Shown here: in pieces, positions 1 through 64,000 of the stretch
Layout: the number at the start of each line of letters is the position of its first letter
How positions within the stretch are numbered: position 1 is the stretch's first letter
NCBI GenBank assembly: GCA_016219645.1
Contig: JACRLR010000004.1
Location: 1 to 64,000, forward strand
Direction of reading: 5' to 3'
Source of the DNA: Nitrospirota bacterium
GTDB taxonomy: Bacteria; Nitrospirota; Nitrospiria; Nitrospirales; Nitrospiraceae
Length of the DNA: 64,000 bases
Made by a program: the position numbers and the translations under genes
Notes under the pieces: generated by a model
Database searches by the model: none
What the model was told of the DNA's origin: nothing
The model's input: the letters and a program-made list of their open reading frames with translations, nothing else

Positions 1-318
1 GGTGGAAATAGAGTGAAATGTGCGGCAGCAGAGGGAGTTACAGGGCAAGAGTAGGGAAGAGGGGCCTGTTCGATCCGATCAGTTGAGGAATTTCGGGCCA
101 GAGACCAGCCCGGGGGCTGTTGCCAAATACCTCAGTGGAGGAAGGATCCATTCTTCATGGGAAGGGCCTGATGGATGCAAATCGCTGTAAGTCGGTCGAG
201 GTAATCCGCAACAACAGGGGGCTTCAACATTTCGTCTCTTTTTTCCTGGGCCTATTCATTGCTTGCCAGACCGACAAGGGGTACGTGTCACTAGTGCATT
301 ATTGTAAGGGTGGAGTAG
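1..318. other. upstream region without a gene
   Basis: No reading frame with a ribosome binding site or recognisable product is visible. The only support for function is the GGTGGAG sequence at about 309-315, which serves polX. The left part may belong to a gene or intergenic region cut by the window edge. Confidence 0.5.
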
Positions 319-2055
319 ATGATGCCGGTGCACAACGCAGATATTGCAGCAATCTTCGATGAAATCGCGGACCTGCTTGAGATTGAAGGCGCCAATCGGT
401 TCCGTGTTCGTGCCTATCGCAATGCCGCGAGGACATTGCGGGATCTTGACCGGGACATTGCCGCCATGATTGCGGAGGGGGAGGACGTCACGACACTGCC
501 CGGCATCGGTGAGGACTTGGCGTCCAAGATCAAGGAGATCGTCGAGACCGGCAGAGCCTCCGTGCTCGAAGAGCATCGCAAAAACGTGCCGGCTACGCTC
601 ACAACTCTGCTTAAAATTCCCGGCCTTGGGCCGAAGCGGGTGCAGACGCTTTATCACAAACTCGGCGTTCGCACATTGGAGGATTTGCGGAATGCGGCGC
701 AGGGAGGGCGTGTCAGGACCCTGCAAGGGTTCGGAGCGAAGACCGAGCAGCATATCCTTGAGGAGTTACAAGCCAGGACAGCTGAGGCGAAGCGTTTCCA
801 GTTGGCGATTGCGGCCCAATATGCCGAGGCGTTTATTTCGTACCTGAAGACCTCAGCTGGAGCGAAGCAGGTTGTTGCGGCAGGGAGCTATCGACGAGCC
901 AAAGAGACGATCGGAGACCTCGATCTGCTGGTTACGGCCCGCTCTGGACGGCCGGTGATCGATCGTTTCGTATCCTATCCGGAAGTACAAGAGGTTCTGG
1001 TTTACGGTACGACCAAGGCGAGTGTCCGTCTGACCTGCGGACTGCAAGTTGATCTGCGCGTAGTCCCGGAAGCGAGTTACGGGGCTGCGCTCCAATATTT
1101 CACGGGGAGCAAAGAGCATAGCGTGCTGCTTCGTCAGTTGGCGCAGCAGCGGGGGCTTAAGCTGAATGAGTATGGCCTGTTCAAAGGAGGAGAGTCTGTA
1201 GCAGGAGCAACGGAGGAAACTATCTATGCGGCGCTGGGGCTCCCGTGGATTCCTCCTGAACTGCGGGAGAATCGTGGCGAGCTCGAAGCGGCGCAATCTG
1301 GACGCCTGCCGAGGCTGGTGGAGCTCGCTGATTTGAAAGACGATCTGCACACCCACACCAAAGCGACGGATGGCTTGAGCAGTCTCGAGGAGATGGTGAT
1401 AGCAGCGCGCGGGCGTGGATTCGAATACCTGGCGATCACCGACCACTCCCGGCGTTTGACGATGGCCCATGGTCTCGACCCGAGGCGGCTGTTCGAACAA
1501 CTGGAAGCGATCGATCGTATGAACGAGGCTTCGTCAGGCTTGACGATTCTGAAGGGGATCGAGGTGGACATACTGGAAGACGGCAGCCTGGACCTTCCAA
1601 ATGAAGACCTTGGCAGGCTGGACCTTGTGGTGGGGGCTGTCCATAGCCACTTCAGACTATCCAGGGAGAAACAGACCGAGCGGATCATGCGCGCCATGGA
1701 TCACCCGCATTTCACTATCCTGGCCCACCCCAGCGGTCGGCTCATCGGTGAACGGGAGCCCTATGAGGTGGACATGCATCGTCTGATCCGTCATGCGCGC
1801 GAGCGCGGTTGTGCGTTGGAAGTGAACGCCCATCCGGTCCGCCTTGACCTGACTGACAGGGATTGCCAAATGGCGAAAGACGAGGGAGCTCTGGTGAGTA
1901 TCAATTCCGACGCCCACAGCGTCCTGGACTTCGAAAATCTGCGCTATGGTGTCGGACAGGCTCGCCGTGGGTGGCTGGAAAGGAGCAACATCTTGAACTC
2001 CAGGTCGCTTCATGCGCTCCGCCCGTTGCTCAAGCGTACAATGTTGAAGAGGTGA
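319..2055 (+). CDS. polX: DNA polymerase X family protein (PolX) with C-terminal PHP domain
   Basis: Family X repair polymerase, expected to fill short gaps in base-excision repair and to trim 3' ends through its PHP phosphoesterase/exonuclease domain. Two helix-hairpin-helix motifs are visible (PGIGEDLA, residues 61-68; PGLGPKR, 101-107). The nucleotidyltransferase signature GSYRR (189-193) is followed by GDLD (199-202), and a third Asp lies in VDLR (244-247). The PHP domain starts with DLHTHT (342-347). The 578-aa length is normal for bacterial PolX. Two adjacent ATG codons (319 and 322) follow a GGTGGAG ribosome site; either can be the start. It stands alone, and the next gene begins about 100 bp later. 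Confidence 0.95.
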   Translation: MMPVHNADIAAIFDEIADLLEIEGANRFRVRAYRNAARTLRDLDRDIAAMIAEGEDVTTLPGIGEDLASKIKEIVETGRASVLEEHRKNVPATLTTLLKIPGLGPKRVQTLYHKLGVRTLEDLRNAAQGGRVRTLQGFGAKTEQHILEELQARTAEAKRFQLAIAAQYAEAFISYLKTSAGAKQVVAAGSYRRAKETIGDLDLLVTARSGRPVIDRFVSYPEVQEVLVYGTTKASVRLTCGLQVDLRVVPEASYGAALQYFTGSKEHSVLLRQLAQQRGLKLNEYGLFKGGESVAGATEETIYAALGLPWIPPELRENRGELEAAQSGRLPRLVELADLKDDLHTHTKATDGLSSLEEMVIAARGRGFEYLAITDHSRRLTMAHGLDPRRLFEQLEAIDRMNEASSGLTILKGIEVDILEDGSLDLPNEDLGRLDLVVGAVHSHFRLSREKQTERIMRAMDHPHFTILAHPSGRLIGEREPYEVDMHRLIRHARERGCALEVNAHPVRLDLTDRDCQMAKDEGALVSINSDAHSVLDFENLRYGVGQARRGWLERSNILNSRSLHALRPLLKRTMLKR

Positions 2056-2156
2056 ACCGTGAGGGGTGAAGGGGTGCGGTAGGTCAAGGATGAATCCTTT
2101 TCAAGAATTGTGGCTCATATGCAGCACCCAATATTTCAGCTAGGAGGAGGATGTTT

Positions 2157-2393
2157 ATGGTCAAGGTCTCAAAGATGTCCGTCGCTCAGCAGCAGCGATA
2201 TGATGAATGCTGCCATCGCTGCGGCGGCTTCATGGTGCCCGAGCCGGTATTCGAACTGGGTTCGGTGAATTGGCGTTGTATAGGTTGCGGCGAACGGATC
2301 GATCCCGTCATTCTCGCGCATCGCAAGAAGAACGTCGCGCGAGATGAAGCTGAGAAGCTGTTTAAGAGCCAAAGGGGACCCAGCCTGAACTAA
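2157..2393 (+). CDS. small zinc-ribbon-like protein
   Basis: A 78-aa protein of unknown role. It has two Cys pairs, CHRC near residue 19 and CIGC near residue 40, arranged like a zinc ribbon, followed by a basic helical tail. An ATG at 2151 is also in frame, but the AGGAGGAGG ribosome site at 2142-2150 abuts it and is spaced correctly for the ATG at 2157. It could be a regulatory or nucleic-acid-binding accessory protein; nothing next to it indicates which. Confidence 0.75.
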   Translation: MVKVSKMSVAQQQRYDECCHRCGGFMVPEPVFELGSVNWRCIGCGERIDPVILAHRKKNVARDEAEKLFKSQRGPSLN

Positions 2394-3586
2394 TCATCGC
2401 TCCCCACGAGGCAGTGGAAGCATTGTCGCCCTCCGTTCATAGCGCCCCGGAATTCACGTAGACGCATGATCTCGTATTTCAACGGAGAGTCTTCTTCTGA
2501 AAGGGTTGACTGTCCCGTAATGACAGCTGTGGGGCAATTGTCCACAGAGGGTGGCGGTTATCTACTTGTTGATTCCGAGGAGAGAGTGATTACATAAGAA
2601 TCGAAGGAGGTGGCGGGAGCCATGGTGGTAGGTCGGCAGCCTAGTTTAAGTTTGACCCGCCCTTGTGCAGCCAACGTGCAAAGGGCACCGCTTCTGCTTC
2701 GGTGGCGGGGTGGTGATTCGAGGGACGCGTTATCAATCGTCGGTGCCACTAGGCACGGCCGTAGATGCGAGCCCGGATGAAGATGGAGGCGCGGAGCAAT
2801 CAGCCTTGAGCGACTGAAGGATTGCTGGATCCCACTCCGGTTGGATGGCAGTCTCGGTGTTCCACACAAGGGTGGGCCGTTTTTTTGCGGGAGGCTGAAA
2901 AATCCCGCCAGCGTTATTGGAAGGTTAAGGCTGAGGCTACAGTTGAGCAATCAAGAACGTGACCGATGCTTATGACCTAAGCCTTCTTCATTCACTGCGG
3001 CCTTGCGGGCCGGCTTTTTGAATATCCGGCGAATGTATTCTCCTTTCGTAGTGATTAATCCTCACACAGACTGTTCTCATTCCCTCGTTCAGTCAGCCGC
3101 TTTCTCGCACAGAGGGAACTGCGACCCCTCAGTCCCACAAAAACCACACGCCATGAGTAGAGAGTTTGTTAGTGGGAGAATCAGCAAGGAAGGCAATAAA
3201 AAAATCGAAGCAGAGGCAGGGTCGAGAGCTCTTTTTCTATAGTGGAGATCTTGGAGGGGCTTTAGGCTTCCCACCCTTCAGTGGGCCTGCACACCACCCC
3301 TGCACTTGACCTCGATTCCCTTGAATGTTCCTCTCACCGAAGCCTCCGCTCGGTTATAAGATAACAACACTTCGCGAGAGGTCAAATGGCAGGACTGTCG
3401 CGTGAGGCCAGAATGGTCATCGAGCCACTGTGGCGTAACGGGGCATGGGTTGACCCAGTCACGAGTCGTTGAGTGCCTCACATTCCAGGGCAGGGGGCCT
3501 CAGAACTGCAGGAAGTCATCGCGTTGTCGGATAAGGGCTCACGGTTGCTTACTGCCTGCAAGGATGGCACGTCTGATGCTTGTATC
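2394..3586. other. long intergenic region with repeat fragments
   Basis: About 1.2 kb without a convincing gene. Open frames here lack ribosome sites and have repeat-like composition. A fragment at about 2889-2935 (CTGAAAAATCCCGCCAGCG, then TTATTGGAAGGTTAAG) resembles 9511-9560. At 2999-3020 a short CGGCC/GGCCG hairpin followed by a T run resembles 33524-33555. I read the region as accumulated remnants of the dispersed repeats; a non-coding RNA cannot be excluded. Confidence 0.45.
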
Positions 3587-4132
3587 ATGAATATGCCGAC
3601 ATCCAGGCGGCCGATCTTCACGGTCCAAAAGCATCAGGCCTCTCACCTTCATTATGACTTCCGACTGGAAATCGGAGGCGCACTCAAGTCATGGGCCATC
3701 CCCAAAGGCCCCTCGATGGACCCATCGGTCAAACGGCTTGCGGTGGAAGTGGAGGATCACGATCTCGGCTACGCGGAGTTCGAGGGGGTGATCGGAGAAG
3801 GCTATTATGGAGCAGGGCCTGTGTTGGTGTGGGATACGGGTTGGTTCGAACCGCTTCGAGCCAACCGGGGTCCAGTATCGCCGATGATGATGTTCCATGA
3901 GGGCAAATTAGATCTGTGTTTGCATGGGCAACGGTTGCAAGGCGGGTTCACCTTGGTGCGCATGAAAGACCGTCCGCGAGAATGGCTGCTGATCAAAAAA
4001 CGAGACAAGGAGGCCCGTTCCGGCTATGACGTGATGCAGGAATACGACACATCGGTATTGTCTCGTCGGACGATCGAAGACCTAGAGGCAGATGTTGCAG
4101 CAGGAACGTTGGATCCGGGGTGCTGTGGGTGA
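3587..4132 (+). CDS. LigD-type 3'-phosphoesterase domain protein
   Basis: A stand-alone 3'-phosphoesterase of the kind fused to bacterial LigD, expected to clean 3' ends during DNA end joining. The family signature is clear near the N-terminus: KHQASHLHYDFRLE, then LKSWAIPKGPS, with the His, Asp and Arg residues the domain uses for metal and phosphate binding. A later GEGYYGAG and the C-terminal WLLIKKRD block also match the family. An upstream in-frame start at 3473 is possible, but the conserved domain begins right after the ATG at 3587, and neither start has a good ribosome site. No ligase or Ku gene is near in this window. Confidence 0.85.
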   Translation: MNMPTSRRPIFTVQKHQASHLHYDFRLEIGGALKSWAIPKGPSMDPSVKRLAVEVEDHDLGYAEFEGVIGEGYYGAGPVLVWDTGWFEPLRANRGPVSPMMMFHEGKLDLCLHGQRLQGGFTLVRMKDRPREWLLIKKRDKEARSGYDVMQEYDTSVLSRRTIEDLEADVAAGTLDPGCCG

Positions 4133-4238
4133 GGGGCATCTCATGAAGAAGCCACAACTGATTCTTGCGGGGAGCGTATGGCGACGAGATGTCAGCGGTC
4201 TTACCTGCGAGGGTGCCATATCAAGAAAGGAGCGAACT

Positions 4239-4490
4239 ATGTCAGTGCCGAAACATCTCGCGGAAGCAGCGGCCAAACTCAAAGAGGCATCGTTCCGGAT
4301 CGACGAAGCACGACATGGCCCTGTGACCTGCGAAAATCAAAAGGTTTGGTTGGAGGCGCTGACGGATTACTGCCTGGCGCTCTCCGAAGTCCAGTCCTAT
4401 AACAGCGAATCAGTCCACGAAAAACTCCATGAGTTGGCTGGACGCGCTGGGATCAAGCCATTCCCTGGTCCCGGCTCTGCACACACCTGA
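4239..4490 (+). CDS. small conserved hypothetical protein
   Basis: An 83-aa, mostly helical soluble protein with no motif I recognise. The start is chosen because AAAGGAGCG lies just upstream of the ATG at 4239; a longer in-frame extension upstream overlaps the end of the phosphoesterase gene and has no ribosome site. It is co-directional with the phosphoesterase gene and about 100 bp downstream, so co-transcription is possible. Confidence 0.6.
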   Translation: MSVPKHLAEAAAKLKEASFRIDEARHGPVTCENQKVWLEALTDYCLALSEVQSYNSESVHEKLHELAGRAGIKPFPGPGSAHT

Positions 4491-4510
4491 GTTAGTGAGG
4501 GGTAGAGCTG

Positions 4511-5248
4511 TTAGGCTGTCAGGCTCTGCAACACTGCCGGGAGAGATGCCTTCTTCTTGTCTTCGCCAACGGAGCGCTCGTGCAGCCGGCGGACTAACTC
4601 CTGGTATGAGGACTTGTAGATGATCTTCTCGAACTGGCTGCGATAATTTTTCACCAGGCTGACCCCGTCCACGACGAGGTCGTACGCGTGCCAGGTTCCG
4701 TCCTTCACGTGCAGACGGTAATCCATCGGGATGCCCATTTTGCTCGACCGCAGCTCGGTCCGCACCTCTGCATAGTTCCCCTCAATCCGTTCAGAGAGAT
4801 AGAATACTTGCTGCCCTGAATAGCCTTCGATTTTTTCAGCATAGCGGTCGGAAAGAAAGCTCTTGAAGAGTTCGACGAACTCGGCGCGCTCACTGGTCGT
4901 GAGTGGAATCCAGTGGGCCGCAAGCGCGCGTTTCGACATTTCAGCGTAGTCGAAGCGGGAAGCGATGACCTCTTCCAGCATATGCCGGCGCGGGATGAGC
5001 TTGGCCGGATCTTTGAGTGTCTCGTCTTCGAGAATGCGGAAGACGTCGTTCAGCGTCGAGCGGACCACCTCGGTGGGAGACTCCAAGGTCCGGTCCGGTG
5101 AGCCTGATGCGGTGCTGTACGTATGGGCGACAAGAAACAGAGAAAAGGCGAGGGCTCCGCTCTTGATCCAATGCCGGCACCACGAACTTCGGACATCCAA
5201 CTCTCGCCTGTCTCGCCCCTCCCGCCAGTCTCGCTCGCCAATCACCAT
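4511..5248 (-). CDS. mlaC: MlaC/Ttg2D-family phospholipid-binding protein
   Basis: Periplasmic lipid-carrier family (Tol_Tol_Ttg2), which moves phospholipids between the outer membrane and an MlaFEDB-type ABC transporter. The 245-aa protein has an N-terminal hydrophobic segment at about residues 31-48, then the conserved order of RHMLEEVIASRFDYAEMS, FVELFKSFLSDRYAEKI and the YDLVVDGVSLVKNYRSQF block near the C-terminus. The other mla genes are absent here. It starts 7 bp after the dodecin stop on the same strand, so the two are probably one transcript. The basic stretch before the signal segment is long, so the true start may lie further in. Confidence 0.88.
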   Translation of the reverse strand: MVIGERDWREGRDRRELDVRSSWCRHWIKSGALAFSLFLVAHTYSTASGSPDRTLESPTEVVRSTLNDVFRILEDETLKDPAKLIPRRHMLEEVIASRFDYAEMSKRALAAHWIPLTTSERAEFVELFKSFLSDRYAEKIEGYSGQQVFYLSERIEGNYAEVRTELRSSKMGIPMDYRLHVKDGTWHAYDLVVDGVSLVKNYRSQFEKIIYKSSYQELVRRLHERSVGEDKKKASLPAVLQSLTA

Positions 5249-5254
5249 GTCTCG

Positions 5255-5455
5255 TCAATCCAGCACGAAGGTGACCTTCAAATCTACGCGGTAGAAGGTG
5301 ACCTTGCCGTTATCGACCACCACATGTTGCTCCTTTACCCAAGCCGACTTGATGCCGTGGACGGTTTTGGCTGCCCGGGTGATCCCATTCTGAATGGCAT
5401 CTTCGAAACTCTTCGGCGATTCTGAACTAATCTCGATGATCTTGGCGACGGACAT
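5255..5455 (-). CDS. dodecin family protein
   Basis: A 66-aa protein of the dodecin family, small beta-alpha-beta-beta subunits that form hollow dodecamers storing flavin or CoA. Typical elements are the start AKIIEISSESPKSFEDAI, the KSAWVKEQHV strand and the final YRVDLKVTFVLD strand. The ATG at 5455 is preceded by AAAGGAGGCG, which rules out the longer upstream reading. It is followed after 7 bp by mlaC, an unusual partner; the link may simply be stress or envelope co-expression. Confidence 0.9.
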   Translation of the reverse strand: MSVAKIIEISSESPKSFEDAIQNGITRAAKTVHGIKSAWVKEQHVVVDNGKVTFYRVDLKVTFVLD

Positions 5456-5560
5456 GGGACGCCTCCTTTGTTGTGTTTGTGATCTCGGTTGCCGGCAGAG
5501 TGATGACTCAACTGTTAACATGCGTCGATGATTTTCCGACATTTCCTCAGCGCTGTATTG

Positions 5561-6028
5561 CTAGACTCCCACCAGCGCCCGATGCATGCTGATCGCCTTC
5601 ATTGTCCGCACGACATCCTCGTAGGAGACGGCCGGCGCCTTCGCCCCCTTCGCATCTGCGGCGAGGAGCACAAAATCATTCATGGCGACGATACCCTGGA
5701 GCACTCCATCTTCATCCACGACAGGAAGACGTCTGACTTTTTCCCGTTTCATGATATCCAGAGCCGTATGGACATCATCGGACAGCTGGCACGTATGGAC
5801 CTTTCCGGAGATCGTTTCCCAGACGGTGATGTCTGACGCCGGCTTGTTCTTGGTAGCTGCAGCCATGCAGATGTCTCGATCGGTGATCATGCCCATCACG
5901 TGGCCCTCAACATTCAGGACGGGAAGGGCTCCGCAGTCGCTGTCCCACATCATTTTGGCGGCGGCAGCCAGATTGGTGTCAGGGCCGCAACATTGTACAT
6001 CGCTGGTTATAATATCTTGGACTTTCAT
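5561..6028 (-). CDS. tandem CBS-domain protein
   Basis: A 155-aa soluble protein made of two CBS domains, which together normally bind an adenine nucleotide and act as an energy or redox sensor. The first domain runs about residues 1-60 (MITDRDICM) and the second about 70-125 (VRRLPVVDEDGVLQGIVAMNDF). The gene starts at an ATG behind AAAGGAGG. It lies between the lipoprotein gene and dodecin on the same strand. No catalytic domain is attached, so the partner it regulates is not identifiable from sequence. Confidence 0.9.
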   Translation of the reverse strand: MKVQDIITSDVQCCGPDTNLAAAAKMMWDSDCGALPVLNVEGHVMGMITDRDICMAAATKNKPASDITVWETISGKVHTCQLSDDVHTALDIMKREKVRRLPVVDEDGVLQGIVAMNDFVLLAADAKGAKAPAVSYEDVVRTMKAISMHRALVGV

Positions 6029-6062
6029 GGGAAACCTCCTTTGACAGAAGCGTTCGGTTGTA

Positions 6063-6689
6063 TCAGGGTATTTTTAGCCGCAATTGCTTGTTCTCAATGG
6101 TCGTATCCTGGACCAGCTTGCCAAAACTGTCCGTTAAGACGTCATTCAGCAGCCATTGGGCATCCTCCGGATCGAACCAAAAGACCTCATCGTCTCCGCT
6201 CCCGTTCAGGGTCATACGGGTCGTGCTCCCGTCCGCGACATTCTGTGCTTGTAATGCAAGCTTCGTTTTCGTCATGACTTCAGTGAAGCCGACCCGGCTC
6301 TTGGCGTGGACTGAAAAATCGAGGAGTTTCCCCGTCAGGACGATATCGGTCTCGCTTTCGCCGGCCCCTCGCTTGGTCACCTGCCAGCCCTTCGCGGCCA
6401 GATACTCGGTCAGAGCCTGGGCGACCAGGTGGGCGGGCTTGCCTTCCGGGACATCGAAATAGGTGACACCTCCCCAGAGGTGTGTCCGAAATCCAAGGCC
6501 GGTCTTATGGCTCCGATCGTCCTGGAACGAGCCTATCGCTACCCGCGCAGCGGCCCTTTGCTTTGCGGCCCCCTCAGATCCGGTTACGGTGGGGTGGACC
6601 TGGAGCGGAATGACTTCGCCTCCGCCGGCGCATCCGGCCAAAGTGATCAAACTGAGCCAGAATATGAGCAGTGTCCGACGTTTCTTCAC
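6063..6689 (-). CDS. YajG-like lipoprotein
   Basis: Predicted 208-aa lipoprotein resembling the YajG family of unknown function. The N-terminus is a lipoprotein signal (KKRRTLLIF...ITLAGC) with the lipidated Cys at about residue 19. The mature part has the alternating beta and helix pattern of the family (YFDVPEGKPAHLVAQALTEYL). I chose the GTG at 6689: AAGGAGGA lies 6-13 bases before it, while the in-frame ATG codons further upstream have no ribosome site and would overlap the pal reading region. It follows pal by about 70 bp on the same strand. Confidence 0.75.
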   Translation of the reverse strand: MKKRRTLLIFWLSLITLAGCAGGGEVIPLQVHPTVTGSEGAAKQRAAARVAIGSFQDDRSHKTGLGFRTHLWGGVTYFDVPEGKPAHLVAQALTEYLAAKGWQVTKRGAGESETDIVLTGKLLDFSVHAKSRVGFTEVMTKTKLALQAQNVADGSTTRMTLNGSGDDEVFWFDPEDAQWLLNDVLTDSFGKLVQDTTIENKQLRLKIP

Positions 6690-6757
6690 AGGGTCCTCCT
6701 TACTCCCGGGACTCTCGATAACCATTCCTCCGACTGGCATTTTCACGTGTTCGTTGA

Positions 6758-7357
6758 CTATCTGGTGAAGTGAGCCCGTCGATTCGACTGCCAACAGGCT
6801 TCACTATGTTCCTCACAAAAGGGGCGTTCTTTCCCGTAACTCGTGATCTGCATTTGTGATGAGGAAACACCGAGGTCCTCCAGATAGCGTGCGGCAGCCT
6901 GTGCACGCCGTTCACCCAGGACCAAGTTGTAGGCGCTTGTTCCCCGCTCGTCACAGTGGCCTGCGATGAGGATCTTCTCGCCGGACCGCGCCTTCAGAAT
7001 ACCGGCGTTGGCTTCGAGCCCGGATCGAGCATCATCGCGAATCGCAAACCGGTCAAAATCAAAAAAGATGTCCGATAGACCTGCGCTCGGCCCGGTCTGA
7101 GGCACCGGCGGCTGTGACAGAGGAGCAGGGGCAACCGGTTGCTCCGTGACCCGCGATTCCTTCACCGCAGGCGGCGCTGCAGGTGGAGAGGCCTTTGCCG
7201 CTGCCATAGGCGTCTGGGCTTGTGCGGTTGCCCCCGGCACATACCTCTGGTCCCCTGACGACGTGACGACCTTGCGGCTCGAGCAGCCGGACACTACTGC
7301 AACAACAAGCAGGCAAAGGAGGATACCGAAATAGGACAGGTGCCACCGGGTCGACAT
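6758..7357 (-). CDS. pal: peptidoglycan-associated lipoprotein Pal
   Basis: Outer-membrane lipoprotein that holds the outer membrane to peptidoglycan as part of Tol-Pal. The signal ends at a lipobox VVSGC (Cys about residue 25). A Pro/Ala-rich linker follows, then the OmpA-like domain from about residue 95. Its peptidoglycan-binding motif, GHCDERGTSAYNLVLGERRA, is intact. The ATG at 7357 has AAGGAG upstream. No tol genes are present here; neighbours are a secreted protein 13 bp upstream and the YajG-like lipoprotein downstream. The linker is longer than in E. coli Pal. Confidence 0.9.
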   Translation of the reverse strand: MSTRWHLSYFGILLCLLVVAVVSGCSSRKVVTSSGDQRYVPGATAQAQTPMAAAKASPPAAPPAVKESRVTEQPVAPAPLSQPPVPQTGPSAGLSDIFFDFDRFAIRDDARSGLEANAGILKARSGEKILIAGHCDERGTSAYNLVLGERRAQAAARYLEDLGVSSSQMQITSYGKERPFCEEHSEACWQSNRRAHFTR

Positions 7358-7370
7358 AGGATCTCCTTGG

Positions 7371-7700
7371 TTATTGAACGTGAATGGATTGTGCAATCAA
7401 ACCATCCGGCGATTTCACGTATGTAATCTGGGCCGCTTCTCCCACCGTGAGGTCGGCCAATCTGGCAGCTTTCTTGCCCCGCGTAATCTTGGTGTCGGCA
7501 GGGACATCGGCTCCCACAATCAGCGCTTCCTTATTGGGAAGCATGACTTTCACGACGACCGTCTTAGGATCGACGGCAGTATTTGTGGCCATCACTATGC
7601 CTCGAACCGTCCGCTGGATGGTCTCTCCTGCAACGGTTGCGAACGGGGTCGTCAGGATTACGAGTCCAAAGGCAAAAACCAACCAACGCATCGATCTCAT
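7371..7700 (-). CDS. small secreted protein, likely OB/beta fold
   Basis: A 109-aa protein with a clear signal peptide (residues 1-24, cleavage near TVAGE), then a beta-rich region (VRGIVMATNTAVDPKTVVVKVMLP) ending in YVKSPDGLIAQSIHV. The layout resembles small DUF5666-like or DUF1344-like periplasmic proteins, and a similar protein is encoded at 38773-39129. It is the first gene of the minus-strand envelope cluster, with pal only 13 bp downstream. Function unknown. Confidence 0.7.
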   Translation of the reverse strand: MRSMRWLVFAFGLVILTTPFATVAGETIQRTVRGIVMATNTAVDPKTVVVKVMLPNKEALIVGADVPADTKITRGKKAARLADLTVGEAAQITYVKSPDGLIAQSIHVQ

Positions 7701-8164
7701 AGTATGAGCCCTTCCTTCTGTCTAGAGCTGAACTCCTGACCAATGAGCTTCAGTGCCTTTTCTCACAGCTATCCCACGCAATATCTTGGACATGCGGGCC
7801 ATCGAAGCGCTGTTACGGTGAAAGAGTTTTTCCCAGCCCGCTAGTACGCTGACTCCAAAAGCAAGAACGGGGCCATGCCACCCGCGTGCTGATAGGCCTT
7901 CCGCTATAAAAATCCTGGACTTTAGATCTGACGAATGAAGGATCGCCATAGATGTCTGTGGAAATCTGCTACAGATGCAGTAAGCGCGCTGTGGCGAAAG
8001 GTCGCTCGGAATGCCGGAGATTAGAATCCGTCGTCCTGCTTCCCCGATGAATGCTTCTCTGGAATGATCCGCTCTCATCGTGATTGCTCTGCAAAGTCAG
8101 AAAGAATGAGACTCGTAGGTCTCCGGCATTGCGATTGCTCATCGGAAGGATCCGTAGGGAGACA
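7701..8164. other. divergent intergenic region with a repeat remnant
   Basis: Region between the minus-strand envelope cluster and the plus-strand dehydrogenase gene, so it should hold both promoters; no clear -35/-10 pair was identified. A segment at about 7780-7845 (GCGGGCCATCGAAGC ... CCCAGCCCGCTAGTA) resembles 33581-33642, a recurring intergenic repeat of this window. Confidence 0.45.
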
Positions 8165-9082
8165 ATGCCACTTGTGAAACCACTGCGTCTTGCGATCGTC
8201 GGGTTCGGCAGGGTGGGGCAGGTCTGCGCGGAACTCATCTCCCTGAGTCACGATCTTCGTTTGGCGGCCATCGTGCGTCGACTGTCCAGTGCAGGGGGAA
8301 AGCTGCCGGAGACGCTTCGATCCATTCCAGTGACCACCCACATTGGTCAGGCAAGGGATGTTGACGCAGCGGTCCTCTGCGTGCCGACGAACGCCGTCAT
8401 GGAGATTGCATTTCAGACACTTCAGCATGGAATTCCGATCGTGGACTGCGTCACGCTTCACGGAGAGGCATATCAAACCCATAAGGATGCCATTCACAAG
8501 CGGGCCCTTCATCATGAGGCGGCGGCTATTGTCGGTGCCGGGTGGGATCCCGGAGCGCTGTCCCTCTTTCGGTCCCTCTTCGCGCTCCTGGCTCCGGAGG
8601 GCTACACCGAGACCTCACATCGCGTCGGCGTGAGCCTCCACCATACGGCGATGGCTCGAGAGATTACCGGAGTCAAGGAAGCGCTCTGCACCGAGCAACA
8701 TGCGATAGATGGCAGACGACAACGCTATGTCTATGTGGAGTTGGAACAGGGGGCCGATACCGACCGAGTCAGGGATGCGATCCGCGCCGATCCTCTGTTT
8801 CTCGGTGACGAGACCCTGGTGTTTCCAGTCGACAGTATCGCCGCGCTAGAGCAAGAAGGGCGCGGGGTCTTGCTTGAACGTCGCGGAGCGACGGGGCGCC
8901 TGGGCCATCAACAATTTCTGCTCGAAGCACGGTTCGACGAATCGCTGATGACGGCGCTCATGATGCTCGCGGCTGCCCGCGCGTTGCCTCAGTTGAAGCC
9001 GGGCGCCTATTCATTGCTGGATCTGCCGCTCAGTTCCCTGTGGGGGGAGCAACAGAAGAAGGCTGAGCGAGAGTGGTTGTAG
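8165..9082 (+). CDS. meso-diaminopimelate dehydrogenase-like protein
   Basis: Probable NADP-dependent meso-diaminopimelate D-dehydrogenase or close relative (305 aa), which in its family makes meso-DAP for peptidoglycan and lysine in one step. Visible features are the Rossmann start RLAIVGFGRVGQV, the substrate-domain motif GAGWDPGALSLFRSL and REITGVKEAL, all at the family's expected places. The start at 8165 follows AGGGAG. The family resemblance is good in these motifs and weak elsewhere, so another amino-acid dehydrogenase activity is possible. No lysine-pathway genes are adjacent. Confidence 0.75.
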   Translation: MPLVKPLRLAIVGFGRVGQVCAELISLSHDLRLAAIVRRLSSAGGKLPETLRSIPVTTHIGQARDVDAAVLCVPTNAVMEIAFQTLQHGIPIVDCVTLHGEAYQTHKDAIHKRALHHEAAAIVGAGWDPGALSLFRSLFALLAPEGYTETSHRVGVSLHHTAMAREITGVKEALCTEQHAIDGRRQRYVYVELEQGADTDRVRDAIRADPLFLGDETLVFPVDSIAALEQEGRGVLLERRGATGRLGHQQFLLEARFDESLMTALMMLAAARALPQLKPGAYSLLDLPLSSLWGEQQKKAEREWL

Positions 9083-9155
9083 GTGAGGGGACAGGACGGT
9101 TGGCCGATCAGACGACGCAACGGAGCATCAGATCACCCACTTGCTCGTTCGGGAT

Positions 9156-9416
9156 TCAGGCCGGTGTCATATGGCATGCCTCAATTGAGCAAGGCGATGT
9201 GAGCGACAGGGTGTAGACTGAACCTTGCGAGCGCTGGAGAGTGACGATGCCTTGCCGGCTGAGCCGGTCTACCACAGTAAACACCTGGTTCCAGGAATAG
9301 TAGCGCAGCCGCTCAGTGAGTTCGTCGAACGTGCAGCTGTCGACCTGAGTCAGTTCCAGACGGATAGCCGATTCAACAGAGTCTAGGGCCTGTCTGATGC
9401 ACATCGTTCTTCCCAT
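9156..9416 (-). CDS. small winged-helix-like protein
   Basis: An 86-aa protein whose middle part (CTFDELTERLRYYSWNQVFTVVDRLSRQGIVTLQR) has the helix-turn-helix plus wing pattern of small DNA-binding domains such as MarR. It has no effector domain. Start is uncertain: ATG codons occur at 9416 and 9404, with a weak GGAAG before the second. It is convergent with the dehydrogenase gene and about 240 bp from the permease on the same strand. It may be a local regulator; its target is not evident. Confidence 0.6.
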   Translation of the reverse strand: MGRTMCIRQALDSVESAIRLELTQVDSCTFDELTERLRYYSWNQVFTVVDRLSRQGIVTLQRSQGSVYTLSLTSPCSIEACHMTPA

Positions 9417-9499
9417 CAATGTGCTGTAATCCTGTTGACGTTGTACGGTAGGACAAACGCCTGTTTATCGCTACTAGGAAGATTCCTAGTTCTGGAGGA

Positions 9500-9565
9500 A
9501 AACCATACTAGCAGGCTGTTGAAAAGATCCACGATCGTTACTGGAAGGTTCGCGCGACAGCCCCG
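9500..9565. repeat. AGCAGGCTG-type intergenic repeat
   Basis: The run beginning AGCAGGCTGTTGAAAAG, with TTACTGGAAGGTTCG about 25 bp later, belongs to a family also seen at 2889-2935, 16338-16360, 33254-33280 and 54448-54480. It lies in the 240-bp gap between the winged-helix gene and the permease gene; the rest of that gap shows nothing further. Confidence 0.6.
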
Positions 9566-9658
9566 AAGACTGCCGTTGATGCAAATGGGAAATTGAGCAG
9601 GTAGCGGGAGTCTTTTCTGTGACTCCGCTCAGCGCTCATCCTTGACCTCAGCCTCGCC

Positions 9659-11002
9659 TCACAAAGGGTTGCCGCCGCGCAACTTGCGCCAGAGTAGGTA
9701 GAGCGGCGTTCCAGCTAAGACGGTTGCGAGGCCCAGGCCTCCTTCGACTGGACGCTCATAGAGTGCGGTTCCGACGATCACGGTTGACACAAGAAGATAG
9801 AATGCCGGGACAAATGGGTAGAGAGGGGTGCGATAGGGACGGGGAAGAGTCGGCTCTTGCCGACGCAGAATCAGTAATGCTCCCACTGCAAGGGCGCTAA
9901 AGATGGCAAGAACTACGCCGCTGTAGATCACCAGCCGTTCGAATGTTCCAGAGAGAATCAGGACTGAGGCCCAGAGGCTTTGCAGAAGGATGGCATTGGT
10001 CGGCGTCTGCTGCCTGCTGGGGGTTTTCGCGAAGAGGGAGGGAATCAAGCCGTCTTGCGCCATGGCATAGTACACACGGGGTCCGGCCCATACCATTGCG
10101 CTCACAGCTCCGGCGATCGCGAGACAGAGAAGGGCCGTCACCAAGAGGGTGCCTCCTGGCCCCAGCAGGGCCGTGGCTACCTTGTTGGCTACGGGAAGGA
10201 TCGGTGGTTGTCCTAGTTCAGTGACGGGCAGGGCATAGAGATAGATCCCGTTCACGACTAGATACAGCAACCCCACGAAGAGGGTGCCGCCGATCATGGC
10301 CCGGGGAATGGTGCGTTCGGGATCGGCGATTTCCCCCGCCACATAGGCGACCGCATTCCAGCCCGAGTAGGCGTAGGTGACGAAAATCATCGAGACCATC
10401 ATCGTTCCAAAGCCGGGAGTGGTGTCAGGGGCAGAGACCCAGAGCTGAGTCCAGTTTCCCTTCCCGAATATCAACGCTCCCACGACCAGGATCAGAATGG
10501 CTCCGATGTTCAGAATGGTCAGCAGCCGTTGGAGGAATCCACCGGCCCAGACACCGGCGAGATGAAACCCCGTGACGGCCCAGATCAGGGTCAAGGCAAT
10601 CCCCGTGGAGAGGGAACCGTCTTCACTGTGAAAGGGAGCAATTTGAAGTAGATAGGCTGCAAAGCTCATCGCTCCAGCCGCAATGGCAGCGCTGAAGCCG
10701 ATGGTGAACGACGTCCATCCGCTGAGGAATCCGACCAGTGGGCCATAGGCGCGGCGCAGGTAACCATATTCTCCTCCCGCGACCGGTAGAGCCGTTCCTA
10801 ACTCGCTGTACGACAGCGCTCCGGCGAGGGCCAGCAGGGCTCCGAAGAACCAGATTGCCAGGATCAGCCAGGGATTGCCGAGATCACGCGCCATGAATCC
10901 GGTCGTCGTGAAGATGCCGCTTCCGACGACATTGCTGACCAACAGACAACCGGCGGTAAAGATTCCGATGCGGCGCGGAAGTTCCGAGCGAGGCGAAGCC
11001 AT
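9659..11002 (-). CDS. APC-family amino-acid permease
   Basis: Inner-membrane transporter of the amino acid-polyamine-organocation superfamily, 447 aa with about 12 hydrophobic segments. The first helix carries the typical broken motif NVVGSGIFTTTG (residues about 24-35), and the second carries ALSYSELGTALPVAGGEYGYLRRAYGPL split over the loop, as in the LAT/YfnA-like branch. The substrate cannot be told from sequence. It starts 3 bp after the pcm stop on the same strand, so the two genes are an operon. Confidence 0.9.
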   Translation of the reverse strand: MASPRSELPRRIGIFTAGCLLVSNVVGSGIFTTTGFMARDLGNPWLILAIWFFGALLALAGALSYSELGTALPVAGGEYGYLRRAYGPLVGFLSGWTSFTIGFSAAIAAGAMSFAAYLLQIAPFHSEDGSLSTGIALTLIWAVTGFHLAGVWAGGFLQRLLTILNIGAILILVVGALIFGKGNWTQLWVSAPDTTPGFGTMMVSMIFVTYAYSGWNAVAYVAGEIADPERTIPRAMIGGTLFVGLLYLVVNGIYLYALPVTELGQPPILPVANKVATALLGPGGTLLVTALLCLAIAGAVSAMVWAGPRVYYAMAQDGLIPSLFAKTPSRQQTPTNAILLQSLWASVLILSGTFERLVIYSGVVLAIFSALAVGALLILRRQEPTLPRPYRTPLYPFVPAFYLLVSTVIVGTALYERPVEGGLGLATVLAGTPLYLLWRKLRGGNPL

Positions 11003-11005
11003 TGG

Positions 11006-11767
11006 TTATCGCTCATCCGGTTTGGTGGATTGGTCTTTGCGGATCAGCGGAACAAAGCGAACCAGTGAGAGCCTCGTGCGTTCATAGCCGTCTGTGGTCC
11101 GGCGATAGAGGACCAGCTCCTGGGCGTCCTGGAAGGCTTTGCCGACCGGAAGAATCAGGCGCCCTCCAACTGCGAGTTGATCGAGCAGCGGCTGCGGCAC
11201 ATGCTCTGACGAGGCGGTCACGATGATGGCGTCGAAGGGGGTTTCCTCCGGCCAGCCTTGATAGCCGTCACCGACGCGCGTGTGGATGTTGCGGTAACCA
11301 AGTTCCGCCAGCGTCTTTGCCGCCTCTGTCGCCAGGGGCTCGACGATTTCGATGGTAAAGACATGGGGTACAATCTCGGCCAGGACTGCGGCCTGGTAGC
11401 CTGAGCCGGTTCCAATTTCAAGCACCTTCTTTGCGTCCTTCAATGCGAGCGCGTCGCTCATGAGCGCGACGACAAAGGGTTGCGAGATGGTCTGGCCGTG
11501 GCCGATCGGGAGAGGGCTGTCGTTGTATGCTAACGCTGAGTAGAAGGAAGGAACGAATCTATGGCGGGGAATGCGACGCATCGCGGCGAGGACGGCCTGG
11601 TCCTTGATGCCACGGGAAATGATCTGCTCGCTCACCATCCTGTCTCGCTCGGCCTGGCGAGTGGGGTCGGGAGAGTCACCGGCACATCCGGGACCGAAGG
11701 TCAAACATTGGATGAGCAGGATGCACGCCCTCCATAGCGGTGTGGGCCGACGACCAGGGGAGTTCAT
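11006..11767 (-). CDS. pcm: protein-L-isoaspartate O-methyltransferase, apparently exported
   Basis: Repair methyltransferase that methylates isoaspartyl residues in aged proteins using S-adenosylmethionine. The SAM-binding motif VLEIGTGSGYQAAVLAEI and the post-motif LPVGKAFQDAQELVLYRR are typical, as is the N-terminal RHRFVP with the PLPIGHGQTISQP loop. Unlike the cytosolic enzyme, it has a hydrophobic leader at residues about 11-28 ending in GPGC, then a polar linker, suggesting export or lipidation; GPGC is a poor lipobox. Followed after 3 bp by the permease gene. The start codon has no clear ribosome site. Confidence 0.88.
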   Translation of the reverse strand: MNSPGRRPTPLWRACILLIQCLTFGPGCAGDSPDPTRQAERDRMVSEQIISRGIKDQAVLAAMRRIPRHRFVPSFYSALAYNDSPLPIGHGQTISQPFVVALMSDALALKDAKKVLEIGTGSGYQAAVLAEIVPHVFTIEIVEPLATEAAKTLAELGYRNIHTRVGDGYQGWPEETPFDAIIVTASSEHVPQPLLDQLAVGGRLILPVGKAFQDAQELVLYRRTTDGYERTRLSLVRFVPLIRKDQSTKPDER

Positions 11768-11869
11768 AAGAGATTCAGAGCCTCTGTGATGACGACCAGT
11801 TTGGTGAGCAAGCCTGGTGCCGCAGCTTCATCGGGGGGAAGTGGAGCGGGGGCATGACTTCTCGATGGT

Positions 11870-11891
11870 TCCTGTAGCGTTTCACTACAGG
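11870..11891. promoter_or_regulatory. 7-bp inverted repeat in the divergent pcm/MAT region
   Basis: CCTGTAG and CTACAGG form a perfect inverted repeat with a 7-nt spacer inside the roughly 300-bp gap between the divergent pcm and methionine adenosyltransferase genes. It could be an operator or a small hairpin. Nothing else is visible in this gap except the ribosome site before 12071. Confidence 0.35.
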
Positions 11892-12070
11892 CCTGGTCGA
11901 ACCGTTGTAGCTAAATATCCCATGATTATGTAGGCGTGACTGAAGATTCTGGTCCAAGCTGCTGGTTTTTCGATGAACTCAGGAGAGGGGCCAGGTTCCG
12001 TTTATGGTACTGCCCTTGCTCAGATGACAAGTTGATGCGCTCACGCCGAAGGGACGGAGGGGGGTCTTGC

Positions 12071-13279
12071 ATGACGAAGCCGACGATTCTGGAGGCAACG
12101 AGCGATCCCCTCGCCGACCAGCCATTCGAAATCGTTGAGCGGAAGGGCTTGGGACATCCAGACACGATCTGCGATGCCGTGATGGAACAGGTGGCGGTCG
12201 AGTTGGCGCAGGCCTATCTGAAGTTGTGCGGTCGCGTGCTCCACTTTAACGCTGATAAGGGGCTGTTGGTCGCGGGTGAGGTGGACTGCCGGCCCGGGGG
12301 AGGCCATGTCATTACGCCGATGCGTTTGGTCATAGGGGATCGGGCGACGTTCGAGTGGAAAAAGAAATTGGTGCGCGTCAACGAGATTGCCGAGCGGGTT
12401 GCCTCGACATGGTTCAGGCAGCATCTCCCGCATGTGGATCCCCTTAAGCACCTCACTTGTCAGGTGGAATTAAAGCCGGCTTCCGCAGAACTACAATCTG
12501 TCAGTGAGCGGCGGGGAGGGCCGGTGGCCAATGACACCTCCGTCGCTGTGGGCTACGCGCCCTTCACCCAGACTGAGCGCCTCGTGTTTCAGGTCGAACA
12601 GTTTCTGAATAGTCCTTCCTTTAAGAAGGCCTTTCCGGCCACAGGGCAGGATGTCAAGGTGCTTGGCGTGCGGACGAAGAGGCAGGTCACTCTCACGGTT
12701 GCAATGCCGTTGCTGGCTTCAGCCATCCGGACGGAGTCGCAATACTTTGCGCGCAAGGCCGAGGTGTTGAAGGCCTTGCAGTCCTTCGTGAAACAGAAGG
12801 CGGGCCCGCAGCTGTCAGCTGAGGTCACGCTCAATGCGCTGGATCGTCGCGGAGCAGGAGTCGAAGGGATGTATCTTTCGTTGCTCGGCACATCAGCGGA
12901 AGCGGGCGATTCTGGTGAAGTGGGAAGAGGGAATCGTGTCTGTGGAGTGATCTCTCTTCGTCGGCCGGCCAGTGCGGAAGCAGCAGCCGGGAAAAACCCT
13001 GTGGCGCATGTGGGGAAGATCTACAACGTCCTCGCCCACGTGTTGGCCGGGCAGATTCACCGGAATGTGAAGGGGCTCCGTGAAGTGACTGTCTGGTTGA
13101 CGAGCCAGATTGGCCGACCGGTGTCATCACCCCAGTTCGTCATGATCGAGGTCCATCCGGCGCAGGGGGTATCATTGGCTTCCATTGAGCCCCTGATTGG
13201 CCGGGAGGTTCAACGAGCTCTGCATAGAATGACACCCTTCTGCCGGTCGTTGGCTAAGGGAGTGTATCCAGTCTGTTAG
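12071..13279 (+). CDS. archaeal-type methionine adenosyltransferase
   Basis: S-adenosylmethionine synthetase of the archaeal family (COG1812), about 402 aa, making SAM from methionine and ATP. Diagnostic segments are ERKGLGHPDTICDAV near residue 24, VANDTSVAVGYAPF, and RRPASAEAAAGKNPVAHVGK near residue 300, which match the archaeal rather than the MetK sequence pattern. The ATG at 12071 follows GGAGGGGGG; an upstream in-frame frame from 11936 lacks family similarity. It is upstream of dnaJ by about 30 bp on the same strand. Whether a standard metK exists elsewhere cannot be seen here. Confidence 0.88.
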   Translation: MTKPTILEATSDPLADQPFEIVERKGLGHPDTICDAVMEQVAVELAQAYLKLCGRVLHFNADKGLLVAGEVDCRPGGGHVITPMRLVIGDRATFEWKKKLVRVNEIAERVASTWFRQHLPHVDPLKHLTCQVELKPASAELQSVSERRGGPVANDTSVAVGYAPFTQTERLVFQVEQFLNSPSFKKAFPATGQDVKVLGVRTKRQVTLTVAMPLLASAIRTESQYFARKAEVLKALQSFVKQKAGPQLSAEVTLNALDRRGAGVEGMYLSLLGTSAEAGDSGEVGRGNRVCGVISLRRPASAEAAAGKNPVAHVGKIYNVLAHVLAGQIHRNVKGLREVTVWLTSQIGRPVSSPQFVMIEVHPAQGVSLASIEPLIGREVQRALHRMTPFCRSLAKGVYPVC

Positions 13280-13312
13280 CCCTTCGCCCGGAAGTTGTCG
13301 GATAGGAATTGG

Positions 13313-14482
13313 ATGGGAAACGTGTCGGGCACTGAAACGAAGCGTGATTACTACGAAATCCTGGGCGTAGATCGGTCTGCTACTCGGGATCAGCTGAAGC
13401 AGGCCTATCGCCAGCTGGCGCTCAAATATCATCCTGATCGGAATAGGGATTCGGATACCACGGCCAAGTTCAGAGAAATTGCAGAGGCCTATGCAGTTTT
13501 GTCGGATGAGGCGAAACGTCGTGAATACGATGCCACAGGTCATGCGGGGGTCAGCGAACGCTGGACTGCTGAAGACCTCATGCGTGATTTTCACTTCGGC
13601 GATTTCTTCGGCGGCCGGTTCGGTGATTTGTCCAGTACCTTTGGCGACTTCTTCGGGCAACGTACGAAAGCCCGCAGCGGTGCGAGCCGGGGTGTGGATT
13701 TGCGGTATGACCTGGATCTCACCTTGGAAGAAGCAGCCAAGGGAGGCGAACGGGAAATTCCGGTCACCCGCTCAGAGAAATGCGCGCCCTGTGCAGGGAC
13801 TGGCGCAAAGCCGGGGACGAAGCCGAAACCCTGTTCAGACTGTGCTGGAACAGGGCAGATTCAGCATGCAAAGACCAGCAAGGGCATGCGCCTTGTTACG
13901 CTGACGACCTGTCCCAGCTGCCAGGGGCGCGGCCAAGTCATCGAGACTCCCTGCACGACGTGCCAGGGAAACGGCTATGAGTTTGTGACCCATCGGCTCA
14001 AGGTGCAGATTCCTTCCGGGGTAGACGACGGGATGATGATCCGGCTCGCGAGCCAAGGAGAGCCGAACGCCGATGGCGGTCCCCCTGGAGACCTGCTGAT
14101 TCGTCCTCACTTGCTCCCCCATTCGACCTTCGATCGGCATGGCGACGATCTCTATATGGTGAAGAAGATCACGTTCCCTGAGGCGGCGCTGGGCATTGAA
14201 GTTCCAGTGATAGGGCTGGCAGGAGAAAACATGCGGGTCACTGTGCCAGCCGGCACGCAGAGCGGCACGGCCCTGCGGCTCAGTGGAAAGGGGATGCCAC
14301 GTCTTGGGGGCAAGGGGAAGGGGGATTTGTTTGTGGTCACGGAAGTCCGTACCCCGACCAATCTCACGCCGCGGCAGCGGGAACTCCTCGAAGAACTCGC
14401 TGTCCTTGAGGCTGAACGAACCGAGGAAGGTAGAGCCTCTGGCCTGGTTAGAGGGAGTTCATCGCCACGTCGGGTGGATTGA
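13313..14482 (+). CDS. dnaJ: chaperone DnaJ
   Basis: Hsp40 co-chaperone that stimulates DnaK. It has a J domain with HPD (YHPDRN, about residue 42), a Gly/Phe-rich region ([17 protein letters not shown]), four zinc-binding CxxCxGxG repeats ([32 protein letters not shown]) and the C-terminal substrate domains. Length, 389 aa, is normal. The ATG at 13313 has AGGAA five bases upstream. No dnaK or grpE is adjacent, so this may be a second, specialised DnaJ. Its stop codon overlaps the next start as TGATG. Confidence 0.92.
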
Positions 14483-14571
14483 TGCCTACTGAAGTGTTTG
14501 CACTGGTTCTTACAGCTGTGGTGGTTGCGGTGCTCCTCTGGATCTTCTGGTGGAAGGGAAAGTCCAATTAG
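14482..14571 (+). CDS. 29-aa single-pass membrane micro-protein
   Basis: A short frame that begins inside the dnaJ stop (TGATG) and ends with TAG at 14571. The product is almost entirely one hydrophobic helix (VFALVLTAVVVAVLLWIFWW) closed by a basic KGK tail, like other tiny membrane subunits. Translational coupling to dnaJ replaces a separate ribosome site. No function is known; it may be a membrane tether or a small regulator. Confidence 0.5.
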   Translation: MPTEVFALVLTAVVVAVLLWIFWWKGKSN

Positions 14572-14792
14572 CGGCAGCTCCGTCAGAATTTGCCCGATTG
14601 CCCCTCCTTGCCGCAGCAATATTTGCGCACTGGGGAAATTTCCCTCAGCTGATCCTGCGAATCGGTTTCGTGTGCCGCCCGCGATCCAACTTTCTTTGAC
14701 GGTTCAGCCGGTTACGTTTCTCCATGTGGGAATGACTCCGGCACCCGTCTTGCTCAAGCAGAGGGAGACTACTTAATACCTGGAAGGACTCA

Positions 14793-15331
14793 GTGAGGGG
14801 TCTTGTTGCTATCGGAGCGAGTCTGTTGTTGGCGGGATGCGCCGGGATTTCCGTCGTTCCTCCCGACCTCAAAGAGAAAGTTGATTGGAATGTTTCGTTT
14901 CAGCAGGTGAAGGCCTCGCCGCTTTCCTATAAAGGGAAGCTTATCGTGGTCGGGGGGCGGTGCTTTCGGCAAAACCGCTCAAACAGAAGGGCACCCGGAT
15001 TGAAATTCTCCAATTGCCGCTGGGTAGCGATTCCGAACCACTTGGACGGTTAACGGACTCAAATGGGCGCTTTCTTGCCTTTCACAAAGAATTCCTTGAC
15101 CCGGCGACGATCCCCATCGGAACACGAGTGACGGTGGTTGGGGAAGTGACTGGGACCATGACGTTGCAGGTGGATGAGATTGACTACGTCTACCCGACGA
15201 TCGACATCGAAGCGTTGACAATTTGGCCTCCCAAGATGCCGGCGTACTGGTTCCGTCCCTATCCCTACATGGGCGCATACTGGGGACCCTATTGGGGACC
15301 TTCTTGGTATCCCTATTGGGTTGCCCCGTAA
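14793..15331 (+). pseudogene. Slp-family outer-membrane lipoprotein, split by a frameshift
   Basis: Two overlapping frames together make one Slp-like lipoprotein. The first (from a GTG at 14793, with GGAAGGA upstream) holds the lipoprotein signal (LLLAGC) and the start of the Slp domain up to YKGKLIVVGG. The second frame continues the same domain (LSAKPLKQ, IEILQLPLG, AFHKEFLDPATIPIGTRVTVVGEV) and ends with an aromatic tail rich in YWGP. The switch falls in a run of six G at 14952-14957 and needs one extra base. It may be a real mutation, an assembly error in the homopolymer, or ribosomal slippage. Confidence 0.75.
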
Positions 15332-15350
15332 TAATACAAGGAGGGCGAAG

Positions 15351-16040
15351 GTGGATTCGTATGGTGAATTCAGAATCTTTCATGATCGGCATGATGCGGG
15401 TCGACGGCTGGCTCAGAAGCTTCTCCATTATAAAGAGGCAAAAGATACGATCGTCATCGCCTTGCCTCGTGGTGGGGTAGTAGTGGGATATGACGTCAGC
15501 TGTACCTTGCGGCTTCCGCTGGATGTGTTGATCACTCGCAAATTAGGGACTCCTTCGAATCCCGAGTTGGCGATGGGCGCCCTGGCCGAAACCGGCTATG
15601 TACACATGAACTCGGATGTGATCCGCGAGTATGACGTGAGCAAGGCCCAATTGGACGAGGAGCTGTTGTATCAGAAGAGCGAAGTCCACCGGAGAATTCA
15701 ACGGTACCGTGGGGGGCGGCCCCTTCCTCCCTTGAAGGGGCAGACCGTCATCCTGGTGGACGATGGTATTGCGACAGGGGCGACATTCTATGCCACTCTC
15801 GGTGCGTTGATTAAGTCAGAGACAGTTCGGGTTGTTGCCGCGGTACCGGTGGCTCCACCTCGAATTGTGATGGAATTGAAGACTCTCGTCGATGAAGTCG
15901 TGGTCTTGCATACGTCTGAGCGGTTCTTCGGCATCGGACAATTCTATGAGCAGTTCCCCCAGGTTGAAGATGAGGAAGTCATCACCTGTTTGGAGAATGT
16001 CCGTGGGGCGCTTTTGCAATGGAAAAGGGCGTCGGCATGA
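15351..16040 (+). CDS. phosphoribosyltransferase family protein
   Basis: A 229-aa member of the type I phosphoribosyltransferase fold, the group often found near dienelactone-hydrolase-like genes and of unclear substrate. The PRPP-binding loop is VILVDDGIATGATFYATL (about residues 140-157), and the N-terminal ALPRGGVVVGYDV is typical of the group. The GTG at 15351 is the likely start because AGGAGGG ends six bases before it. It follows the Slp gene by 20 bp, and its stop overlaps the start of the truncated stress-protein gene (ATGA). Confidence 0.82.
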   Translation: MDSYGEFRIFHDRHDAGRRLAQKLLHYKEAKDTIVIALPRGGVVVGYDVSCTLRLPLDVLITRKLGTPSNPELAMGALAETGYVHMNSDVIREYDVSKAQLDEELLYQKSEVHRRIQRYRGGRPLPPLKGQTVILVDDGIATGATFYATLGALIKSETVRVVAAVPVAPPRIVMELKTLVDEVVVLHTSERFFGIGQFYEQFPQVEDEEVITCLENVRGALLQWKRASA

Positions 16041-16080
16041 AGCTTCTCTGTGCCATCGATGGTTCCCGCATTCCCAGTGG
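16037..16080 (+). pseudogene. universal stress protein N-terminal fragment
   Basis: The start codon overlaps the phosphoribosyltransferase stop (ATGA). The first 10 residues, MKLLCAIDGS, match the ATP-binding N-terminus of universal stress proteins. Similarity ends after about 14 codons, exactly where a repeat element with terminal inverted repeats begins at 16081. The open frame runs on through the element but is not protein-like. No remainder of the gene is seen past the element. Confidence 0.6.
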
Positions 16081-16332
16081 GCATTATTCACGAGAGTTCG
16101 TGACGAAACCGCTGAGACGCCAAGCGAGACGGGCGTGCGGAGTCTGGGGGCTGACACCCTTCCCGCGTCTGCGCGTGGTGTCTGTCCCCATCCGAACCGG
16201 GACAGGCACCGTTGCGGACGACGGAGCCAGTCCCCAACAGTATGTTGACCGACTGAGCGGCGAGCCCGCCCGCCGTCAGGCCTGTCGTAGCGGCGTGTCG
16301 GCGGTTGCAGCAGAAGTCTTCGTGAATAATGC
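16081..16332. mobile_element. MITE-like element, copy A
   Basis: A 252-bp segment bounded by perfect 13-bp terminal inverted repeats (GCATTATTCACGA and TCGTGAATAATGC). It has no coding capacity. Its interior (TCGTGACGAAAC, GAGACGCC, GCGAGACGGGCG, GAGCCCGCCCGCC) is shared with copy B at 60416-60616, and its right end (ATGCGGGTTAACAG) with the partial copy at 41700-41810. It truncates a universal-stress-protein gene. Confidence 0.7.
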
Positions 16333-16337
16333 GGGTT

Positions 16338-16465
16338 AACAGGATGCTGAAAAAGTCTCCCAGCAAGTCATGTTCATTTGGTCTATTCGGTCCATCTGGT
16401 CTGTCTGGTTCGTCCGGTTAGTTTCGTTTATCAAACACACCAGACAGACCAGACAGACAGGACCT
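16338..16465. repeat. TCTGGT-type palindromic repeat, copy 1
   Basis: After an AACAGGATGCTGAAAAAG repeat start, the segment 16380-16465 forms a large inverted repeat: CCATCTGGTCTGTCTGG on the left, ACCAGACAGACCAGACAG on the right, with a loop of about 35 nt. The same design occurs at 33325-33430, 49500-49610 and 57110-57195. The following GCGGGCTATCGAAGC just before the CapA-like start also recurs elsewhere. Confidence 0.7.
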
Positions 16466-16497
16466 GTCTCACACGTGCGGGCTATCGAAGCTTTGCT

Positions 16498-17487
16498 ATG
16501 CAGATCGCACTGACCGGGGATGTGATGCTGGGGCGGCTGGTGGATCAGTATGTGATCCGTAATCAGTCGATCGGGCCGGAGAAGATCTGGAGCGATGTGT
16601 TGCCGCTGATGCTCAAGGCGGACCGACGGCTGATCAATCTGGAGTGTGTGATCAGCGACCAGGGGCGTGAGTGGAAGCCAGATTCAAAAGCCTTTCATTT
16701 TCGCGCCCATCCCCGCGCGATCGACTTTCTTCGAGCCGCCAAGATTGACTGCGCGACCTTGGCCAATAATCACGTCTTGGATTATGGAACTGATGCGCTG
16801 CTCGAATGTCTTGCCCTGCTCGATCAAGCCGGCATCAAGCGAACAGGCGCCGGTGCCTCATTATCGGAGGCCCTCACGCCGGCTGTCGTGGACTTGCCGC
16901 AAGGCCGGCTCGGAGTCGTCTCCCTCACGGACAACGAGCCGGAATGGGAAGCGGGAGAGAAGAAGCCCGGCATTCACTACATTGCTTACGATGCAAAGGG
17001 GTTAGTCGAACCCTACCGGGCGAGACTCGCGTTGGTCTTGAAACAGGCCCACCGTCAGGCCGATCTCGTGATGGTCAGCGCGCACGTCGGGCCCAATTGG
17101 GGACCTCCCTCTGCGGCCATGCGGGCGCTTGCTCATCAGATCATCGATCTCGGAGCCGATCTCTACTGGGGGCACTCCAACCACACAACGCAGGGTATCG
17201 AACTCTACAAGGGCAAGGCAATCCTATACTCGTCCGGCGATTTCATCGATGACTATGCGGTCGATTCAGCCGAGCGCAACGATCTTTCCTTCTTGTTCAT
17301 CCTGGAACTCGATCAAGGCCGCATCGCGCGTATCGTTCTCCACCCCCTCTGCATCGAAGACTTGTATGTCCGGCTGGCGAAGGACCAGGAGGTCGCATTC
17401 TTGCAAAGAACGATGCAGGCCAAGTGCATGGCCTTCGGAACGACGGTGGGCTTTCACGACGGAGTCGGGACGCTCGCGATATATTGA
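16498..17487 (+). CDS. CapA-family (PGA_cap) metallophosphatase-like protein
   Basis: A 329-aa protein of the CapA family, linked in other bacteria to poly-gamma-glutamate capsule export. The fold's metal-site motifs are present: GDVMLGR at the N-terminus, NLECVISD, LANNHVLDYG and later SAHVGPNWG and WGHSNHTTQGIELYKGKAILYSSGDFIDDY divided across two strands. It lacks a signal peptide in this reading. The ATG at 16498 abuts a palindromic repeat and has no good ribosome site, so expression control has probably been altered by the repeat. No capsule genes are near. Confidence 0.85.
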   Translation: MQIALTGDVMLGRLVDQYVIRNQSIGPEKIWSDVLPLMLKADRRLINLECVISDQGREWKPDSKAFHFRAHPRAIDFLRAAKIDCATLANNHVLDYGTDALLECLALLDQAGIKRTGAGASLSEALTPAVVDLPQGRLGVVSLTDNEPEWEAGEKKPGIHYIAYDAKGLVEPYRARLALVLKQAHRQADLVMVSAHVGPNWGPPSAAMRALAHQIIDLGADLYWGHSNHTTQGIELYKGKAILYSSGDFIDDYAVDSAERNDLSFLFILELDQGRIARIVLHPLCIEDLYVRLAKDQEVAFLQRTMQAKCMAFGTTVGFHDGVGTLAIY

Positions 17488-17525
17488 GGCGCAAGCAGGT
17501 CTCGCGGCAGCGGAGGAGAACACGC

Positions 17526-17837
17526 ATGACACAGGAAGAGGTGCATGAGGCGGCCTTACAGGAGTTGCACAGGATTGAGCAGGGCGCGAGCACGGTCGAA
17601 TTGATTGCAGGCAATATCCTGCTCGGCGATGTTCAGTATCGGACCAGCAACGGATGGACATTTGTTGTGTTCAGCGATGGAGCCGTATGGGATTATGTCC
17701 ATTCCATCACGGCGCCATCCGGAGAACAGTTGAAGATTTGGCCGGGGAGCGGGGAACACCAGTGCGCAGCGCTGGGCCAACTTCAGGGTTACCACCCGCC
17801 GGGCGAGCAATCGAAAACCATCTGGGGGCTCTTATAA
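17526..17837 (+). CDS. conserved hypothetical protein
   Basis: A 103-aa soluble protein. The central part (GWTFVVFSDGAVWDYVHSI) looks like a compact beta domain with conserved aromatics; it has no catalytic motif I recognise. The ATG at 17526 follows GGAGGAG closely. It lies 38 bp after the CapA-like gene in the same direction and may be co-transcribed. Confidence 0.65.
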   Translation: MTQEEVHEAALQELHRIEQGASTVELIAGNILLGDVQYRTSNGWTFVVFSDGAVWDYVHSITAPSGEQLKIWPGSGEHQCAALGQLQGYHPPGEQSKTIWGLL

Positions 17838-17869
17838 CAAGAAGCCGGAAGGCTATGCGCAGTCTTGTT

Positions 17870-18124
17870 TTAGCGAGACACCAGCCACTGGCCGGTCAAA
17901 CCCAGGATCGCCAGTGGATCTTCGACCAGCGCGTCTTTCCTCACAATGTGTTTCAGGGGAATATTGATTGCGCCGCCGAGGATGATGCCCATGACCAGCA
18001 GGATCGCGGTTGAAGGGTCCAGTCGAAGCTTCACCAAGGCCGTCGTGAATAGTTGCCCGAACGCGAGCGGGAGGAGGACGAGCAGTACCAGAAAGAGGAT
18101 CAAAGGCAGATAGCCCACTCTCAT
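17870..18124 (-). CDS. short DUF1614-like membrane protein
   Basis: An 84-aa protein with two hydrophobic helices (residues about 5-30 and 40-58). The order FGQLFTTALVKLRLDPSTAILLVMGIILGGAINIPL resembles the N-terminal part of DUF1614 membrane proteins, split here over the loop. The full family is usually much longer, so this is either a short variant or a truncated remnant; no remainder is visible downstream. It is convergent with the preceding gene. Confidence 0.5.
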   Translation of the reverse strand: MRVGYLPLILFLVLLVLLPLAFGQLFTTALVKLRLDPSTAILLVMGIILGGAINIPLKHIVRKDALVEDPLAILGLTGQWLVSR

Positions 18125-18274
18125 GAGGTCCTCAGTTTTTGGAGGCGCGCGAGCATGGCATCAGCGAAGAATATCTGCAAAGGAACGGTCTGTGCATCGA
18201 GAGATTTCATCAATTTATCCTGCAAGAGGAGCGGAAAGTAGCGAGCATTGAATCTATAACAAGCAGAATCTCCC

Positions 18275-18448
18275 ATGGCGAGCAATTGGATTATTCATTG
18301 CGCGATTGCCACCTGTCTTCTGAGTGCAACTGTCGTGCTGGGTGGCTGTTCTCCTCCTCTTCCAAAGACATGGCTGCCAACACCTAATGCCGCGATGTCG
18401 ATCGATAGGTTGCCTGCAATGGCTGAGACTTCGTTGGCGCCACAATGA
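18275..18448 (+). CDS. 57-aa predicted lipoprotein coupled to amrS
   Basis: A short frame with a signal segment (CAIATCLLSATVVLGGC) ending in the lipobox LGGC at residues 22-25, then a Pro-rich 32-residue tail. It stops with TGA at 18446-18448, overlapping the amrS ATG at 18445 as ATGA, the classical sign of translational coupling. The ribosome site is weak. No function is known. The signal and lipobox plus the overlap make it likely to be a real gene despite its size. Confidence 0.55.
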   Translation: MASNWIIHCAIATCLLSATVVLGGCSPPLPKTWLPTPNAAMSIDRLPAMAETSLAPQ

Positions 18449-19530
18449 GTTTGGCAAACCAATTTCCAACCAAGTACTGGCATAAGCTGGAGGATGGCCG
18501 CGTTCAGTGCGACCTCTGCCCCCGCTTCTGTAAGCTCCAAGAGGGGCAGCAGGGCCTCTGCTTCGTGCGCGAACGGCGCCAGGATCAGATCGTCCTGACC
18601 ACCTACGGGCGATCCAGCGGATTCTGTGTGGATCCGATTGAGAAAAAGCCGTTGAATCATTTTCTGCCCGGCACGCCTGTCCTGTCATTCGGGACGGCGG
18701 GCTGTAATCTGTCCTGCAAGTTCTGTCAGAACTGGGATATGAGCAAGTCCCGAGAAATGGATACCTTGGCCGATGAAGCCTCGCCCGAGACGATCGCCAG
18801 GGCTGCGTCGGAACTTGGTTGCCGGAGCGTGGCCTACACCTATAATGATCCGGTCATTTTCCATGAATACGCGATCGATGTGGCGCAAGCCTGCCGAGAA
18901 CGAGGCATCAGGTCCGTCGCGGTGACGGCGGGCTATGTCTGCGAGGAACCCAGGGCCGAGTTCTACCGGTACATGGATGCCGCCAATGTGGATCTCAAAT
19001 CCTTCACCGAGCGGTTCTATCACGAGGTCACCGGGTCCCATCTCCAGCCGGTGCTGGAGACACTCATCTATCTCAAACAGCAGACGAAGGTCTGGTTCGA
19101 GATCACGACTCTGCTCATCCCTGGAGAAAACGATTCCGAGCAGGAAATCGAGGCCCTGACGCAGTGGGTGGTTGAGCAGCTCGGGCCGGACGTGCCGATC
19201 CACTTCACTGCCTTTCATCCGGATTGGAAGATGCGAGCGATCCCGCACACTCCGCCTGCCACCCTGACCAGGGCCCGCAATATCGCGATGAAGAATGGCG
19301 TCCGCTATGCCTATACCGGCAACGTCTCTGACCGGGAAGGCGGGAGCACCTACTGTCATGACTGTGGGCAGATACTCATCAGACGTGACTGGTATGAACT
19401 GAGCGAGTGGAATCTGACGGTGGAAGGGAAATGCCGTTTCTGCGTGGCCCCTTGTGCCGGAGTCTTCGAAGCCCAGCCGGGACGATGGGGCGCCAGCCGG
19501 CGACCGGTGCTGCTCAGGCAGTTCACCTAG
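18445..19530 (+). CDS. amrS: AmmeMemoRadiSam system radical SAM enzyme AmrS
   Basis: Radical-SAM protein of the AmrS/PflA-like family (361 aa), usually found with the AmrA and AmrB partners in a widespread but functionally unclear system. The cluster-binding motif is CNLSCKFC (Cys at about residues 88, 92, 95). The N-terminal CDLCPRFCKLQEGQQGLC is the family's Cys-rich leader; C-terminal CHDC and CRFC pairs suggest a further metal site. AmrA and AmrB are not adjacent. It overlaps the upstream lipoprotein frame by four bases. Confidence 0.88.
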   Translation: MSLANQFPTKYWHKLEDGRVQCDLCPRFCKLQEGQQGLCFVRERRQDQIVLTTYGRSSGFCVDPIEKKPLNHFLPGTPVLSFGTAGCNLSCKFCQNWDMSKSREMDTLADEASPETIARAASELGCRSVAYTYNDPVIFHEYAIDVAQACRERGIRSVAVTAGYVCEEPRAEFYRYMDAANVDLKSFTERFYHEVTGSHLQPVLETLIYLKQQTKVWFEITTLLIPGENDSEQEIEALTQWVVEQLGPDVPIHFTAFHPDWKMRAIPHTPPATLTRARNIAMKNGVRYAYTGNVSDREGGSTYCHDCGQILIRRDWYELSEWNLTVEGKCRFCVAPCAGVFEAQPGRWGASRRPVLLRQFT

Positions 19531-19563
19531 ACCGAGGCGATTTGCTGGTTCTTCACCAGGCGC

Positions 19564-19917
19564 TTACGCATGCCGCTTGTGAATCGTAATGTGATTTCCG
19601 TCCGGATCCTCGATCACTGCCATCCGGCAGACGGGTGTGTCGAACGCCTCCGTGACAAAGGCCACAGCCCGTTCCTTCATCTTGTGCACAAAGGCGTCGA
19701 GGTCTGATACCTCAAAGGCTACGACGGCTCCCTTTGCTCCGGGAGTATGGCCCATCTCCATCATCGTGATGGCGAAGGTCGAATCGCCGATGTCGTATTC
19801 CACCCAAACGTCTTGATAGTGATAGCTCACGTGCAAGCCAAGCACATGTTCATAGAAGGCTCGAGCCCGCTCCATGTTGGAGACCGGATAGACAGTGAAG
19901 GCAATCGAAGTAATCAT
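19564..19917 (-). CDS. VOC/glyoxalase-family protein
   Basis: A 117-aa vicinal-oxygen-chelate fold protein of the glyoxalase/bleomycin-resistance group. It shows the usual paired beta-alpha-beta modules: FTVYPVSNMERARAFYEHVLGL at the start and VIEDPDGNHITIHK at the end with the metal-binding Glu/His pattern. The substrate is unknown. The ATG at 19917 follows AAGGAGG. It lies about 50 bp downstream of the SufB/D gene on the same strand. Confidence 0.85.
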   Translation of the reverse strand: MITSIAFTVYPVSNMERARAFYEHVLGLHVSYHYQDVWVEYDIGDSTFAITMMEMGHTPGAKGAVVAFEVSDLDAFVHKMKERAVAFVTEAFDTPVCRMAVIEDPDGNHITIHKRHA

Positions 19918-19967
19918 CGTACCTCCTTGCAACCTCATTCTCTCTGAAGTTTCGATGTGGCTCGAAC

Positions 19968-20903
19968 TCACCGCAGTATCCCGCTCACGATGAGTTCGAC
20001 GGCCTGTTCAGGGCTGAGGCCCCGCGCCATCAAGGTTTCGAGTTCTTTCTTATCCACACTGCCGATGGCCGCTTCGTGCGTGACCTTCGCCTCAGGATGA
20101 AAGACCCTCACGATGGGAATCGCGCTGGCCTGGGCCTGGCCCTGAACGATCTCCATGCAATCGACATGGCCTCGGGCGCCTTTGGCATAGGCTTCGGTGA
20201 TGCCGGTGATGTCGGCTTGCGCCTGGCCCTCCAGCACGACACGGGTCTTGATGAGGCTGCGTGACCGCTCCCCCCGGAGCATCACCGCTTCTTTGAGCGA
20301 GATATGGTCGGTCTTGTGCGCAAAGATTTTTGCGCTGAGCTCGCCGATGCCCTCTTCCTCCACTTCGACAAGATAGTCGATGTCGAGGTTCCCCACGGAG
20401 CCGGAGAGCAACGAGAAGTCTGAAAAATAGCGGGCGCCTTTGCCGATCTTGATCGTCGCGTGGGGCATGACCTGCATGCCGCCATGGGGGCCGTGGTAGT
20501 GGCCTTCTGTGTAGGTCAGCGATGCGCCAGGTCCAATCTCCATGATTGCCTGCATCCGATGTTCCGCCGCTTGCGCGAAGGGGAAGAGACAGTGGGACAG
20601 CACCCGCGCCTGCGCTCCTTCCAGTATGTGCACGTCGATCTTGATCTGCTGCTTTCCGGTGGGGTGAGCCAGGCCGAAACACATGTGGATCGGCTGGGCG
20701 ATCTGCGCGCCTGCTTCCACGATCACTTTTCCCACAATGGCGTCCGGTGTTTCCTCCAAATCCACCAGGAGGCCTGGAACGGTCCGATGGCTGAGGATGC
20801 GATGTCCGTGCGCCACGATATGCGCAATGCTCGTATCGTCGAGGATGGCCGGTTCAGCTCCGACCATCGGCAAGGTCCGTCTCAGCTCATCAAGGTCGGA
20901 CAT
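19968..20903 (-). CDS. SufB/SufD-family Fe-S scaffold protein (short form)
   Basis: A 311-aa SufB/D-type protein, expected to form the scaffold for Fe-S cluster assembly with the SufC ATPase encoded just upstream. The repetitive beta-helix core is visible (GPHGGMQVMPHATIKIGKGA), then HVDCMEIVQG and EAKVTHEAAIG, then the C-terminal helices (LMARGLSPEQAVELIVSGIL). A Cys and a His-Glu pair lie where active SufB has them. It is much shorter than E. coli SufB. Its start overlaps the sufC stop by 14 bases. Confidence 0.85.
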   Translation of the reverse strand: MSDLDELRRTLPMVGAEPAILDDTSIAHIVAHGHRILSHRTVPGLLVDLEETPDAIVGKVIVEAGAQIAQPIHMCFGLAHPTGKQQIKIDVHILEGAQARVLSHCLFPFAQAAEHRMQAIMEIGPGASLTYTEGHYHGPHGGMQVMPHATIKIGKGARYFSDFSLLSGSVGNLDIDYLVEVEEEGIGELSAKIFAHKTDHISLKEAVMLRGERSRSLIKTRVVLEGQAQADITGITEAYAKGARGHVDCMEIVQGQAQASAIPIVRVFHPEAKVTHEAAIGSVDKKELETLMARGLSPEQAVELIVSGILR

Positions 20904-21618
20904 AGTCACACACCTGTCCATCACAACGGACGCAGGTCCGCCCGCGGAAATGATCGACGGCTTCGTGCGGACTGCCGGAGAAAATGATGCGCCCGGCGCA
21001 AAGCTGCGAGGCCCGGTCGGCGATGAGCGCAACCTCTTCCTGGTGCGTGATCAAGAGGACCGACCCTCCGGCTGTTTTCAGGGCGCGGATGATGTCGATA
21101 ATGTGATTGATCGAGAGCATGTCGATCCCAGCCGACGGCTCATCGAGGATGGCCAGCTTCGGCTTCATGGACAAGACTGAGGCCAATTCGATTCGATGGC
21201 GTTCCCCTCCGCTCAAGGCCTTATCCACTCGCCGACTCAGGTAGCGATCCGGAGCGAGGCCGACTTGTCTCAGCGCCGGTTCAGGATCGCAGTCCGGATT
21301 GCCCAGATTCAGGTACTCGCGAACCGTGACACCTTCAAACCGTGCCGGCTCCTGCCATGCGAGGGTCAGGCCCAACCTGGCCCGTTCATGCATCTTGAGG
21401 GGGAGAAGGTCTGTGCCATCGAACAGAACGGTTCCGGCACCAGGCGTATAGCCCTCGCAGCCCATGAGGACATAGGCGAGAGTCGTTTTGCCAGAGCCGT
21501 TGGCTCCGAGGAGCGCATGGATCTCACCCGGTTGGATCGCCAGATCAAGCCGGTCGAGAATCGCATGGCGATCCACCTCGAAGGTGAGATTGCTGATATC
21601 GAGTAGTGGATGAGGCAT
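20890..21618 (-). CDS. sufC: SufC-like Fe-S assembly ABC ATPase
   Basis: ATPase of Fe-S cluster assembly, 242 aa. Walker A is GANGSGKTT (about residues 37-45), the signature is LSGGERHR, Walker B is LAILDEPSAGID, and the switch His lies in LITHQEE. The D-SAGID Walker B variant is typical of SufC. The ATG at 21618 is preferred to a GTG two codons upstream. The C-terminus adds CVRCDGQVC, an unusual Cys cluster not expected in SufC. Together with the overlapping SufB/D gene it forms a minimal two-gene module. Confidence 0.87.
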   Translation of the reverse strand: MPHPLLDISNLTFEVDRHAILDRLDLAIQPGEIHALLGANGSGKTTLAYVLMGCEGYTPGAGTVLFDGTDLLPLKMHERARLGLTLAWQEPARFEGVTVREYLNLGNPDCDPEPALRQVGLAPDRYLSRRVDKALSGGERHRIELASVLSMKPKLAILDEPSAGIDMLSINHIIDIIRALKTAGGSVLLITHQEEVALIADRASQLCAGRIIFSGSPHEAVDHFRGRTCVRCDGQVCDYVRP

Positions 21619-21876
21619 GGTCACACAACGATCCGCTTCAATCGCGCTGCATCAGCCGTGCCTGTAGGAACGCAGCGAATGTCGGGGCAAAGAAGGGCTA
21701 TGGCAGATAGTAAGCGTAGCGTTTTGCGGCAGAGAGACAGCGTCACGTGGGGAGTTAGGCGTCATCCTGTTGACCTTGGGCCCAGTGGGAAAGAGACGAA
21801 GAGAGCTGCCGGCTTGAATCATCGAGGGTTTCCCACTCTTACAGCGATGGCATCACCATTGCGTCACGCTACGATC

Positions 21877-22428
21877 ATGAGGCGAAGAGGCGCGCTCAAG
21901 ATCATCCTGATCCTGGCAGGAATGCTGATCCTGACCCCATGCCGACCGCCGGCTCCTGCCGCCGCAGCTGTGGAATTCGCACCGGGAGTGGGGGCGGATG
22001 CAGATCTGCCGGTCATCAAGGAGTTGGTGGCAGCGTTCAATGAGGCCGAAGCGGCGGTCAAGAAGGCCGATCTCGATGCCCTCATGAAGTTCTACGCCAC
22101 GACCTACAACTATCATGGATTGAAAAGGTCGGACGTGCGCCGAGTATGGGAGGAAGTCTTCATGCATTATGAGAATGTCAGCTCATCCCATGTCTTCACC
22201 GAGCTGGAACTAGTCCGGGCCGACGGTGTCAGAAAAGCCTATGTGACCTGTACCGGATGGCTCAACGGGACGGAGAAGCGGACAGGAAAGCCCGTTACTA
22301 TTGACAGTTGGGTGCGTGAGGTACACTACCTCGTTAAAGAGGAAGGGGCCTGGCGGTTCCTTGGAAATGCCGGAGGGACACCCCCCTCGGCTCCACCAGC
22401 AAGTGCTCCCCATCATCCTCTCTTCTGA
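21877..22428 (+). CDS. secreted NTF2-like (SnoaL-fold) protein
   Basis: A 183-aa protein with a hydrophobic export signal (residues about 7-32, with an Ala-rich cleavage region) and one NTF2-like cone domain: a first helix (ADLPVIKELVAAFNEAEAAV), then DALMKFYATTYNYHG and the final beta sheet (DSWVREVHYLVKEEGAWRFLG). Such domains act as ligand-binding or enzyme pockets; the ligand is unknown. Several in-frame starts exist upstream; the ATG at 21877 is chosen because it begins the signal peptide. No clear ribosome site. Confidence 0.65.
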   Translation: MRRRGALKIILILAGMLILTPCRPPAPAAAAVEFAPGVGADADLPVIKELVAAFNEAEAAVKKADLDALMKFYATTYNYHGLKRSDVRRVWEEVFMHYENVSSSHVFTELELVRADGVRKAYVTCTGWLNGTEKRTGKPVTIDSWVREVHYLVKEEGAWRFLGNAGGTPPSAPPASAPHHPLF

Positions 22429-22571
22429 GATCGGCGGATGGTGCGAAGGGGGCGGGCCATCCCGATGCGCACAAGTGACAAGGCAAGGTGCGCTATCCTA
22501 AGAGGCGGGGAACGAGAAAGTGTGGAATGGCCGTCAAGGCTGCCGGTGATTTATGGTACAGTCTCGACCTC

Positions 22572-23723
22572 ATGAGGGTGTTTATTCTTGGCGTCGGGGC
22601 GATGGGATCGTTGCTCACCAAACTCCTGCTTCGCCAGGGCCATCAAGTATTGTGCGGCGACCGCGATCTCGTCCGTGCCCGTGCCTTTCTCGGTGAGCAT
22701 TCGACTCTGCTGATTCAACAGGTCAATGCTCGAAACTCGCACAGCATTGTGAAGGCAGCGAAGGGCTGCCATCTCCTGGTGAACGCCTGTCCCGCTGTGT
22801 TCAACAAGACAATCCTGCGTGCAGCTCTCCGGTTACGTTCCCACTACATCGATACGGCATCCCGCCTCACTCAGAGTCCCTTTCGGCCTGAGCAGTATCG
22901 GTTCGACCGTCTGTTTCGGGAGAAGAAGCGGCTGGCGTTGATTCATGCCGGCGTTGCGCCAGGTCTCACGAACCTCTTAGCCATGCAGGCGGCAGTCGAA
23001 CTCGACAGCATTGAAAGGGTTCAGGTGCGGCTCTTTGAAGAGACGGCGAGCGACAATCCGGTCTCACAATGGTCTGCAGTTGATTCGTTCGACGAGGCGG
23101 TCTCGCGGCCGCGCATCTACCGAAACGGGCGTTTCGAATTCGGAGAGCGCTTCGGCGCCCGGGAAATGTTCCGTTTTCCCGCGCCGATCGGGCAAGTCGG
23201 CGTGTTGTTGGCCGCCCAGGACGAGGTTGTCACGATTCCGCGTGTGCTCAGCGTGCGAGAGATGGATGCCAAGATCGGCGGGATCGACATGGAACGACTG
23301 CGTCGCTGGTATCGCCAAGGGAAGCTGAATCGATCCCGTGGGCTGGTCGCAGCCCGATTTCCTGCCACGCCGACGCCTCGTGCGATGTCGAAATTGGTGC
23401 GGCGCGGCGTCTTAAGAAACGAACGGTTCGCGGCGGCAGTATTGGTCTATGGGCGCAAGCGGACTGGCTACTTCATGATCCGGTGGGACGCGCTGTTCCC
23501 TTCTCTCTTCGACCTGCGCCAACGCGGGCACACCTGTTCGCCGGTAGCCTGGAGCGCGGCACATCTCACCGCCCTTTTTGTGAAGCACATGCCGAGAGAA
23601 CTCGCCGGCGTCTATGTTCCGGAAGCCTTGCCGATTGCGGTACGCCGAAGCATTCTGCGTGCCGTTCGTTCAAGCGACATCCGCCTCACGCGGAAAGTGA
23701 CGCGCCTGAACCTAGCTTGCTGA
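22572..23723 (+). CDS. saccharopine dehydrogenase-family protein
   Basis: A 383-aa NAD(P)-binding protein of the saccharopine dehydrogenase/reductase-like superfamily. The Rossmann start is VFILGVGAMGSLLTKLLLRQG; LLVNACPAVFNKTILRAAL and HYIDTAS match the family's substrate-domain entry, and HAGVAPGLTNLLA is the typical middle motif. The exact reaction is unknown. An in-frame ATG at 22527 is also possible. The C-terminal third is very basic (ARFPATPTPRAMSKLVRRG). A nested palindromic repeat follows directly after the stop. Confidence 0.8.
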   Translation: MRVFILGVGAMGSLLTKLLLRQGHQVLCGDRDLVRARAFLGEHSTLLIQQVNARNSHSIVKAAKGCHLLVNACPAVFNKTILRAALRLRSHYIDTASRLTQSPFRPEQYRFDRLFREKKRLALIHAGVAPGLTNLLAMQAAVELDSIERVQVRLFEETASDNPVSQWSAVDSFDEAVSRPRIYRNGRFEFGERFGAREMFRFPAPIGQVGVLLAAQDEVVTIPRVLSVREMDAKIGGIDMERLRRWYRQGKLNRSRGLVAARFPATPTPRAMSKLVRRGVLRNERFAAAVLVYGRKRTGYFMIRWDALFPSLFDLRQRGHTCSPVAWSAAHLTALFVKHMPRELAGVYVPEALPIAVRRSILRAVRSSDIRLTRKVTRLNLAC

Positions 23724-23744
23724 CCGACCTTCTTCTGGGATGAC

Positions 23745-24090
23745 CTGGATGAGCCCCCACTGCGCGCGTCCACTCGTGGTACTCCCCATTCCCATACCAA
23801 CCAAGCAAGGGAGTGAGGAGCTTTTGACTGCGGCCGTCGAGCGAGGCTCATTCACTTCTCGAAACTTCTCCTTAAAAGGGAGTGGCCAAGGCTGCCCTTT
23901 ACTGCGCGCATCGAACGAGCACTTTCTGAATGTGCGCGTTCTGCGAGCAAGAAGGGCACCTGGCCGCTCCCTTCTCATCCTTCGGAGGGCGCGCGCTCCG
24001 GGAGCAAAGAAAACTCCTCACTCCCTTGCGCCACACTTTCTGAGACCGCGCGTGGCGCGAGCACAGGGGACTCACCAGGCCATCCCTCTC
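23745..24090. repeat. triply nested palindromic element (reverse orientation)
   Basis: Three palindromes lie inside one another. The innermost has arms at about 23877-23899 (AAGGGAGTGGCCAAGGC...) and 23952-23973. Around it are the arms GCAAGGGAGTGAGGAGC (from 23805) and CTCCTCACTCCCTTGC (to 24029), with halves of the conserved core next to them. The outermost pair joins about 23752-23775 (GATGAGCCCCCACTGCGCGC) to about 24045-24088. All are reverse-oriented relative to the copies at 31413 and 58190. The element fills the gap between two convergent genes. Confidence 0.7.
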
Positions 24091-24094
24091 CCTG

Positions 24095-24580
24095 CTAGCT
24101 CTCGATCTTTGACGGTTCATGATGAAACGCGGCAATTTTCGGGCGAACGAGATCGGCAAAGTCCTTGTACCGTAGTTTGATCGCGCCGACATAGGTCCCG
24201 GCTTCAAACACAATGGACTCGTCTTCCGTCAGGAGCTGATCCACATACACTTCTATGCCATAGAGATTGCCGAATGGTGGCATCGCTCCCACTTGGCAAT
24301 CGGGGAACAGGTTCGCGCATTCGGCTTCTGTCGCTAACCGGACGTCGCGGGCTTCCAATACATCCCGCAATCGTTTCAGATCCACGCGCCAGGTGGAAGG
24401 CAACACGGTCATGATGAAATAGTTGTCGGCTTTCACGACGACGACTTTGGCGACGAGGTCTCCCGACACATCCAGCGTCTGGGCCACATCGTGCGCGGTA
24501 TAGGCCTTCGCGTGGCTGACCAGTTCATAGGGAATTTTGTTCGCGTCCAGATAACTCTGGAGTCGTTTCAGGATCGGCAT
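24095..24580 (-). CDS. YbaK/ProX-type aminoacyl-tRNA deacylase
   Basis: A 161-aa protein of the YbaK/EbsC fold, which hydrolyses mischarged aminoacyl-tRNA in trans. Family features are YTAHDVAQTLDVSGDLVAKVVVVKAD near the N-terminus (divided by a loop), the FPDCQVGAMPPFG block and the C-terminal FEAGTYVGAIKLRYKDFADLV. The conserved Lys is in AKVVVVK. The ATG at 24580 is preceded by GGGAGGTGG; a GTG two codons upstream lies inside this site. It is convergent with the nested repeat and the previous gene. Confidence 0.88.
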   Translation of the reverse strand: MPILKRLQSYLDANKIPYELVSHAKAYTAHDVAQTLDVSGDLVAKVVVVKADNYFIMTVLPSTWRVDLKRLRDVLEARDVRLATEAECANLFPDCQVGAMPPFGNLYGIEVYVDQLLTEDESIVFEAGTYVGAIKLRYKDFADLVRPKIAAFHHEPSKIES

Positions 24581-25004
24581 GGCCACCTCCCTCGATCAAC
24601 AGAGATAGACGAATGCATTGTTTCTATACGAAGATGATTAAGCAAGGGGAGTGCCATGCGTGATTGGCGCAAATGCTTGCGACAATCCAAGAAGAACAGA
24701 GGGGTTAGCGTGAACGAGCGAGCAGCAAAGATATGCACCGCCCCGGTTCACGTGGCATTATGGGGCAATGGTATCTGCCCTCTGCCCTGAAATGCCACGA
24801 AACTGGCGCAATCCTGTGTCATCGTCCAGGCTGGGAACTTGCCGACGTGTCGAAGGGGTCTCGGCCGGACCTTTAGAATGAGACAGGGGGGCGGGGGGAT
24901 GAGTCTGGTCTCGTTCATTTCCAGTGGGGGCGTTACGAGATTCTCAGTTGCGAAATTGACCTATGCGACAGGATCAAGGATCGTGCGATGACGAAACAGA
25001 AGTA
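24581..25004. other. intergenic region, nothing identified
   Basis: Divergent gap between the deacylase and a lipoprotein gene, about 420 bp. It should contain promoters for both, but no convincing -35/-10 pair, operator or hairpin was seen. A G-rich stretch at about 24886-24898 is the only compositional oddity. Confidence 0.4.
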
Positions 25005-25808
25005 ATGATGAAACAACTTGCCTTCACCCTTGTCGTCCTCCACCTGCTACTGACGGGCTGTATCGTCACCTACCGGGATTTTCCCAACGCAACGAGAGAC
25101 TCTCTTTCCACGGATCACGTAACCCAGCCTCTTTTCTATCATGTCGAACCAGTTGACGAAGCTCAGAAGGAATATGGGAATCGCTGGCTTAGCGCATTGT
25201 CCATGATCTTCGTACCAGGCTACTATCCTGCTCAGTCTCAAATTGATCCATTTGGACAGCCTGGGTATGGTGCGGTGGGGCGCACCCTCGCAGCCAGCGG
25301 GATGTTTTCAGACCTAAATGAGATGCAGCAGCCGCCAAAAGCCGGTTTGTTTTTCAAAGTGCAATTTGAACCTATTCCGCCATCGACGGTGGTGCAATAC
25401 TTCCTCGAGTCACAATTACAGTTCATCAACCTGGGAATCCTTGCCTTAATCCCAGCATTGACCCTTCTCCCGTACTACACCGACGAGGGGGGCACAACCG
25501 GTATCTATAGCCTGTACCAGGATAGCCGATTGCTCAAAGCCTATCGGTACCCCATTCGCAAAAAGGGGGCAGGCTGGATCGGTTTGCTGCCGTTTGCCTG
25601 GATCAACTATTTCACAACAGATTTGGCGGAGGCTGTCGAGGGAGCCACGATGCAATTTCTCATCGATGCGCAACGCGATGGTTGTTTTGTTGGTTCGTCT
25701 GATTGTGCGTCTTCTAACGTGGTCCCGAAGGCTTTTCGAAGCTTGCCTCAGCTTGATAGGAGTGGGAGCGTCGGGGAGCCAATTCAAGAATTGTTTCAAC
25801 GGTATTGA
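25005..25808 (+). CDS. predicted lipoprotein of unknown function
   Basis: A 267-aa protein with a lipoprotein signal (LAFTLVVLHLLLTGC, Cys about residue 20). The rest includes a hydrophobic segment around residues 145-165 (NLGILALIPALTLLPYY) and a second one (AGWIGLLPFAWINYF), so it may be membrane-associated beyond the lipid anchor. Two adjacent ATG codons (25005, 25008) compete as starts and the ribosome site is weak. It precedes the metal efflux genes by 170 bp, but no link is evident. Confidence 0.65.
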   Translation: MMKQLAFTLVVLHLLLTGCIVTYRDFPNATRDSLSTDHVTQPLFYHVEPVDEAQKEYGNRWLSALSMIFVPGYYPAQSQIDPFGQPGYGAVGRTLAASGMFSDLNEMQQPPKAGLFFKVQFEPIPPSTVVQYFLESQLQFINLGILALIPALTLLPYYTDEGGTTGIYSLYQDSRLLKAYRYPIRKKGAGWIGLLPFAWINYFTTDLAEAVEGATMQFLIDAQRDGCFVGSSDCASSNVVPKAFRSLPQLDRSGSVGEPIQELFQRY

Positions 25809-25978
25809 AGTGAGATCCTTTCCCCGCTAATCATGCTTGGTTCTTGTTTGGTCGCTGTAGCATTTCGCCACGGTCCTTCATTGCGAACGTGGCAAAAGGC
25901 TCCTGGACCGCCTATTTCTCCCTTGAAATCGCGAGTGTTCCGTGGCACACGTCATGCTGGCTCCTTTAAGAGAATCTT

Positions 25979-27196
25979 ATGACTATGAGGGCAAAAGCTT
26001 TCAAAATCGAACGCTTCACCTTTCAAGAACGCTGCTGGGCCGTTCTCCTCATCGTCTTCTTAGGCGTCGGATTTGTCGCTTGCGAGAGAACTCCCGACCA
26101 AGCATCTGAGACCCCAAAGGCCGTTGTGGCCGAGAAGTCAGGTCTGATCCATCTCACGTCCGAGGAGCTCGCGCGAACGACGATCGAGTTCGCGCCGGTT
26201 GCTCGTGGGGCGTTGCTGGTACCGAGGCAATACACCGCCACAGTTCAACCCAACCAGAATGAACTGGCTGATGTGACGGCCCTCATCAGGGGCCGGGTGG
26301 TGAAGGTCTATGTGGATGTCGGCCAGGACGTGAAGAAGGATGCCTTGCTGGCCCTGCTGCACAGTACCGATCTTGGTGTGGCGGAGGGGGCCTACCTGAA
26401 GGCTGTTGCAAAACTGCACGAAGCGGAACTGGCGTACAAGCGAGCCAGAGACCTGCAAGAACAGAAGGTGGTGAGTCTGGCTGAATTGCAGCGCCGCGAG
26501 GCTACAATGAAAACGGCGCGGGCCGAGGCCCGCGAAATGTCGAATCGCCTCGAATTATTCGGGGTTCCCAAGGAGGAGATCGAGCGGCTGGATCGCGAGC
26601 AAACGATCAAGGCCGACGTCCTGCTGCGTGCGCCGTTCGACGGCCGCGTCATCATGCGCAATATCACGCGAGGCGAAGTGGTCGAAACTCAGCAGAAGCT
26701 CTTCACCGTCGCGGACCTTTCTGATCTGTGGGTGGTTGGAAATGTGCCGGAAAAGGACGTGCAGTTCATCCGCAAGGACCAGAAGGTCGAGGTGATTGTG
26801 TCCGCCTATCCCCATGGCATCTTTCCGGGCACGATCACCTACGTCGGTGATGTACTCGACCCTGCTACCCGCACGATGCGTTTGCGGGTGACGGTGCCGA
26901 ATCCCGATCTGTTGTTGAAGCCGGAAATGTTCGCCCTCGTTCTCGTCTATGTGGCAGAAACCCCGGATGCGCTGACCGTTCCGCTCGCGGCAGTCCAAAA
27001 CGGCCCGACCGGTAAGATCGTGTTTGTTCAACGGGGGGTGAACGACTTCGAAGTGCGAACGGTCAAACTAGGAAGCGAGCAGGGAGAGGTCGTGACGGTG
27101 CTGGATGGCGTGAGCGCCGGCGACCGGGTCGTGACCGAGGGATCGTTCGTCCTCAAGTCCGAAATGGAACGCCATAAGATCGAGCCGACACCATGA
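25979..27196 (+). CDS. HME-RND efflux periplasmic adaptor (CzcB/CusB-like)
   Basis: Membrane-fusion subunit (405 aa) linking an inner-membrane metal-efflux RND pump to an outer-membrane channel. It has an N-terminal membrane or lipoprotein-like segment (residues about 18-37, ending near GFVAC), the lipoyl half-motifs (GRVVKVYVDVGQDVKKDALLALLHS and LRAPFDGRVIMRNITRGEVV) around a helical hairpin, and the beta-barrel domain (LWVVGNVPEKDV). Its stop overlaps the pump gene start as ATGA. No His/Met-rich tail is visible. An outer-membrane channel gene is missing from this pair. Confidence 0.88.
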   Translation: MTMRAKAFKIERFTFQERCWAVLLIVFLGVGFVACERTPDQASETPKAVVAEKSGLIHLTSEELARTTIEFAPVARGALLVPRQYTATVQPNQNELADVTALIRGRVVKVYVDVGQDVKKDALLALLHSTDLGVAEGAYLKAVAKLHEAELAYKRARDLQEQKVVSLAELQRREATMKTARAEAREMSNRLELFGVPKEEIERLDREQTIKADVLLRAPFDGRVIMRNITRGEVVETQQKLFTVADLSDLWVVGNVPEKDVQFIRKDQKVEVIVSAYPHGIFPGTITYVGDVLDPATRTMRLRVTVPNPDLLLKPEMFALVLVYVAETPDALTVPLAAVQNGPTGKIVFVQRGVNDFEVRTVKLGSEQGEVVTVLDGVSAGDRVVTEGSFVLKSEMERHKIEPTP

Positions 27197-30100
27197 TTGC
27201 GACTCTTGTGGAGTTCTCGCTGCGGCAGCGGATCCTGGTCCTTGGCCTGGCCAGCCTGTTGTCCCTCGTTGGCGTCTTCGCCTTCCAGTCTATCCCGATC
27301 GACGCCTACCCCGACGTGACGAACATCCAGGTGCAGGTGCTGACCGAGGCGCCGGGACTCTCGCCGGTCGAAGTCGAGCGGTTCATCACCTATCCACTCG
27401 AACTTCAAATGACAGGTCTGCCGGGTTTGGCGGAGATCCGATCCCTTTCCAAGTTCGCCCTGTCCCAGATCACGGTCGTGTTCAACGACGACGTGGATAT
27501 CTACTTCGCCCGGCAGTTGGTCCTCGAACGGATCATGGCGGCGAAGGAGCGCTTACCGGAGGGGCTCGAACCAGTGATGGCTCCCGTCACGACGGGGCTG
27601 GGCGAGGTCTATCACTATTATGTGGAAGGGCCCCATGCGACGGCGACTGATCCGAAGGTCGTCGAGGAGGAGTTGACGGATCAGCGCACGATGCAGGACT
27701 GGGTCCTGCGCCCGTTGCTCAAGAGCGTGCCCGGTGTGATCGATGTGAACGGCATGGGCGGGTTCGTCAAACAGTATCAAGTCCTGGTCGATCCGGCCAA
27801 GCTCCGAAAGTTTGACCTGACGCTCCACAATATCTACGAGGCAGTGGCGAAGAACAATGCCAACGTCGGGGGCAATGTACTGGAACGGTATGCGGAACGT
27901 TCGATCGTCCGCGGCCTGGGCCTCATCAAAAGCGTGAACGATATCGAGTCTATCATCGTGAAGGAGTCGGGCGGCACGCCGGTCTTTGTTCGTGATGTCG
28001 CGGAAGTCCTCATCGGCCATGCCGTTCGCCATGGCGCAGTGGTCCTCAACGGGGAGCGGGAGGTCGTGATCGGAACCGTGCTGATGATTCGCGGAGGCAA
28101 TGCCCGTCAGGTGGTCGAGGCGGTCAAGAACAAGGTGGACGATCTGCAGCAGAATCACATCCTCCCGGCAGGCACGAAGATCCTGCCCTTCTACGATCGC
28201 ATCGAATTAGTGACGGCGGCGATCAATACGGTGCGGGACGCGTTGATCGAAGGGATCGTGCTGGTGGTCTTCGTCTTTTTTTTCTTCCTGGGCCATGTGC
28301 GCAGTGCCATCGTCGTGACGGCTTCGCTCATCATCACTCCCCTGATCACGTTCATCGCAATGCAACGGCTGGGGCTTTCGGCCAATTTGATGACGCTCGG
28401 CGGACTGGCTATCGCCATCGGCGAGATTGCGGACGGATCACTGGTTGTGGTGGAAAACGTCTATCGTCATCTGGCAGAGAGCCAAGGTCCGCAGCGGAAG
28501 AGTAAAGTTGAGGTGATCCTCCAGGCGACGAAAGAAGTAGGACGGCCGATTCTCTTCGGCATTCTGATCATCAGCGTCGTCTTCCTGCCGCTCATGACGC
28601 TCCAGGGCATGGAAGGGAAGATGTTCGCGCCGCTGGCCTACACGTTGGTGATCGCGCTCCTGGCCTCGGTCGTGGTCACGTTGACCCTGTCGCCGGTCCT
28701 CGCGTCGTTGCTCTTGCGCGGAGACCATCCGGAGGAAACGCGCCTCACGCGATGGATGAAACAGCGTTATGTGCCGGTGTTGCAATGGACGCTCAGGCAT
28801 CGCAGTCTTGTCCTGACCGGTTCGACGGCGATCGTGCTCTGCAGCCTCGCTCTCGTTCCATTCGTGGGACGGGAATTCATTCCACTGCTTGAGGAAGGAG
28901 CCCTGACTCCTCAAGTCGTGAGGCTGCCGAGTGTGTCGCTGGCTGAGTCCATCGAGATGGAGAAGCAAACCCACAAAGTCATGTTGGAGTTTCCCGAAGT
29001 GAAGATGGCCGTGAGCAGGATCGGTCGGGCCGAGATTCCCTACCATCCGGAGGATCTGTATGAGAGCGACCCGATCGTCTCATTGCATGACCGCAGTACA
29101 TGGAAAACGGCGAAGACTCAACCGGGGTTGACCGATGCGATCCGCAAGAAACTCGCAGAGGTTCCAGGTATTTCCGTGCTGATGAGTCAGCCGATTCAGG
29201 AACGGGTGGACGAGCTGATCTCCGGCGTCAGGACTGAATGCGCTATCAAACTGTTCGGAGAGGATCTTGATGTGCTCCGTGATAAGGCAACGGAGATTGC
29301 CGCCTTGATGCAGCAGATCAAGGGCGTCAAAGATATCAAGGTCGAACAGATCGCCGGGCAGCCCTACCTCGTCATCGACATCGATCGGCAGAAGATCGCC
29401 CGCTATGGCATCAACGTGGCCGACGTGCAGGAGATCATCACCACCGCCATCGGAGGCAAGGCGGCGACCCATGTGTACGAAGGCGAGCGGCGATTTCAAT
29501 TGACGCTGCGGTTTCCTGAGACGCAACGCAACAGCATCGGCAGCATCGGGGAGATCAGGGTGAAGTCGGCTTCAGGCGCCCTGATCCCGATGAGCGAACT
29601 CGCCACGATCGAGATGCGCGAGGGCCCGGCCCGCATCAGCCGCGAGCAAGTGAAGCGCCGCATTTACGTCGGCTTTAATGTCGTCGGGCGGGATATCGGC
29701 AGTATTGTGGATGAAGGCCGGAAGAAGCTGGAGCAACAGTTACGCCTGCCGGAAGGGTACAGTATAACCTGGGGCGGGGCCTTCGAGAACATGGAGAGGG
29801 CGAACGAACGGCTGTTGATCGTGGTGCCGATCACGCTCGGGCTTGTGTTCTTCCTGCTTTTCTGGGCGTTTCACTCGCTCCGCTACGCGACCTTGATCAT
29901 GATGAATCTTCCCTTCGCCTTGATCGGGGGCGTCGTGGCTTTGTGGTTGAGCGGACAATACCTGAGTGTGCCGGCTTCGATCGGATTCATAGAATTGTTT
30001 GGCCTCGCGGTCGGGAACGGGATTGTGCTGGTTTCTTATATCAACCAGCTGCGTAATGAAGGAACACAGATGGATCAGGCTATCGTTACCGGTTGCATTC

Positions 30101-30324
30101 TCCGCCTCCGTCCGGTTGTCATGACGATGATGACGACTCTGCTGGGCCTGTTGCCGTTGGTACTGGCGCAGGGGATCGGGGCCGAAGTCCAGCGACCACT
30201 CGCGACAGTCGTCATCGGTGGGCTTTTCACATCGACGGCACTCACGCTGGTGGTCTTGCCGGCCTTATATCGTTGGTTCGCAGAGAAAGAAGCGGGAAAG
30301 GAGTATGCGCCGGAATGGGTGTAA
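27193..30324 (+). CDS. HME-RND heavy-metal efflux pump (CzcA/CusA family), copy 1
   Basis: Inner-membrane proton-driven RND transporter, 1043 aa, of the heavy-metal family: N-terminal helix about residues 11-30, periplasmic docking/porter domains, and the family landmark SQPIQERVDELISGVR. In transmembrane helix 4 the motif is AIAIGEIADGSLVVVEN, keeping Asp414 and Glu421 of the proton relay but with Ala-Ile-Gly in place of the Asp-Phe-Gly of CzcA. This differs from copy 2, so a different metal is likely. It overlaps the adaptor gene by four bases. Palindromic repeats start 5 bp after its stop. Confidence 0.92.
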   Translation: MIATLVEFSLRQRILVLGLASLLSLVGVFAFQSIPIDAYPDVTNIQVQVLTEAPGLSPVEVERFITYPLELQMTGLPGLAEIRSLSKFALSQITVVFNDDVDIYFARQLVLERIMAAKERLPEGLEPVMAPVTTGLGEVYHYYVEGPHATATDPKVVEEELTDQRTMQDWVLRPLLKSVPGVIDVNGMGGFVKQYQVLVDPAKLRKFDLTLHNIYEAVAKNNANVGGNVLERYAERSIVRGLGLIKSVNDIESIIVKESGGTPVFVRDVAEVLIGHAVRHGAVVLNGEREVVIGTVLMIRGGNARQVVEAVKNKVDDLQQNHILPAGTKILPFYDRIELVTAAINTVRDALIEGIVLVVFVFFFFLGHVRSAIVVTASLIITPLITFIAMQRLGLSANLMTLGGLAIAIGEIADGSLVVVENVYRHLAESQGPQRKSKVEVILQATKEVGRPILFGILIISVVFLPLMTLQGMEGKMFAPLAYTLVIALLASVVVTLTLSPVLASLLLRGDHPEETRLTRWMKQRYVPVLQWTLRHRSLVLTGSTAIVLCSLALVPFVGREFIPLLEEGALTPQVVRLPSVSLAESIEMEKQTHKVMLEFPEVKMAVSRIGRAEIPYHPEDLYESDPIVSLHDRSTWKTAKTQPGLTDAIRKKLAEVPGISVLMSQPIQERVDELISGVRTECAIKLFGEDLDVLRDKATEIAALMQQIKGVKDIKVEQIAGQPYLVIDIDRQKIARYGINVADVQEIITTAIGGKAATHVYEGERRFQLTLRFPETQRNSIGSIGEIRVKSASGALIPMSELATIEMREGPARISREQVKRRIYVGFNVVGRDIGSIVDEGRKKLEQQLRLPEGYSITWGGAFENMERANERLLIVVPITLGLVFFLLFWAFHSLRYATLIMMNLPFALIGGVVALWLSGQYLSVPASIGFIELFGLAVGNGIVLVSYINQLRNEGTQMDQAIVTGCILRLRPVVMTMMTTLLGLLPLVLAQGIGAEVQRPLATVVIGGLFTSTALTLVVLPALYRWFAEKEAGKEYAPEWV

Positions 30325-30328
30325 GAGT

Positions 30329-30424
30329 GGAACGACACTCGTGGTGATCCTGTGCTCCCGGAGCGCGCACGATCGGAATGTGCTCGCTCGACGGCCGCAG
30401 TAGGACCACCACGAGTGCCATTCC
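30329..30424. repeat. variable-arm palindromic element (CACTCGTGG type)
   Basis: Complementary 22-nt arms (30329-30350, containing CACTCGTGGTGATCC; 30403-30424, containing GGACCACCACGAGTG) flank a 52-nt core. The core (30351-30402) matches the one at 58273-58324 without gaps at its ends (GCTCCCGGAGCGCGC and CTCGCTCGACGGCCGCAGT), while the arms are unrelated. It begins 5 bp after the pump stop codon. Confidence 0.75.
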
Positions 30425-30461
30425 ACAATGGGAATGGCGAGCGAGCTTGGAGGGGGGAGAG

Positions 30462-30555
30462 GAGGGCAGTCTGGTCGTCCTCCTGCTCGCGGAACGCGCA
30501 CGATCGGAATGTGCTCGTTCGACGCGCGCAATCGAGGATCGACCAGGCCACCCTC
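30462..30555. repeat. variable-arm palindromic element (CTGGTCGTCCTC type)
   Basis: Left arm 30462-30482 (GGGCAGTCTGGTCGTCCTC) and right arm 30534-30555 (GAGGATCGACCAGGCCACC) are complementary with a few mismatches. The 51-nt core between them folds on itself: GAACGCGCAC pairs with GTGCTCGTTC, and outside that CTGCTCGCG pairs with CGCGCGCAG across a small bulge. It is followed by AGCGAGCTTGGAGG, a short motif that recurs near most copies. Confidence 0.75.
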
Positions 30556-30700
30556 CCAGAAGAGAAACAAGCGAGCTTGGAGGAGAAGAAGCTAAAGCAA
30601 GCTTGAGATGAGGGAGCGGCTGAGGTCTGGCTCCGCTGTACATCTGTTGAGCTTCACCATTTGATGGAGTATCGTTCCGGCGAGAAATCGGAGGCCTTCT

Positions 30701-30961
30701 ATGCCTGAGCGGTCTGACACTATTGTGCGGGATCGGCTGGCTCGGCAACGGACTGCGTTGGCCAACGAGCGCACGTTGCTGTCGTACATCAGAACTGCGT
30801 TGGGGTTTTTTGCCGTTGGAATTCCGGCTGTGTGGTGGCTGGAGGGGGTCGGATTTCAAGCGCTGGGTGTGGTCTCGCTGGTCACGGGCGTGTTGTTCCT
30901 GGGAGTCGGGGTTTGGCGATTCGTGACCATCAAAGCGGGGATCGATCGACAACCGGAATAG
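30701..30961 (+). CDS. DUF202 family membrane protein
   Basis: An 86-aa inner-membrane protein of the DUF202 (YidH) family. The N-terminal motif RLARQRTALANERTLLSYIRT is the family signature; two hydrophobic helices follow (about residues 30-52 and 55-75). Function unknown. The ATG at 30701 follows GGAGG. It is followed by a cytochrome gene in the same direction, about 85 bp away. Confidence 0.85.
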   Translation: MPERSDTIVRDRLARQRTALANERTLLSYIRTALGFFAVGIPAVWWLEGVGFQALGVVSLVTGVLFLGVGVWRFVTIKAGIDRQPE

Positions 30962-31046
30962 CAATCTGGAGGCTCGATCGGTCCAATCGAAGTTAGGGCT
31001 TCGATTGTCTGCAGTCGGCAGGGTACATCGAACGGGAGGAGATGTT

Positions 31047-31409
31047 ATGAAGCGAAGCCGGATGCTGAAGATGGCAATGGTGGGGCTTGTGAGCGGCCTT
31101 CTGTTAGGAACTGTGGTGCAAGGACGAGCCGAACCCAAGCTGCAAAACGGCGATGTGGCGCGGGGCAAGGCTCTGTTTGTCAGGCACTGCACCGGTTGTC
31201 ATGGGCCTGAGGGCGGAGGGGATGGGTACAGCTTTCTTCGTGGACCGGATCCGGCTAATCTCACATCGCCATCGACCAGAAAGACATCCGATGCTGACCT
31301 GCTTAAGGCCATCCATGACGGCAAACCGAATATGCCGCCTTGGAAGACCCGTCTCTCGGAGAAAGAGAGCCGGGACGTGCTCGCCTATGTACGGACCCTC
31401 GCGAGGTGA
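31047..31409 (+). CDS. secreted class I c-type cytochrome
   Basis: A 120-aa monoheme cytochrome c. The signal peptide covers residues about 1-28. The heme motif CTGCH lies at about residues 48-52 (FVRHCTGCHGPEGGG), and the axial Met is probably in KPNMPPWK near residue 94. It is a small periplasmic or membrane-attached electron carrier; its partner is not identifiable. The ATG at 31047 follows GGGAGGAG. A nested palindromic repeat begins directly behind the stop codon. Confidence 0.9.
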   Translation: MKRSRMLKMAMVGLVSGLLLGTVVQGRAEPKLQNGDVARGKALFVRHCTGCHGPEGGGDGYSFLRGPDPANLTSPSTRKTSDADLLKAIHDGKPNMPPWKTRLSEKESRDVLAYVRTLAR

Positions 31410-31412
31410 AGG

Positions 31413-31765
31413 ATGGGCAGGGTGGCCTGGTTGTCCTCCTGCTCGCGGAACAGAGGAGGGGATGGAGCCTGATGATCTTCTGTGCTCGCGCAACGCGCGG
31501 CCTCAGAAGGGGAGGCGCAAGGGAGTAAGGAGCTTTCTTTGCTCCCGGAGCGCGCGCCCTCCGAAGGGCCTCGCTCGACGGCCGCAGTCAAAAGCTCCTC
31601 ACCCCCTTGCTTGGTTGGCATTGAAAGGGGGCAGGGAAACAAGTGGCCGCGCGCAGTGGAAGATCAATCAGCCCCCATCCCTAAGGAGATAACGAGCAAG
31701 CTTGGAGGGAGCATACATATCGTCCGATGCGCGCAATCGAGGATCGACCAGGCCACCCTGAAAAG
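31413..31765. repeat. triply nested palindromic element
   Basis: Outer arms are 31419-31438 (GGGTGGCCTGGTTGTCCTC) and 31739-31759 (GAGGATCGACCAGGCCACC). The outer core is split, and in the split lies a second unit with arms 31458-31479 (GGGGATGGAGCCTGATGATC) and 31660-31681 (GATCAATCAGCCCCCATCCC). Its core is again split by a third unit with arms starting at 31517 (GCAAGGGAGTAAGGAGC) and ending at 31610 (CTCCTCACCCCCTTGC). It begins about 10 bp after the cytochrome stop. The motif AACGAGCAAGCTTGGAGGGA is at 31691-31710. Confidence 0.75.
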
Positions 31766-31953
31766 AGAGCAGCACGCAAGCTTGGAAGGAGCATTATAGC
31801 GGTTGTTCGACAGGTATAAGGGGGGGGGGCTGTTGAGCCCATGACCCCTTCCTCGATTTCTGATAAGCTCGCCAGGCTTGTCATGGCGTTTGGCCTGCTC
31901 CGGCATACGAGGCTGAATTCACGGTGGAATCACAATCGGGAGGAGAGCTTCTT

Positions 31954-33228
31954 ATGAGACAGATGGTGGGAATGCTGGCTGTGTTGTGTCTCTTCATTTG
32001 TCCGGGGATGGTTGCGCCACCCATGGCCGCTTATGCAGCTAGTCCTGGCGAGAAAGAGTTTGCCAAAGGGGGGGATCTGCTGAAGCAAAAACAGTATGCA
32101 GAAGCGCGCGCGGCGCTGGAAGCCGGCATGACAAAAGATCCGACGAATGTGCAGGCGCATTTCAACCTGGCCGAGGCCTGTCGAGGATTAAAAGCATGGA
32201 CCTGCGCGGAAGAACATTACGAGACTGCATTGGACCTGGATGCCAAGTCCGTGGCGGTTGGGTCTACAAAGCCACGTTTACACAAAGCGACGGTGTGGCG
32301 TTCACTGGACGAAGTGACGGCATGGCGGTTGCTGGACGAGGCGAAAGGTCTGATGGCAGGCGGGAAAACTTCCTCCGACAAGATGAAACAGGCCGAGGCT
32401 GCCCTGGACAGCGCCAACGAGCTCGGTCTCAACAAGGAGCAGCAGGCCTTCTACCAACAGCTGCAGACAAGACTTCCACGGCAGCGATCGGTCGCCTTAT
32501 CGGGCATGCAGAAACCAGAGGGATCGGCGGGAGGGGTCGGGCAACAGGATGCGCCAATGGCGCTCGTTCCAGCAGGGGAGTTCACGATGGGAAGTAATAT
32601 GGCCGACGACGAAAAACCGGTGCATCAGATCTACCTCAACGCGTTTTACATGGACAAGTACGAAGTGACGGTAGGACAGTATGCCAAGTATCTGGAAGTG
32701 ACTGACATGGATGAGCCGCCGGACTGGAGTATCATGAATCAACCCCAACATCAGAAGCGCCCGGTGGTCAACGTGGATTGGGAGGACGCGGTCAAGTTCT
32801 GCAAATGGGCCGGCAAACGATTGCCGACGGAAGCGGAGTGGGAGAAGGCGGCGCGGGGGACGGATGGGCGCATCTATCCCTGGGGCAACGAAGCGCCCAC
32901 GCGGCTGCACGCGAATTACGGCAGAAAGGAATGGAACAACCATCTGTCGCTGGTCCCGGTGGGGTCGTTCGAAGAGGGCAAGAGTCCCTATGGCATCTAT
33001 GACATGGCCGGAAATGCCTGGGAATGGGTCAGCGACTGGTATGACTATGAGTATTATCAGAACAGCCCGCGGCGGAACCCGATAGGGCCGACAGCTGGTG
33101 ATTCTAAGGGTGTGCGGGGCGGTTCCTGGCTGTACATTTCCGAGTTCCTGCGTTCCGCGCACCGATTCGCTGCCCAGCCGACGAACCGGTATTTCGGCTA
33201 CGGGTTCCGTTGCGCGAAGACTCCATAG
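31954..33228 (+). CDS. TPR protein with formylglycine-generating-enzyme (SUMF1)-like domain
   Basis: A 424-aa exported protein: signal peptide about residues 1-30, TPR-like helices about 32-110 (AEARAALEAGMTKDPTNVQAHFNLAEACRG, split by a turn), a linker, and from about residue 200 a sulfatase-modifying-factor domain (VPAGEFTMGS, YEVTVGQYAKYL, RLPTEAEWEKAARG, GNAWEWVSDWY, GFRCAK). The domain often serves as a carbohydrate- or protein-binding module in bacteria rather than as an enzyme. The ATG at 31954 follows GGGAGGAG. A repeat follows it. Confidence 0.88.
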   Translation: MRQMVGMLAVLCLFICPGMVAPPMAAYAASPGEKEFAKGGDLLKQKQYAEARAALEAGMTKDPTNVQAHFNLAEACRGLKAWTCAEEHYETALDLDAKSVAVGSTKPRLHKATVWRSLDEVTAWRLLDEAKGLMAGGKTSSDKMKQAEAALDSANELGLNKEQQAFYQQLQTRLPRQRSVALSGMQKPEGSAGGVGQQDAPMALVPAGEFTMGSNMADDEKPVHQIYLNAFYMDKYEVTVGQYAKYLEVTDMDEPPDWSIMNQPQHQKRPVVNVDWEDAVKFCKWAGKRLPTEAEWEKAARGTDGRIYPWGNEAPTRLHANYGRKEWNNHLSLVPVGSFEEGKSPYGIYDMAGNAWEWVSDWYDYEYYQNSPRRNPIGPTAGDSKGVRGGSWLYISEFLRSAHRFAAQPTNRYFGYGFRCAKTP

Positions 33229-33249
33229 GCCTTAGCGCTTGGTTTCTTG

Positions 33250-33500
33250 CCTAACAGGCTGCTTATAAAGTCCGCCAGCAGGGGGCGGATGGCCACGTGA
33301 GCTCCCTGTACTCGCGCAACGCGCCCGGGCTCGTCTGTCTGGTTGGCTGGTCTTTCTGGTCCGTCTGGTTCTTCCGGATGAATCTCCGGTCCGACCAACC
33401 AGATAGACGAGATAGACCAGATGAACCAGCATTCGTCGGACGCGCGCAGTGGAAAATCAATCAGCCCCCATCCCTAAAGAGATAACGAGCAAGCTTGGAA
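33250..33500. repeat. composite repeat: core element with TCTGGT palindrome at its apex
   Basis: It starts with AACAGGCTGCTTATAAAG, continues with ACTCGCGCAACGCGC (the left core half) at about 33310-33324 and then a TCTGGT-type palindrome at 33325-33430 (TCTGTCTGGTTGGCTGG ... ACCAGATAGACGAGATAG). Right after the palindrome come the right core half (GACGCGCGCAGTGG, 33438-33451), the arm AATCAATCAGCCCCCATCCC and AACGAGCAAGCTTGGAAGGA. So one repeat type occupies the apex of another. Confidence 0.7.
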
Positions 33501-33509
33501 GGACTATTT

Positions 33510-33650
33510 TAAGTTGCTTGCTGCGGCCTTATTGGACGGGCTTTTTGAGCATCCTGCCCGCAATTTCTCTGTTGTCCTAGATGTGCGGGCCATTGAATTT
33601 TCACCGTGGCTCAATAGTTTCTCCACAGCCTGCTAGGTTCGTTTCATTGC
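33510..33650. repeat. GGCTTTTTGAGCATCC-type intergenic repeat
   Basis: GACGGGCTTTTTGAGCATCC, followed by GTGCGGGCCATTGAA and CACAGCCTGCTAGG, resembles the pieces at 2999-3025, 7780-7845 and 16478-16495. It closes the 550-bp gap between the SUMF1-like gene and the convergent GH15 gene, which holds no gene. Confidence 0.55.
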
Positions 33651-33778
33651 TCCACACCTGAGTCGCATTCCTGCTGCATGGAAGAAGGGGCTGCGCCTAC
33701 TTTTTCCATTAGTCCGACATGGACCATCCGACTGAGGCCGGCGGCTGGATATCATGCAGTGCAATCGGCCAGGATAGG

Positions 33779-35563
33779 TCAGAGCACGTCACTCCAGGGA
33801 GGACTGACGGCAAAGGCGGCGTTGATGAGCCCGACATGAGAGTAGGCTTGCGGAAAATTGCCGCATTGGATCTTTGTGGCGGGGATGAAATGCTCGGAGA
33901 ATAATCCGACATGATTGGCAGCAACCAGTACTCGATCGAGGATCGTCCTGGCCTCAGGCATCCGTCCCAACCGGGCGAGCGCTTGCGCGATCCAGAAGGA
34001 GCAGATGACGAAGGCTCCTTCCGGTTTCCCGAAGTCGTCTTCGCGCACGTAACGGTAGAAAAAGCCGGTGTCGTCGCTTCCATGTCGAAGGGCGAGTTCC
34101 CGGGTGATCTGGAGCACCGTAGACTCGCCGAGTTGCCGATTCGGATACCCCAAGATGGGGAGTTGGGCAAGGGCGGCGTCATAGCTGAAGTCGGACGGGC
34201 CGTTCCGGACCGCACCGTCATGCACGGAACGGAGCAAGGCCTCGGCCGCACGGATTCGGGCGCTGGTCAGGTCCAACGAGATCGAACCGAGATGCCCGGT
34301 TTGTTTGATGCGCTCCAATCGCTCGAGACCGGCCCAGGACATCAAGTTGGTAAAGGAATGTTCCTGCCAGCCGTTGCGGATCTCCCAGAGGCCGGCGTCC
34401 GGCTGGCCGATGCTGCGTATGCACAAGTTTGCCAAATGAGCCAGGAGTGCGTCGAGGTCTTTGCTGCGCAGATCGACAAACCGTTCGTCGAAGAAGATCG
34501 GAGTGAAGGTCAGAATCATCTCACCGTAGGCATCGTTCTGCACGTGCTCGGCGGCTTGGTTGTGGCTCCGGACCGGCGCATTGCCCTGATAGCCGGACCA
34601 ATTCGGATGAACCGTCTCCGGCAGAGGCAGTCCCTGGCTGAGCGTGTACACTGGTCGGAGCCGATCGCGGGAATGTTCGTGGCTATGGGCAATATTCAAC
34701 AGGAATTTAAGGAAGGCCTCCATTTCCTCGAAGTGGCCTAGATTATGAAATGCCGTGAGCGCAAAATAGGCATCGCGCAACCAGCAATAGCGGTAGTCCC
34801 AGTTGCGACTTCCGCCCGGCTGCTCCGGAAGGCTCGTCGTCAAGGCTGCCAGTATGGCGCCGGTGTCCTCGTAGCAGTGGAGCTTCAAGGCCAGAGCCGA
34901 GCGAATGACTTCCTGTTGATGCAGCAGCGGGACCGAGCAGTTTTTGACCCAGATACGCCAGTAGCGCGTCGTCTGTTCCAGAAACTCGTGCGTCACCTTC
35001 ACGAGGTCATCCTCGATGCCGAGACCCCACGTGAGGCCGAAGTAGAACTTCTGCGTCAGTGCGACCGGGGTTTCTTCGGTGAGATAGGTCAACGGCATGT
35101 TGGTCAGGAGGCGGAGCGATTCACTGCGGATGTCGTAGCGGATGTGATTGCTGCCTCGCACGGGGTGGACGGGAGTCTTGTCCCAGCCCGAGACCGGCCG
35201 GCAGCTGACGCGAATGGCCGGCGTGCCCTTCAGCGGTTCGACCAATCGAAACAAGGCTGCAGGTCGATAGAGGCGCCCGTATTGTTCGAATCGCGGGCAG
35301 AAGTCGGTGATCTGGAAGACATCGCCGTTGGCCAATGTTATGGTGGTCAGTAGAATGTTCGTGTTCGGAAGATAGCCTTGTGCGGTGGTCAGTTCGCTGG
35401 AAGGGGCAAGGCTCGAAATGGAGAAATGCCCTCCATCAGGATCGAGGAGCCGGCCGAAGACAGGCGGGCTGTCCGGTCGCGGCGCGCAGAGCCATTCGAC
35501 AGCGCCGTTTGATCCGATGAGCGCCGAGGTTTGGCAATTGCCGATGAGGCCGTAAGGATACAT
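33779..35563 (-). CDS. GH15-family glycoside hydrolase (glucoamylase/trehalase-like)
   Basis: Glucoamylase-type hydrolase, 594 aa, with an N-terminal beta-sandwich domain and the C-terminal (alpha/alpha)6 barrel. The family landmark RNWDYRYCWLRDA lies at about residues 254-266, and the N-terminus YPYGLIGNCQTSALI is that of the subfamily containing bacterial trehalases. It has no signal peptide, so it acts in the cytoplasm. It is divergent from otsA across 53 bp, which places a trehalose-degrading or glucan-degrading enzyme next to trehalose synthesis. Substrate (trehalose or maltooligosaccharide) is not proved. Confidence 0.88.
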   Translation of the reverse strand: MYPYGLIGNCQTSALIGSNGAVEWLCAPRPDSPPVFGRLLDPDGGHFSISSLAPSSELTTAQGYLPNTNILLTTITLANGDVFQITDFCPRFEQYGRLYRPAALFRLVEPLKGTPAIRVSCRPVSGWDKTPVHPVRGSNHIRYDIRSESLRLLTNMPLTYLTEETPVALTQKFYFGLTWGLGIEDDLVKVTHEFLEQTTRYWRIWVKNCSVPLLHQQEVIRSALALKLHCYEDTGAILAALTTSLPEQPGGSRNWDYRYCWLRDAYFALTAFHNLGHFEEMEAFLKFLLNIAHSHEHSRDRLRPVYTLSQGLPLPETVHPNWSGYQGNAPVRSHNQAAEHVQNDAYGEMILTFTPIFFDERFVDLRSKDLDALLAHLANLCIRSIGQPDAGLWEIRNGWQEHSFTNLMSWAGLERLERIKQTGHLGSISLDLTSARIRAAEALLRSVHDGAVRNGPSDFSYDAALAQLPILGYPNRQLGESTVLQITRELALRHGSDDTGFFYRYVREDDFGKPEGAFVICSFWIAQALARLGRMPEARTILDRVLVAANHVGLFSEHFIPATKIQCGNFPQAYSHVGLINAAFAVSPPWSDVL

Positions 35564-35616
35564 GGCAGTACTCTAGGCGATTTTGTCTTCGATGTAAATG
35601 AAATGAGAGGTGGACT

Positions 35617-37866
35617 ATGCGCTTATCGCTACGGTTCCTGCTGCCGCTGGCCCTGGTGCTGGCCGTCCTGGCGTATCTGGTCATTCCCCTCGTCGATACC
35701 CTGACGCTGAAATGGTTTGTTCGGGATATCGAAATCCGGTCGAAGCTGATCGGCAGCATGGTCGAAGGCCCTCTTGTGGAGCTCTTGACAGCCGACTCCA
35801 AGGTCAAGGTGCTGAATTACTTGCATCGGATCATTCAGGACGAACGGCTCTACGCCGTCGGGTTCTGCGACCATGATGGCAAGTTGGCGTACAAAACCTT
35901 GACCTACCCTGATTCGATTCAGTGCGGCGGCGCCGACACGATCAAAGCCGGCCAGACCGCCCGGTTGCAGCTCGCCCGAGGAGCTGTCCACGTTGCGGCT
36001 GTGGAAATCGAAGGAAGCGGCCGTACGCTCGGGCGCCTCATGCTCGTCCACGACATGAGCTGGGTCGAACGCAGAAGCAGCGATACAAAGTGGTATCTGT
36101 TCTACCTCTTTGTGATCATCGGCGCAGTGATTTCCCTTGTCACGGTCCTGGTTGCGCACCTGAGTTGGCTCGGATGGGTCTCCGGGGTGCGCGCCATGCT
36201 TCGCGGCGAGGGGCTGGTTGCCTTGATAGGGAACCAACAGCCCGATGCCGAGCTGCATCCGGTTGCCCAGGATCTTCGCGCCCTTATTCATGATCTCGAG
36301 GCGGATAAACGCATGAGGGACGAGAGCCAGATGAGCTGGACGCCGGCGACATTGAAGACCATTCTTCATGAACATCTCGCCGGCGACGAAGTACTCATCG
36401 TGTCGAACCGCGAGCCCTACATCCATAATTGGAACAACCAGCAGATCGATGTCCAGGTCCCTGCTAGTGGGGTAGTCACCGCTCTGGAACCGATTATGCG
36501 GGCCTGCTCAGGTGTGTGGATCGCGCACGGCAGCGGCAGCGCCGATCGCGAGGTGGTCGACGCCCACAACCATGTCCGCGTCCCGCCAGACAATCCTGCC
36601 TACGAGATCAGGCGGATCTGGATGTCGCAGGAGGAAGAAGACGGCTACTACTACGGCTTTGCCAACGAAGGGCTCTGGCCGCTCTGTCATTTGGCCCACG
36701 TTCGCCCCATCTTTCGATCCTCGGACTGGAAACAGTACAAGGAGATCAACGGGCGGTTTGCATCGGCCATCATCGAGGAAGCCAAGACCGACAACCCGGT
36801 CGTGCTCGTGCAAGATTACCATTTCGCACTGATCCCCAAGCTCGTGCGGGATCAACTGCCTCACGCCACGATCATCACGTTTTGGCACATCCCCTGGCCC
36901 AATCCGGAGCGCTATGCCATTTGCCCCTGGTATCGGGAGATTCTCGAAGGGCTCTTGGGAAGCAGCATTCTCGGATTTCACACGCGATTCCATTGCAGCA
37001 ACTTTATCGAGACGGTGGATCGCTCGCTGGAATCGAAGATTGATCGGGATAGCTCCATGATTTCCTATCAAGGCAAACTCACGGCGGTGAATCATTACCC
37101 GATTTCGATCGCGTGGCCCGATCGAGAGAAGTCACAACCGCCGTCTGAAGCCGAATGCCGGACCCGCATCCGCGCGATCAACGGCCTGCCCCACGCGCAT
37201 CGCGTGGGGGTCGGTGTCGAGCGACTGGACTATACCAAGGGCATTCTCGAGCGGTTCCTCGCCGTCGAACGGCTTTTGGAGCTGCAGCCGGAGTGGATCG
37301 GAAGATTTTCGTTCGTGCAAATCGCGGCCCCCAGCCGTGCGAAAATCGATGAGTATCAACAGCTCACCCAGCAAGTGCTCGCGTCGGCCGAACGCATCAA
37401 CCGGCGATTCGGGCGAGAGGGCTATCGACCCATTCATCTACGAATCGAACATCACGAGTCGCAGGCCGTCACCACGTATTATCGAGGGGCTGACTTCTGC
37501 ATCGTCAGCAGCCTGCACGACGGGATGAATCTGGTCGCGAAGGAATTCGTCGCGGCACGGGAAGACGAGCAAGGCGTGCTGATCCTCAGTCAGTTCACCG
37601 GCGCTGCGACAGAGCTGCCGGAGGCACTGCTGATCAACCCGTACAACATCGATCAATGTGCAGCTGCCATGCACCTGGCTTTGACAATGCCGCCGACCGA
37701 GCAGCGGACCAGGATGCGCAGCATGCGCGGGATCGTGCAGGAATTCAACGTGTATCGCTGGGCCGGGCGTATGCTGATGGATGCCGCCCGCATGCGACAG
37801 CGGGCGCGCATTGTCCGCCAAACGGGAGCGCGAGACGCACCGACGACCATGGGAGACCAGGCATGA
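35617..37866 (+). CDS. otsA: trehalose-6-phosphate synthase with N-terminal membrane sensor-like region
   Basis: Makes trehalose-6-phosphate from UDP-glucose and glucose-6-phosphate. The GT20 domain covers about residues 257-735, with VQDYHFALIPKLVR, FWHIPWPNPE, GVERLDYTKGI and DGMNLVAKEFVAA, all typical. Before it lies a 240-residue region not found in ordinary OtsA: a helix at 7-27, about 130 extracytoplasmic residues, a second helix at 159-181 and a HAMP-like linker. This is the layout of a membrane receptor. The ATG at 35617 follows GAGAGGTGG. Its stop overlaps otsB as ATGA. Total length is 749 aa against about 470 for E. coli OtsA. Confidence 0.9.
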   Translation: MRLSLRFLLPLALVLAVLAYLVIPLVDTLTLKWFVRDIEIRSKLIGSMVEGPLVELLTADSKVKVLNYLHRIIQDERLYAVGFCDHDGKLAYKTLTYPDSIQCGGADTIKAGQTARLQLARGAVHVAAVEIEGSGRTLGRLMLVHDMSWVERRSSDTKWYLFYLFVIIGAVISLVTVLVAHLSWLGWVSGVRAMLRGEGLVALIGNQQPDAELHPVAQDLRALIHDLEADKRMRDESQMSWTPATLKTILHEHLAGDEVLIVSNREPYIHNWNNQQIDVQVPASGVVTALEPIMRACSGVWIAHGSGSADREVVDAHNHVRVPPDNPAYEIRRIWMSQEEEDGYYYGFANEGLWPLCHLAHVRPIFRSSDWKQYKEINGRFASAIIEEAKTDNPVVLVQDYHFALIPKLVRDQLPHATIITFWHIPWPNPERYAICPWYREILEGLLGSSILGFHTRFHCSNFIETVDRSLESKIDRDSSMISYQGKLTAVNHYPISIAWPDREKSQPPSEAECRTRIRAINGLPHAHRVGVGVERLDYTKGILERFLAVERLLELQPEWIGRFSFVQIAAPSRAKIDEYQQLTQQVLASAERINRRFGREGYRPIHLRIEHHESQAVTTYYRGADFCIVSSLHDGMNLVAKEFVAAREDEQGVLILSQFTGAATELPEALLINPYNIDQCAAAMHLALTMPPTEQRTRMRSMRGIVQEFNVYRWAGRMLMDAARMRQRARIVRQTGARDAPTTMGDQA

Positions 37867-38690
37867 GGTATGTGTTATCTGAGGAGGGGCGCCGAGCGTT
37901 GCGCACCCTCACGACCCGCTCCATTCTGTATGCCTTCGATTTTGACGGCACACTGGCAGGGATTTCGCCGGATCGCGGCGCCGTCAAGTTGTCGAAGCCC
38001 ATCCACGAATGGTTGAGTGAACTTGCCAGGCGGGTTCCCTGCGCCATTGTGTCGGGGCGTGCCCTCAGCGATTTGATGCCGAGGGTAAACGGCGCCGTGC
38101 CGTATCTCATCGGGAACCACGGTTTGGAGAGTCCACTCACCCCCCCTGCCGCGCTGAGTGTTGCGGAGAACGTCTGTCATGCGTGGATGAAGTATGTGGA
38201 CATCGACCTCGCCCAATCACTCAAGGTTGCCGGCGTAGAGGTTGAGAATAAGCGATACTCGCTCACCTTTCATTACCGGAGGGCTGACGAATCGGCCGGT
38301 ATGAGCAGGAGGTTACTGCAATTGTGCCGGCAGCTCACGCCGGCACCCCACTGTATTATCGGTAAAGCATCGGTGAACCTGCTCCCCCCGGGAAGCACAG
38401 GGAAGGGGGAGGCGGCATTGGCCCTCATGATCCACCTGCGGCAATCCGGTCTGTTGTTCGTCGGTGACGATGTGACGGATGAGCAAGTGTTCGGACTCAC
38501 AAAAGGGCTGGCCATGGGGATTCGTGTCGGAAAACACGCCGATTCTCGGGCGAAGTTTTATCTCAAGCATCAAGGAGAGATCGAGGATATCATCCGGTTT
38601 CTCATCCATCGCATCGACCGGACACCGGAGTCCGCCGGGCCTGACGATCAACGAGCGGTACAGGGACGACTGGAGGGAAGCTGCCCATGA
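37863..38690 (+). CDS. otsB: trehalose-6-phosphate phosphatase
   Basis: HAD-superfamily phosphatase (275 aa) that dephosphorylates trehalose-6-phosphate to trehalose. HAD motif I is FDFDGTLAG (about residues 21-29), motif II is VSGRAL, and motif IV is FVGDDVTDE, with the family's GKGEAALAL before it. It is translationally coupled to otsA by a four-base overlap, completing the two-step pathway. The stop codon lies in the inverted repeat at 38687-38706. Confidence 0.93.
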   Translation: MRYVLSEEGRRALRTLTTRSILYAFDFDGTLAGISPDRGAVKLSKPIHEWLSELARRVPCAIVSGRALSDLMPRVNGAVPYLIGNHGLESPLTPPAALSVAENVCHAWMKYVDIDLAQSLKVAGVEVENKRYSLTFHYRRADESAGMSRRLLQLCRQLTPAPHCIIGKASVNLLPPGSTGKGEAALALMIHLRQSGLLFVGDDVTDEQVFGLTKGLAMGIRVGKHADSRAKFYLKHQGEIEDIIRFLIHRIDRTPESAGPDDQRAVQGRLEGSCP

Positions 38691-38751
38691 ACAATAGCCT
38701 GTTCATCACAGAACTATCGTTGTGCCGGATATTCCCTCATGAAGTGAGGGA
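38687..38751. terminator. two hairpins between convergent otsB and a secreted-protein gene
   Basis: ATGAACA and TGTTCAT (38687-38706, 6-nt loop) overlap the otsB stop, and TCCCTCA and TGAGGGA (38733-38751, 5-nt loop) follow. Neither has a strong T run, but both lie between convergent genes and could end transcription in both directions. Confidence 0.4.
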
Positions 38752-38772
38752 TAGGGGTAGGGGAACGGGAAT

Positions 38773-39129
38773 CTATTGAAGAGGTTCGGGAGCCAGTCGC
38801 TTGACCGAGGTGACATGGTTACCCGATACGGCAACAACCTCGACCAGGTCGCCGACTTTCAGTAACGGGTCCAGCGGGGTGCCTTTGTCGAGCGGGATGA
38901 GAACGCTTGTGCCTTCCGCAGATTTCACGACCATGAGTTCACTGGTCAACATCAGTATTTCGCCGCGCACCTTCGCGGCCGGCGCAGCCGGGCTTGATTC
39001 GGATAGGACTGAAGCCGGGGCAAGACACAGGAGTGTCGCGGCGAGCATAAGACCCAGACAGCGTCTCTTCAATAAGGAGCGATCAAGCCGACGCCGGTCT
39101 GAGTTCTCGGTTGAGAGGAATATTCTCAC
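38773..39129 (-). CDS. small secreted beta-rich protein
   Basis: About 118 aa with a hydrophobic export signal (GLMLAATLLCLAPASVLS) and a compact beta domain (VRGEILMLTSELMVVKSAEGTSVLIPL, broken by turns; VGDLVEVVAVSGNHVTSVKRL). The layout resembles the secreted protein at 7371-7700 and small OB-fold periplasmic proteins. The start is uncertain: the GTG at 39129 is chosen because the ATG further upstream (39183) would lie beyond the terminator-like hairpin at 39157-39181. No ribosome site is clear. Confidence 0.55.
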   Translation of the reverse strand: MRIFLSTENSDRRRLDRSLLKRRCLGLMLAATLLCLAPASVLSESSPAAPAAKVRGEILMLTSELMVVKSAEGTSVLIPLDKGTPLDPLLKVGDLVEVVAVSGNHVTSVKRLAPEPLQ

Positions 39130-39156
39130 GGGAGAGCCTGTGTGGCAATCCGGCGA

Positions 39157-39181
39157 GGGGTGCGGCGATCCGCCGCACCCC
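39157..39181 (-). terminator. 11-bp perfect hairpin after the Lys/Asp-rich protein gene
   Basis: GGGGTGCGGCG, a 3-nt loop and CGCCGCACCCC make a perfect, very GC-rich hairpin 12 bp downstream of the stop of the 39193-39423 gene on its strand. There is no T run after it, so it may act as a terminator with help or as an mRNA end stabiliser. Confidence 0.5.
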
Positions 39182-39192
39182 ATTGGATCTGT

Positions 39193-39423
39193 CTACTTGC
39201 CGCCCTGGTCTTTCTTTTCATCCTTCTTGTCATCGCCGAACACGAGCTGTCCACCCTTGTCCTTCTTTTCATCTTTCTTCTCATCCCCGGAAAGTTTTGG
39301 GGTTGACGCATCCTTCTTATCCTTTTGCTCGGTCGGGGCCGGCTCGCTGGCAAACGTCAGGGTGGACAGCGTGCCGAAGCTCAGAAATGCCACCAATGCC
39401 ATCAATCCACTTAACCGTTTCAT
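39193..39423 (-). CDS. small secreted Lys/Asp-rich disordered protein
   Basis: A 76-aa protein with a signal peptide (residues about 1-26, ending TFASE). The mature part is almost only charged residues, with DEKKDEKKDKGG followed by DDKKDEKKDQGG, two near-identical copies separated by QLVFG. It should be intrinsically disordered and could bind metal ions or polyanions; no family is recognised. The ATG at 39423 follows GGGAGGTT. Confidence 0.65.
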   Translation of the reverse strand: MKRLSGLMALVAFLSFGTLSTLTFASEPAPTEQKDKKDASTPKLSGDEKKDEKKDKGGQLVFGDDKKDEKKDQGGK

Positions 39424-39592
39424 AAGAACCTCCCAAAATAAAAGAATGAATGTAGCAACTGTGGCCATGCCCCATGCACGACCCACACGTAACGTATAAA
39501 CGATATCAGCGTGCTGCAATCGGCTCAACGGATAAAATCGGCGGGCAGCCGGTCATATTTGTCCAATGCGCACGTGATTGAGAGGAGGCATA

Positions 39593-40474
39593 ATGCTTTT
39601 GAGCGAAGATCAGCGCGCACTGAATAGAGACCAAGGAATGTCTGATTGGACGACCACAGTGGGTCGGCTGAACGAGGTGGTATCGACGCCTGAAGAATTC
39701 GATCAAGCCGTTTCACAGGCCTTACCGGTTCTTCTGGACCGGGCCACCAGCTACACGAAGCGTTTTCTACGGGAGACCGGCCAGTGGAGCGAGGATGTTG
39801 CGCATGAGAAATTTGTCCTGCGTTGGGGCGCCGAATACCTCGAGCGGTTTCTCATGTGCGGACGTAGTGAAGTGCCGTGCCGGCCGTTGTTTCTCCTGGA
39901 CTCAATGGTGGCCAAAGAACATAGCCGGCCCGAGCCCTTTTGCTATCATCCGGACTTGCTGACACCGCTAGGCCGGTTCCTCGACGGGATCGTGGCACGG
40001 GCCGCCATCAGCCGTGACGCACTGATTGCGTTGTACCATCACTGCTATGGATTCGGTCCGGGGGCTGTCATTGCCGTGACAGGCTTGAACGGATCGGAAA
40101 GCCAGCGTATCTACAAAAACTTTCGGCGCTGGCGGGACTCCGGCTGGCAACGGGCGATGGACGAGGGAGGCATGACCGAAGCCGAATTGAATGAACTCAG
40201 CAGCCAGCAGGAGCGTCACCCTCAACGATTCAACAGCGAGAGCGAGCGGCTTATCCGTTTCGCGCAGGCCCACTACCGCAAAAGTGAACCGGGCCATTAT
40301 CCCTGCCTCTCCCGACCCCAGTGGGAGGAGATGTTTACGCAGGGATACGGATATGATTACCGGATCTGGCATCTCGCACTGTGCCTGGACTGCATGCAGA
40401 CGGCGTGGGCTCTGGGCTCCAAGGGAACACCGGCCGTCGACAAGCCACGAGTGGAACTGCGTGTGCGGCCTTAG
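39593..40474 (+). CDS. uncharacterised protein, weakly sigma-factor-like
   Basis: A 293-aa soluble protein I do not recognise. An N-terminal helical part (LPVLLDRATSYTKRFLRETG) and a middle part (DALIALYHHCYGFGPGAVIAVTGL, then IYKNFRRWRDSGW) are spaced a little like sigma-70 regions 2 and 4, the second looking like a helix-turn-helix with a basic recognition helix. The C-terminal third has no clear pattern. The ATG at 39593 follows GAGGAGG. A single-pass membrane protein is encoded 42 bp downstream, a layout also seen for sigma/anti-sigma pairs, but similarity is too weak to assign this. Confidence 0.55.
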   Translation: MLLSEDQRALNRDQGMSDWTTTVGRLNEVVSTPEEFDQAVSQALPVLLDRATSYTKRFLRETGQWSEDVAHEKFVLRWGAEYLERFLMCGRSEVPCRPLFLLDSMVAKEHSRPEPFCYHPDLLTPLGRFLDGIVARAAISRDALIALYHHCYGFGPGAVIAVTGLNGSESQRIYKNFRRWRDSGWQRAMDEGGMTEAELNELSSQQERHPQRFNSESERLIRFAQAHYRKSEPGHYPCLSRPQWEEMFTQGYGYDYRIWHLALCLDCMQTAWALGSKGTPAVDKPRVELRVRP

Positions 40475-40516
40475 GAAGGCTGCGCGACATCGAATGGGAG
40501 GACCAGAGGAGGGCGT

Positions 40517-41536
40517 ATGGAACATGAACAAGAGCTGGCGGAATATCGGGCCTGTCTCCTCAAGGCGTTGACCGTCAGTACCCACCGCTCTGCGTGCAGC
40601 GTATCGGACCCGATTCATGTTTTTGTCAACGAGCGGCGTGTCGGACTGCTTGACGGAGCAGGAGCTGAGGCGAGCCTACAACTACAGAGCCATGTGCGCA
40701 TCGACACGATCGAGCTTCGGTCGGAAGACGGAGTGCTGCTCGGTGGACTTTTTGCTTCCGAGTACGGATTCAAGATCAGCCGAATCCCTCTGAGGAGAGA
40801 CACCATTGAGATTCGAGTGCAGAATTACGCACAGGGCGGCTCGGTCAGCGCATTGTTTATTCCTGCCCCGAGCCCTTGGCGTCGTGCGCGTTTGGCACTG
40901 GTCGGCATGGCCGACGGCAGGACTCCGCCTGCAGTCAACTTCGCCAGGTCAGGGATGTGGGCCATTGCATTCACGCAAGTCCTGCTAGCGGTCGCGTTGG
41001 TCGTCCTGATTGCCGACCGGTTCACCGGCGGGGTGATGCCTTCTCGTACGCCTCCTCCAATCACACAAACAACGGCACAAACAGAAGTTCCTCCGGGTGC
41101 CTCGCTGGCAGAAGTTGCCAGGTTCGATCAGCAACTAGTAAGGCTCTCGGGGATTCAGACTAAAGCCCTGGAAACCATTCAATTGCAACAACAGGGGATG
41201 GCTCAACTTCAACGGGCGATGGCCAAATTGTCTTCCACTCAAGAGACGCTCGCATCCAGCATGCTGAGTGTAAAGGAAGAGCTGGAGCAACGACAGAAGG
41301 GTGTGGGGCGAGACGCCGATCGTATAAAACGCGTGATCGTGGGCCAGACGAAAAATGTGCGGGAACAGCTGGAGGCTGAAATTCACAGCCTCACAGTAGG
41401 GAACGACCGGCTCTCGAACGAATTGTTCCAACTACACCAGAACAATCGGCAACTGATAGAGCAGATGAAATCAGCGGGTGTGGATGTCTCGAAGGCCACA
41501 CCTCCGACTTCGCGAGAAGCTGAGGATGGCGAATAG
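40517..41536 (+). CDS. single-pass membrane protein with C-terminal coiled coil
   Basis: A 339-aa protein: N-terminal soluble beta-rich domain (about residues 25-118), one transmembrane helix (about 147-167, AFTQVLLAVALVVLIAD), a Pro/Thr-rich stretch, and a long Gln/Glu-rich coiled coil to about residue 325 (LQQQGMAQLQRAMAKLSS, LEQRQKGVGRD). With the positive-inside rule, the N-terminal domain is probably cytoplasmic and the coil periplasmic. The ATG at 40517 follows GAGGAGGG. It forms a unit with the preceding gene. Function unknown. Confidence 0.65.
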   Translation: MEHEQELAEYRACLLKALTVSTHRSACSVSDPIHVFVNERRVGLLDGAGAEASLQLQSHVRIDTIELRSEDGVLLGGLFASEYGFKISRIPLRRDTIEIRVQNYAQGGSVSALFIPAPSPWRRARLALVGMADGRTPPAVNFARSGMWAIAFTQVLLAVALVVLIADRFTGGVMPSRTPPPITQTTAQTEVPPGASLAEVARFDQQLVRLSGIQTKALETIQLQQQGMAQLQRAMAKLSSTQETLASSMLSVKEELEQRQKGVGRDADRIKRVIVGQTKNVREQLEAEIHSLTVGNDRLSNELFQLHQNNRQLIEQMKSAGVDVSKATPPTSREAEDGE

Positions 41537-41664
41537 AGAAACGGAGCTCAACCGCCGCAGATGGTCGAGCTGTGCAATTCGCGATACCTCAGCAGTCCCT
41601 CTTGTCCCGGCCCGCTTTCAGCCATGGTAATGGGCCCCCTGAGCCTTCCCTTCGGACTGTCGCG

Positions 41665-41810
41665 AGGTTGATGATCGTCAAACGGGCGACTGGAGGGAAG
41701 CTACTTTGAAGAATAGCCCGCTGAAGATGACAGAGCCAGTACCGATCTCGCGACGCGGTTCTGCGATTTCGCGACAAACTATCATGAATAATGCGGGTTA
41801 ACAGTTTTTC
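41665..41810. repeat. repeat remnant and partial copy C of the MITE-like element
   Basis: CGACTGGAGGGAAGCT (41687-41702) with a following TGAAGAATAGCC recurs at the end of otsB (38667-38682 and just after). The right end of the element, ATGAATAATGCGGGTTAACAG (41784-41804 in two overlapping parts), matches copy A at 16323-16342. The insertion sequence starts at 41811. Confidence 0.6.
41795..41810. repeat. 16-bp target duplication, left copy
   Basis: GGGTTAACAGTTTTTC occurs directly before the left IS end and again directly after the right end at 43221-43236, an exact 16-bp direct repeat. Confidence 0.85.
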
Positions 41811-43220
41811 TGTAGATAGCAAGTTAACTTGTCCGGTGTATGTAGCCCATGATCTGTCCGGTTCTTCTCCTCGAGTGTTTAGCGTTGCGCTGACATCGTG
41901 TCGCGCGCCGTGGCCCTAGGATCAACGATCGGCCGGGCGCTCGACCGAGGGGCCAGGGTTTTTCGGCGGTGGGCCTCGACCTCGGGCTCGATCAGCCGGC
42001 CATCTGCGTGGTAGCGGGCCAAGCACCGGGGACCATGAAACACGGCGAGGGTGCCATCCGGATACGCGTGGACCCGCACGGTGACCTTCACATAATGGAA
42101 CCGAGGGGGATCCTGGGGGATCTGCAAGCTCAGGCCCTGATACCGCACGGTGTTGTCGTTGGCTACGCCCCGCTCCTCCTGGACACACAGGATCTCGGCC
42201 AGGTGTGGGCCGACCCACGGGATGAAGGCCGTGCCGGGTTCCGTCGCCCGCACCATAAACCGCGCGTTATGCTGGGGCAGGAACTGCTCGGTCAGATACC
42301 GGTTGGCCGCCGCCATCTCGGTAATCCCCGCCAGCGCCAATTCTTTCGGCAGCCGATCTTGCAGGGTGCGGAAGGCCCGCTCCGACCGGCCCCGCGCTTC
42401 CGGCGAATAGGCGGGAATGAGCGTGATCCCTAATTGCTGTAAGGCGCGGTGTACTTGCGTCAGCCGGGTCTTGTCCACTCGGCCCCCGGCCGCCTCGGTG
42501 TACCAGTAGTGGGACCCCCGGTCCGTATAGAGCGAACTGAAGAGCCCCTGGGTCTCGATGACCTCACGCAGGCCACGCAAACTGCTCAGGGTCCCTTCTT
42601 CCTCGACAAAGAAGGCGGAATAGATGTGGTTCGTCGCATCATCCAGCGTCACGATCAGATCCCACCGACCGCCCGGCCCCCACTCATGGGGCGAGCCGTC
42701 TTGGTGGAGCATCATGCCCGGCCAGGGTTTCCGCGGCCGCTTCTTCCGATGGGCGCCGCGTCGGGGCGCCCGCACCACCTGCCCCGCAGCCTGCAGGGTC
42801 TTCTTGGTCCAGCCATAGGACCGCGTCCCGCCATGGTCGCTCTGCCAGCGCTCGTGGAAGTGTTTGACGGTCCAGCCGGGATAGCGGGTCTCGTACAGCG
42901 TCAGCATCGCCACCACGTCATCGACGGGCACCGCCCGGGCCGACGCACGGCCGATCCGTCGATCCTGCACCCCCTCGGCCCCCTCCGCCTCATACCGGCT
43001 ACTCCACCGGCGAAAGGTCCGCTCCGTCACGCCCAGCATCTCGCCCGCCTCCGCCATCGTGATCGCCCGCCGTTCTCGCCGCGCGTACAGCTCCTCAAAC
43101 CGCATCTGTCGCACCGCCTGTAGGACGGTCGCCCGTGTCATAGTGGCCCTCCTTGAGGGGCCACCCTAAACCGGACAGATCACGTGCTACAAAAACCGGA
43201 CAGATGATGTGCTATCTACA
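41811..43220 (-). mobile_element. complete insertion sequence, IS1202/ISNCY-like
   Basis: A 1410-bp element with ends TGTAGATAGCA and TGCTATCTACA. Both ends continue for about 52 bp with the same ordered sub-repeats: TGTCCGGT, then TGTAGC, then TGATCTGTCCGGTT, probably transposase binding sites. It contains one transposase gene on the minus strand and is flanked by a 16-bp direct repeat, so it looks intact and recently inserted. Long target duplications of this kind are known, from memory, for the IS1202 group; the subgroup assignment needs a search. Confidence 0.85.
41879..43141 (-). CDS. DDE transposase of the IS1202/ISNCY-like element
   Basis: A 420-aa transposase. An N-terminal helix-turn-helix (MAEAGEMLGVTERTFRRW, about residues 24-41) is followed by a second DNA-binding part and an integrase-type core. 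Candidate catalytic residues are the Asp in LHQDGSPHEW, the Asp in LYTDRGSHYW and the Glu in PEARGRSERAF, the expected DDE order. A C-terminal beta domain follows. The frame is open over its full length with no internal stop, so the enzyme may be active. Confidence 0.88.
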   Translation of the reverse strand: MTRATVLQAVRQMRFEELYARRERRAITMAEAGEMLGVTERTFRRWSSRYEAEGAEGVQDRRIGRASARAVPVDDVVAMLTLYETRYPGWTVKHFHERWQSDHGGTRSYGWTKKTLQAAGQVVRAPRRGAHRKKRPRKPWPGMMLHQDGSPHEWGPGGRWDLIVTLDDATNHIYSAFFVEEEGTLSSLRGLREVIETQGLFSSLYTDRGSHYWYTEAAGGRVDKTRLTQVHRALQQLGITLIPAYSPEARGRSERAFRTLQDRLPKELALAGITEMAAANRYLTEQFLPQHNARFMVRATEPGTAFIPWVGPHLAEILCVQEERGVANDNTVRYQGLSLQIPQDPPRFHYVKVTVRVHAYPDGTLAVFHGPRCLARYHADGRLIEPEVEAHRRKTLAPRSSARPIVDPRATARDTMSAQR

Positions 43221-43236
43221 GGGTTAACAGTTTTTC
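43221..43236. repeat. 16-bp target duplication, right copy
   Basis: GGGTTAACAGTTTTTC, identical to 41795-41810. Removing the IS and one copy restores a continuous MITE-type end followed by TTGTAACG. Confidence 0.85.
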
Positions 43237-43352
43237 TTGTAACGAGTGCTGAGAGAAGGGTACTATGACGGTGACTGTTTCGACGATGCCACAACTGTCA
43301 TGGGGGCTGCTCAGAACATGTCAATGAACTTATCGGCAGCCTCGTCGAATTG

Positions 43353-43694
43353 ATGGGACATCGTGTGGCAATGATCCGTTCATGTTTTTCGGTCCTGGTC
43401 CTCACGCTGCTGTTGTGCAGTGTGTTCCCGGTTGAACAGATCGGGTGGGCTGTCGAGAGCACATGTGGGTCAACGGATGGAATGGGGCATGAACAAGCTT
43501 GCGGATTCAGTGACACCGGGGCGGCGACCGAATCCGAGGGCGATTCGCCACAAGAAACGCCGGACGAGTATGTCGCTTCTAGAGTGAGTGTGCCGGATTG
43601 TCGATCAAGCCGTTTGCATGCCTGGATGACCAAGATTTCTTCTCCTGTCCTACTGGTTTCCCGACTCTTACATCCCCCGACCCCACTGAGCTAG
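43353..43694 (+). CDS. small secreted protein upstream of the efflux operon
   Basis: About 113 aa (107 if the ATG at 43371 is used), with a signal peptide (CFSVLVLTLLLCSVFPVEQIGWA, cut near VES) and a short polar mature region containing two Cys (STCGSTDGMGHEQACG). Neither start has a good ribosome site. It precedes the channel gene by about 75 bp; small secreted proteins of this sort often head metal-efflux operons, and the His/Cys/Met content would suit metal contact, but that is inference. Confidence 0.5.
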   Translation: MGHRVAMIRSCFSVLVLTLLLCSVFPVEQIGWAVESTCGSTDGMGHEQACGFSDTGAATESEGDSPQETPDEYVASRVSVPDCRSSRLHAWMTKISSPVLLVSRLLHPPTPLS

Positions 43695-43767
43695 CGCAAC
43701 CTCGATGGTTTGTTTCGTTTTCGATCTCGATCGGACGATCACATCGTGACTCCGAAGGAGGCAGCAT

Positions 43768-45036
43768 ATGCCGGCGCGATTTTTAAACTGGGTCATAGCG
43801 GTGATGACCGTAATGGTGGCGGGAACGGGTGGGGCGTTGCTACCGTCTCTCGTTCAGGCGAAAGAACCGATGCCCACGTTTGAACTCGACCGCATCATCG
43901 ACTTGGCATTGGAACGGAACCCGCTGATCGCGGGCGCTCAGAGTGTAATACTACAGAGCGAAGGTTTGCGGACCCAGGCAGGCGCGTTTCTCAACCCCAC
44001 GGTCGCCTATCAGACGGCGAACGGATTAATTCGTGACCCCGCCAACGGGGACAATAGGATCGAGCATAACATCACCGTGTATCAGCCGGTGGAATACCCG
44101 GGCATGCGGGCCGCCCGTCAGGAGGCAGCGGCCGCTGGTCTGGCCAGTGCGACGGTTGGCCTCGAAGAATCCAAGCTCAATCTCATTGCGGCGGTGAAGA
44201 CGGCATTCTACGAACTCCTCGTGGCGGAACGGACCGTAGACCTTCTTCAACAGAACTTGGAGACCGTTCAGGATGTTTCGCGTATTGTCAAAGCCCGCGT
44301 CCGGTCCGGTGAGGGAGCGCAATTCGAAGTGATAAAGGCGGAAGTGGAAGTGCTCAAAGCCAAGCAGGATTTGACAAAAGCCAAGAATGCCGTGCGCGTG
44401 AAACTCGTCGGCTTGGACACCTTGACAGCAGGAGGCTTGGGGGCTCGATACAAGGTGCAAGGAGATTTCCGGTCACTCCGTGACCGTCTGGATCCGGAGC
44501 AGATGGCGGCGAGGGATTTCTCACAACATCCCATTCTCCAGCGCCATGGGAAGTTGGTGGAGCAGGCTGAGTTCAGCGTCTCGAAGGAGCGGCAGGCCCG
44601 TGTACCGACCGTAACTCTGTGGGGCGGGTTTGCCAGAGAAATAGGCCGCGAGGCAGTGTTGGGGGGCCTGAGTCTGCCGACGCCTGTATGGTATCGACAG
44701 CAGGGGCATATCGCGACGGCACTCGGTACTCAGCGGAAAGAAGAAGCGGAGCTGATTCGAGCCAGGAATGACCTGAGCCGCGAACTGAATCAACATGCGC
44801 GCGAAGCGGAAACGGCGCAGGAACAGATCCTCGTCTACGAGGAAGGTCTGTTGAAGCAAGCGCAAGAAACACTTCGCATTGCCCAGTTGAGTTTCCGTCA
44901 GGGCGCTTCCAGCCTCCTGGATGTTCTCGATGCCCAACGGGTCCAACGCCAGATCACCGTGGATTACAATCAGGCTCGTTTCGAACTCTCTCTGGCGCTC
45001 ACGCGATTTGAACGAGCCCTGGGCGGTCCACTCTAG
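43768..45036 (+). CDS. outer-membrane efflux channel (CzcC/CusC, TolC family)
   Basis: The 422-aa outer-membrane factor of the second metal efflux system. Signal peptide about residues 1-31 (LVQAKE), then two TolC-type repeats with long amphipathic helices (LDRIIDLALERNPLIAGAQ; AQETLRIAQLSFRQGASSLLDVLDAQR at the C-terminal repeat, split by a turn). The ATG at 43768 follows GAAGGAGG. It is 15 bp upstream of the adaptor, so the order is channel, adaptor, pump. Confidence 0.9.
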   Translation: MPARFLNWVIAVMTVMVAGTGGALLPSLVQAKEPMPTFELDRIIDLALERNPLIAGAQSVILQSEGLRTQAGAFLNPTVAYQTANGLIRDPANGDNRIEHNITVYQPVEYPGMRAARQEAAAAGLASATVGLEESKLNLIAAVKTAFYELLVAERTVDLLQQNLETVQDVSRIVKARVRSGEGAQFEVIKAEVEVLKAKQDLTKAKNAVRVKLVGLDTLTAGGLGARYKVQGDFRSLRDRLDPEQMAARDFSQHPILQRHGKLVEQAEFSVSKERQARVPTVTLWGGFAREIGREAVLGGLSLPTPVWYRQQGHIATALGTQRKEEAELIRARNDLSRELNQHAREAETAQEQILVYEEGLLKQAQETLRIAQLSFRQGASSLLDVLDAQRVQRQITVDYNQARFELSLALTRFERALGGPL

Positions 45037-45051
45037 TTGCAAAGGAAGCTG

Positions 45052-46275
45052 ATGACCACTCCTAGCCAAAGTCTCGACCAATGCGCGCACCGGCGAAGTT
45101 GTCTAGGCCTGCTGTGCAGGGGATTCTTCGGCCTGCTGCTGTTGATATCACCCATGGGTTGCGACCGCGCGCCTGCCCCGGCAGAAGGAAACGGGCAGAA
45201 ACATTCGTCGGACAATGTCCATCTTGTTCGTCTTCCGCTGGAAGCGATTACCAAGTCTGGTGTGTCGATGGAGCGGGTCAGCCGAACAGCTTTTCGCACC
45301 TATCGTGACTTTCCCGGCGTTGTGCGGCCAAACGAAAACGCATTGGCGAATATTACGACTCTCGTCCGTGGGCGGGTGGCGGAGGTCCATGCCGATTTGG
45401 GACAGGCAGTCTTGCCCAAGCAACTGCTGGCGGTGCTCCATAGCAGTGATCTTGGGCTCGCCCAGTCCGCGTATCTAAAGGCCCGCGCGCGACGGCATGT
45501 CGCGGAACAGGCCTTTCAACGGGCGCAGTATTTGTACCAGGAGAAAGTCATCGGTCAGGCCGAGTTGCAGAGGCGAGAAGGAGAGATGATCAGTGTCCGT
45601 GCCGAGGCTCAGGAGGCGCACGAAGGACTCCGGTTGCTGGGCATGGAGGACAAGGAGATTCGGACCTTGGAGCAGACCCAGAAGATCCGCTCGCAAATCC
45701 CCATTGTGGCGCCCTTTGCCGGCCGGGTGATCGCGCGTGATCTCACGAAAGGTGAACTCGTCGATACCACCATTAAACTGTTCGTGGTTGCCGATCTCTC
45801 CACGGTGTGGGTGGTCGGGAATGTGGCGGAAAAGGATATCTCCTACTTGCACCGTGCGACCGTCTCTCCCAATGAGCCGGTCGAGATCCATGTGCCTGCG
45901 TATCCTGACGAAGTATTTCAGGGGACCGTCACCTATGTCGGCGATGTCCTTGACACAGCGACGCGGACCATGGCCGTGCGCCTGACCGTGGCGAATCCCA
46001 CCGGTCGTCTGAAGCCGGAGATGTTCGCCACAATCCGCGTCTTGTCCGAGCCAGAAGATGCCCTGGTCGTTCCAGAGACAGCAGTCCAACGCGATCGGGA
46101 TCACACCTTCGTGTTTGTGCAGAAGGAACCTGGGGTTTTTGAAGCAAGGACGATCAGAGTGGGTAACAAGAACGAGACCCTCGCCGAGGTTCTCGAAGGG
46201 GTGAAGGAAGGAGAAACGGTCGTCCGGGAAGGAGCCTTTATCTTGAAATCCGAGCTGTTGAAGCCTAAAGACTGA
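45052..46275 (+). CDS. HME-RND efflux periplasmic adaptor (CzcB/CusB-like), copy 2
   Basis: Membrane-fusion subunit of 407 aa. The N-terminus is a lipoprotein-like signal (FFGLLLLISPMGC). Lipoyl halves are RVAEVHADLGQAVLPKQLLAVLHSSD (broken by a turn) and VAPFAGRVIARDLTKGELV, with a helical hairpin between; the barrel domain has VWVVGNVAEKDI. It is clearly paralogous to the adaptor at 25979-27196 in every domain. The ATG at 45052 follows AAGGAAG. The pump gene starts 3 bp after its stop. Confidence 0.9.
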   Translation: MTTPSQSLDQCAHRRSCLGLLCRGFFGLLLLISPMGCDRAPAPAEGNGQKHSSDNVHLVRLPLEAITKSGVSMERVSRTAFRTYRDFPGVVRPNENALANITTLVRGRVAEVHADLGQAVLPKQLLAVLHSSDLGLAQSAYLKARARRHVAEQAFQRAQYLYQEKVIGQAELQRREGEMISVRAEAQEAHEGLRLLGMEDKEIRTLEQTQKIRSQIPIVAPFAGRVIARDLTKGELVDTTIKLFVVADLSTVWVVGNVAEKDISYLHRATVSPNEPVEIHVPAYPDEVFQGTVTYVGDVLDTATRTMAVRLTVANPTGRLKPEMFATIRVLSEPEDALVVPETAVQRDRDHTFVFVQKEPGVFEARTIRVGNKNETLAEVLEGVKEGETVVREGAFILKSELLKPKD

Positions 46276-46277
46276 GC

Positions 46278-49200
46278 ATGGTCGACAAACTTCTTGAGTT
46301 TTCTCTCCGCCGTCGCGTCTTGATCCTTACATTGGCCGGGTTTCTCACTCTTCTGGGGGCCTATGCCTTCCGCACCATTCCGATCGACGCCTTTCCCGAT
46401 GTGACCAGCGTGCTCGTCCAAGTGGTCACCAAAGCGCCTGGCTTGTCCCCGGAGGAAGTCGAGCGGCTGGTGACCTTTCCCATCGAACAGCAACTCACCG
46501 GGGTTCCGCATCTGACGGAACTACGCTCGCTCACCAAAGTCGGACTGTCGTTAATGACGGTGGTGTTCGACGATACCATGAACATCAACCTGGCCCGCCA
46601 ACTCGTGCTCGAACGGTTGATCGAGGTGCAGGAGAACTTACCGCCAGGGTCTGAACCGAGCATGGCGCCGAACAGCACCGGACTGGGAGAGGTGTATCAG
46701 TACTATCTGGAAGGCCCTCCGCATGCCGGGCTGGACGCTGCTGCTGCGGAACACGAATTGATCGAGCAGCGGACCGTCCAGGACTGGGTCATCCGGCCGT
46801 TTCTGAAGGCTGTGCCTGGCGTGATCGACGTCAACGCCCAAGGCGGGTATGTCAAACAGTACCAGGTGCTCGTCGAACCGGGGCTGTTGCACAAGTACGA
46901 CATCTCTCTGCACGACGTGTTCGTTGCCGTGTCAAACAACAATGCGAATGCCGCAGGCAACATCCTGGAGACCCATGCTGAAAAGTATATTGTCCGCGGC
47001 GTGGGACTGATCAAGAAACTGAGCGACATCGAGGACATCGTCGTGAAGGAAGTGGGAGGCACTCCGGTGCACATTCATGACGTCGCCCAAGTTCAGATCG
47101 GCCATGCCATTCGTCATGGGGCGGTCGTCCTGAACGGTCAACGCGAGGTGGTAGCAGGGATCGTGCTGATGCTGCGCGGCGGAAACGCCCGCGACGTCGT
47201 GGAGGGCATCAAGGCCAAGCTCGACGAGATACGGGACAAGGGTATGCTGCCGGCAGGTTGGAAGATCGTGCCGTTTTACGATCGTATCGAACTGATCTCG
47301 GCCGCCTTGAAGACCGTCTATAAGGCGCTGGGTGAGGGAATTCTCCTGGTGGTGGTTGTGCTGTTCCTGTTCCTGGGCGATACGAGGAGCGCCTTGATCG
47401 TGGCGGCGACACTCATCCTGACGCCGCTCGTGACGTTCTTCGTGATGGATCAGTTCGGTCTCACGGCCAATCTAATGTCTCTGGGCGGCCTGGCCATCGC
47501 CATTGGCATGATGGTCGACGCGTCCGTGGTGGTGGTGGAAAATGTCCACCGGCATCTGTCCGACCCCCGCCACCAGGGCTTGCCCAGGAAGTCCATCATC
47601 CTCAATGCCGGTCGGGAAGTCGCCCGCCCCGTGGTCTTCGGCATTTTGATCATCATCATCGTCTTTATGCCGATTCTCTCTTTCGAAGGCATGGAAGGCA
47701 AAATGTTCAAGCCGATGGCCTATACCATCATGATCGCCCTCATGGTGTCGCTCATCCTCTCGATCACCCTGTCGCCGGTCTTGTGTTACTTGTCTCTGCG
47801 GGCAGGCCACAACGACCCGGATCCCTTGGTGCTCCGATGGGCCAAGCGCGCCTACATTCCTCTGCTGCGCTGGGCCTTAGGACATCGGAGCATCGTACTG
47901 ACCACGACGGCGCTCATGCTGGTAGGGAGTCTCGCACTCTTTCCATATTTAGGGACGGAGTTTGTCCCCATTCTGAATGAAGGCACCATGGCCCCCCTCA
48001 CGATCCGGTTGCCGAGCATTTCTTTGGGGCAATCGATCAAGATTGAAAAAGAGGTGCAACAGGCGGTCATGGAGTTTCCCGAAGTGCAGATGATGGTGTC
48101 CAAAATCGGACGCACGGAATTGGCGAATGATCCGCAAGAACCGAACGAGAGCGATTCGGTCGCGATGTTGACTCCGATCGACACCTGGACGACGGCCACC
48201 ACAATGGCGGGCCTGAAAGAGCGAGTGCGTGAACGGCTGGCACGGGTGCCCGGCGCCAACTTTCTGATCAGCCAGCCGATCCAGCAGCGGGTGGACGAAT
48301 TGATTTCCGGGGTGCGCGCCGAGGTGACGGTCAAACTGGTCGGACATGATTTGGACGAGCTGCGTCGGACGGGGGATCAGATCGCCGGCATTCTCCGCAC
48401 GATTCGAGGTGTGAAGGATCTCAAAGTCGAGCAGCTCTTCGGCCAGCCCTATATCACGATCGATATCGATCGGGGTAAGATCGCGCGACACGGCATCAAC
48501 GTGGCGGATATACGCGAAATCATCGCGACCGCGGTCGGAGGAGAAGCCGCAACCAGGGTGTACGAGGAGAATCGGCGATTCAATTTGATCCTGCGGTTTC
48601 CGGAACAATATCGGAACAGTATCGAGACGATCGGGAACATTCGACTGTCGGACCGCAATGGGGCCTTCATCCCACTCGGCGATCTCGGTACCATCCGGAT
48701 GCACGAAGGACCAGGACGGATCAACCGCGAGAATCTCCAGCGGTACCTGCCGGTCAGCTTCAATACCCATGGACGGGATATCGGGGGTATTGTCGCTGAG
48801 GCGCAGGAGCGGATGGCCCGAGAGGTCCGACTCCCGGAGGGATACCATGTCGTCTGGGGTGGATCGTTCGAAAATATGCAACGGGCGATGGCCCGCATCA
48901 AGATCATCGTTCCGATCACCATCGCCGTGATTTTCGTGCTCCTGTTCTCGTCGTTTTCCTCGCTGAGGCAGGCGGCATTGATCATTCTCAATCTCCCCTT
49001 TGCGCTCATCGGCGGAATCGTCGCGTTATGGATTACAGGGGAGTATCTGAGCGTGCCGGCCTCAGTCGGATTCATCAATCTGTTCGGCGTAGCTGTCTTG
49101 AACGGCATCGTGCTGGTATCCTATATGAATTCGCTTCGCCAGCAGGAGGGAAAGGATGTTCGGGAGGCGGTGCTGACCGGTTGTGTGATGCGCCTCCGGC

Positions 49201-49421
49201 CCGTCTTGATGACGGCGCTGGTCGCGTTGCTGGGACTTGTGCCGCTCGCCCTTTCTCAGGGGATTGGATCGGAGGTCCAACGGCCTCTGGCAGTCGTGGT
49301 GATCGGTGGACTCGTCAGTTCGACGTTCCTGACTCTTGTGGTCCTGCCGGTGCTCTATCAGTGGATAGAAGGCCGAGTTGCCCCTCCGAAGTCTCCAACG
49401 ATCGTTGCAACCGGCGATTGA
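46278..49421 (+). CDS. HME-RND heavy-metal efflux pump (CusA/CzcA family), copy 2
   Basis: Proton-driven inner-membrane RND transporter, 1047 aa, completing a channel-adaptor-pump operon. It is paralogous to copy 1 along its whole length, including SQPIQQRVDELISGVR. Helix 4 has AIAIGMMVDASVVVVEN, with Asp414 and Glu421; the MVDAS form resembles CusA (Cu/Ag) more than the DFG...VDGA form of CzcA. Metal prediction remains inference. No metal-responsive regulator gene or operator was seen upstream. Confidence 0.93.
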   Translation: MVDKLLEFSLRRRVLILTLAGFLTLLGAYAFRTIPIDAFPDVTSVLVQVVTKAPGLSPEEVERLVTFPIEQQLTGVPHLTELRSLTKVGLSLMTVVFDDTMNINLARQLVLERLIEVQENLPPGSEPSMAPNSTGLGEVYQYYLEGPPHAGLDAAAAEHELIEQRTVQDWVIRPFLKAVPGVIDVNAQGGYVKQYQVLVEPGLLHKYDISLHDVFVAVSNNNANAAGNILETHAEKYIVRGVGLIKKLSDIEDIVVKEVGGTPVHIHDVAQVQIGHAIRHGAVVLNGQREVVAGIVLMLRGGNARDVVEGIKAKLDEIRDKGMLPAGWKIVPFYDRIELISAALKTVYKALGEGILLVVVVLFLFLGDTRSALIVAATLILTPLVTFFVMDQFGLTANLMSLGGLAIAIGMMVDASVVVVENVHRHLSDPRHQGLPRKSIILNAGREVARPVVFGILIIIIVFMPILSFEGMEGKMFKPMAYTIMIALMVSLILSITLSPVLCYLSLRAGHNDPDPLVLRWAKRAYIPLLRWALGHRSIVLTTTALMLVGSLALFPYLGTEFVPILNEGTMAPLTIRLPSISLGQSIKIEKEVQQAVMEFPEVQMMVSKIGRTELANDPQEPNESDSVAMLTPIDTWTTATTMAGLKERVRERLARVPGANFLISQPIQQRVDELISGVRAEVTVKLVGHDLDELRRTGDQIAGILRTIRGVKDLKVEQLFGQPYITIDIDRGKIARHGINVADIREIIATAVGGEAATRVYEENRRFNLILRFPEQYRNSIETIGNIRLSDRNGAFIPLGDLGTIRMHEGPGRINRENLQRYLPVSFNTHGRDIGGIVAEAQERMAREVRLPEGYHVVWGGSFENMQRAMARIKIIVPITIAVIFVLLFSSFSSLRQAALIILNLPFALIGGIVALWITGEYLSVPASVGFINLFGVAVLNGIVLVSYMNSLRQQEGKDVREAVLTGCVMRLRPVLMTALVALLGLVPLALSQGIGSEVQRPLAVVVIGGLVSSTFLTLVVLPVLYQWIEGRVAPPKSPTIVATGD

Positions 49422-49429
49422 CCGACAGG

Positions 49430-49683
49430 ACAGATTGGTCAGTACAGCGTGGTTGCCGCGCTCATCCGGGAGAGCGCGGTGAAACCACTGGGTATGGCTG
49501 ATCGGGTCTGTTCGGTCTATCTGGTCTATCCGGTTTCTCTGGTTATCCGCCGAATCCGGTCCAACCACACACACGAGATAGACCAGACAGGCCGAATAGA
49601 CCCAATAGCAGTCTTCACAGACAGGTGGATTGTTTCAGCGCCCTACAAGGGACTGTTGACCGTGCACCCGGAGGATTTCGCAC
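49430..49683. repeat. TCTGGT-type palindromic repeat, copy 3
   Basis: The segment 49500-49610 pairs GGGTCTGTTCGGTCTATCTGG with GAGATAGACCAGACAGGCCG ... AATAGACCC over about 26 bp, with a loop rich in CCGG. It lies between the pump and the glucose-6-phosphate dehydrogenase gene and leaves only about 70 bp for a zwf promoter, which was not identified. Confidence 0.7.
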
Positions 49684-51147
49684 ATGTCGGAACATCAGGT
49701 TGAGCCCCACATCTTCGCCATCATCGGTGCAACCGGCGATCTGACGCGCCGGAAGCTTCTTCCCGCCTTGTACCATCTGCGCGATCAGGGGGTCCTGCAA
49801 AACCGCAACACGCTGATCGTCGGCGCCGCCAAACCCGAGATGGGCGAAGAGGAATTCCGGCGCTGGGCCATCGAAGGTCTGCGGCAAGCTGGTTGGCCTA
49901 ATGAGTCGGAGCTGCGCGTTTGGTGCGAAGAGAGTCTTCACTACCAGACCTTGCATGAAGGGGGAGTGCAGGACTATGGGGCATTGGCTATGTGCATCCG
50001 ACGGTTGGAGCAAGCGCACAATATGCCGGAGAATCGAGTGTTCTATCTGGCGTTACCACCGGACGTTGTGCCCATCGTCATGGAGAGGCTGGATCAGGTG
50101 GGGCTGCTCAAGAGCCACGGCTGGGTCCGTGTCGTATTCGAAAAGCCCTTTGGCCACGATTTTCACTCTGCCAGGCGCCTCAACACGACCCTGCATCAAT
50201 ATATCGAGGAATCCCAGATCTACCGTATCGATCATTACCTCGGCAAAGAGACGGTGCAGAACCTCCTGGCGTTTCGCTTCGCGAATCCGATCTTTGAATC
50301 GCTTTGGAATCGCAACATCGTCGAGAACGTGCAGATTACTGTTGCCGAAGATCTCGGCATGGAACATCGCGGGGCATACTACGACCAGGCCGGGGCATTC
50401 CGCGACATGGTTCAGAACCATCTGACCCAGCTCATGACGGTCGTGGCGATGGAAGTGCCGGTGTCCTTCGATGCCGCTTCGATTCAGGGTGAAAGACTGA
50501 AAGTCCTCCATTCCATTGCTCCAATCATTCGCCATGACGTCGTCTTCGGGCAATACACATCCTGGGAGATCGCCGGTCAGAGGATTCCCGGCTATCGTGA
50601 GGAACCAGGGGTTCCGAGTGATTCGACGACAGAGACCTATGTTGCTCTGAAAGCAGAAATTCACAACTGGCGATGGAAGGGGATTCCTTTCTATCTCAGG
50701 ACCGGCAAGCGCTTCCCGCGCAAAGTCACCCAGATTGCGGTAACCTTTCGCGAGGCGCCCACCCAAGTGTTTCGATCCCTTGAGCCTGGCAGTATTTCAC
50801 CCAATCAGTTGTTGATCATGCTCCAGCCCAACGAGGGATTTTCGCTCTGTTTCTCCGTCAAGAGCCCAGGGAGGCCCTTTCGCTTGAGCGACCATGCGCT
50901 GCAGTTCGACTATGGAAAAGCTTTTGGCCAGATTCCCGAAGCCTACCAGACGCTGCTCCGTGACGTGATGGTGGGAGATCAAACTCTCTTCGTCAGCGCG
51001 GATTTCACCGAGACGGCATGGCGCCTCTATGCTCCACTATTGACCGGGGAGAAATCTCTCCATTTCTACACTGCCGGCACCTGGGGACCCAGCGAAGCGG
51101 ATGCGCTGCTGGAAAAAAACGGGCACCGGTGGGGATTAGGCTGGTGA
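49684..51147 (+). CDS. zwf: glucose-6-phosphate dehydrogenase
   Basis: Oxidises glucose-6-phosphate to 6-phosphogluconolactone with NADP, the entry to the oxidative pentose phosphate route. The coenzyme-binding start is [18 protein letters not shown] (about residues 13-30) and the active-site signature is RIDHYLGKE (about 180-188); EKPFGHD precedes it. Length, 487 aa, is normal. The ATG follows CGGAGGA. No 6-phosphogluconolactonase or 6-phosphogluconate dehydrogenase gene is adjacent. A palindromic element starts directly after the stop. Confidence 0.95.
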
Positions 51148-51149
51148 GG

Positions 51150-51330
51150 AGAGGGAGTGGCCAGGTGCCCTTCTTGCTCGCAGAGGGCGCACGATCAGAA
51201 TGTGCTCCCTCGATGCGCGCAGTGGAAGACCAATCAGCCCCCAACCCTGAGAGATAACGAGCAAGCTTGGAGGGAGCAATTATATCGTTCGAGGCACACA
51301 GGGGGGGGACCAATCAGGGCACCCCTGTGT
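51150..51330. repeat. palindromic element with mismatched arms
   Basis: The left arm (GGGAGTGGCCAGGTGCCCTT, 51154-51173) is of the type in the innermost unit at 23877-23973, but the right arm (CCAATCAGCCCCCAACCC, about 51230-51247) is of the type seen at 31660-31681. The core between them (GCTCGCAGAGGGCGCACG ... ATGCGCGCAGTGG) is recognisable. AACGAGCAAGCTTGGAGGGA follows at 51257-51276. It looks like a recombinant of two units. Confidence 0.6.
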
Positions 51331-51382
51331 GGAGAGGGCGTGTGAACGTGGACGGGAGCGAGGGTGACCTTAGGATGTAGCG

Positions 51383-51880
51383 CTACGACGTACGAGCTCG
51401 TTTTCTCCGGCTTCCATAGGCCATCCAGGCGCCGAATAGTGCGCCGAGGATAATGCTCAGTGCGTCCAAGATGTATCTGTACCAGCCTTCCGGACCTATG
51501 ACTGCGTCAGCCTTGAACGCTTCAAACCATATGAAACCCAGGAGCGCTACTGCTGCGGCTGATACAAGCGCTGTCGTAATGGTCGCCACCTGTTTGTGAT
51601 ACTGTGGGACGACGTAGATCGTCATAGCCACAAGAGAAGCAGCGGCTACGATTCTGGTGATCGCGATAATGTATGTGCCTGTAATCAGCATTCCATCCAT
51701 ATCGGGCGCTTGCCAAAAAGCATCGAGCACTTCGTAGCCATGGATTAAGCCGAATGCCATTTCAATGGTCTGGTTTGCTCCGAACCAGGCCAAGAGACCG
51801 GCGGGAACGGCGATAGCCCATCGAAGGTATGTAATGGCTGGGTTGTTACGCATAGGTTGAGCGGGCATAGAGTGATTCAC
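51383..51880 (-). CDS. four-helix membrane protein of unknown function
   Basis: A 165-aa inner-membrane protein with four hydrophobic helices (about residues 19-38, 63-85, 97-120 and 133-152) and a strongly basic tail (GSRRKRARTS). I recognise no family. Possible starts are a GTG at 51880 and ATG codons at 51868 and 51853; none has a clear ribosome site. It is divergent from the ribonuclease gene. Confidence 0.6.
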   Translation of the reverse strand: MNHSMPAQPMRNNPAITYLRWAIAVPAGLLAWFGANQTIEMAFGLIHGYEVLDAFWQAPDMDGMLITGTYIIAITRIVAAASLVAMTIYVVPQYHKQVATITTALVSAAAVALLGFIWFEAFKADAVIGPEGWYRYILDALSIILGALFGAWMAYGSRRKRARTS

Positions 51881-52031
51881 CGGTTATGTTTATGGAGACA
51901 GCCGTAGCGTGGGACCACGCTGAGCCCCTATCATATAACTGGAACACATTCAGAACGCAATCGGGACTATGCCCCTCCGTCCGACCTTCTGGCGTAGACG
52001 AACTGATGACTCACTCAAGATTGGGGGCGAA

Positions 52032-53489
52032 ATGAAACATCATCGTGCAGACCTTAAGAGCATTGCTCGGCGAGCCATGATCGAACGCGGCCTCTTGCCG
52101 GATTTTTCTGCTGCTGCGATGGCTGAGCTTGCTCATATAGAGGCAGTGACCACCGACCGGCACTCAGACATCCGTGACCTGACAGGTCTCCTGTGGGCCT
52201 CGATCGACAACGACGATTCCCGAGACCTCGACCAACTCACCGTGGCTGAACCACGCCCTGATCGGTCTGTGAAGGTCCTGGTCGCAATCGCCGACGTAGA
52301 CGCACTGGTCACGAAGGAGTCAGCCCTGGACTCTCATGCCAAACACAATACGACGTCGGTCTATACGGCCGGCGACATCTTTCCCATGCTGCCGGAAAAG
52401 CTGTCGACCGATCTGACCTCTCTCGGCGAAGGGCAAGATCGTCTGGCGATCGTCGTGGAGATGGTGGTGGCGGAAGATGGATCGGTCCTCAGCTCGACCC
52501 TCTTTCGGGCCTTGGTCCGCAACCATGCGAAACTCGCCTATAACAGCGTCGCTGCGTGGCTGGCTGGGGAGGCGCCGGCGTCTGAACGGATCGAGGCTGT
52601 CTCCGGTCTCGATGGGCAGCTCCGTCTCCAAAGCCGGGTCGCACAGCAGCTCAAGGCACGACGGCATGAGCAGGGGGCGCTGAGTCTTGAAACCATTGAG
52701 CCACGAGCTGTATTTGAGGGTGAGGTGCTAACCGGTCTCAGGGTGGAGCAGAAGAATCGCGCCAAGGAACTGATCGAAGATTTTATGATCGCAGCGAATC
52801 AGGCGACGGTGTCCTATCTGAAAGAAAAGGGTGTACCCTCTTTCCGCCGCATCCTGCGCTCTCCCGAACGCTGGCAGCGGATTATCGAAGTGGCAGCGCG
52901 GTGGGGTGGGCAGTTACCCCCGGAGCCTGACGCCACTGCGCTTGAAGCGTTCCTTGTCACACGGCAGCAGGCAGACCCACTCAGATTTCCCGATGTATCT
53001 CTAGCCATCGTCAAGCTCATCGGCAGAGGCGAATATGTGCTTGATCAGTCGAAGGATGGCGCGCCCGAACATTTTGGGCTCGCGGTGAAGGGGTATACCC
53101 ATTCCACGGCTCCCAACCGGCGCTTTCCCGATCTCATTACCCAGAGACTGATCAAGGCGGCGCTGGCCGGTGCGCCGATGCCGTACAGGCCGGAAGAACT
53201 GAAGTATCTGGCCGGCCACTGCACCGAGAGAGAAAATGATGCGGAGAAGGTCGAACGGCGGCTTCGCAAATCCGCCGCCGCCCTTTTACTCGAATCGCGG
53301 ATCGGGCAGCGGTTCGACGCCATCGTGACCGGGGCGTCGGACCGCGGCACATGGGTCCGCCTCCTCGAGCCACCGGTCGAAGGTAGATTGGCGATGGGCG
53401 CGAGCGGCCTCGATGTCGGAGACAGCGTGCGAGTGGAGCTCGTGAGCACGGACGTCGAACGAGGGTACATCGACTTCGTCAGAGCTTGA
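52032..53489 (+). CDS. RNB-domain ribonuclease (RNase II/R-like)
   Basis: A 485-aa exoribonuclease of the RNase II/R superfamily. The catalytic Asp cluster is visible in IDNDDSRDLDQL (about residues 58-69), and the substrate-channel motifs HSTAPNRRFPDLITQR and ERENDAEKVERR follow near residues 360-400. A short S1-like C-terminal domain ends the protein. It lacks the N-terminal cold-shock domains of RNase II and R, so it belongs to the short branch. The ATG at 52032 follows GGGGGCG; a longer in-frame reading from 51969 is less likely. Confidence 0.88.
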   Translation: MKHHRADLKSIARRAMIERGLLPDFSAAAMAELAHIEAVTTDRHSDIRDLTGLLWASIDNDDSRDLDQLTVAEPRPDRSVKVLVAIADVDALVTKESALDSHAKHNTTSVYTAGDIFPMLPEKLSTDLTSLGEGQDRLAIVVEMVVAEDGSVLSSTLFRALVRNHAKLAYNSVAAWLAGEAPASERIEAVSGLDGQLRLQSRVAQQLKARRHEQGALSLETIEPRAVFEGEVLTGLRVEQKNRAKELIEDFMIAANQATVSYLKEKGVPSFRRILRSPERWQRIIEVAARWGGQLPPEPDATALEAFLVTRQQADPLRFPDVSLAIVKLIGRGEYVLDQSKDGAPEHFGLAVKGYTHSTAPNRRFPDLITQRLIKAALAGAPMPYRPEELKYLAGHCTERENDAEKVERRLRKSAAALLLESRIGQRFDAIVTGASDRGTWVRLLEPPVEGRLAMGASGLDVGDSVRVELVSTDVERGYIDFVRA

Positions 53490-53522
53490 TGGTGAGGAAG
53501 TGCCGGACTCTGGTTTGTCTGG

Positions 53523-54413
53523 TTAGAGAGGTGTACCTGAGAAGCTGTCCATGTCGCCCTGCTCTTCTGCCCGTCTATCCGGTGTCTCCAAGCTGGTGCG
53601 GCCGAGTGTGCCGCTGCGGTAGTCCGACAAGAGTATCCTCGCTGCTTTATCCCGGTCTATCCCTCCGCCGCTTCTGGTCAGTAGGCAGCCGCGTTTCTTG
53701 CCGATGGCGTCGATCACCTCCGTGCTCGTCAGCCCCTCCACCGCAAAACCGTAACGGGCCGTGAGCCTGGCCGGATAGCGCGCAAGCAGGATGGCGGCGA
53801 GAAATTCTGCGACCGCTTCGTCATCGACGGCCGTATGGCCCACCGCGTTGATCGTGGCGAGCAGGAGACCTACGTGAGGATCTTTGATGGTGCCCCACAA
53901 CAGTCCGGGCGAGTCGGTAATGGCCATGCGGTCGTTCAGTTTGTGACGTTGTTGGACTTTGGTTACGGCTGGTTCGTCGCCCACGCGAGCGACGTGGCGT
54001 TTGAGGAGCATGTTCATCAGGGTCGATTTACCGACGTTAGGGACTCCCATAATCAGCATGCGCAGCGGCTTTGCACTGCTGTTGCGATGGGGGGCGAGCG
54101 GCTGACAGAACCGGGGTATCTTGGCGGCATCGCCCGCATGTTGACAAGAAAGGGCGACGGCACTGACCCCCGGTCGACGGTTAAAGAGGTCGAGCCAAGC
54201 CTGAGTGACGGCAGGATCTGCGAGATCAGATTTGTTGAGGATTTTTAGGCTCGGACGTTGGCGTGTCTGGCGCAGCTCTTCGATCAGCGGATTGCAGCTG
54301 GAGTTCGGAATGCGTGCATCCAACACTTCAACGATGACATCAATGACCTCCATCGTCTTGGCCGCTTCTTTGCGCGCCGTATTCATGTGGCCCGGGAACC
54401 ACTGGATGGACAT
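53523..54413 (-). CDS. rbgA: RbgA/YlqF-type ribosome biogenesis GTPase
   Basis: A 296-aa circularly permuted GTPase that acts in late large-subunit assembly. Motifs appear in the permuted order: G4 (LNKSDLAD, about residue 60), then G1 (GVPNVGKST, about 120) and G3 (DSPGLL, about 170). The N-terminal QWFPGHMNTARKEA is the family hallmark. Its C-terminal domain ends in polar residues. The reading frame is open further upstream, but the family start is the ATG at 54413. It is convergent with the ribonuclease gene, with 33 bp between stops. Confidence 0.92.
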   Translation of the reverse strand: MSIQWFPGHMNTARKEAAKTMEVIDVIVEVLDARIPNSSCNPLIEELRQTRQRPSLKILNKSDLADPAVTQAWLDLFNRRPGVSAVALSCQHAGDAAKIPRFCQPLAPHRNSSAKPLRMLIMGVPNVGKSTLMNMLLKRHVARVGDEPAVTKVQQRHKLNDRMAITDSPGLLWGTIKDPHVGLLLATINAVGHTAVDDEAVAEFLAAILLARYPARLTARYGFAVEGLTSTEVIDAIGKKRGCLLTRSGGGIDRDKAARILLSDYRSGTLGRTSLETPDRRAEEQGDMDSFSGTPL

Positions 54414-54447
54414 GGGGGACAGACTTTCCAGAAAAATGAATTGACCT

Positions 54448-54480
54448 GTAACAGGCTGCTGAAAAGGTCTGCCGGACCAA
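54448..54480. repeat. AACAGGCTGCTGAAAAG-type repeat fragment
   Basis: AACAGGCTGCTGAAAAGGTC in the short gap between rbgA and the next gene is the same repeat start seen at 9511, 16338 and 33254. Confidence 0.6.
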
Positions 54481-54525
54481 CTGGGCTTGCCCCGGACGTG
54501 CTGGTCTTGTGTCAGGCTGATTGGG

Positions 54526-55473
54526 TCAGCCGAGTTGAGCCGGTTCAGCGATGAGTTCAAGCGGCTCCAGCAAGTCTCCGACTTCTTCGAACGCCGCCTC
54601 GATCTCAAACCGCTCTCTCCGGATCTCGTTGCCGGTTTTACTTCGGTACACCAGCTCGTCCGTGTCGAGATCATATTCCGGAATCCCGCCGCTCTCCCAT
54701 CGCTGCACGAAGTAGTGGGCATAGAGGGTATAGAGGCCGTGGTCCTTGTTGTTGTGCCGGAGGACATACTCAGGCATGGTCTGGACATCCAGATCGGCAT
54801 GGTAATGCTGGAGCCAGAGGTAGTCTCCGAGGATCACCAATTTCATCAACGGAGAATCCGAGTAGAGCTTGAGCTTGACGGCCTTCCCCATAACCTTCAG
54901 CCGCTTGAGGAGTTGGATGCTTTGCCGAACTTCTTCCCGAAATGTATCCAGCGTGAACTCGGGATGGTTGATCGCCTGTATGCGTGCGCTCGCTTCCTGG
55001 CTGTAGGGGTTGACCAGCATGATTCTGGCTCCCAGGCACTTGTCGAGGACTGACGACAGACCTCCCACTTGATCTACAAAGGTGCTGTGGCCGCTTGACC
55101 CGATGATCGAGATGGTTCGGCCTGTGCCCTGCTCTTCCTTGAGTTGCTTGATGTGCCGTTGTGCTCCACGCGTGCGGCGCGGAAAGAACGAGACGAGGCC
55201 GGCGCCGGTCGCCACATTGGCGAGGGCCCGGTCCCGCATGCTGCGATGGAAGTAATTGAGGCAGACGATCAGGAGGATCGCCACCGTCACCTCCACGGCG
55301 ATGAGCGAGAGCGTGTCATGTTCGACCCGCGACCAGAACGATAAAAACTGTTTCGCGCCTGCCGGGAGCAAGAGCGCAATGCCCGCACTCAGCGCCACAA
55401 CGACTATGTGATAGACGCTTCCTGCGGTATTGCGGAGGAATGTTCGGACTGTTGACTGTAATTCTTGAAACAA
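54526..55473 (-). CDS. membrane protein with degenerate PLD-like domain
   Basis: A 315-aa protein with two N-terminal transmembrane helices (about residues 20-45 and 58-76) and a cytoplasmic domain. That domain has a Rossmann-like start (ISIIGSSGHSTFVDQVGG), a strand ending in ARIMLVNPYS, and a second half (KLKLYSDSPLMKLVILGDYLWLQ, broken by a turn) like the phospholipase D fold, but the HKD catalytic motifs are not present. It may bind rather than cleave a phosphodiester ligand. No recognised family name; neighbours give no clue. Confidence 0.6.
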   Translation of the reverse strand: MFQELQSTVRTFLRNTAGSVYHIVVVALSAGIALLLPAGAKQFLSFWSRVEHDTLSLIAVEVTVAILLIVCLNYFHRSMRDRALANVATGAGLVSFFPRRTRGAQRHIKQLKEEQGTGRTISIIGSSGHSTFVDQVGGLSSVLDKCLGARIMLVNPYSQEASARIQAINHPEFTLDTFREEVRQSIQLLKRLKVMGKAVKLKLYSDSPLMKLVILGDYLWLQHYHADLDVQTMPEYVLRHNNKDHGLYTLYAHYFVQRWESGGIPEYDLDTDELVYRSKTGNEIRRERFEIEAAFEEVGDLLEPLELIAEPAQLG

Positions 55474-55836
55474 CGATTCACCTCTTTAAATTATAAAAGC
55501 TACCGCCGTGCCGATGTCAGGCTGGCAATTCGAGCGATGGATGGTTACGCCTTCGGCGGAATGCTCGAGAGATGCAGGACGGCTGCGTGCGGGCAAAAAA
55601 AAGATCGCGTCAGATTTCGTGTCTGCTGGAGGACTGCAGCCTCCGAGCACGGAAGGTCTTACGCGATCACATCGCACTCTACCACGAACGTATCAGCCAC
55701 GCAAGTGTAGGTAGCACATCATTTCCATGAGACAAGGCAACAGTTCGTCGTCGCATCTTCTGGCTAGCGTGATTTGGTCGCCTGTGCTATAGACCGCATC
55801 GACTAGCTCTGAACAACCTCAATAGCCAATGACACT
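55474..55836. other. divergent intergenic region, nothing identified
   Basis: About 360 bp between the PLD-like gene and the antiporter gene. Several short frames overlap here but none has a ribosome site or protein-like composition. A run of eight A at about 55596-55603 and a GGAGGACTGCAGCCTCC palindrome at 55630-55646 are the only visible features. Confidence 0.4.
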
Positions 55837-57060
55837 ATGCCGATGTCCCTTGAGTGGATCTTCATCATCCTCTCCGCCCTGGTCATTCTCAGCGTTTTGA
55901 CGATCAAGTTCTCGATTCGGTTTGGCGTCCCCTCGCTGGTCTTGTTCATTGCCATCGGCATGTTGGCTGGATCCGACGGTCCCGGCGGCATCGAGTTTGA
56001 CAATCCGTATCTAGTGCAATCGATGGGCATCACTGCTCTCGTCTTGATTCTGTTTGCGGGAGGATTGGAAACGGAATGGGCGGGGGTGCGTCCGATCTTA
56101 TGGAGGGGGTTGTCTCTCTCGACGATCGCGGTTCTACTCACCGGGCTGCTGGTCGGGGTGTTTGTCTCCTGGGTCCAGGGGTTCTCGTTCCTGGAGGGCC
56201 TCTTGCTCGGTGCAATTGTGTCGTCTACCGATGCCGCAGCCATCTTCATGATGCTCAGGTCGCGGAACGCCAATCTCCCCAAGCGATTGACTCAATTGCT
56301 CGAATTTGAGTCCGGTAGCAACGATCCGATGGCGGTGATGCTGACGATCGCGCTGATTCGACTGTTGATGGAACCCTCAACGTCCTTCGGAGAGCTTGTT
56401 GCGTTCTTTGTGGTGGAGATGGTTGTCGGCACGGTGGTGGGCATCGCGATGGGGGAGATCATGAGACGGGCGTTCAATGCGCTCGACTTGCGGGTGGAGG
56501 GCATCTATCTGGTGCTGTCGGTGGCGCTGGTGCTTATGACATACGGCCTGACCACGTTCCTGCACGGGAGTGGGTTTCTTGCCGTGTACCTGGCCGGGCT
56601 CAGCATGCAGCGAAAGCCGTTTGTTCATCAGCAGAATGTCTTGCGTTTCCACGACGGTCTGGCCTGGCTGATGCAGGTCACCATGTTTTTAATGCTGGGT
56701 CTACAGGTATTCCCGGCCAGGCTCGTGCCGGTCGCCTGGGTGGGCATCCTGGTTTCTCTCTTCCTGATCATCGTCGCCCGCCCTGCGGCTGTCCACCTGT
56801 CGCTGGCTTTTTCGTCGATGCCGTTTCGGGAGCAGACTCTTGTCGCTTGGGCGGGACTCCGTGGGTCCGTGCCGATCATCCTAGCCACGTTTCCCTTACT
56901 GGCCGGGGTCAAGCAGGCCGACACGATCTTCCACCTGGTGTTCTTTATTACTCTTACGTCTGTCTTCATACAGGGGACGACCATCGTATGGGCCTCACAT
57001 CTGTTGAAGATTGATGCCTCTCCACAGGATGAAGCTCACACTAGCCTGCCAAAGCCTTGA
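55837..57060 (+). CDS. CPA1-type cation:proton antiporter (NhaP2/CvrA-like, short)
   Basis: Inner-membrane K+ or Na+/H+ antiporter, 407 aa with about 12 hydrophobic segments. The ion-binding motifs of the family are intact: SSTDAAAIFMML (about residues 130-141) and FESGSNDPMAVML (about 157-169). Full-length NhaP2 has a cytoplasmic C-terminal regulatory domain, which is missing here; the protein ends shortly after the last helix. No ribosome site is strong at the ATG. It is convergent with the glutathionyl reductase gene. Confidence 0.9.
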   Translation: MPMSLEWIFIILSALVILSVLTIKFSIRFGVPSLVLFIAIGMLAGSDGPGGIEFDNPYLVQSMGITALVLILFAGGLETEWAGVRPILWRGLSLSTIAVLLTGLLVGVFVSWVQGFSFLEGLLLGAIVSSTDAAAIFMMLRSRNANLPKRLTQLLEFESGSNDPMAVMLTIALIRLLMEPSTSFGELVAFFVVEMVVGTVVGIAMGEIMRRAFNALDLRVEGIYLVLSVALVLMTYGLTTFLHGSGFLAVYLAGLSMQRKPFVHQQNVLRFHDGLAWLMQVTMFLMLGLQVFPARLVPVAWVGILVSLFLIIVARPAAVHLSLAFSSMPFREQTLVAWAGLRGSVPIILATFPLLAGVKQADTIFHLVFFITLTSVFIQGTTIVWASHLLKIDASPQDEAHTSLPKP

Positions 57061-57094
57061 AGCTTGAACGGAATCGTACAGAATTCGTTGATCC

Positions 57095-57192
57095 AAACAA
57101 CAGATGAGCTTCTTCCTCTTGTGTAGTTGGTCTGTTTGGTTGAACGGGTTTATCCAGATAGACCAGACAAACCGAATGGACCGGACAGACCG
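57095..57192. repeat. TCTGGT-type palindromic repeat, copy 4
   Basis: GTTGGTCTGTTTGGTTG on the left and AGATAGACCAGACAAACC ... GGACAGACC on the right form an imperfect inverted repeat between the convergent antiporter and reductase genes, where it could terminate both transcripts. Confidence 0.6.
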
Positions 57193-58137
57193 TTATCGCA
57201 AGAGTTGGCGACTGTGGGGAGCGGTGAGATCCTGCTCGGGACCAAGGGGGACGATACGAGTCGGATTGATGTCGTCGTGGGTGATGTAGTAGTGCCGTTT
57301 GATGTGGTCGAAGTTCACGGTCTCGGCGATGCCGTCCGTCTGGTAGAGGTCCTTGAGATAGCCGAAGAGGTTCGGGTAGTCGATGATTCGCCGGAGGTTG
57401 CACTTGAAATGGCCGTGGTAGACGACGTCGAAGCGCACAAGGGTCACGAACAAGCGCCAATCGGTTTCGACGAATTGTGAGCCGAAAAGATAACGTTGGC
57501 GGGCCAGTCGGGCTTCGAGTTGATCGAGCGCTTCGAAGAGGCGCCGCACGGCCCGTTCATAGGCCTGCTGTGATGTGGCGAATCCTGCGCGATAGACTCC
57601 GTCGTTCACGTTTTCGTAGATGAAGGTATTGAGGTCGTCGATTTCTTTCCTGATTCCGTCCTGATAGAGATCGATCGTGCTTTCGGTGAAGCGATTAAAT
57701 TCCCCGTTGAACATGCGCATGAGGTCATCGTCGGAATTCGTGACGATTCGTTTTGTCACCCGGTCCCACAAGACGGGAACGGTGAATCGTCCCCGATAGT
57801 TCGGATTGGTAGCCTTGTAGGCCTGGCTGAGGAACTGGAATCCGTTGACGGGATCGAGCGAATGGCCAGGTCCTTCGCGGAAGGCCCAGCCCCGCTCGTC
57901 GCGGATCGGATCCACGACCGTCATGCCGATGACGTCCTCGAGCTTCTTGAGTTTCCGCACAATGATCGTCCGATGGGCCCAGGGGCAGGCCCAGGAGACA
58001 TAGAGGTGGTACCGCCCTCTCTCCGCCTGGTAGCCGGAACTGCCGTTCGCAGTTACCCAGCTTGTAAAGGCATCCGGTTGCCTGATGAAGCAACCCTCGA
58101 TGTTCTGCTCGTCGGGAAACTGTGCCTGAATGGCCAT
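57193..58137 (-). CDS. glutathionyl-hydroquinone reductase (Xi-class GST)
   Basis: A 314-aa Xi-class glutathione transferase, which reduces glutathionyl-hydroquinones and similar conjugates. The catalytic Cys is in YVSWACPWAHRT (about residues 47-58), and the C-terminal helical domain has FGSQFVETDWRLFVTLVRFDVVYHGHFKCNLRR split over two helices, typical of the class. The ATG at 58137 follows AGGAGCT; the frame is open upstream only because it runs through a repeat. The stop nearly touches the palindromic repeat at 57095-57192. Confidence 0.9.
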   Translation of the reverse strand: MAIQAQFPDEQNIEGCFIRQPDAFTSWVTANGSSGYQAERGRYHLYVSWACPWAHRTIIVRKLKKLEDVIGMTVVDPIRDERGWAFREGPGHSLDPVNGFQFLSQAYKATNPNYRGRFTVPVLWDRVTKRIVTNSDDDLMRMFNGEFNRFTESTIDLYQDGIRKEIDDLNTFIYENVNDGVYRAGFATSQQAYERAVRRLFEALDQLEARLARQRYLFGSQFVETDWRLFVTLVRFDVVYHGHFKCNLRRIIDYPNLFGYLKDLYQTDGIAETVNFDHIKRHYYITHDDINPTRIVPLGPEQDLTAPHSRQLLR

Positions 58138-58184
58138 CGTCGAGCTCCTGCTTTTTTTACAATACCATATTACGTGGCAAGACA

Positions 58185-58480
58185 GGGAAGGAGGGGATGG
58201 GACCTGATGATCTTCTGTGCTCGCGCAACGCGCGGTCGAAGAAGGAACGTCGCAAGGGCGTGAGGAGCTTTCTTTGCTCCCGGAGCGCGCGCCCTCAGAA
58301 GGGCCTCGCTCGACGGCCGCAGTCGAAAGCTCCTCACGCCCTTGCTTGGCTTGTATTGACATGGAGCAGGGAATACAAATGGACGCGCGCACTGGAAGAC
58401 CAATCAGCCCCCAGCCCTAGAGAGATTAGGGTCGCTCGAAGTGCGCAATGGGGAGCGCGCCAGCCGCCTCGCTAGATATA
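58185..58480. repeat. doubly nested palindromic element with perfect 21-bp arms
   Basis: Inner arms are 58252-58272 and 58325-58345, exact reverse complements over 21 bp (AAGGGCGTGAGGAGCTTTC is part of them), around a 52-nt core. The outer unit has arms at about 58194-58217 (GGGGATGGGACCTGATGATC) and 58398-58420 (AGACCAATCAGCCCCCAGCC) with its core halves next to them (GTGCTCGCGCAACGCGCGG; GGACGCGCGCACTGG). The element lies upstream of the reductase gene start. Confidence 0.75.
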
Positions 58481-58662
58481 GGTATAGAGATGGGAAATTT
58501 CTCGCTCGGTGCTGTTGAGGCGGATTGACTGGGGCAATCATGAAAAGTAGAATATTACGAACTTCTCTACGGAGAACGGCTAGTATTCAGCCAGGAAGAT
58601 ATCCCGTAGGGGATGGTAGTAGCACGGTCCATTCAGTTCGTTCAAACAAGGAGGTCAAGGAG

Positions 58663-59022
58663 ATGATGGGACGTATTTGGTTCATGGGTTTAGGGATTGC
58701 ACTCACTACCGCTCTCAGCGTGGCGCCGGTATTCGCTGGAGATAAGCCGGCAAAGGCGCCGGTGGAGGATGGATCGAAGTTGATGATTACGTCTCCCAAG
58801 GACGGGGACAAGGTCAGCGACACGTTCGAGCTGAAGTACGACTTAACCAAGGGCTCCCAAGCGACGCATGTCCATGCCTATGTGGACGATGAGTATCAGA
58901 AGGGTTTTGCTGGAACAGTGAAAAATCTGAGCAAGGGGACGCACAAAGTCACTGTGACCGGCGCCACCAAGGACCATGATCCCGTCACTGCCACCCACAG
59001 CATCACGGTCGACGTGCAATAG
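58663..59022 (+). CDS. secreted Ig-like-fold protein, tandem copy 1
   Basis: A 119-aa protein with signal peptide (residues about 1-25, cut after VFAG) and one compact domain with beta-sandwich pattern (ITSPKDGDKVSDTFELKYDL, HVHAYVDDEYQKGFAGT, LSKGTHKVTVTGATKDHD). It is a near-duplicate of the next gene. Function unknown; the domain resembles small secreted Ig-like modules. Two consecutive ATG codons (58663, 58666) follow AAGGAGGTCAAGGAG. Confidence 0.75.
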   Translation: MMGRIWFMGLGIALTTALSVAPVFAGDKPAKAPVEDGSKLMITSPKDGDKVSDTFELKYDLTKGSQATHVHAYVDDEYQKGFAGTVKNLSKGTHKVTVTGATKDHDPVTATHSITVDVQ

Positions 59023-59046
59023 GACCACCGTCAGTTATCTTCAGGG

Positions 59047-59081
59047 CCACCAGAGCCTCTAAGATAAGGAGGCTCTGGTGG
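59047..59081 (+). terminator. 13-bp perfect hairpin between the duplicated genes
   Basis: CCACCAGAGCCTC and GAGGCTCTGGTGG form a perfect 13-bp stem with a 9-nt loop, 24 bp after the first copy's stop. No T run follows. It probably ends or stabilises the first transcript and separates it from the second gene. Confidence 0.6.
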
Positions 59082-59190
59082 GCTCTATGCTTCCTCCATT
59101 GCAATGGGCAATCAGATTTGACGAGAAAACATTCCGCAGTGGATGGTAGTGTGGAGTATCGGCCTAGTCGGCCCAAAGAAGGAGGTCGCG

Positions 59191-59556
59191 ATGCAGACGA
59201 TGGGGCGTATCTGGTTCATGGGGTTAGGGATTGTGTTAGCTGCTTGTCTCAGTGGAGCCTCAGTCTTTGCAGAGGATAAACCGGTCACCCCGCCAGTAAA
59301 ACATGCGCCGAAGGTGGTCATTACCTCTCCCAAGGATGGGGATAAGGTCAGTGACAGTTTTGATTTGAAGTACGAGCTGGCCAAAGGTTCCGACCCGACG
59401 CATGTCCATGTCTACGTGGACGATGAATATCAGAAGGGTTTCTCTGGAACACTGAAGGGCCTGAGCAAGGGGACTCACCAGATCACTGTGAAAGGCGCCA
59501 CCAAGGACCACGATACTGTGGCGGCCAGCCATACCATCACAGTCGAAGTGGAATAG
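59191..59556 (+). CDS. secreted Ig-like-fold protein, tandem copy 2
   Basis: A 121-aa paralogue of the preceding gene. The signal peptide shares MGRIWFMGLGI, and the mature domain repeats PKDGDKVSDSFDLKYEL, HVHVYVDDEYQKGFSGT and LSKGTHQITVKGATKDHD. Differences are spread over the whole length, so the duplication is not very recent. The ATG at 59191 follows AAGGAGGT. Repeated elements follow downstream. Confidence 0.75.
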   Translation: MQTMGRIWFMGLGIVLAACLSGASVFAEDKPVTPPVKHAPKVVITSPKDGDKVSDSFDLKYELAKGSDPTHVHVYVDDEYQKGFSGTLKGLSKGTHQITVKGATKDHDTVAASHTITVEVE

Positions 59557-59706
59557 GGCGGCAATCAGTTCAAACATCAGGCTTTCCCAAGTAACTGCCT
59601 TGTCTTAACCACCGGATATTCCTCCCGTACAACGTCGGCAGATAGATATGATCAGCTGGTCTGGTTTGTCCCCGGTGCCGTGCATTGCGCGCTCTCAGAA
59701 GGATGG

Positions 59707-59802
59707 GAAGGGCAGCCTGGTCGTCCTCCTGCTCGCGGAACGCGCACGATAGGAATGTGCTCGTTCGACGCGCGCAGTTGAGGATCGACCAGCCTACCCT
59801 TC
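59707..59802. repeat. variable-arm palindromic element (CTGGTCGTCCTC type), second copy
   Basis: Arms 59707-59728 and 59780-59802 (AAGGGCAGCCTGGTCGTCC; GGATCGACCAGCCTACCC) flank a 51-nt core nearly identical to 30483-30533. The rest of 59557-59938 shows no gene; a short CTGGTCTGGTTTG at 59656 resembles the TCTGGT repeats. Confidence 0.7.
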
Positions 59803-59938
59803 AAGGGCTAGACGAGCCCCCACCCTTACCTCCCCGTAAATACTTCCATTTCAACTTTTTGCTCATTGACTTGTGACAACAGAGACAACGAGGTTCTGTG
59901 GCGCACAGGAGGACCTTTCTATCAGGAAGAGAACGGAC

Positions 59939-60415
59939 ATGGCCGTGCCAATACTGAGCAAACAGGTTGAACGAACCATTCTGCTGATCCGTGGACAGCC
60001 CGTGATGTTGGATACAGATCTGGCAGCGCTCTATGGCGTCCCTGCCAAAACGCTCAACCAGGCAGTAAGGAGAAACGTCTCCCGCTTTCCTGCTGATTTC
60101 ATGTTCCAACTGACAGAGAAGGAAGCAACCGCTTTAAGGTCACAATTTGTGACCTTAAAGACAGGCCGTGGCAACGCAGAAAATACCGCCCCTACGCCTT
60201 TACAGAACAAGGGGTGGCGATGCTTTCGAGCGTGCTGCATAGCGAGCGCGCCATCCAAGTCAATATTGCCATCATGAGAACGTTCGTTCAGCTTCGAGAA
60301 ATGATCGGTTCGGGGAGAAACAACGGAGTCATTCTACATATCTCGGAGCGTGGGGGTGGGGCTCGGAGCGGATGTCACCGGAGGAGCGGGGACCCGTCGA
60401 GGCGTGGCCAGCGCC
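59939..60415 (+). pseudogene. ORF6N-domain protein, frameshifted and truncated
   Basis: The N-terminal ORF6N DNA-binding domain is clear ([33 protein letters not shown]). Around 60170-60185 the frame changes: the rest of the family sequence ([19 protein letters not shown], then [14 protein letters not shown]) continues in another frame, so one base is missing. Shortly after, family similarity ends before a MITE-like element at 60416. The ATG at 59939 follows AGGAAGAG. ORF6N proteins come mostly from phages and mobile DNA, so this is an eroded acquisition. Confidence 0.75.
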
Positions 60416-60743
60416 CATTATTCATGGGGGGTCGTGACGAAACTGTGGAGACGCCGAGCGAGACGGGCGCGTGGAGCTTCGAGAGACCGAGGCGTACTCG
60501 AAGCAGTACGTCGAGGTCAGGAGGGGCGAGCCCGCCCGCCAGCATGTGGCTTGTGGGCATGCTGGCTTGTCGCAGCTGCGTATCCGCAGTTGCAGTAGAA
60601 GCCCGCATGAATAATGTGCGCGAAGAAGGAAAGCTGGAACTGACTGAAGGCGTGCGCGCCTGAAGGAATTCGAGAAGGGTTCCGCCGCGACAGGCCCGAA
60701 CGGGTCGCTCCGGGAGGTGCGGGAGCGGCTGAGCCCCACCCCC
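60352..60743. repeat. outer inverted repeat around MITE-like copy B
   Basis: GGGGGTGGGGCTC (60352-60364) and GAGCCCCACCCCC (60731-60743) are exact reverse complements flanking the element at 60416-60616 by about 50 and 115 bp. They mark a larger, composite palindromic insertion. Confidence 0.55.
60416..60616. mobile_element. MITE-like element, copy B
   Basis: Bounded by CATTATTCAT and ATGAATAATG, it shares its interior with copy A (TCGTGACGAAAC near the left end, GAGCCCGCCCGCC near the right). An internal hairpin GCCAGCATG/CATGCTGGC is specific to this copy. It has no coding capacity and ends the broken ORF6N gene. Confidence 0.65.
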
Positions 60744-60798
60744 GCGGCAGCTGATTATCCTGCCTGGTTGACGGCCAATTATCCCCTGGGATATTCTG

Positions 60799-60818
60799 AT
60801 GACCAGAATTATGGTCAT
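60799..60818. promoter_or_regulatory. probable operator of the toxin-antitoxin operon
   Basis: ATGACCA and TGGTCAT form a perfect 7-bp inverted repeat with a 6-bp spacer, 20 bp before the antitoxin start. Phd/YefM antitoxins normally bind such palindromes to repress their own operon. Confidence 0.6.
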
Positions 60819-60838
60819 ATCGATTCGAGAGGCAGGTC

Positions 60839-61135
60839 ATGGCTAAAACATTGCCGCTATCAGAAGTAAAGACCCGGTTGCCTGAATTGGTCGCCGCGGT
60901 AGATGAGCGTGAGGAGGAGGTTGTGGTTACGAAGAACGGCCGGCCTGCTGCCGTGCTAGTCAACGTTCAGGAGTATGCCCGTCTCAAGGAGACGCTGGAT
61001 GTGCTCAGTGATCCTGCTCTGATGAATCAAATCGCAGAGAGCCGGGCGTTTTATCGAACCGGCAAGAAGGGGCTTTCGTTCGAGGATATCTTTGGTGAGC
61101 CGATGACTCCTGTGAAAAAGCGCCGTACTGCGTGA
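60839..61135 (+). CDS. Phd/YefM-family antitoxin
   Basis: A 98-aa antitoxin. The N-terminal Phd fold is clear (LPLSEVKTRLPELVAAVDER, VVVTKNGRPAAVLVNVQEYARL), which binds DNA and represses the operon. The C-terminal part (FYRTGKKGLSFEDIFGEP) should neutralise the toxin. It starts behind GAGAGGCAGG and its stop overlaps the toxin start (GTGA). A palindromic operator candidate lies 20 bp upstream. The pair is flanked by repeats and a broken ORF6N gene, so it sits in an acquired, unstable patch. Confidence 0.9.
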   Translation: MAKTLPLSEVKTRLPELVAAVDEREEEVVVTKNGRPAAVLVNVQEYARLKETLDVLSDPALMNQIAESRAFYRTGKKGLSFEDIFGEPMTPVKKRRTA

Positions 61136-61419
61136 CACCTTTTCGACCCGTCATTCCTCCGCATGTGGGCGAGGTCATTCGTTCCCTCCATCCCGACTTG
61201 AAACGATCGGTCAAGGCAGCGAGTCGTGCTATTGCCTCTGATCCCGAATGTGGCGAGCCACTGCGCCGTGAGCTTGACGGGCTGTGGAAATTCCGTGTTC
61301 GCCGATTTCGGATCGTCTATGCCATCGACCGCAAGGGGCACACCATCCGGCTCATGGCTGTCGGCCATCGCCGATATATCTACGAAGAAGTCGCTGCTCA
61401 GCTGCACAAAAAGAGCTGA
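61132..61419 (+). CDS. RelE/ParE-family toxin
   Basis: A 95-aa toxin of the RelE/ParE superfamily, expected to cleave mRNA at the ribosome (RelE) or to poison gyrase (ParE). The fold signature is visible: helices with SLHPDLKRSVKAASRAI, then GLWKFRVRRFRIVYAID and the final IRLMAVGHRRYIYEEVA. The conserved Arg residues in FRVRRFRI and HRRYIYE fit a RelE-like RNase. It starts with GTG inside the antitoxin stop (GTGA), so translation is coupled. Confidence 0.9.
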   Translation: MTPFRPVIPPHVGEVIRSLHPDLKRSVKAASRAIASDPECGEPLRRELDGLWKFRVRRFRIVYAIDRKGHTIRLMAVGHRRYIYEEVAAQLHKKS

Positions 61420-61428
61420 ATGGTTCCT

Positions 61429-62379
61429 TCACGCGGCCTGCGTTCTACAGAGCTGCGAGATTTGTCGCTGAACACCGGGGCGAATATTCGTGAAGACCAG
61501 GCCGAACTCCTGAGGACTGGTCCAGCGAACCGTGGCGCTGTCGATGATGAATGGATTGGCCGCATCCTGTGGGAAGATGCAACATTCCAAGTCTGCCCCG
61601 ACCAGAACGGCCACGGAACTCCTGACGCGACATCCCCACGGTGAGAGGTCACGCAACTCGCCTTCACCGGCCACCGTTCGACCCCTTGAGGAAAAATGGT
61701 TGCGCAGACGGACCGGCACTCGGGGATGCCGCCGACTCTCGACCCTGCGATCCCGCGGTGCCGGGTGACTCTGTGGCTTCTGCCTGAAGGCCTGAGATGG
61801 CTGTTCGCTTGCTGTGTCGAGAGCGTCGGCGCTCTGTGTTTCGAAGACGCGCCGGCTCATCAAACCGTCTGCCTTCCGGCTTAGCCACTGGCCTGCCTGT
61901 TCCAGGACAGCAACCATCTGCGGCTTCAACTGTCGGCCACGTGTGCATACCTCATCGATCCAGGTCTGCCACGAACCCTGAGCCGATGGAACTGGCCCGC
62001 TGCCACCTGCCCTTAGATGTTTCATCCGTTCCTCCAGGTCGCCGAACCCCGGGTCCTCTTTCTTGATCCAGGCATAGATCTTGAGACATTCCTCGTAGCG
62101 GCCTAACGATTCCAATGTCTGGCCCATGTGATAGAGGATGTGGCGTTCTTCTTCGGGTGAGAACGTGCGTGTCGCCAACCCTTGCCGGAAGGCCATGACT
62201 GCTTCCTCTGGGCGACCGGCGGCACTCAAACAGAGGGCGATCTGGACTTGCGCTTTTCCGGTATAGTGAGGATCGACGGAAGCTTTTCGGAAGTCGTCGA
62301 TCGCTTGATGGAACATCTGCACTCGCTTAAGCACAAGCCCATGTTCATAGCGCTCGCCTGCGGTCATCTGTTTGTCCAT
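61429..62379 (-). CDS. TPR protein with C-terminal PilZ domain
   Basis: A 316-aa soluble protein. Residues about 1-120 form TPR-like helices (AIDDFRKASVDPHYTGKAQVQIALCL, broken by turns). The C-terminal part has a PilZ domain: RRHPRVPVRLRN followed by LRDLSPWGCRV, close to the RxxxR and D/NxSxxG pattern that binds cyclic di-GMP. The Asp-Leu-Ser and Trp-Gly variant keeps the key residues. The ATG at 62379 follows AGGGGGGA. It is convergent with the toxin, with 9 bp between stops. Confidence 0.85.
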   Translation of the reverse strand: MDKQMTAGERYEHGLVLKRVQMFHQAIDDFRKASVDPHYTGKAQVQIALCLSAAGRPEEAVMAFRQGLATRTFSPEEERHILYHMGQTLESLGRYEECLKIYAWIKKEDPGFGDLEERMKHLRAGGSGPVPSAQGSWQTWIDEVCTRGRQLKPQMVAVLEQAGQWLSRKADGLMSRRVFETQSADALDTASEQPSQAFRQKPQSHPAPRDRRVESRRHPRVPVRLRNHFSSRGRTVAGEGELRDLSPWGCRVRSSVAVLVGADLECCIFPQDAANPFIIDSATVRWTSPQEFGLVFTNIRPGVQRQISQLCRTQAA

Positions 62380-62614
62380 GCCTAATCCCCCCTTGGCCTG
62401 TTTGCCCGCCATCGCCCTATGCGCCGCGTGAAGAGGAAAGCAAGACTGACGCCTTGAATGAATGCCGCAATTTCAACTACTTGTCTGGTTGGAGCCGTCT
62501 GAGATGCGGAGGAAGAACCCAACAGGGTGATCCCAGATGGTACGCGATACTTGTTAGAGACGATCCCTCTCGCCAGTTCAGCTTCAGCACAAGATCTGAT
62601 ATATACCGGTCGGC
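62380..62614. other. divergent intergenic region, nothing identified
   Basis: A 235-bp gap that should carry promoters of both neighbours. No operator, hairpin or clear promoter boxes were found. Confidence 0.35.
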
Positions 62615-63160
62615 ATGGATTGGTGGTTAATACTTGGCCTGGTCTCTTTTCTCATTGTCGTGGCCATTGCTTCGTTCTATTTGTATGTATTTGTGAGTCG
62701 AACGAAGAAGGAGTTCCGCGCGGCTCAGCCGGATCTTCGGGTGACAAACATGGCAACGATGAGTTCAGGGAATGTTCTCACAGTTTATCCTGAGCTTCAG
62801 AATCTGGGCGGGGGTGTGGCATACGATTGTCTTCTGCATATGGGCGGGTGGGAAGGGAATTTCTCCGTCAAGAAAATCTATCCTCGGGGTCCAAAAGGTC
62901 AGAAGCACGTGGCATCCATCGTATTGGGCCCGGACGCTCCAATTCGCACAACACTTATGGGCCATGGCTATATCAGGCTGCGGTATCTGGACCGCTGGGG
63001 GCAAAAGTACGATTGCTGGTATCAGGTGACTCAAGTCGGAATTGGTGATGCCCCTCTCTATGATATTCAAATCGACTTGGAGCATCCGGAATTGCAGGAG
63101 CCCCACCCATCGGTCTGGGAGATGCGAAGGTTCCTTCGAGCTGTCCCTTTGCCAGGATGA
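62615..63160 (+). CDS. membrane-anchored protein of unknown function
   Basis: A 181-aa protein with one N-terminal transmembrane helix (about residues 4-27) and a beta-rich domain (VLTVYPELQNLGGGVAYDCLLHMGG; YIRLRYLDRWGQKYDCWYQVTQVG, each broken by turns). The LQNLGGGVAYDC piece recalls Ig/CARDB-like domains that describe a protein's outer surface, but no family is recognised. The ATG at 62615 has no strong ribosome site. It stands alone between repeats and the barrel gene. Confidence 0.6.
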   Translation: MDWWLILGLVSFLIVVAIASFYLYVFVSRTKKEFRAAQPDLRVTNMATMSSGNVLTVYPELQNLGGGVAYDCLLHMGGWEGNFSVKKIYPRGPKGQKHVASIVLGPDAPIRTTLMGHGYIRLRYLDRWGQKYDCWYQVTQVGIGDAPLYDIQIDLEHPELQEPHPSVWEMRRFLRAVPLPG

Positions 63161-63351
63161 CCGGGAAAGCGCTTCAATGAAACAATGCAGTTAGCCGCAA
63201 CTACCTCCCGCCTCACTCCGTACGCTTCTCCTTACATACCTTCATGATTGCGTCTGAGCCGCGAACGGAACGGCCTTTGCAGGGGCTATACGCAATCAGG
63301 CGGCCTGGTAGTAAGATGATAGGGAGCCTTTCACAGGGAGATCACTTCACT

Positions 63352-63990
63352 GTGGAGACGAAGATTCGGATTGCCGTTGGCCTTCTCGCAGTCTGGCTCT
63401 CGATCGCGACCTTCGGAATACCTGGCTCCGCCTCTGCTGAAAGGTATGTGGCTGGAATGGTTGGGGTCACCTTCGCGGATCAACTCACCGATATCTCCGG
63501 AACGAATATCAACGCGGGGCTTCGAGCCCCCGATTTTGACCTCCAGAATTCGATCAGTTATGGGGCCAAGCTCGGATACTATGCTGAGCACAGTTGGTTC
63601 GGGGTTGAGGGCGAAGTCCTGCAGAGCACGCCGCACATCAAAAACTTGGATGACATTCCCGGGGTCCATTTGAGTCTGACCACGGTAGGAATCAACCTTC
63701 TTGCCCGGTACCCGGGACGCACCTTTCAGCCATATGCGGGGGCCGGTGTGGGTGCGGTGATTGCCCACATCAGTGACTCCACCACAACCCGAAGTGATAC
63801 CAGTGTCAACGGTGGATGGAATCTGCTTGCAGGCCTGCGCGCATTTGTCACCCCCTACGTTGCAGTCTTTACCGAATACAAATATACAGGGGCCACATTG
63901 CGATTCGATGATGCGTTCGTCGCTGGGGGAGGATTTGAAGGAGACTACAGGGCACAGAATATTTTGTTCGGCCTCTCCTATCATTTCTAG
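63352..63990 (+). CDS. outer-membrane beta-barrel protein
   Basis: A 212-aa OmpA/OmpW-like eight-stranded barrel. The signal peptide (IRIAVGLLAVWLSIATFGIPGSASA) precedes AERYVAGMVGVTFADQL, and the strands alternate hydrophobic and polar residues up to the C-terminal aromatic YHF, the usual outer-membrane insertion signal. TEYKYTGATLRF is the family's late strand. The GTG at 63352 is chosen because AGGGAG lies 10 bases upstream and it begins the signal peptide; ATG codons at 63244 and 63316 would add unlikely leaders. Confidence 0.8.
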   Translation: METKIRIAVGLLAVWLSIATFGIPGSASAERYVAGMVGVTFADQLTDISGTNINAGLRAPDFDLQNSISYGAKLGYYAEHSWFGVEGEVLQSTPHIKNLDDIPGVHLSLTTVGINLLARYPGRTFQPYAGAGVGAVIAHISDSTTTRSDTSVNGGWNLLAGLRAFVTPYVAVFTEYKYTGATLRFDDAFVAGGGFEGDYRAQNILFGLSYHF

Positions 63991-64000
63991 GAGTAGATAT

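Follow-up and report, generated by a model that had tools for sequence, protein, structure and literature searches.

Two neighbouring elements between positions 30327 and 30556 of the window, the 64-kb stretch of Nitrospirota DNA analysed here, raise the question of why a common centre should be bordered by arms that differ from one element to the next and still pair with each other. The sequence-only reading had described them as hairpins with a fixed core and unrelated, exchangeable arms, pointing to either strong selection on the hairpin shape or a mechanism that copies arms. The elements are indeed present as it described them, and both are real long hairpins. Element 1 (30327-30426, + strand, arm class B, core 30353-30399) starts 2 nt past the TAA stop codon of an RND efflux-type gene (27193-30324), and element 2 (30461-30556, + strand, core 30484-30530) belongs to arm class A, the most frequent class in the genome. 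A tail motif of the same kind (consensus AACGAGCAAGCTTGGAGGGA) accompanies each of them, at 30436-30454 and 30568-30586, both on the + strand. Each element folds into a single hairpin, with energies of -59.4 and -60.2 kcal/mol and z values of -6.79 and -6.64, respectively, and none of 200 shuffled sequences folded as well as either. The copy at 58252 yields a z value of -8.97, and all five of the elements that were folded adopt the same shape (z from -6.6 to -9.0).

The element is a hairpin of about 95-100 nt. Its core (TGCTC...CGCA) measures 47 nt, and the arms range over 18-31 nt, most of them being 20-26 nt long; in the two elements at issue they amount to 20-25 bp. The pairing across a bulge that had been proposed for the core is correct, and the full fold, (((.(((((((((.(((((.......))))).)))))..)))).))), contains in addition two invariant 1x1 mismatches (T.C and C.T), the bulge being two bases, GA, on the 3' side, and the loop being small. 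As had also been stated, the cores align without gaps: those at 30353-30399, 30484-30530 and 58275-58321 share 83-85% identity over 52 nt. The description of the centre as fixed does not hold, since the core pairs covary as well. Pair 8/36 is GC in 126 elements and CG in 38, pair 10/34 is AT in 138 and GC in 21, and pair 7/39 is GC in 135 and AT in 32, while the mismatched bases 3, 13, 31 and 43 are invariant in 168-169 of 169 elements. Compensated variants of the core include GAAC/GTTC, CAAC/GTTG and GAGC/GCTC, as well as CGCG/CGCG and CGCA/TGCG.

The arms of an element pair with their own partners and not with those of other copies, with a mean alignment score of 30.8 compared with 14.2 for the arms of another element. 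Their mutual unrelatedness, on the other hand, is only apparent; arms sort into classes across the genome, and they seemed to be unique sequences because few copies were in view. To follow the arms at a single site, we aligned the element that 15 species carry in an ABC-transporter operon, where it separates the stop codon of the ATPase gene from the start of the permease gene. In this alignment 94% of the cells are paired and 23 of 36 pairs have changed on both sides; none of 500 shuffles matches this covariation, and sliding the partner by 1-3 columns leaves only 3-7 such pairs. A second orthologous site, in seven species, shows compensated changes in 6 of 35 pairs. The arms therefore covary on orthologous copies, implying that what has been preserved is the pairing and not the sequence of the arms, in keeping with the proposal of strong selection on the hairpin shape. 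An old, decayed repeat family, which had been named as the reading that alignable arms lacking covariation would favour, is refuted by the two-sided changes in the 15 species: the arms can be aligned within classes and sites, and yet they covary.

Nor are the arms freely exchangeable. The classes spread together with the core and drift site by site, so that free exchange among unrelated copies can be rejected; at a site that is kept, it can be the core that is swapped. What looked like exchange is mostly fast compensatory divergence, together with core replacement within kept arms and nested insertion into loops. True chimeras of left and right arms do occur (e.g. L105, L107 and L226), but they lack pairing between the two arms, and nesting with deletion is the best explanation for them. 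Compensation in the stem is also, by itself, less unusual than had been supposed, since it is known in REP families (PMC3733652, PMC2817692).

The family is abundant in its host and confined in its distribution. Matches to the left half of the core with no more than one mismatch number 196 in the 3.65-Mb host genome, against 1 for a reversed control; for the right half, with up to two mismatches allowed, there are 246, against 15. Within the genus the pattern is found in all 32 genomes, mostly in 70-150 copies each. Of 118 Nitrospiraceae genomes searched with a covariance model trained on 40 diverse elements, 114 contain the family, representing 21 of 22 genera. Elsewhere in the phylum, 95 genomes of other families gave no match, with faster filters that may miss weak relatives. 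In a pattern scan of 84,980 species, the named loci among the matches listed all belong to Nitrospira or other Nitrospirota. No Rfam family matches the window at the gathering score, which rules out a known RNA family. We found no account of the elements in the open literature, subscription papers lying outside that search; in the RepRanger study (PMC12306157), Nitrospira moscoviensis appears solely in a table of totals. The family is real, and we found no earlier report of it; its structure, covariation, distribution, orientation and nesting are strongly established.

The mismatches left in the arms carry information about the strand that folds. When isolated arm mismatches are counted as unique events on the strand on which the core is read, A.C outnumbers G.T by 135 to 46 (p = 2e-11); with one representative per cluster at 75% clustering the numbers are 57 and 17 (p = 3e-6). 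Very loose clustering weakens the asymmetry, to 54 against 32 (p = 0.02) and to 11:3 with one element per cluster. The A.C:G.T counts are 101:25, 33:4, 34:2 and 29:4 for elements in the gene contexts ++, --, -+ and +-, respectively. The excess is found whichever way the neighbouring genes run and so belongs to the element and not to host transcription; a mutational bias driven by transcription or replication is an unlikely cause, because the sign follows the element. An A.C mismatch on the core-read strand corresponds to a G.T wobble on the opposite strand, and the invariant T.C and C.T mismatches correspond there to G.A and A.G, which stack well. As far as these base changes can indicate, we hold with moderate confidence that the constrained fold is the one formed by the opposite strand, either as single-stranded DNA or as the element's own RNA. 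Such an RNA, if made, could come from a promoter inside the element.

Placement relative to genes was scored in 209 elements not chosen by site, taken from the host genome, a 400-kb sample of a second genome (G002) and named genome contigs, with genes called by a home-made codon-model gene caller. The element starts within 20 nt after an upstream stop codon in sense orientation in 62 of the 209 cases, and in none at the mirror position in antisense orientation. In these elements the start of the pairing most often lies no more than 2 nt ahead of the stop codon's end and no more than 5 nt beyond it. More than half of the copies lie away from any stop codon. The element in the ABC-transporter operon has been kept in most of the examined species of the genus, and where it is missing a different inverted repeat can occupy its place (L153, L154). 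Read on the core strand, the sequence to either side of the element is rich in purines in 228 elements; with no T tract after the stem, an intrinsic terminator is ruled out.

At one site (L167), in several species whose inner arms differ, the right arm complements the final 9-13 nt of the upstream gene, stop codon included; the pairing is GGTCATGGGCTGA with TCAGCCCATGACC, also given as ATGGGCTGA with TCAGCCCAT. The coding end HHHGSAVMG* is identical in other genera that lack the element there (L391-L393, L396, L397), and therefore it was the right arm that came to match the host DNA and not the reverse. Template-switch copying or stepwise growth of the stem would each yield such an arm. Shorter overlaps are seen at L247, L295 and L300. 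The proposed mechanism that copies arms thus receives partial support, from the arm that matches an ancestral coding end at this one site.

The other complex repeats of the window, on which the sequence-only reading was silent, prove to be members of the same family, several of them nested. Elements sit inside the loops of others, the nesting reaching three levels at 31418-31769 (+ strand): there a class A element is broken at GGAAC|AGAGG by a class G element, and a class F element (core 31540-31586) in turn breaks the class G one after TCAGAAGG. At 58195-58420 (+) a class G element carries in its loop the class F copy mentioned above (58252-58345, core 58275-58321), and the nest at 23745-24090 (- strand) consists of an outer class C/G, a middle class F and an inner class E element. 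The tip of the core of an outer element at 33283-33490 (+) is replaced by a different long hairpin, a TGGTCTGTC-type repeat. The window also contains a chimeric element with a class E left arm and a class G right arm (51150-51245, +, core 51175-51221) and a class A element (59702-59803, +, core 59730-59776).

Further repeats were recorded alongside these elements. A second hairpin repeat, made of short TGGTC/TGTC-like units (GGTCTGTCTGGTT...AACCAGATAGACGAG) and having long inverted arms of its own, is found in the loops of core elements and also alone (33306-33450, 16376-16462, 49501-49606 and 57150-57185, and loci L136, L142 and L217). Another palindromic repeat, with the ends GCAGGATGCTGAAAAAGTCCGCC and GGACGGCCTTTTTGAGCATCCTGC, frequently hosts embedded core elements and occurs at 16337-16361, 33252-33276 and 54449-54473 as well as at many other loci. 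A family of long inverted repeats ending in GCATTATTCATGA and TCATGAATAATGCGG is present at 16074-16342, 41755-41804 and 60408-60627. In addition, 58661-58960 and 59195-59494 are neighbouring direct copies of 300 nt, 75% identical, that overlap predicted ORFs.

Comparison across species shows uninterrupted orthologues for three nests: L205, L197, L212 and L215 for nest L207, L206 for nest L222, and L197 for nest L209. In composites the outer arms can belong to class C, D or G even where the inner unit and the junctions are identical. At the ABC-transporter site, L121 shares its distal arms and flanks with L132 and L133 and differs from them in core type. The sequence TCAGAAGG flanks some nested inserts on both sides (L009, L010, L035) and does not do so at L207; its presence on both sides as a target duplication is suggestive only. 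Runs of right halves without left halves (L142, L147) could be the outcome of nesting and a later deletion between the repeated left arms. Many cores (class J; L209, L222, L104, L115 and others) contain in their 3' half a short hairpin insert, GGCACGTCTCGGCGTGCC, with GTGGGTGGGCGGGTGAGAA on its flanks. In the genomes compared we observed no recent insertion within a species, divergence within the genus being high, and at the uvrA site (L037) the intergenic regions have wholly turned over, so that a comparison with an empty site is uninformative. Insertion of cores into pre-existing terminator hairpins is not the general route, since the element-less counterparts of the L165 site (L218, L219, L225) contain no obvious hairpin.

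Several explanations compete for these observations. One holds that the element acts in mRNA, where a hairpin at the 3' end of the upstream transcript affects ribosome release, mRNA decay or relative expression within operons, as REPs close to stop codons do in E. coli, and selection acts on the sense RNA. The placement at stop codons in sense orientation only (62 to 0) speaks for this, and the retention in the ABC-transporter operon, with another inverted repeat able to substitute, points the same way; in E. coli, moreover, ribosomes are reported to stall at REPs that lie no more than 15 nt from a stop codon (PMC12306157). However, folding of the sense RNA should allow G.U and not A.C, yet A.C is the commoner mismatch, also where the neighbouring genes are reversed; the mismatches that never vary read U.C in sense, the G.A form belonging to the opposite strand, and more than half of the copies have no stop codon beside them. 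We consider an mRNA element tenable but rather unlikely. Another possibility is neutral repair, in which template switching during replication corrects imperfect palindromes with neither selection nor present mobility. Many of the two-sided changes simply flip a pair (GC to CG, UA to AU), as copying would easily do, and the right arm that matches a coding end fits as well. Such repair should not have left the core mismatches and the GA bulge uncorrected in nearly all of the 169 copies, nor the remaining arm mismatches strand-asymmetric, and the sense-only placement is left unexplained, which makes this account quite improbable.

It could also be supposed that this is an ordinary REP/BIME family served by a RAYT transposase (PMC3733652, PMC2817692). 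The likeness is considerable: both are extragenic imperfect palindromes, present here in about 100-200 copies per genome, clustered and mosaic, with compensated stem changes and frequent contact with stop codons. REPs, however, are 20-40 nt long, about one third of the ~95 nt found here, and have no such structured core, nor are they nested in loops or held to a single orientation at stop codons. The GTAG or CGTC tag, as defined in those two studies, is absent from the stem foot in 228 elements, which carry no tetranucleotide tag. Copies are also unlinked to the presence of Y1 transposases. No Y1 (RAYT-type) gene was detected in G019, G025, G026, G027 and G030, genomes that are at least 90% complete and hold 72-130 copies; of the 30 Y1 loci only L363 has a core half no further than 1.5 kb away, a single one, and no locus has two. 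The sole Y1 gene detected in the host genome (G000:C20:51681-52004, L047) is RAYT-like and adjoins a different palindromic repeat, AGCAGGCTGTTGAC...GAACAGCCTGC. No other candidate mobilising enzyme was found. With both the tag and the transposase partner missing, we reject the REP/RAYT identity, leaving this explanation highly improbable.

On balance, we think it somewhat more likely than not that the elements form a Nitrospiraceae-specific family of mobile non-coding hairpins, similar to REPs in copy number and position but outside the known REP superfamilies. The recognised unit would be the single-stranded hairpin of the strand opposite to that on which the core is read, and a postulated trans-acting enzyme would need the core, with its bulge and G.A mismatches, and a long stem of any sequence. 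Such an enzyme may have placed copies close to the ends of genes and within the loops of hairpins already present. After insertion the arms would drift through compensatory change, and cores could be replaced in situ by nested insertion and deletion between direct repeats, or by gene conversion. Stems may also grow outward over the flanking DNA, which would explain the right arm complementary to a host coding end, and a hairpin lying past a stop codon may owe its retention to an influence on the termination of translation or the decay of mRNA. A stricter version, a new kind of single-strand mobile hairpin, seems to us unlikely as a whole: in it the enzyme would read only the short structured core of one strand, whatever stem lies below, and would insert into the loops of resident hairpins and one-way beside stop codons, while the stem would lengthen as host DNA is copied into the arm opposite.

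Nitrospira are the main nitrite oxidisers, and comammox bacteria are among them; the family occupies a substantial share of the space that follows their genes. Its core and stem evolve separately, which makes it a natural experiment, and its strand signature is clear enough for testing with oligonucleotides. The orthologous hairpins at stop codons provide a set for asking whether such hairpins matter in translation termination. A dedicated enzyme, if it exists, would be a new mobiliser of hairpin DNA.

Among known systems, the general features of REPs are all present, the elements being extragenic, palindromic and repeated many times per genome, while a transposase gene flanked by two inverted copies, as in REPs with a RAYT, is not. 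The conserved terminal inverted repeats of MITEs are likewise missing, since the outer arms are the most variable part. ERIC/RU-1, Correia/NEMIS and RUP (PMC2229807) resemble the family in being intergenic units of about 100-155 nt, several of which form long hairpins, but they have conserved terminal repeats and TA ends where the outer arms vary here. IS elements that enter REP elements (PMC1525189) provide a precedent for insertion inside hairpin repeats; in our case the insert is not a gene-bearing IS but another hairpin repeat, mostly of the same family. The nearest in behaviour is YPAL/RU-2 of Yersinia, since its targets span or adjoin dyad symmetry (PMC2229807); this 168-bp hairpin element is likewise intergenic and may act on transcripts from upstream. 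It differs in size and host, and the review describes for it no fixed core with varying arms.

Follow-up and report, generated by a model that had tools for sequence, protein, structure and literature searches.

A three-level nest of hairpins downstream of a cytochrome c gene

The window analyzed here is a 64,000-nucleotide stretch of DNA from a Nitrospirota bacterium of the family Nitrospiraceae (genome G000). Between a cytochrome c gene (31047–31409) and a gene with an FGE-sulfatase domain, it carries three palindromic units at 31419–31759, each of which sits in the apex of the next, as an earlier note made from the sequence alone had proposed. No transposase is found among the six neighboring proteins scanned around the nest. 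We re-derived all three pairs of arms and place them within 1–2 bases of the coordinates in that note: the outer arms pair 31419–31439 with 31739–31759 and include a perfect 14/14 stretch (31418–31431/31747–31760), the middle arms pair 31458–31480 with 31659–31681, and the inner arms pair 31517–31536 with 31591–31610 at 90%. The fold of the 366-nt strand beats 100 of 100 dinucleotide shuffles both as RNA (z −6.05) and as DNA (z −4.06). The features of the nest, all on the + strand, are as follows.

31419–31439, +, outer unit, left arm, pairing with 31739–31759
31440–31451, +, outer unit, left core part (TGCTCGCGGAAC), broken before the apex by comparison with loci L034, L173, and L134
31452–31482, +, middle unit, leader and left arm (arm proper 31458–31480), with a junction after GGAAC like that at C16:263230
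31483–31498, +, middle unit, left core half
31499–31510, +, middle unit, left side of the apex and loop (GGCCTCAGAAGG), the insertion point of the inner unit
31511–31539, +, inner unit, leader and left arm (arm proper 31517–31536)
31540–31586, +, inner unit, complete 47-nt core
31591–31610, +, inner unit, right arm
31611–31645, +, inner unit, 3′ tail, resembling the tail next to this inner unit at 58.3 kb and at locus L011
31646–31657, +, middle unit, remnant of the right core half
31659–31681, +, middle unit, right arm, pairing with 31458–31480
31682–31720, +, middle unit, 3′ tail (contains AACGAGCAAGCTTGGAGGGAGCAT)
31721–31737, +, outer unit, right core part
31739–31759, +, outer unit, right arm
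31772–31799, +, second tail-like copy, downstream of the outer unit

The earlier note had described the outer and middle cores as split at the apex. Insertion at the apex holds, but the outer core is not just split: by comparison with a single-level unit of a relative (L034), the middle unit occupies the place of a 20-nt apex that the outer unit has lost. The three-level nest is not unique, as comparable nests and single units lie elsewhere in the window.

30327–30426, +, single-level unit adjoining the stop of an AcrB-type gene (the single unit at 30353)
30463–30557, +, single-level unit with arms of the outer unit's subfamily (the single unit at 30484)
23750–24100 (about 23.8–24.1 kb), −, another nest, with three left core halves 57 nt apart
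58192–58400, +, another nest, with the same kind of inner unit inside the same kind of middle unit

The units form one family with a base-paired core

Each unit consists of an arm, a 47-nt core forming an imperfect hairpin of its own, and a second arm complementary to the first, with arms of about 25 nt and usually a 3′ tail of 25–45 nt. In the core, a 15-nt apex separates the left half (consensus TGCTCSCGSMRCGCGC) from the right half (TCGYTSGAYGSSCGCA), and the first stem pair is G-C or C-G. We searched an 840-kb sample of G000 (all of contigs C16, C10, and C4 plus the first 40 kb of C53; 23% of 3.65 Mb). Allowing up to one mismatch, we found 70 left and 83 right halves of the core, against none in the reversed sequence; allowing up to two, we found 82 left and 107 right halves. 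Scaled by proportion, the whole genome would hold a few hundred units. The core is exactly 47 nt long in 50 of 56 arm-matched pairs. The arms vary among subfamilies yet pair within a unit, with a median score of 15 (178 units) versus 6.5 when arms are swapped.

Across 87 distinct cores, the 16 proposed core pairs are standard in 93% of cells, and pairing falls to 21–56% when the partner is slid by 1–3 bases. Two-sided changes number 116, compared with a mean of 31.6 and a maximum of 46 in 500 shuffles, kinship among the sequences being left in. Because the motif was picked from these same data, we give the two-sided changes greater weight than the overall pairing percentage, and it is by them that the pairing of the core is supported. 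The strand of the units agrees with local GC skew in 23 of 35 cases, which is too weak an agreement to build on.

A 61-nt query finds matches in all 32 Nitrospira genomes (the window's own counted) and in 5 of 5 genomes from the family's other genera; the 24 genomes sampled in the order's other families give no match. Scanning named genomes for an exact pattern returned at least 120 stretches, and the 80 loci among the matches listed are all titled Nitrospira, Nitrospiraceae, Nitrospirae, or Nitrospirota. No description of the Nitrospira units turned up in the literature searched, in which subscription journals are mostly uncovered; in the accessible part of PMC12306157, N. moscoviensis is one table row.

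Nesting follows a fixed geometry

We collected left core halves with no right half in place, here called open, from the G000 sample and the 80 named loci. Of the 75 obtained, 72 could be examined, and for 36 of these (one of them doubtful) an inner left half comes next on the same strand, no more than 95 nt away. A single one is followed by a half on the opposite strand, which matches poorly by eye and was judged to be chance; the remaining 35 have no subsequent inner unit of the family, some holding other palindromes or truncations. The spacing between outer and inner left halves is 53–62 nt, being 55 or 57 in 29 of the 36, and the usual left junction lies just past the loop (TCAGAAGG or similar). 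These nests represent eight named combinations of outer core and inner arm, plus two rows with unclassed arms (a doubtful outer half at L136 was dropped). Eight combinations in the same orientation are unlikely if they were independent events with free orientation, an independence that is weakened because nested composites may have spread as composites. The window's middle unit has a junction of another kind, in which the sequence breaks after GGAAC and resumes at CGTTCGA or CGTCCGA with the apex lost; this junction has a match at C16:263230, and its left side alone recurs at C16:312830 and C16:415700.

Among closed units with enough flank, 23 of 159 have adjacent arms that match poorly, and the missing arm reappears past an insert in at most a few of them. 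As missing arms so rarely reappear beyond an insert, apex insertions far outnumber arm insertions within the reach of the search. Some units are hybrids whose left and right arms belong to different subfamilies (L184, L173, C4:51174, and C16:231516) and are probably products of recombination between cores. One 5.2-kb arm-matched pair, C16:226311–231549, was rejected, its first left half having its own closed 47-nt core.

Other palindromes occur in association with these units. A second palindromic family (stem GCAGGATGCTGAAAAAGTCCGCCAGC, often with 124–128 nt between its ends; G000 C16:101485, 242964, 291032, and others) bears several hairpin modules at its apex, units included, and shows six long spans between ends. 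A third palindrome, with TCTGGTTTG-like repeats, lies within unit cores, directly 3′ of the left half in the cases listed (window 33309–33448; C10:117070, L142, L181, and the uvrA site of G012). A fourth hairpin (about GGCACGTCTCGGCGTGCC) is found repeatedly, both in the second palindromic family and within the right half of unit cores (L129, L161, L175, L183, and the uvrA site of G028 and G030).

Orthologous sites differ by whole units

The earlier note had suggested looking for alleles that differ in their number of levels. We found such alleles at the cytochrome c site, at the 3′ end of uvrA, and in the pair L161/L176, in each case between species rather than between strains. At the cytochrome c site, G027, G017, G014, and G031 have no unit directly past the gene, G028/RSF11 and RSF6 have a single-level outer unit with a left flank as in the window, and the window has three levels. 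In G028 and RSF6, remains of another unit follow the outer unit, so these single-level alleles are not pristine and may derive by deletion from a nested state.

At uvrA, matches with E of 1e-45 or lower came from 26 of the 32 genus genomes; a script could read 24 of the 27 loci, one of them (G013) at the wrong place. The outer arms are common to G028 and G012, and the left arm is recognizably the same in G004 and G026. This outer unit holds one unit in G028, a different palindrome and half a unit in G012, and two further levels in G004; in G026 it is closed with a foreign right arm, a form that looks like a product of recombination between left halves. G000 and G005 share another uvrA unit, in which core pair 8–40 is G-C in one and A-T in the other, and in most other genomes read uvrA is not directly followed by a unit.

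Loci L161 and L176 (RSF6 and CG24A) differ by one 126-nt unit in the apical loop of a unit, between flanks that are 91.0% identical over 1569 nt and 95.7% over 2429 nt. TCAGAA stands on both sides of the insert and may be either a 6-nt target duplication or part of the element's tail. Among the pairs listed, this is the only clean filled/empty apex with close flanks. At a fourth site, L172 and L182 have two levels, L131 has three, and L127 has just a short arm-like scar. A synteny survey of G006 and G027 covered 13.9 kb of collinear sequence with four indels, one of which is the apex insertion known from L161/L176. Whole units thus appear and disappear at the tips of other units.

Insertion into the apical loop as the probable explanation of the nests

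The units are real and genus-wide, and we consider them best read as mobile hairpins that insert at hairpin tips. We put at roughly 0.78 the probability that the nested hairpins belong to one family of short non-coding mobile palindromes inserting preferentially in the apical loop of a resident copy. The family itself, its structure, and its fixed geometry are observed, and so is the fact that orthologous sites have or lack whole units, which supports the repeated insertion into an existing hairpin loop that the earlier note had envisaged. A new copy, oriented one way, would enter a resident copy's apical loop at a near-fixed point, and hairpins would accumulate within hairpins through successive insertions of this kind, after which recombination between the shared cores would yield hybrids and deletions. 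The apex may be targeted for being exposed or single-stranded in an extruded hairpin, the insertion would be performed by a sequence-specific and strand-specific enzyme, and a lack of SbcCD would let the long palindromes persist. More tentatively, the units might constitute a class of self-nesting hairpins that insert in one orientation through an enzyme of a type so far without a link to mobile DNA, perhaps a replication or recombination function of the cell itself, and that reach several levels for want of SbcCD.

If this account is right, it explains recurrent intergenic complexity in a major nitrifier genus and makes two questions testable: which enzyme picks a hairpin apex, and whether the absence of SbcCD allows nested palindromes to build up in a chromosome.

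Candidate mobilizers and competing explanations

A Y1/HUH transposase of the IS200/IS605 or RAYT kind, perhaps now lost from many lineages, might have moved the units as single-stranded DNA. Such enzymes could give one orientation, a fixed junction, bulged hairpins, and a tail resembling the target, and the units do show a single orientation, a left junction at a near-constant position, conserved bulges in their imperfect hairpins, and a tail whose end (NGAAG) resembles the target loop (TCAGAAGG). The earlier note had named Y1 or RAYT enzymes as candidate partners and had proposed a search for Y1 genes sharing end sequences with the units; neither idea is borne out. The only Y1_Tnp gene of G000 (L031:922–1901; C20:51681) is bounded by its own perfect 14-nt inverted repeat (GCAAAGTCAAGAAC), which is unrelated to the ends of the units, and has no unit beside it and no core half nearby except one chance hit with three mismatches. 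The Y1_Tnp profile has no match in 13 of the 31 other genus genomes, among them four listed as 99% complete (G001, G008, G017, and G020), yet all carry the core, and ten Y1 loci from relatives (L055–L064) show no core half within one mismatch. A genuine 6-nt target duplication would likewise be at odds with such an enzyme. No autonomous copy was apparent in a scan for distant arm-matched halves, among the 10 pairs listed. A past, since-lost enzyme may have been responsible, and we regard a Y1/HUH transposase as an unlikely mobilizer, although it fares best among the competing explanations.

We think it improbable that recombination among core repeats, or template switching between them, produced the nesting instead of mobile insertion. 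Many of the closed units with poorly matched adjacent arms carry arms of two subfamilies, and the G026 allele at uvrA resembles a product of this kind. Against it, L161 and L176 differ by one whole loop unit between otherwise collinear flanks, and the same uvrA outer unit holds inner units of different subfamilies.

A further proposal, that the units owe their retention chiefly to a function as structured RNA or mRNA 3′ ends, nesting being a by-product, would account for the strong covariation in the core and for the many units that begin only tens of bases from the 3′ end of a gene by rough ORF calls; 24 of 59 units fall inside ORFs by home-made calls, many of them probably spurious. Conservation of the hairpin is equally expected of a DNA target or a transposition substrate, the units do not keep their positions from species to species at the two sites followed, and a search of Rfam gave no match at gathering score and one chance hit only. 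We accordingly rate a primary RNA role as quite improbable.

Group II introns, other reverse transcriptases, and IS110-type elements are known to target hairpins or REPs, and REPs are described as IS110 targets in the accessible part of PMC1525189. The earlier note had likened the target preference to that of some group II introns, and a partner of this kind is not borne out by the genomes: the RVT_1 profile is found in 8 of 32 genus genomes and Transposase_20 in 18 of 32, and neither has a match in G000. G001 and G017, each listed as 99% complete, lack matches to Y1_Tnp, RVT_1, and Transposase_20 alike, yet carry units. Mobilization by these elements is therefore very unlikely.

SbcCD is found in only one genome of the genus

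The hairpin nuclease SbcCD normally attacks long palindromes, as established in Escherichia coli. The SbcD profile matches 3 of 61 genomes in a sample of the order versus 13 of 14 control genomes. Within the genus, SbcD occurs only in G017, where it adjoins the only convincing SbcC (C61:72652–76505), and SbcCD was not found in the other 31 of 32 genomes. Its absence suggests a permissive background for such palindromes. Two observations speak against a simple link: SbcD is missing across the order, including families that have no units, and G017 has, at first look, about as many core candidates (82) as other genomes. Capture of other hairpins in a break opened at the apex by SbcCD would explain why several unrelated palindromes share the apex habit, but it would leave the single orientation unexplained, and we reject it as largely refuted because SbcD and SbcC are absent from nearly all genomes of the genus.

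Comparison with known systems

The units resemble REP, BIME, and REPIN sequences, which occur as hundreds of short imperfect palindromes per bacterial genome; the units likewise are many and short, with an extragenic position that was roughly checked. REP-type sequences differ in having a GTAG tag and a RAYT partner, whereas the units are about 100 nt long with variable arms and apex nesting, show by eye no shared GTAG at the hairpin foot among the flanks listed, and have no Y1 transposase flanked by units in G000 or at the ten Y1 loci of relatives. For the CGTC-tagged REPs, too, no dedicated transposase is known according to the available part of PMC3733652, a paper whose main text contains neither "nested" nor "Nitrospira". 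On the reverse strand of the core, the units have a conserved C(G/A)TC next to the inner stem (positions 38–41), but it lies inside a longer stem. The CGTC-tagged REPs, as that part describes them, have 8–9 bp stems, AT pairs at stem positions 1–2, and a CCA-like tail; the consensus of the units has neither an AT stem start nor a CCA tail.

IS1397, IS621, and other insertion sequences target REPs, and so share with the units a preference for palindromic targets, but they are autonomous in the account accessible to us (PMC1525189), whereas the thing inserted here is a small non-coding hairpin. Ends shared with the Y1 element of G000, as expected of an IS200/IS605 derivative, were not found, and a group II intron would call for a reverse transcriptase, for which G000 has no RVT_1 match. 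A MITE would have terminal inverted repeats, a target duplication, and an autonomous parent; the arms of the units are inverted repeats that vary by subfamily, and one pair (L161/L176) has a possible 6-nt duplication.

The GC clusters of yeast mitochondrial DNA are likewise mobile GC-rich hairpins with structural constraint, merger, and shuffling; they differ in being 42 nt long with 2–3 nt duplications, and ordered nesting does not figure in the parts of PMC4478555 compared. Another likeness is to the organelle DNA of Volvox carteri, where, in the sections of PMC2670323 compared, palindromic repeats are nested in one another by an unknown mechanism and short, many-copy, intergenic hairpins build larger elements. 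Those repeats lie in eukaryotic organelle DNA and have TTTA/TAAA loops, and a fixed junction, a single orientation, and orthologous filled and empty sites do not appear in the same sections of PMC2670323. The Nitrospira units would be an example from bacteria, with filled and empty sites at orthologous positions, of hairpins that nest by insertion at the tip in one orientation.
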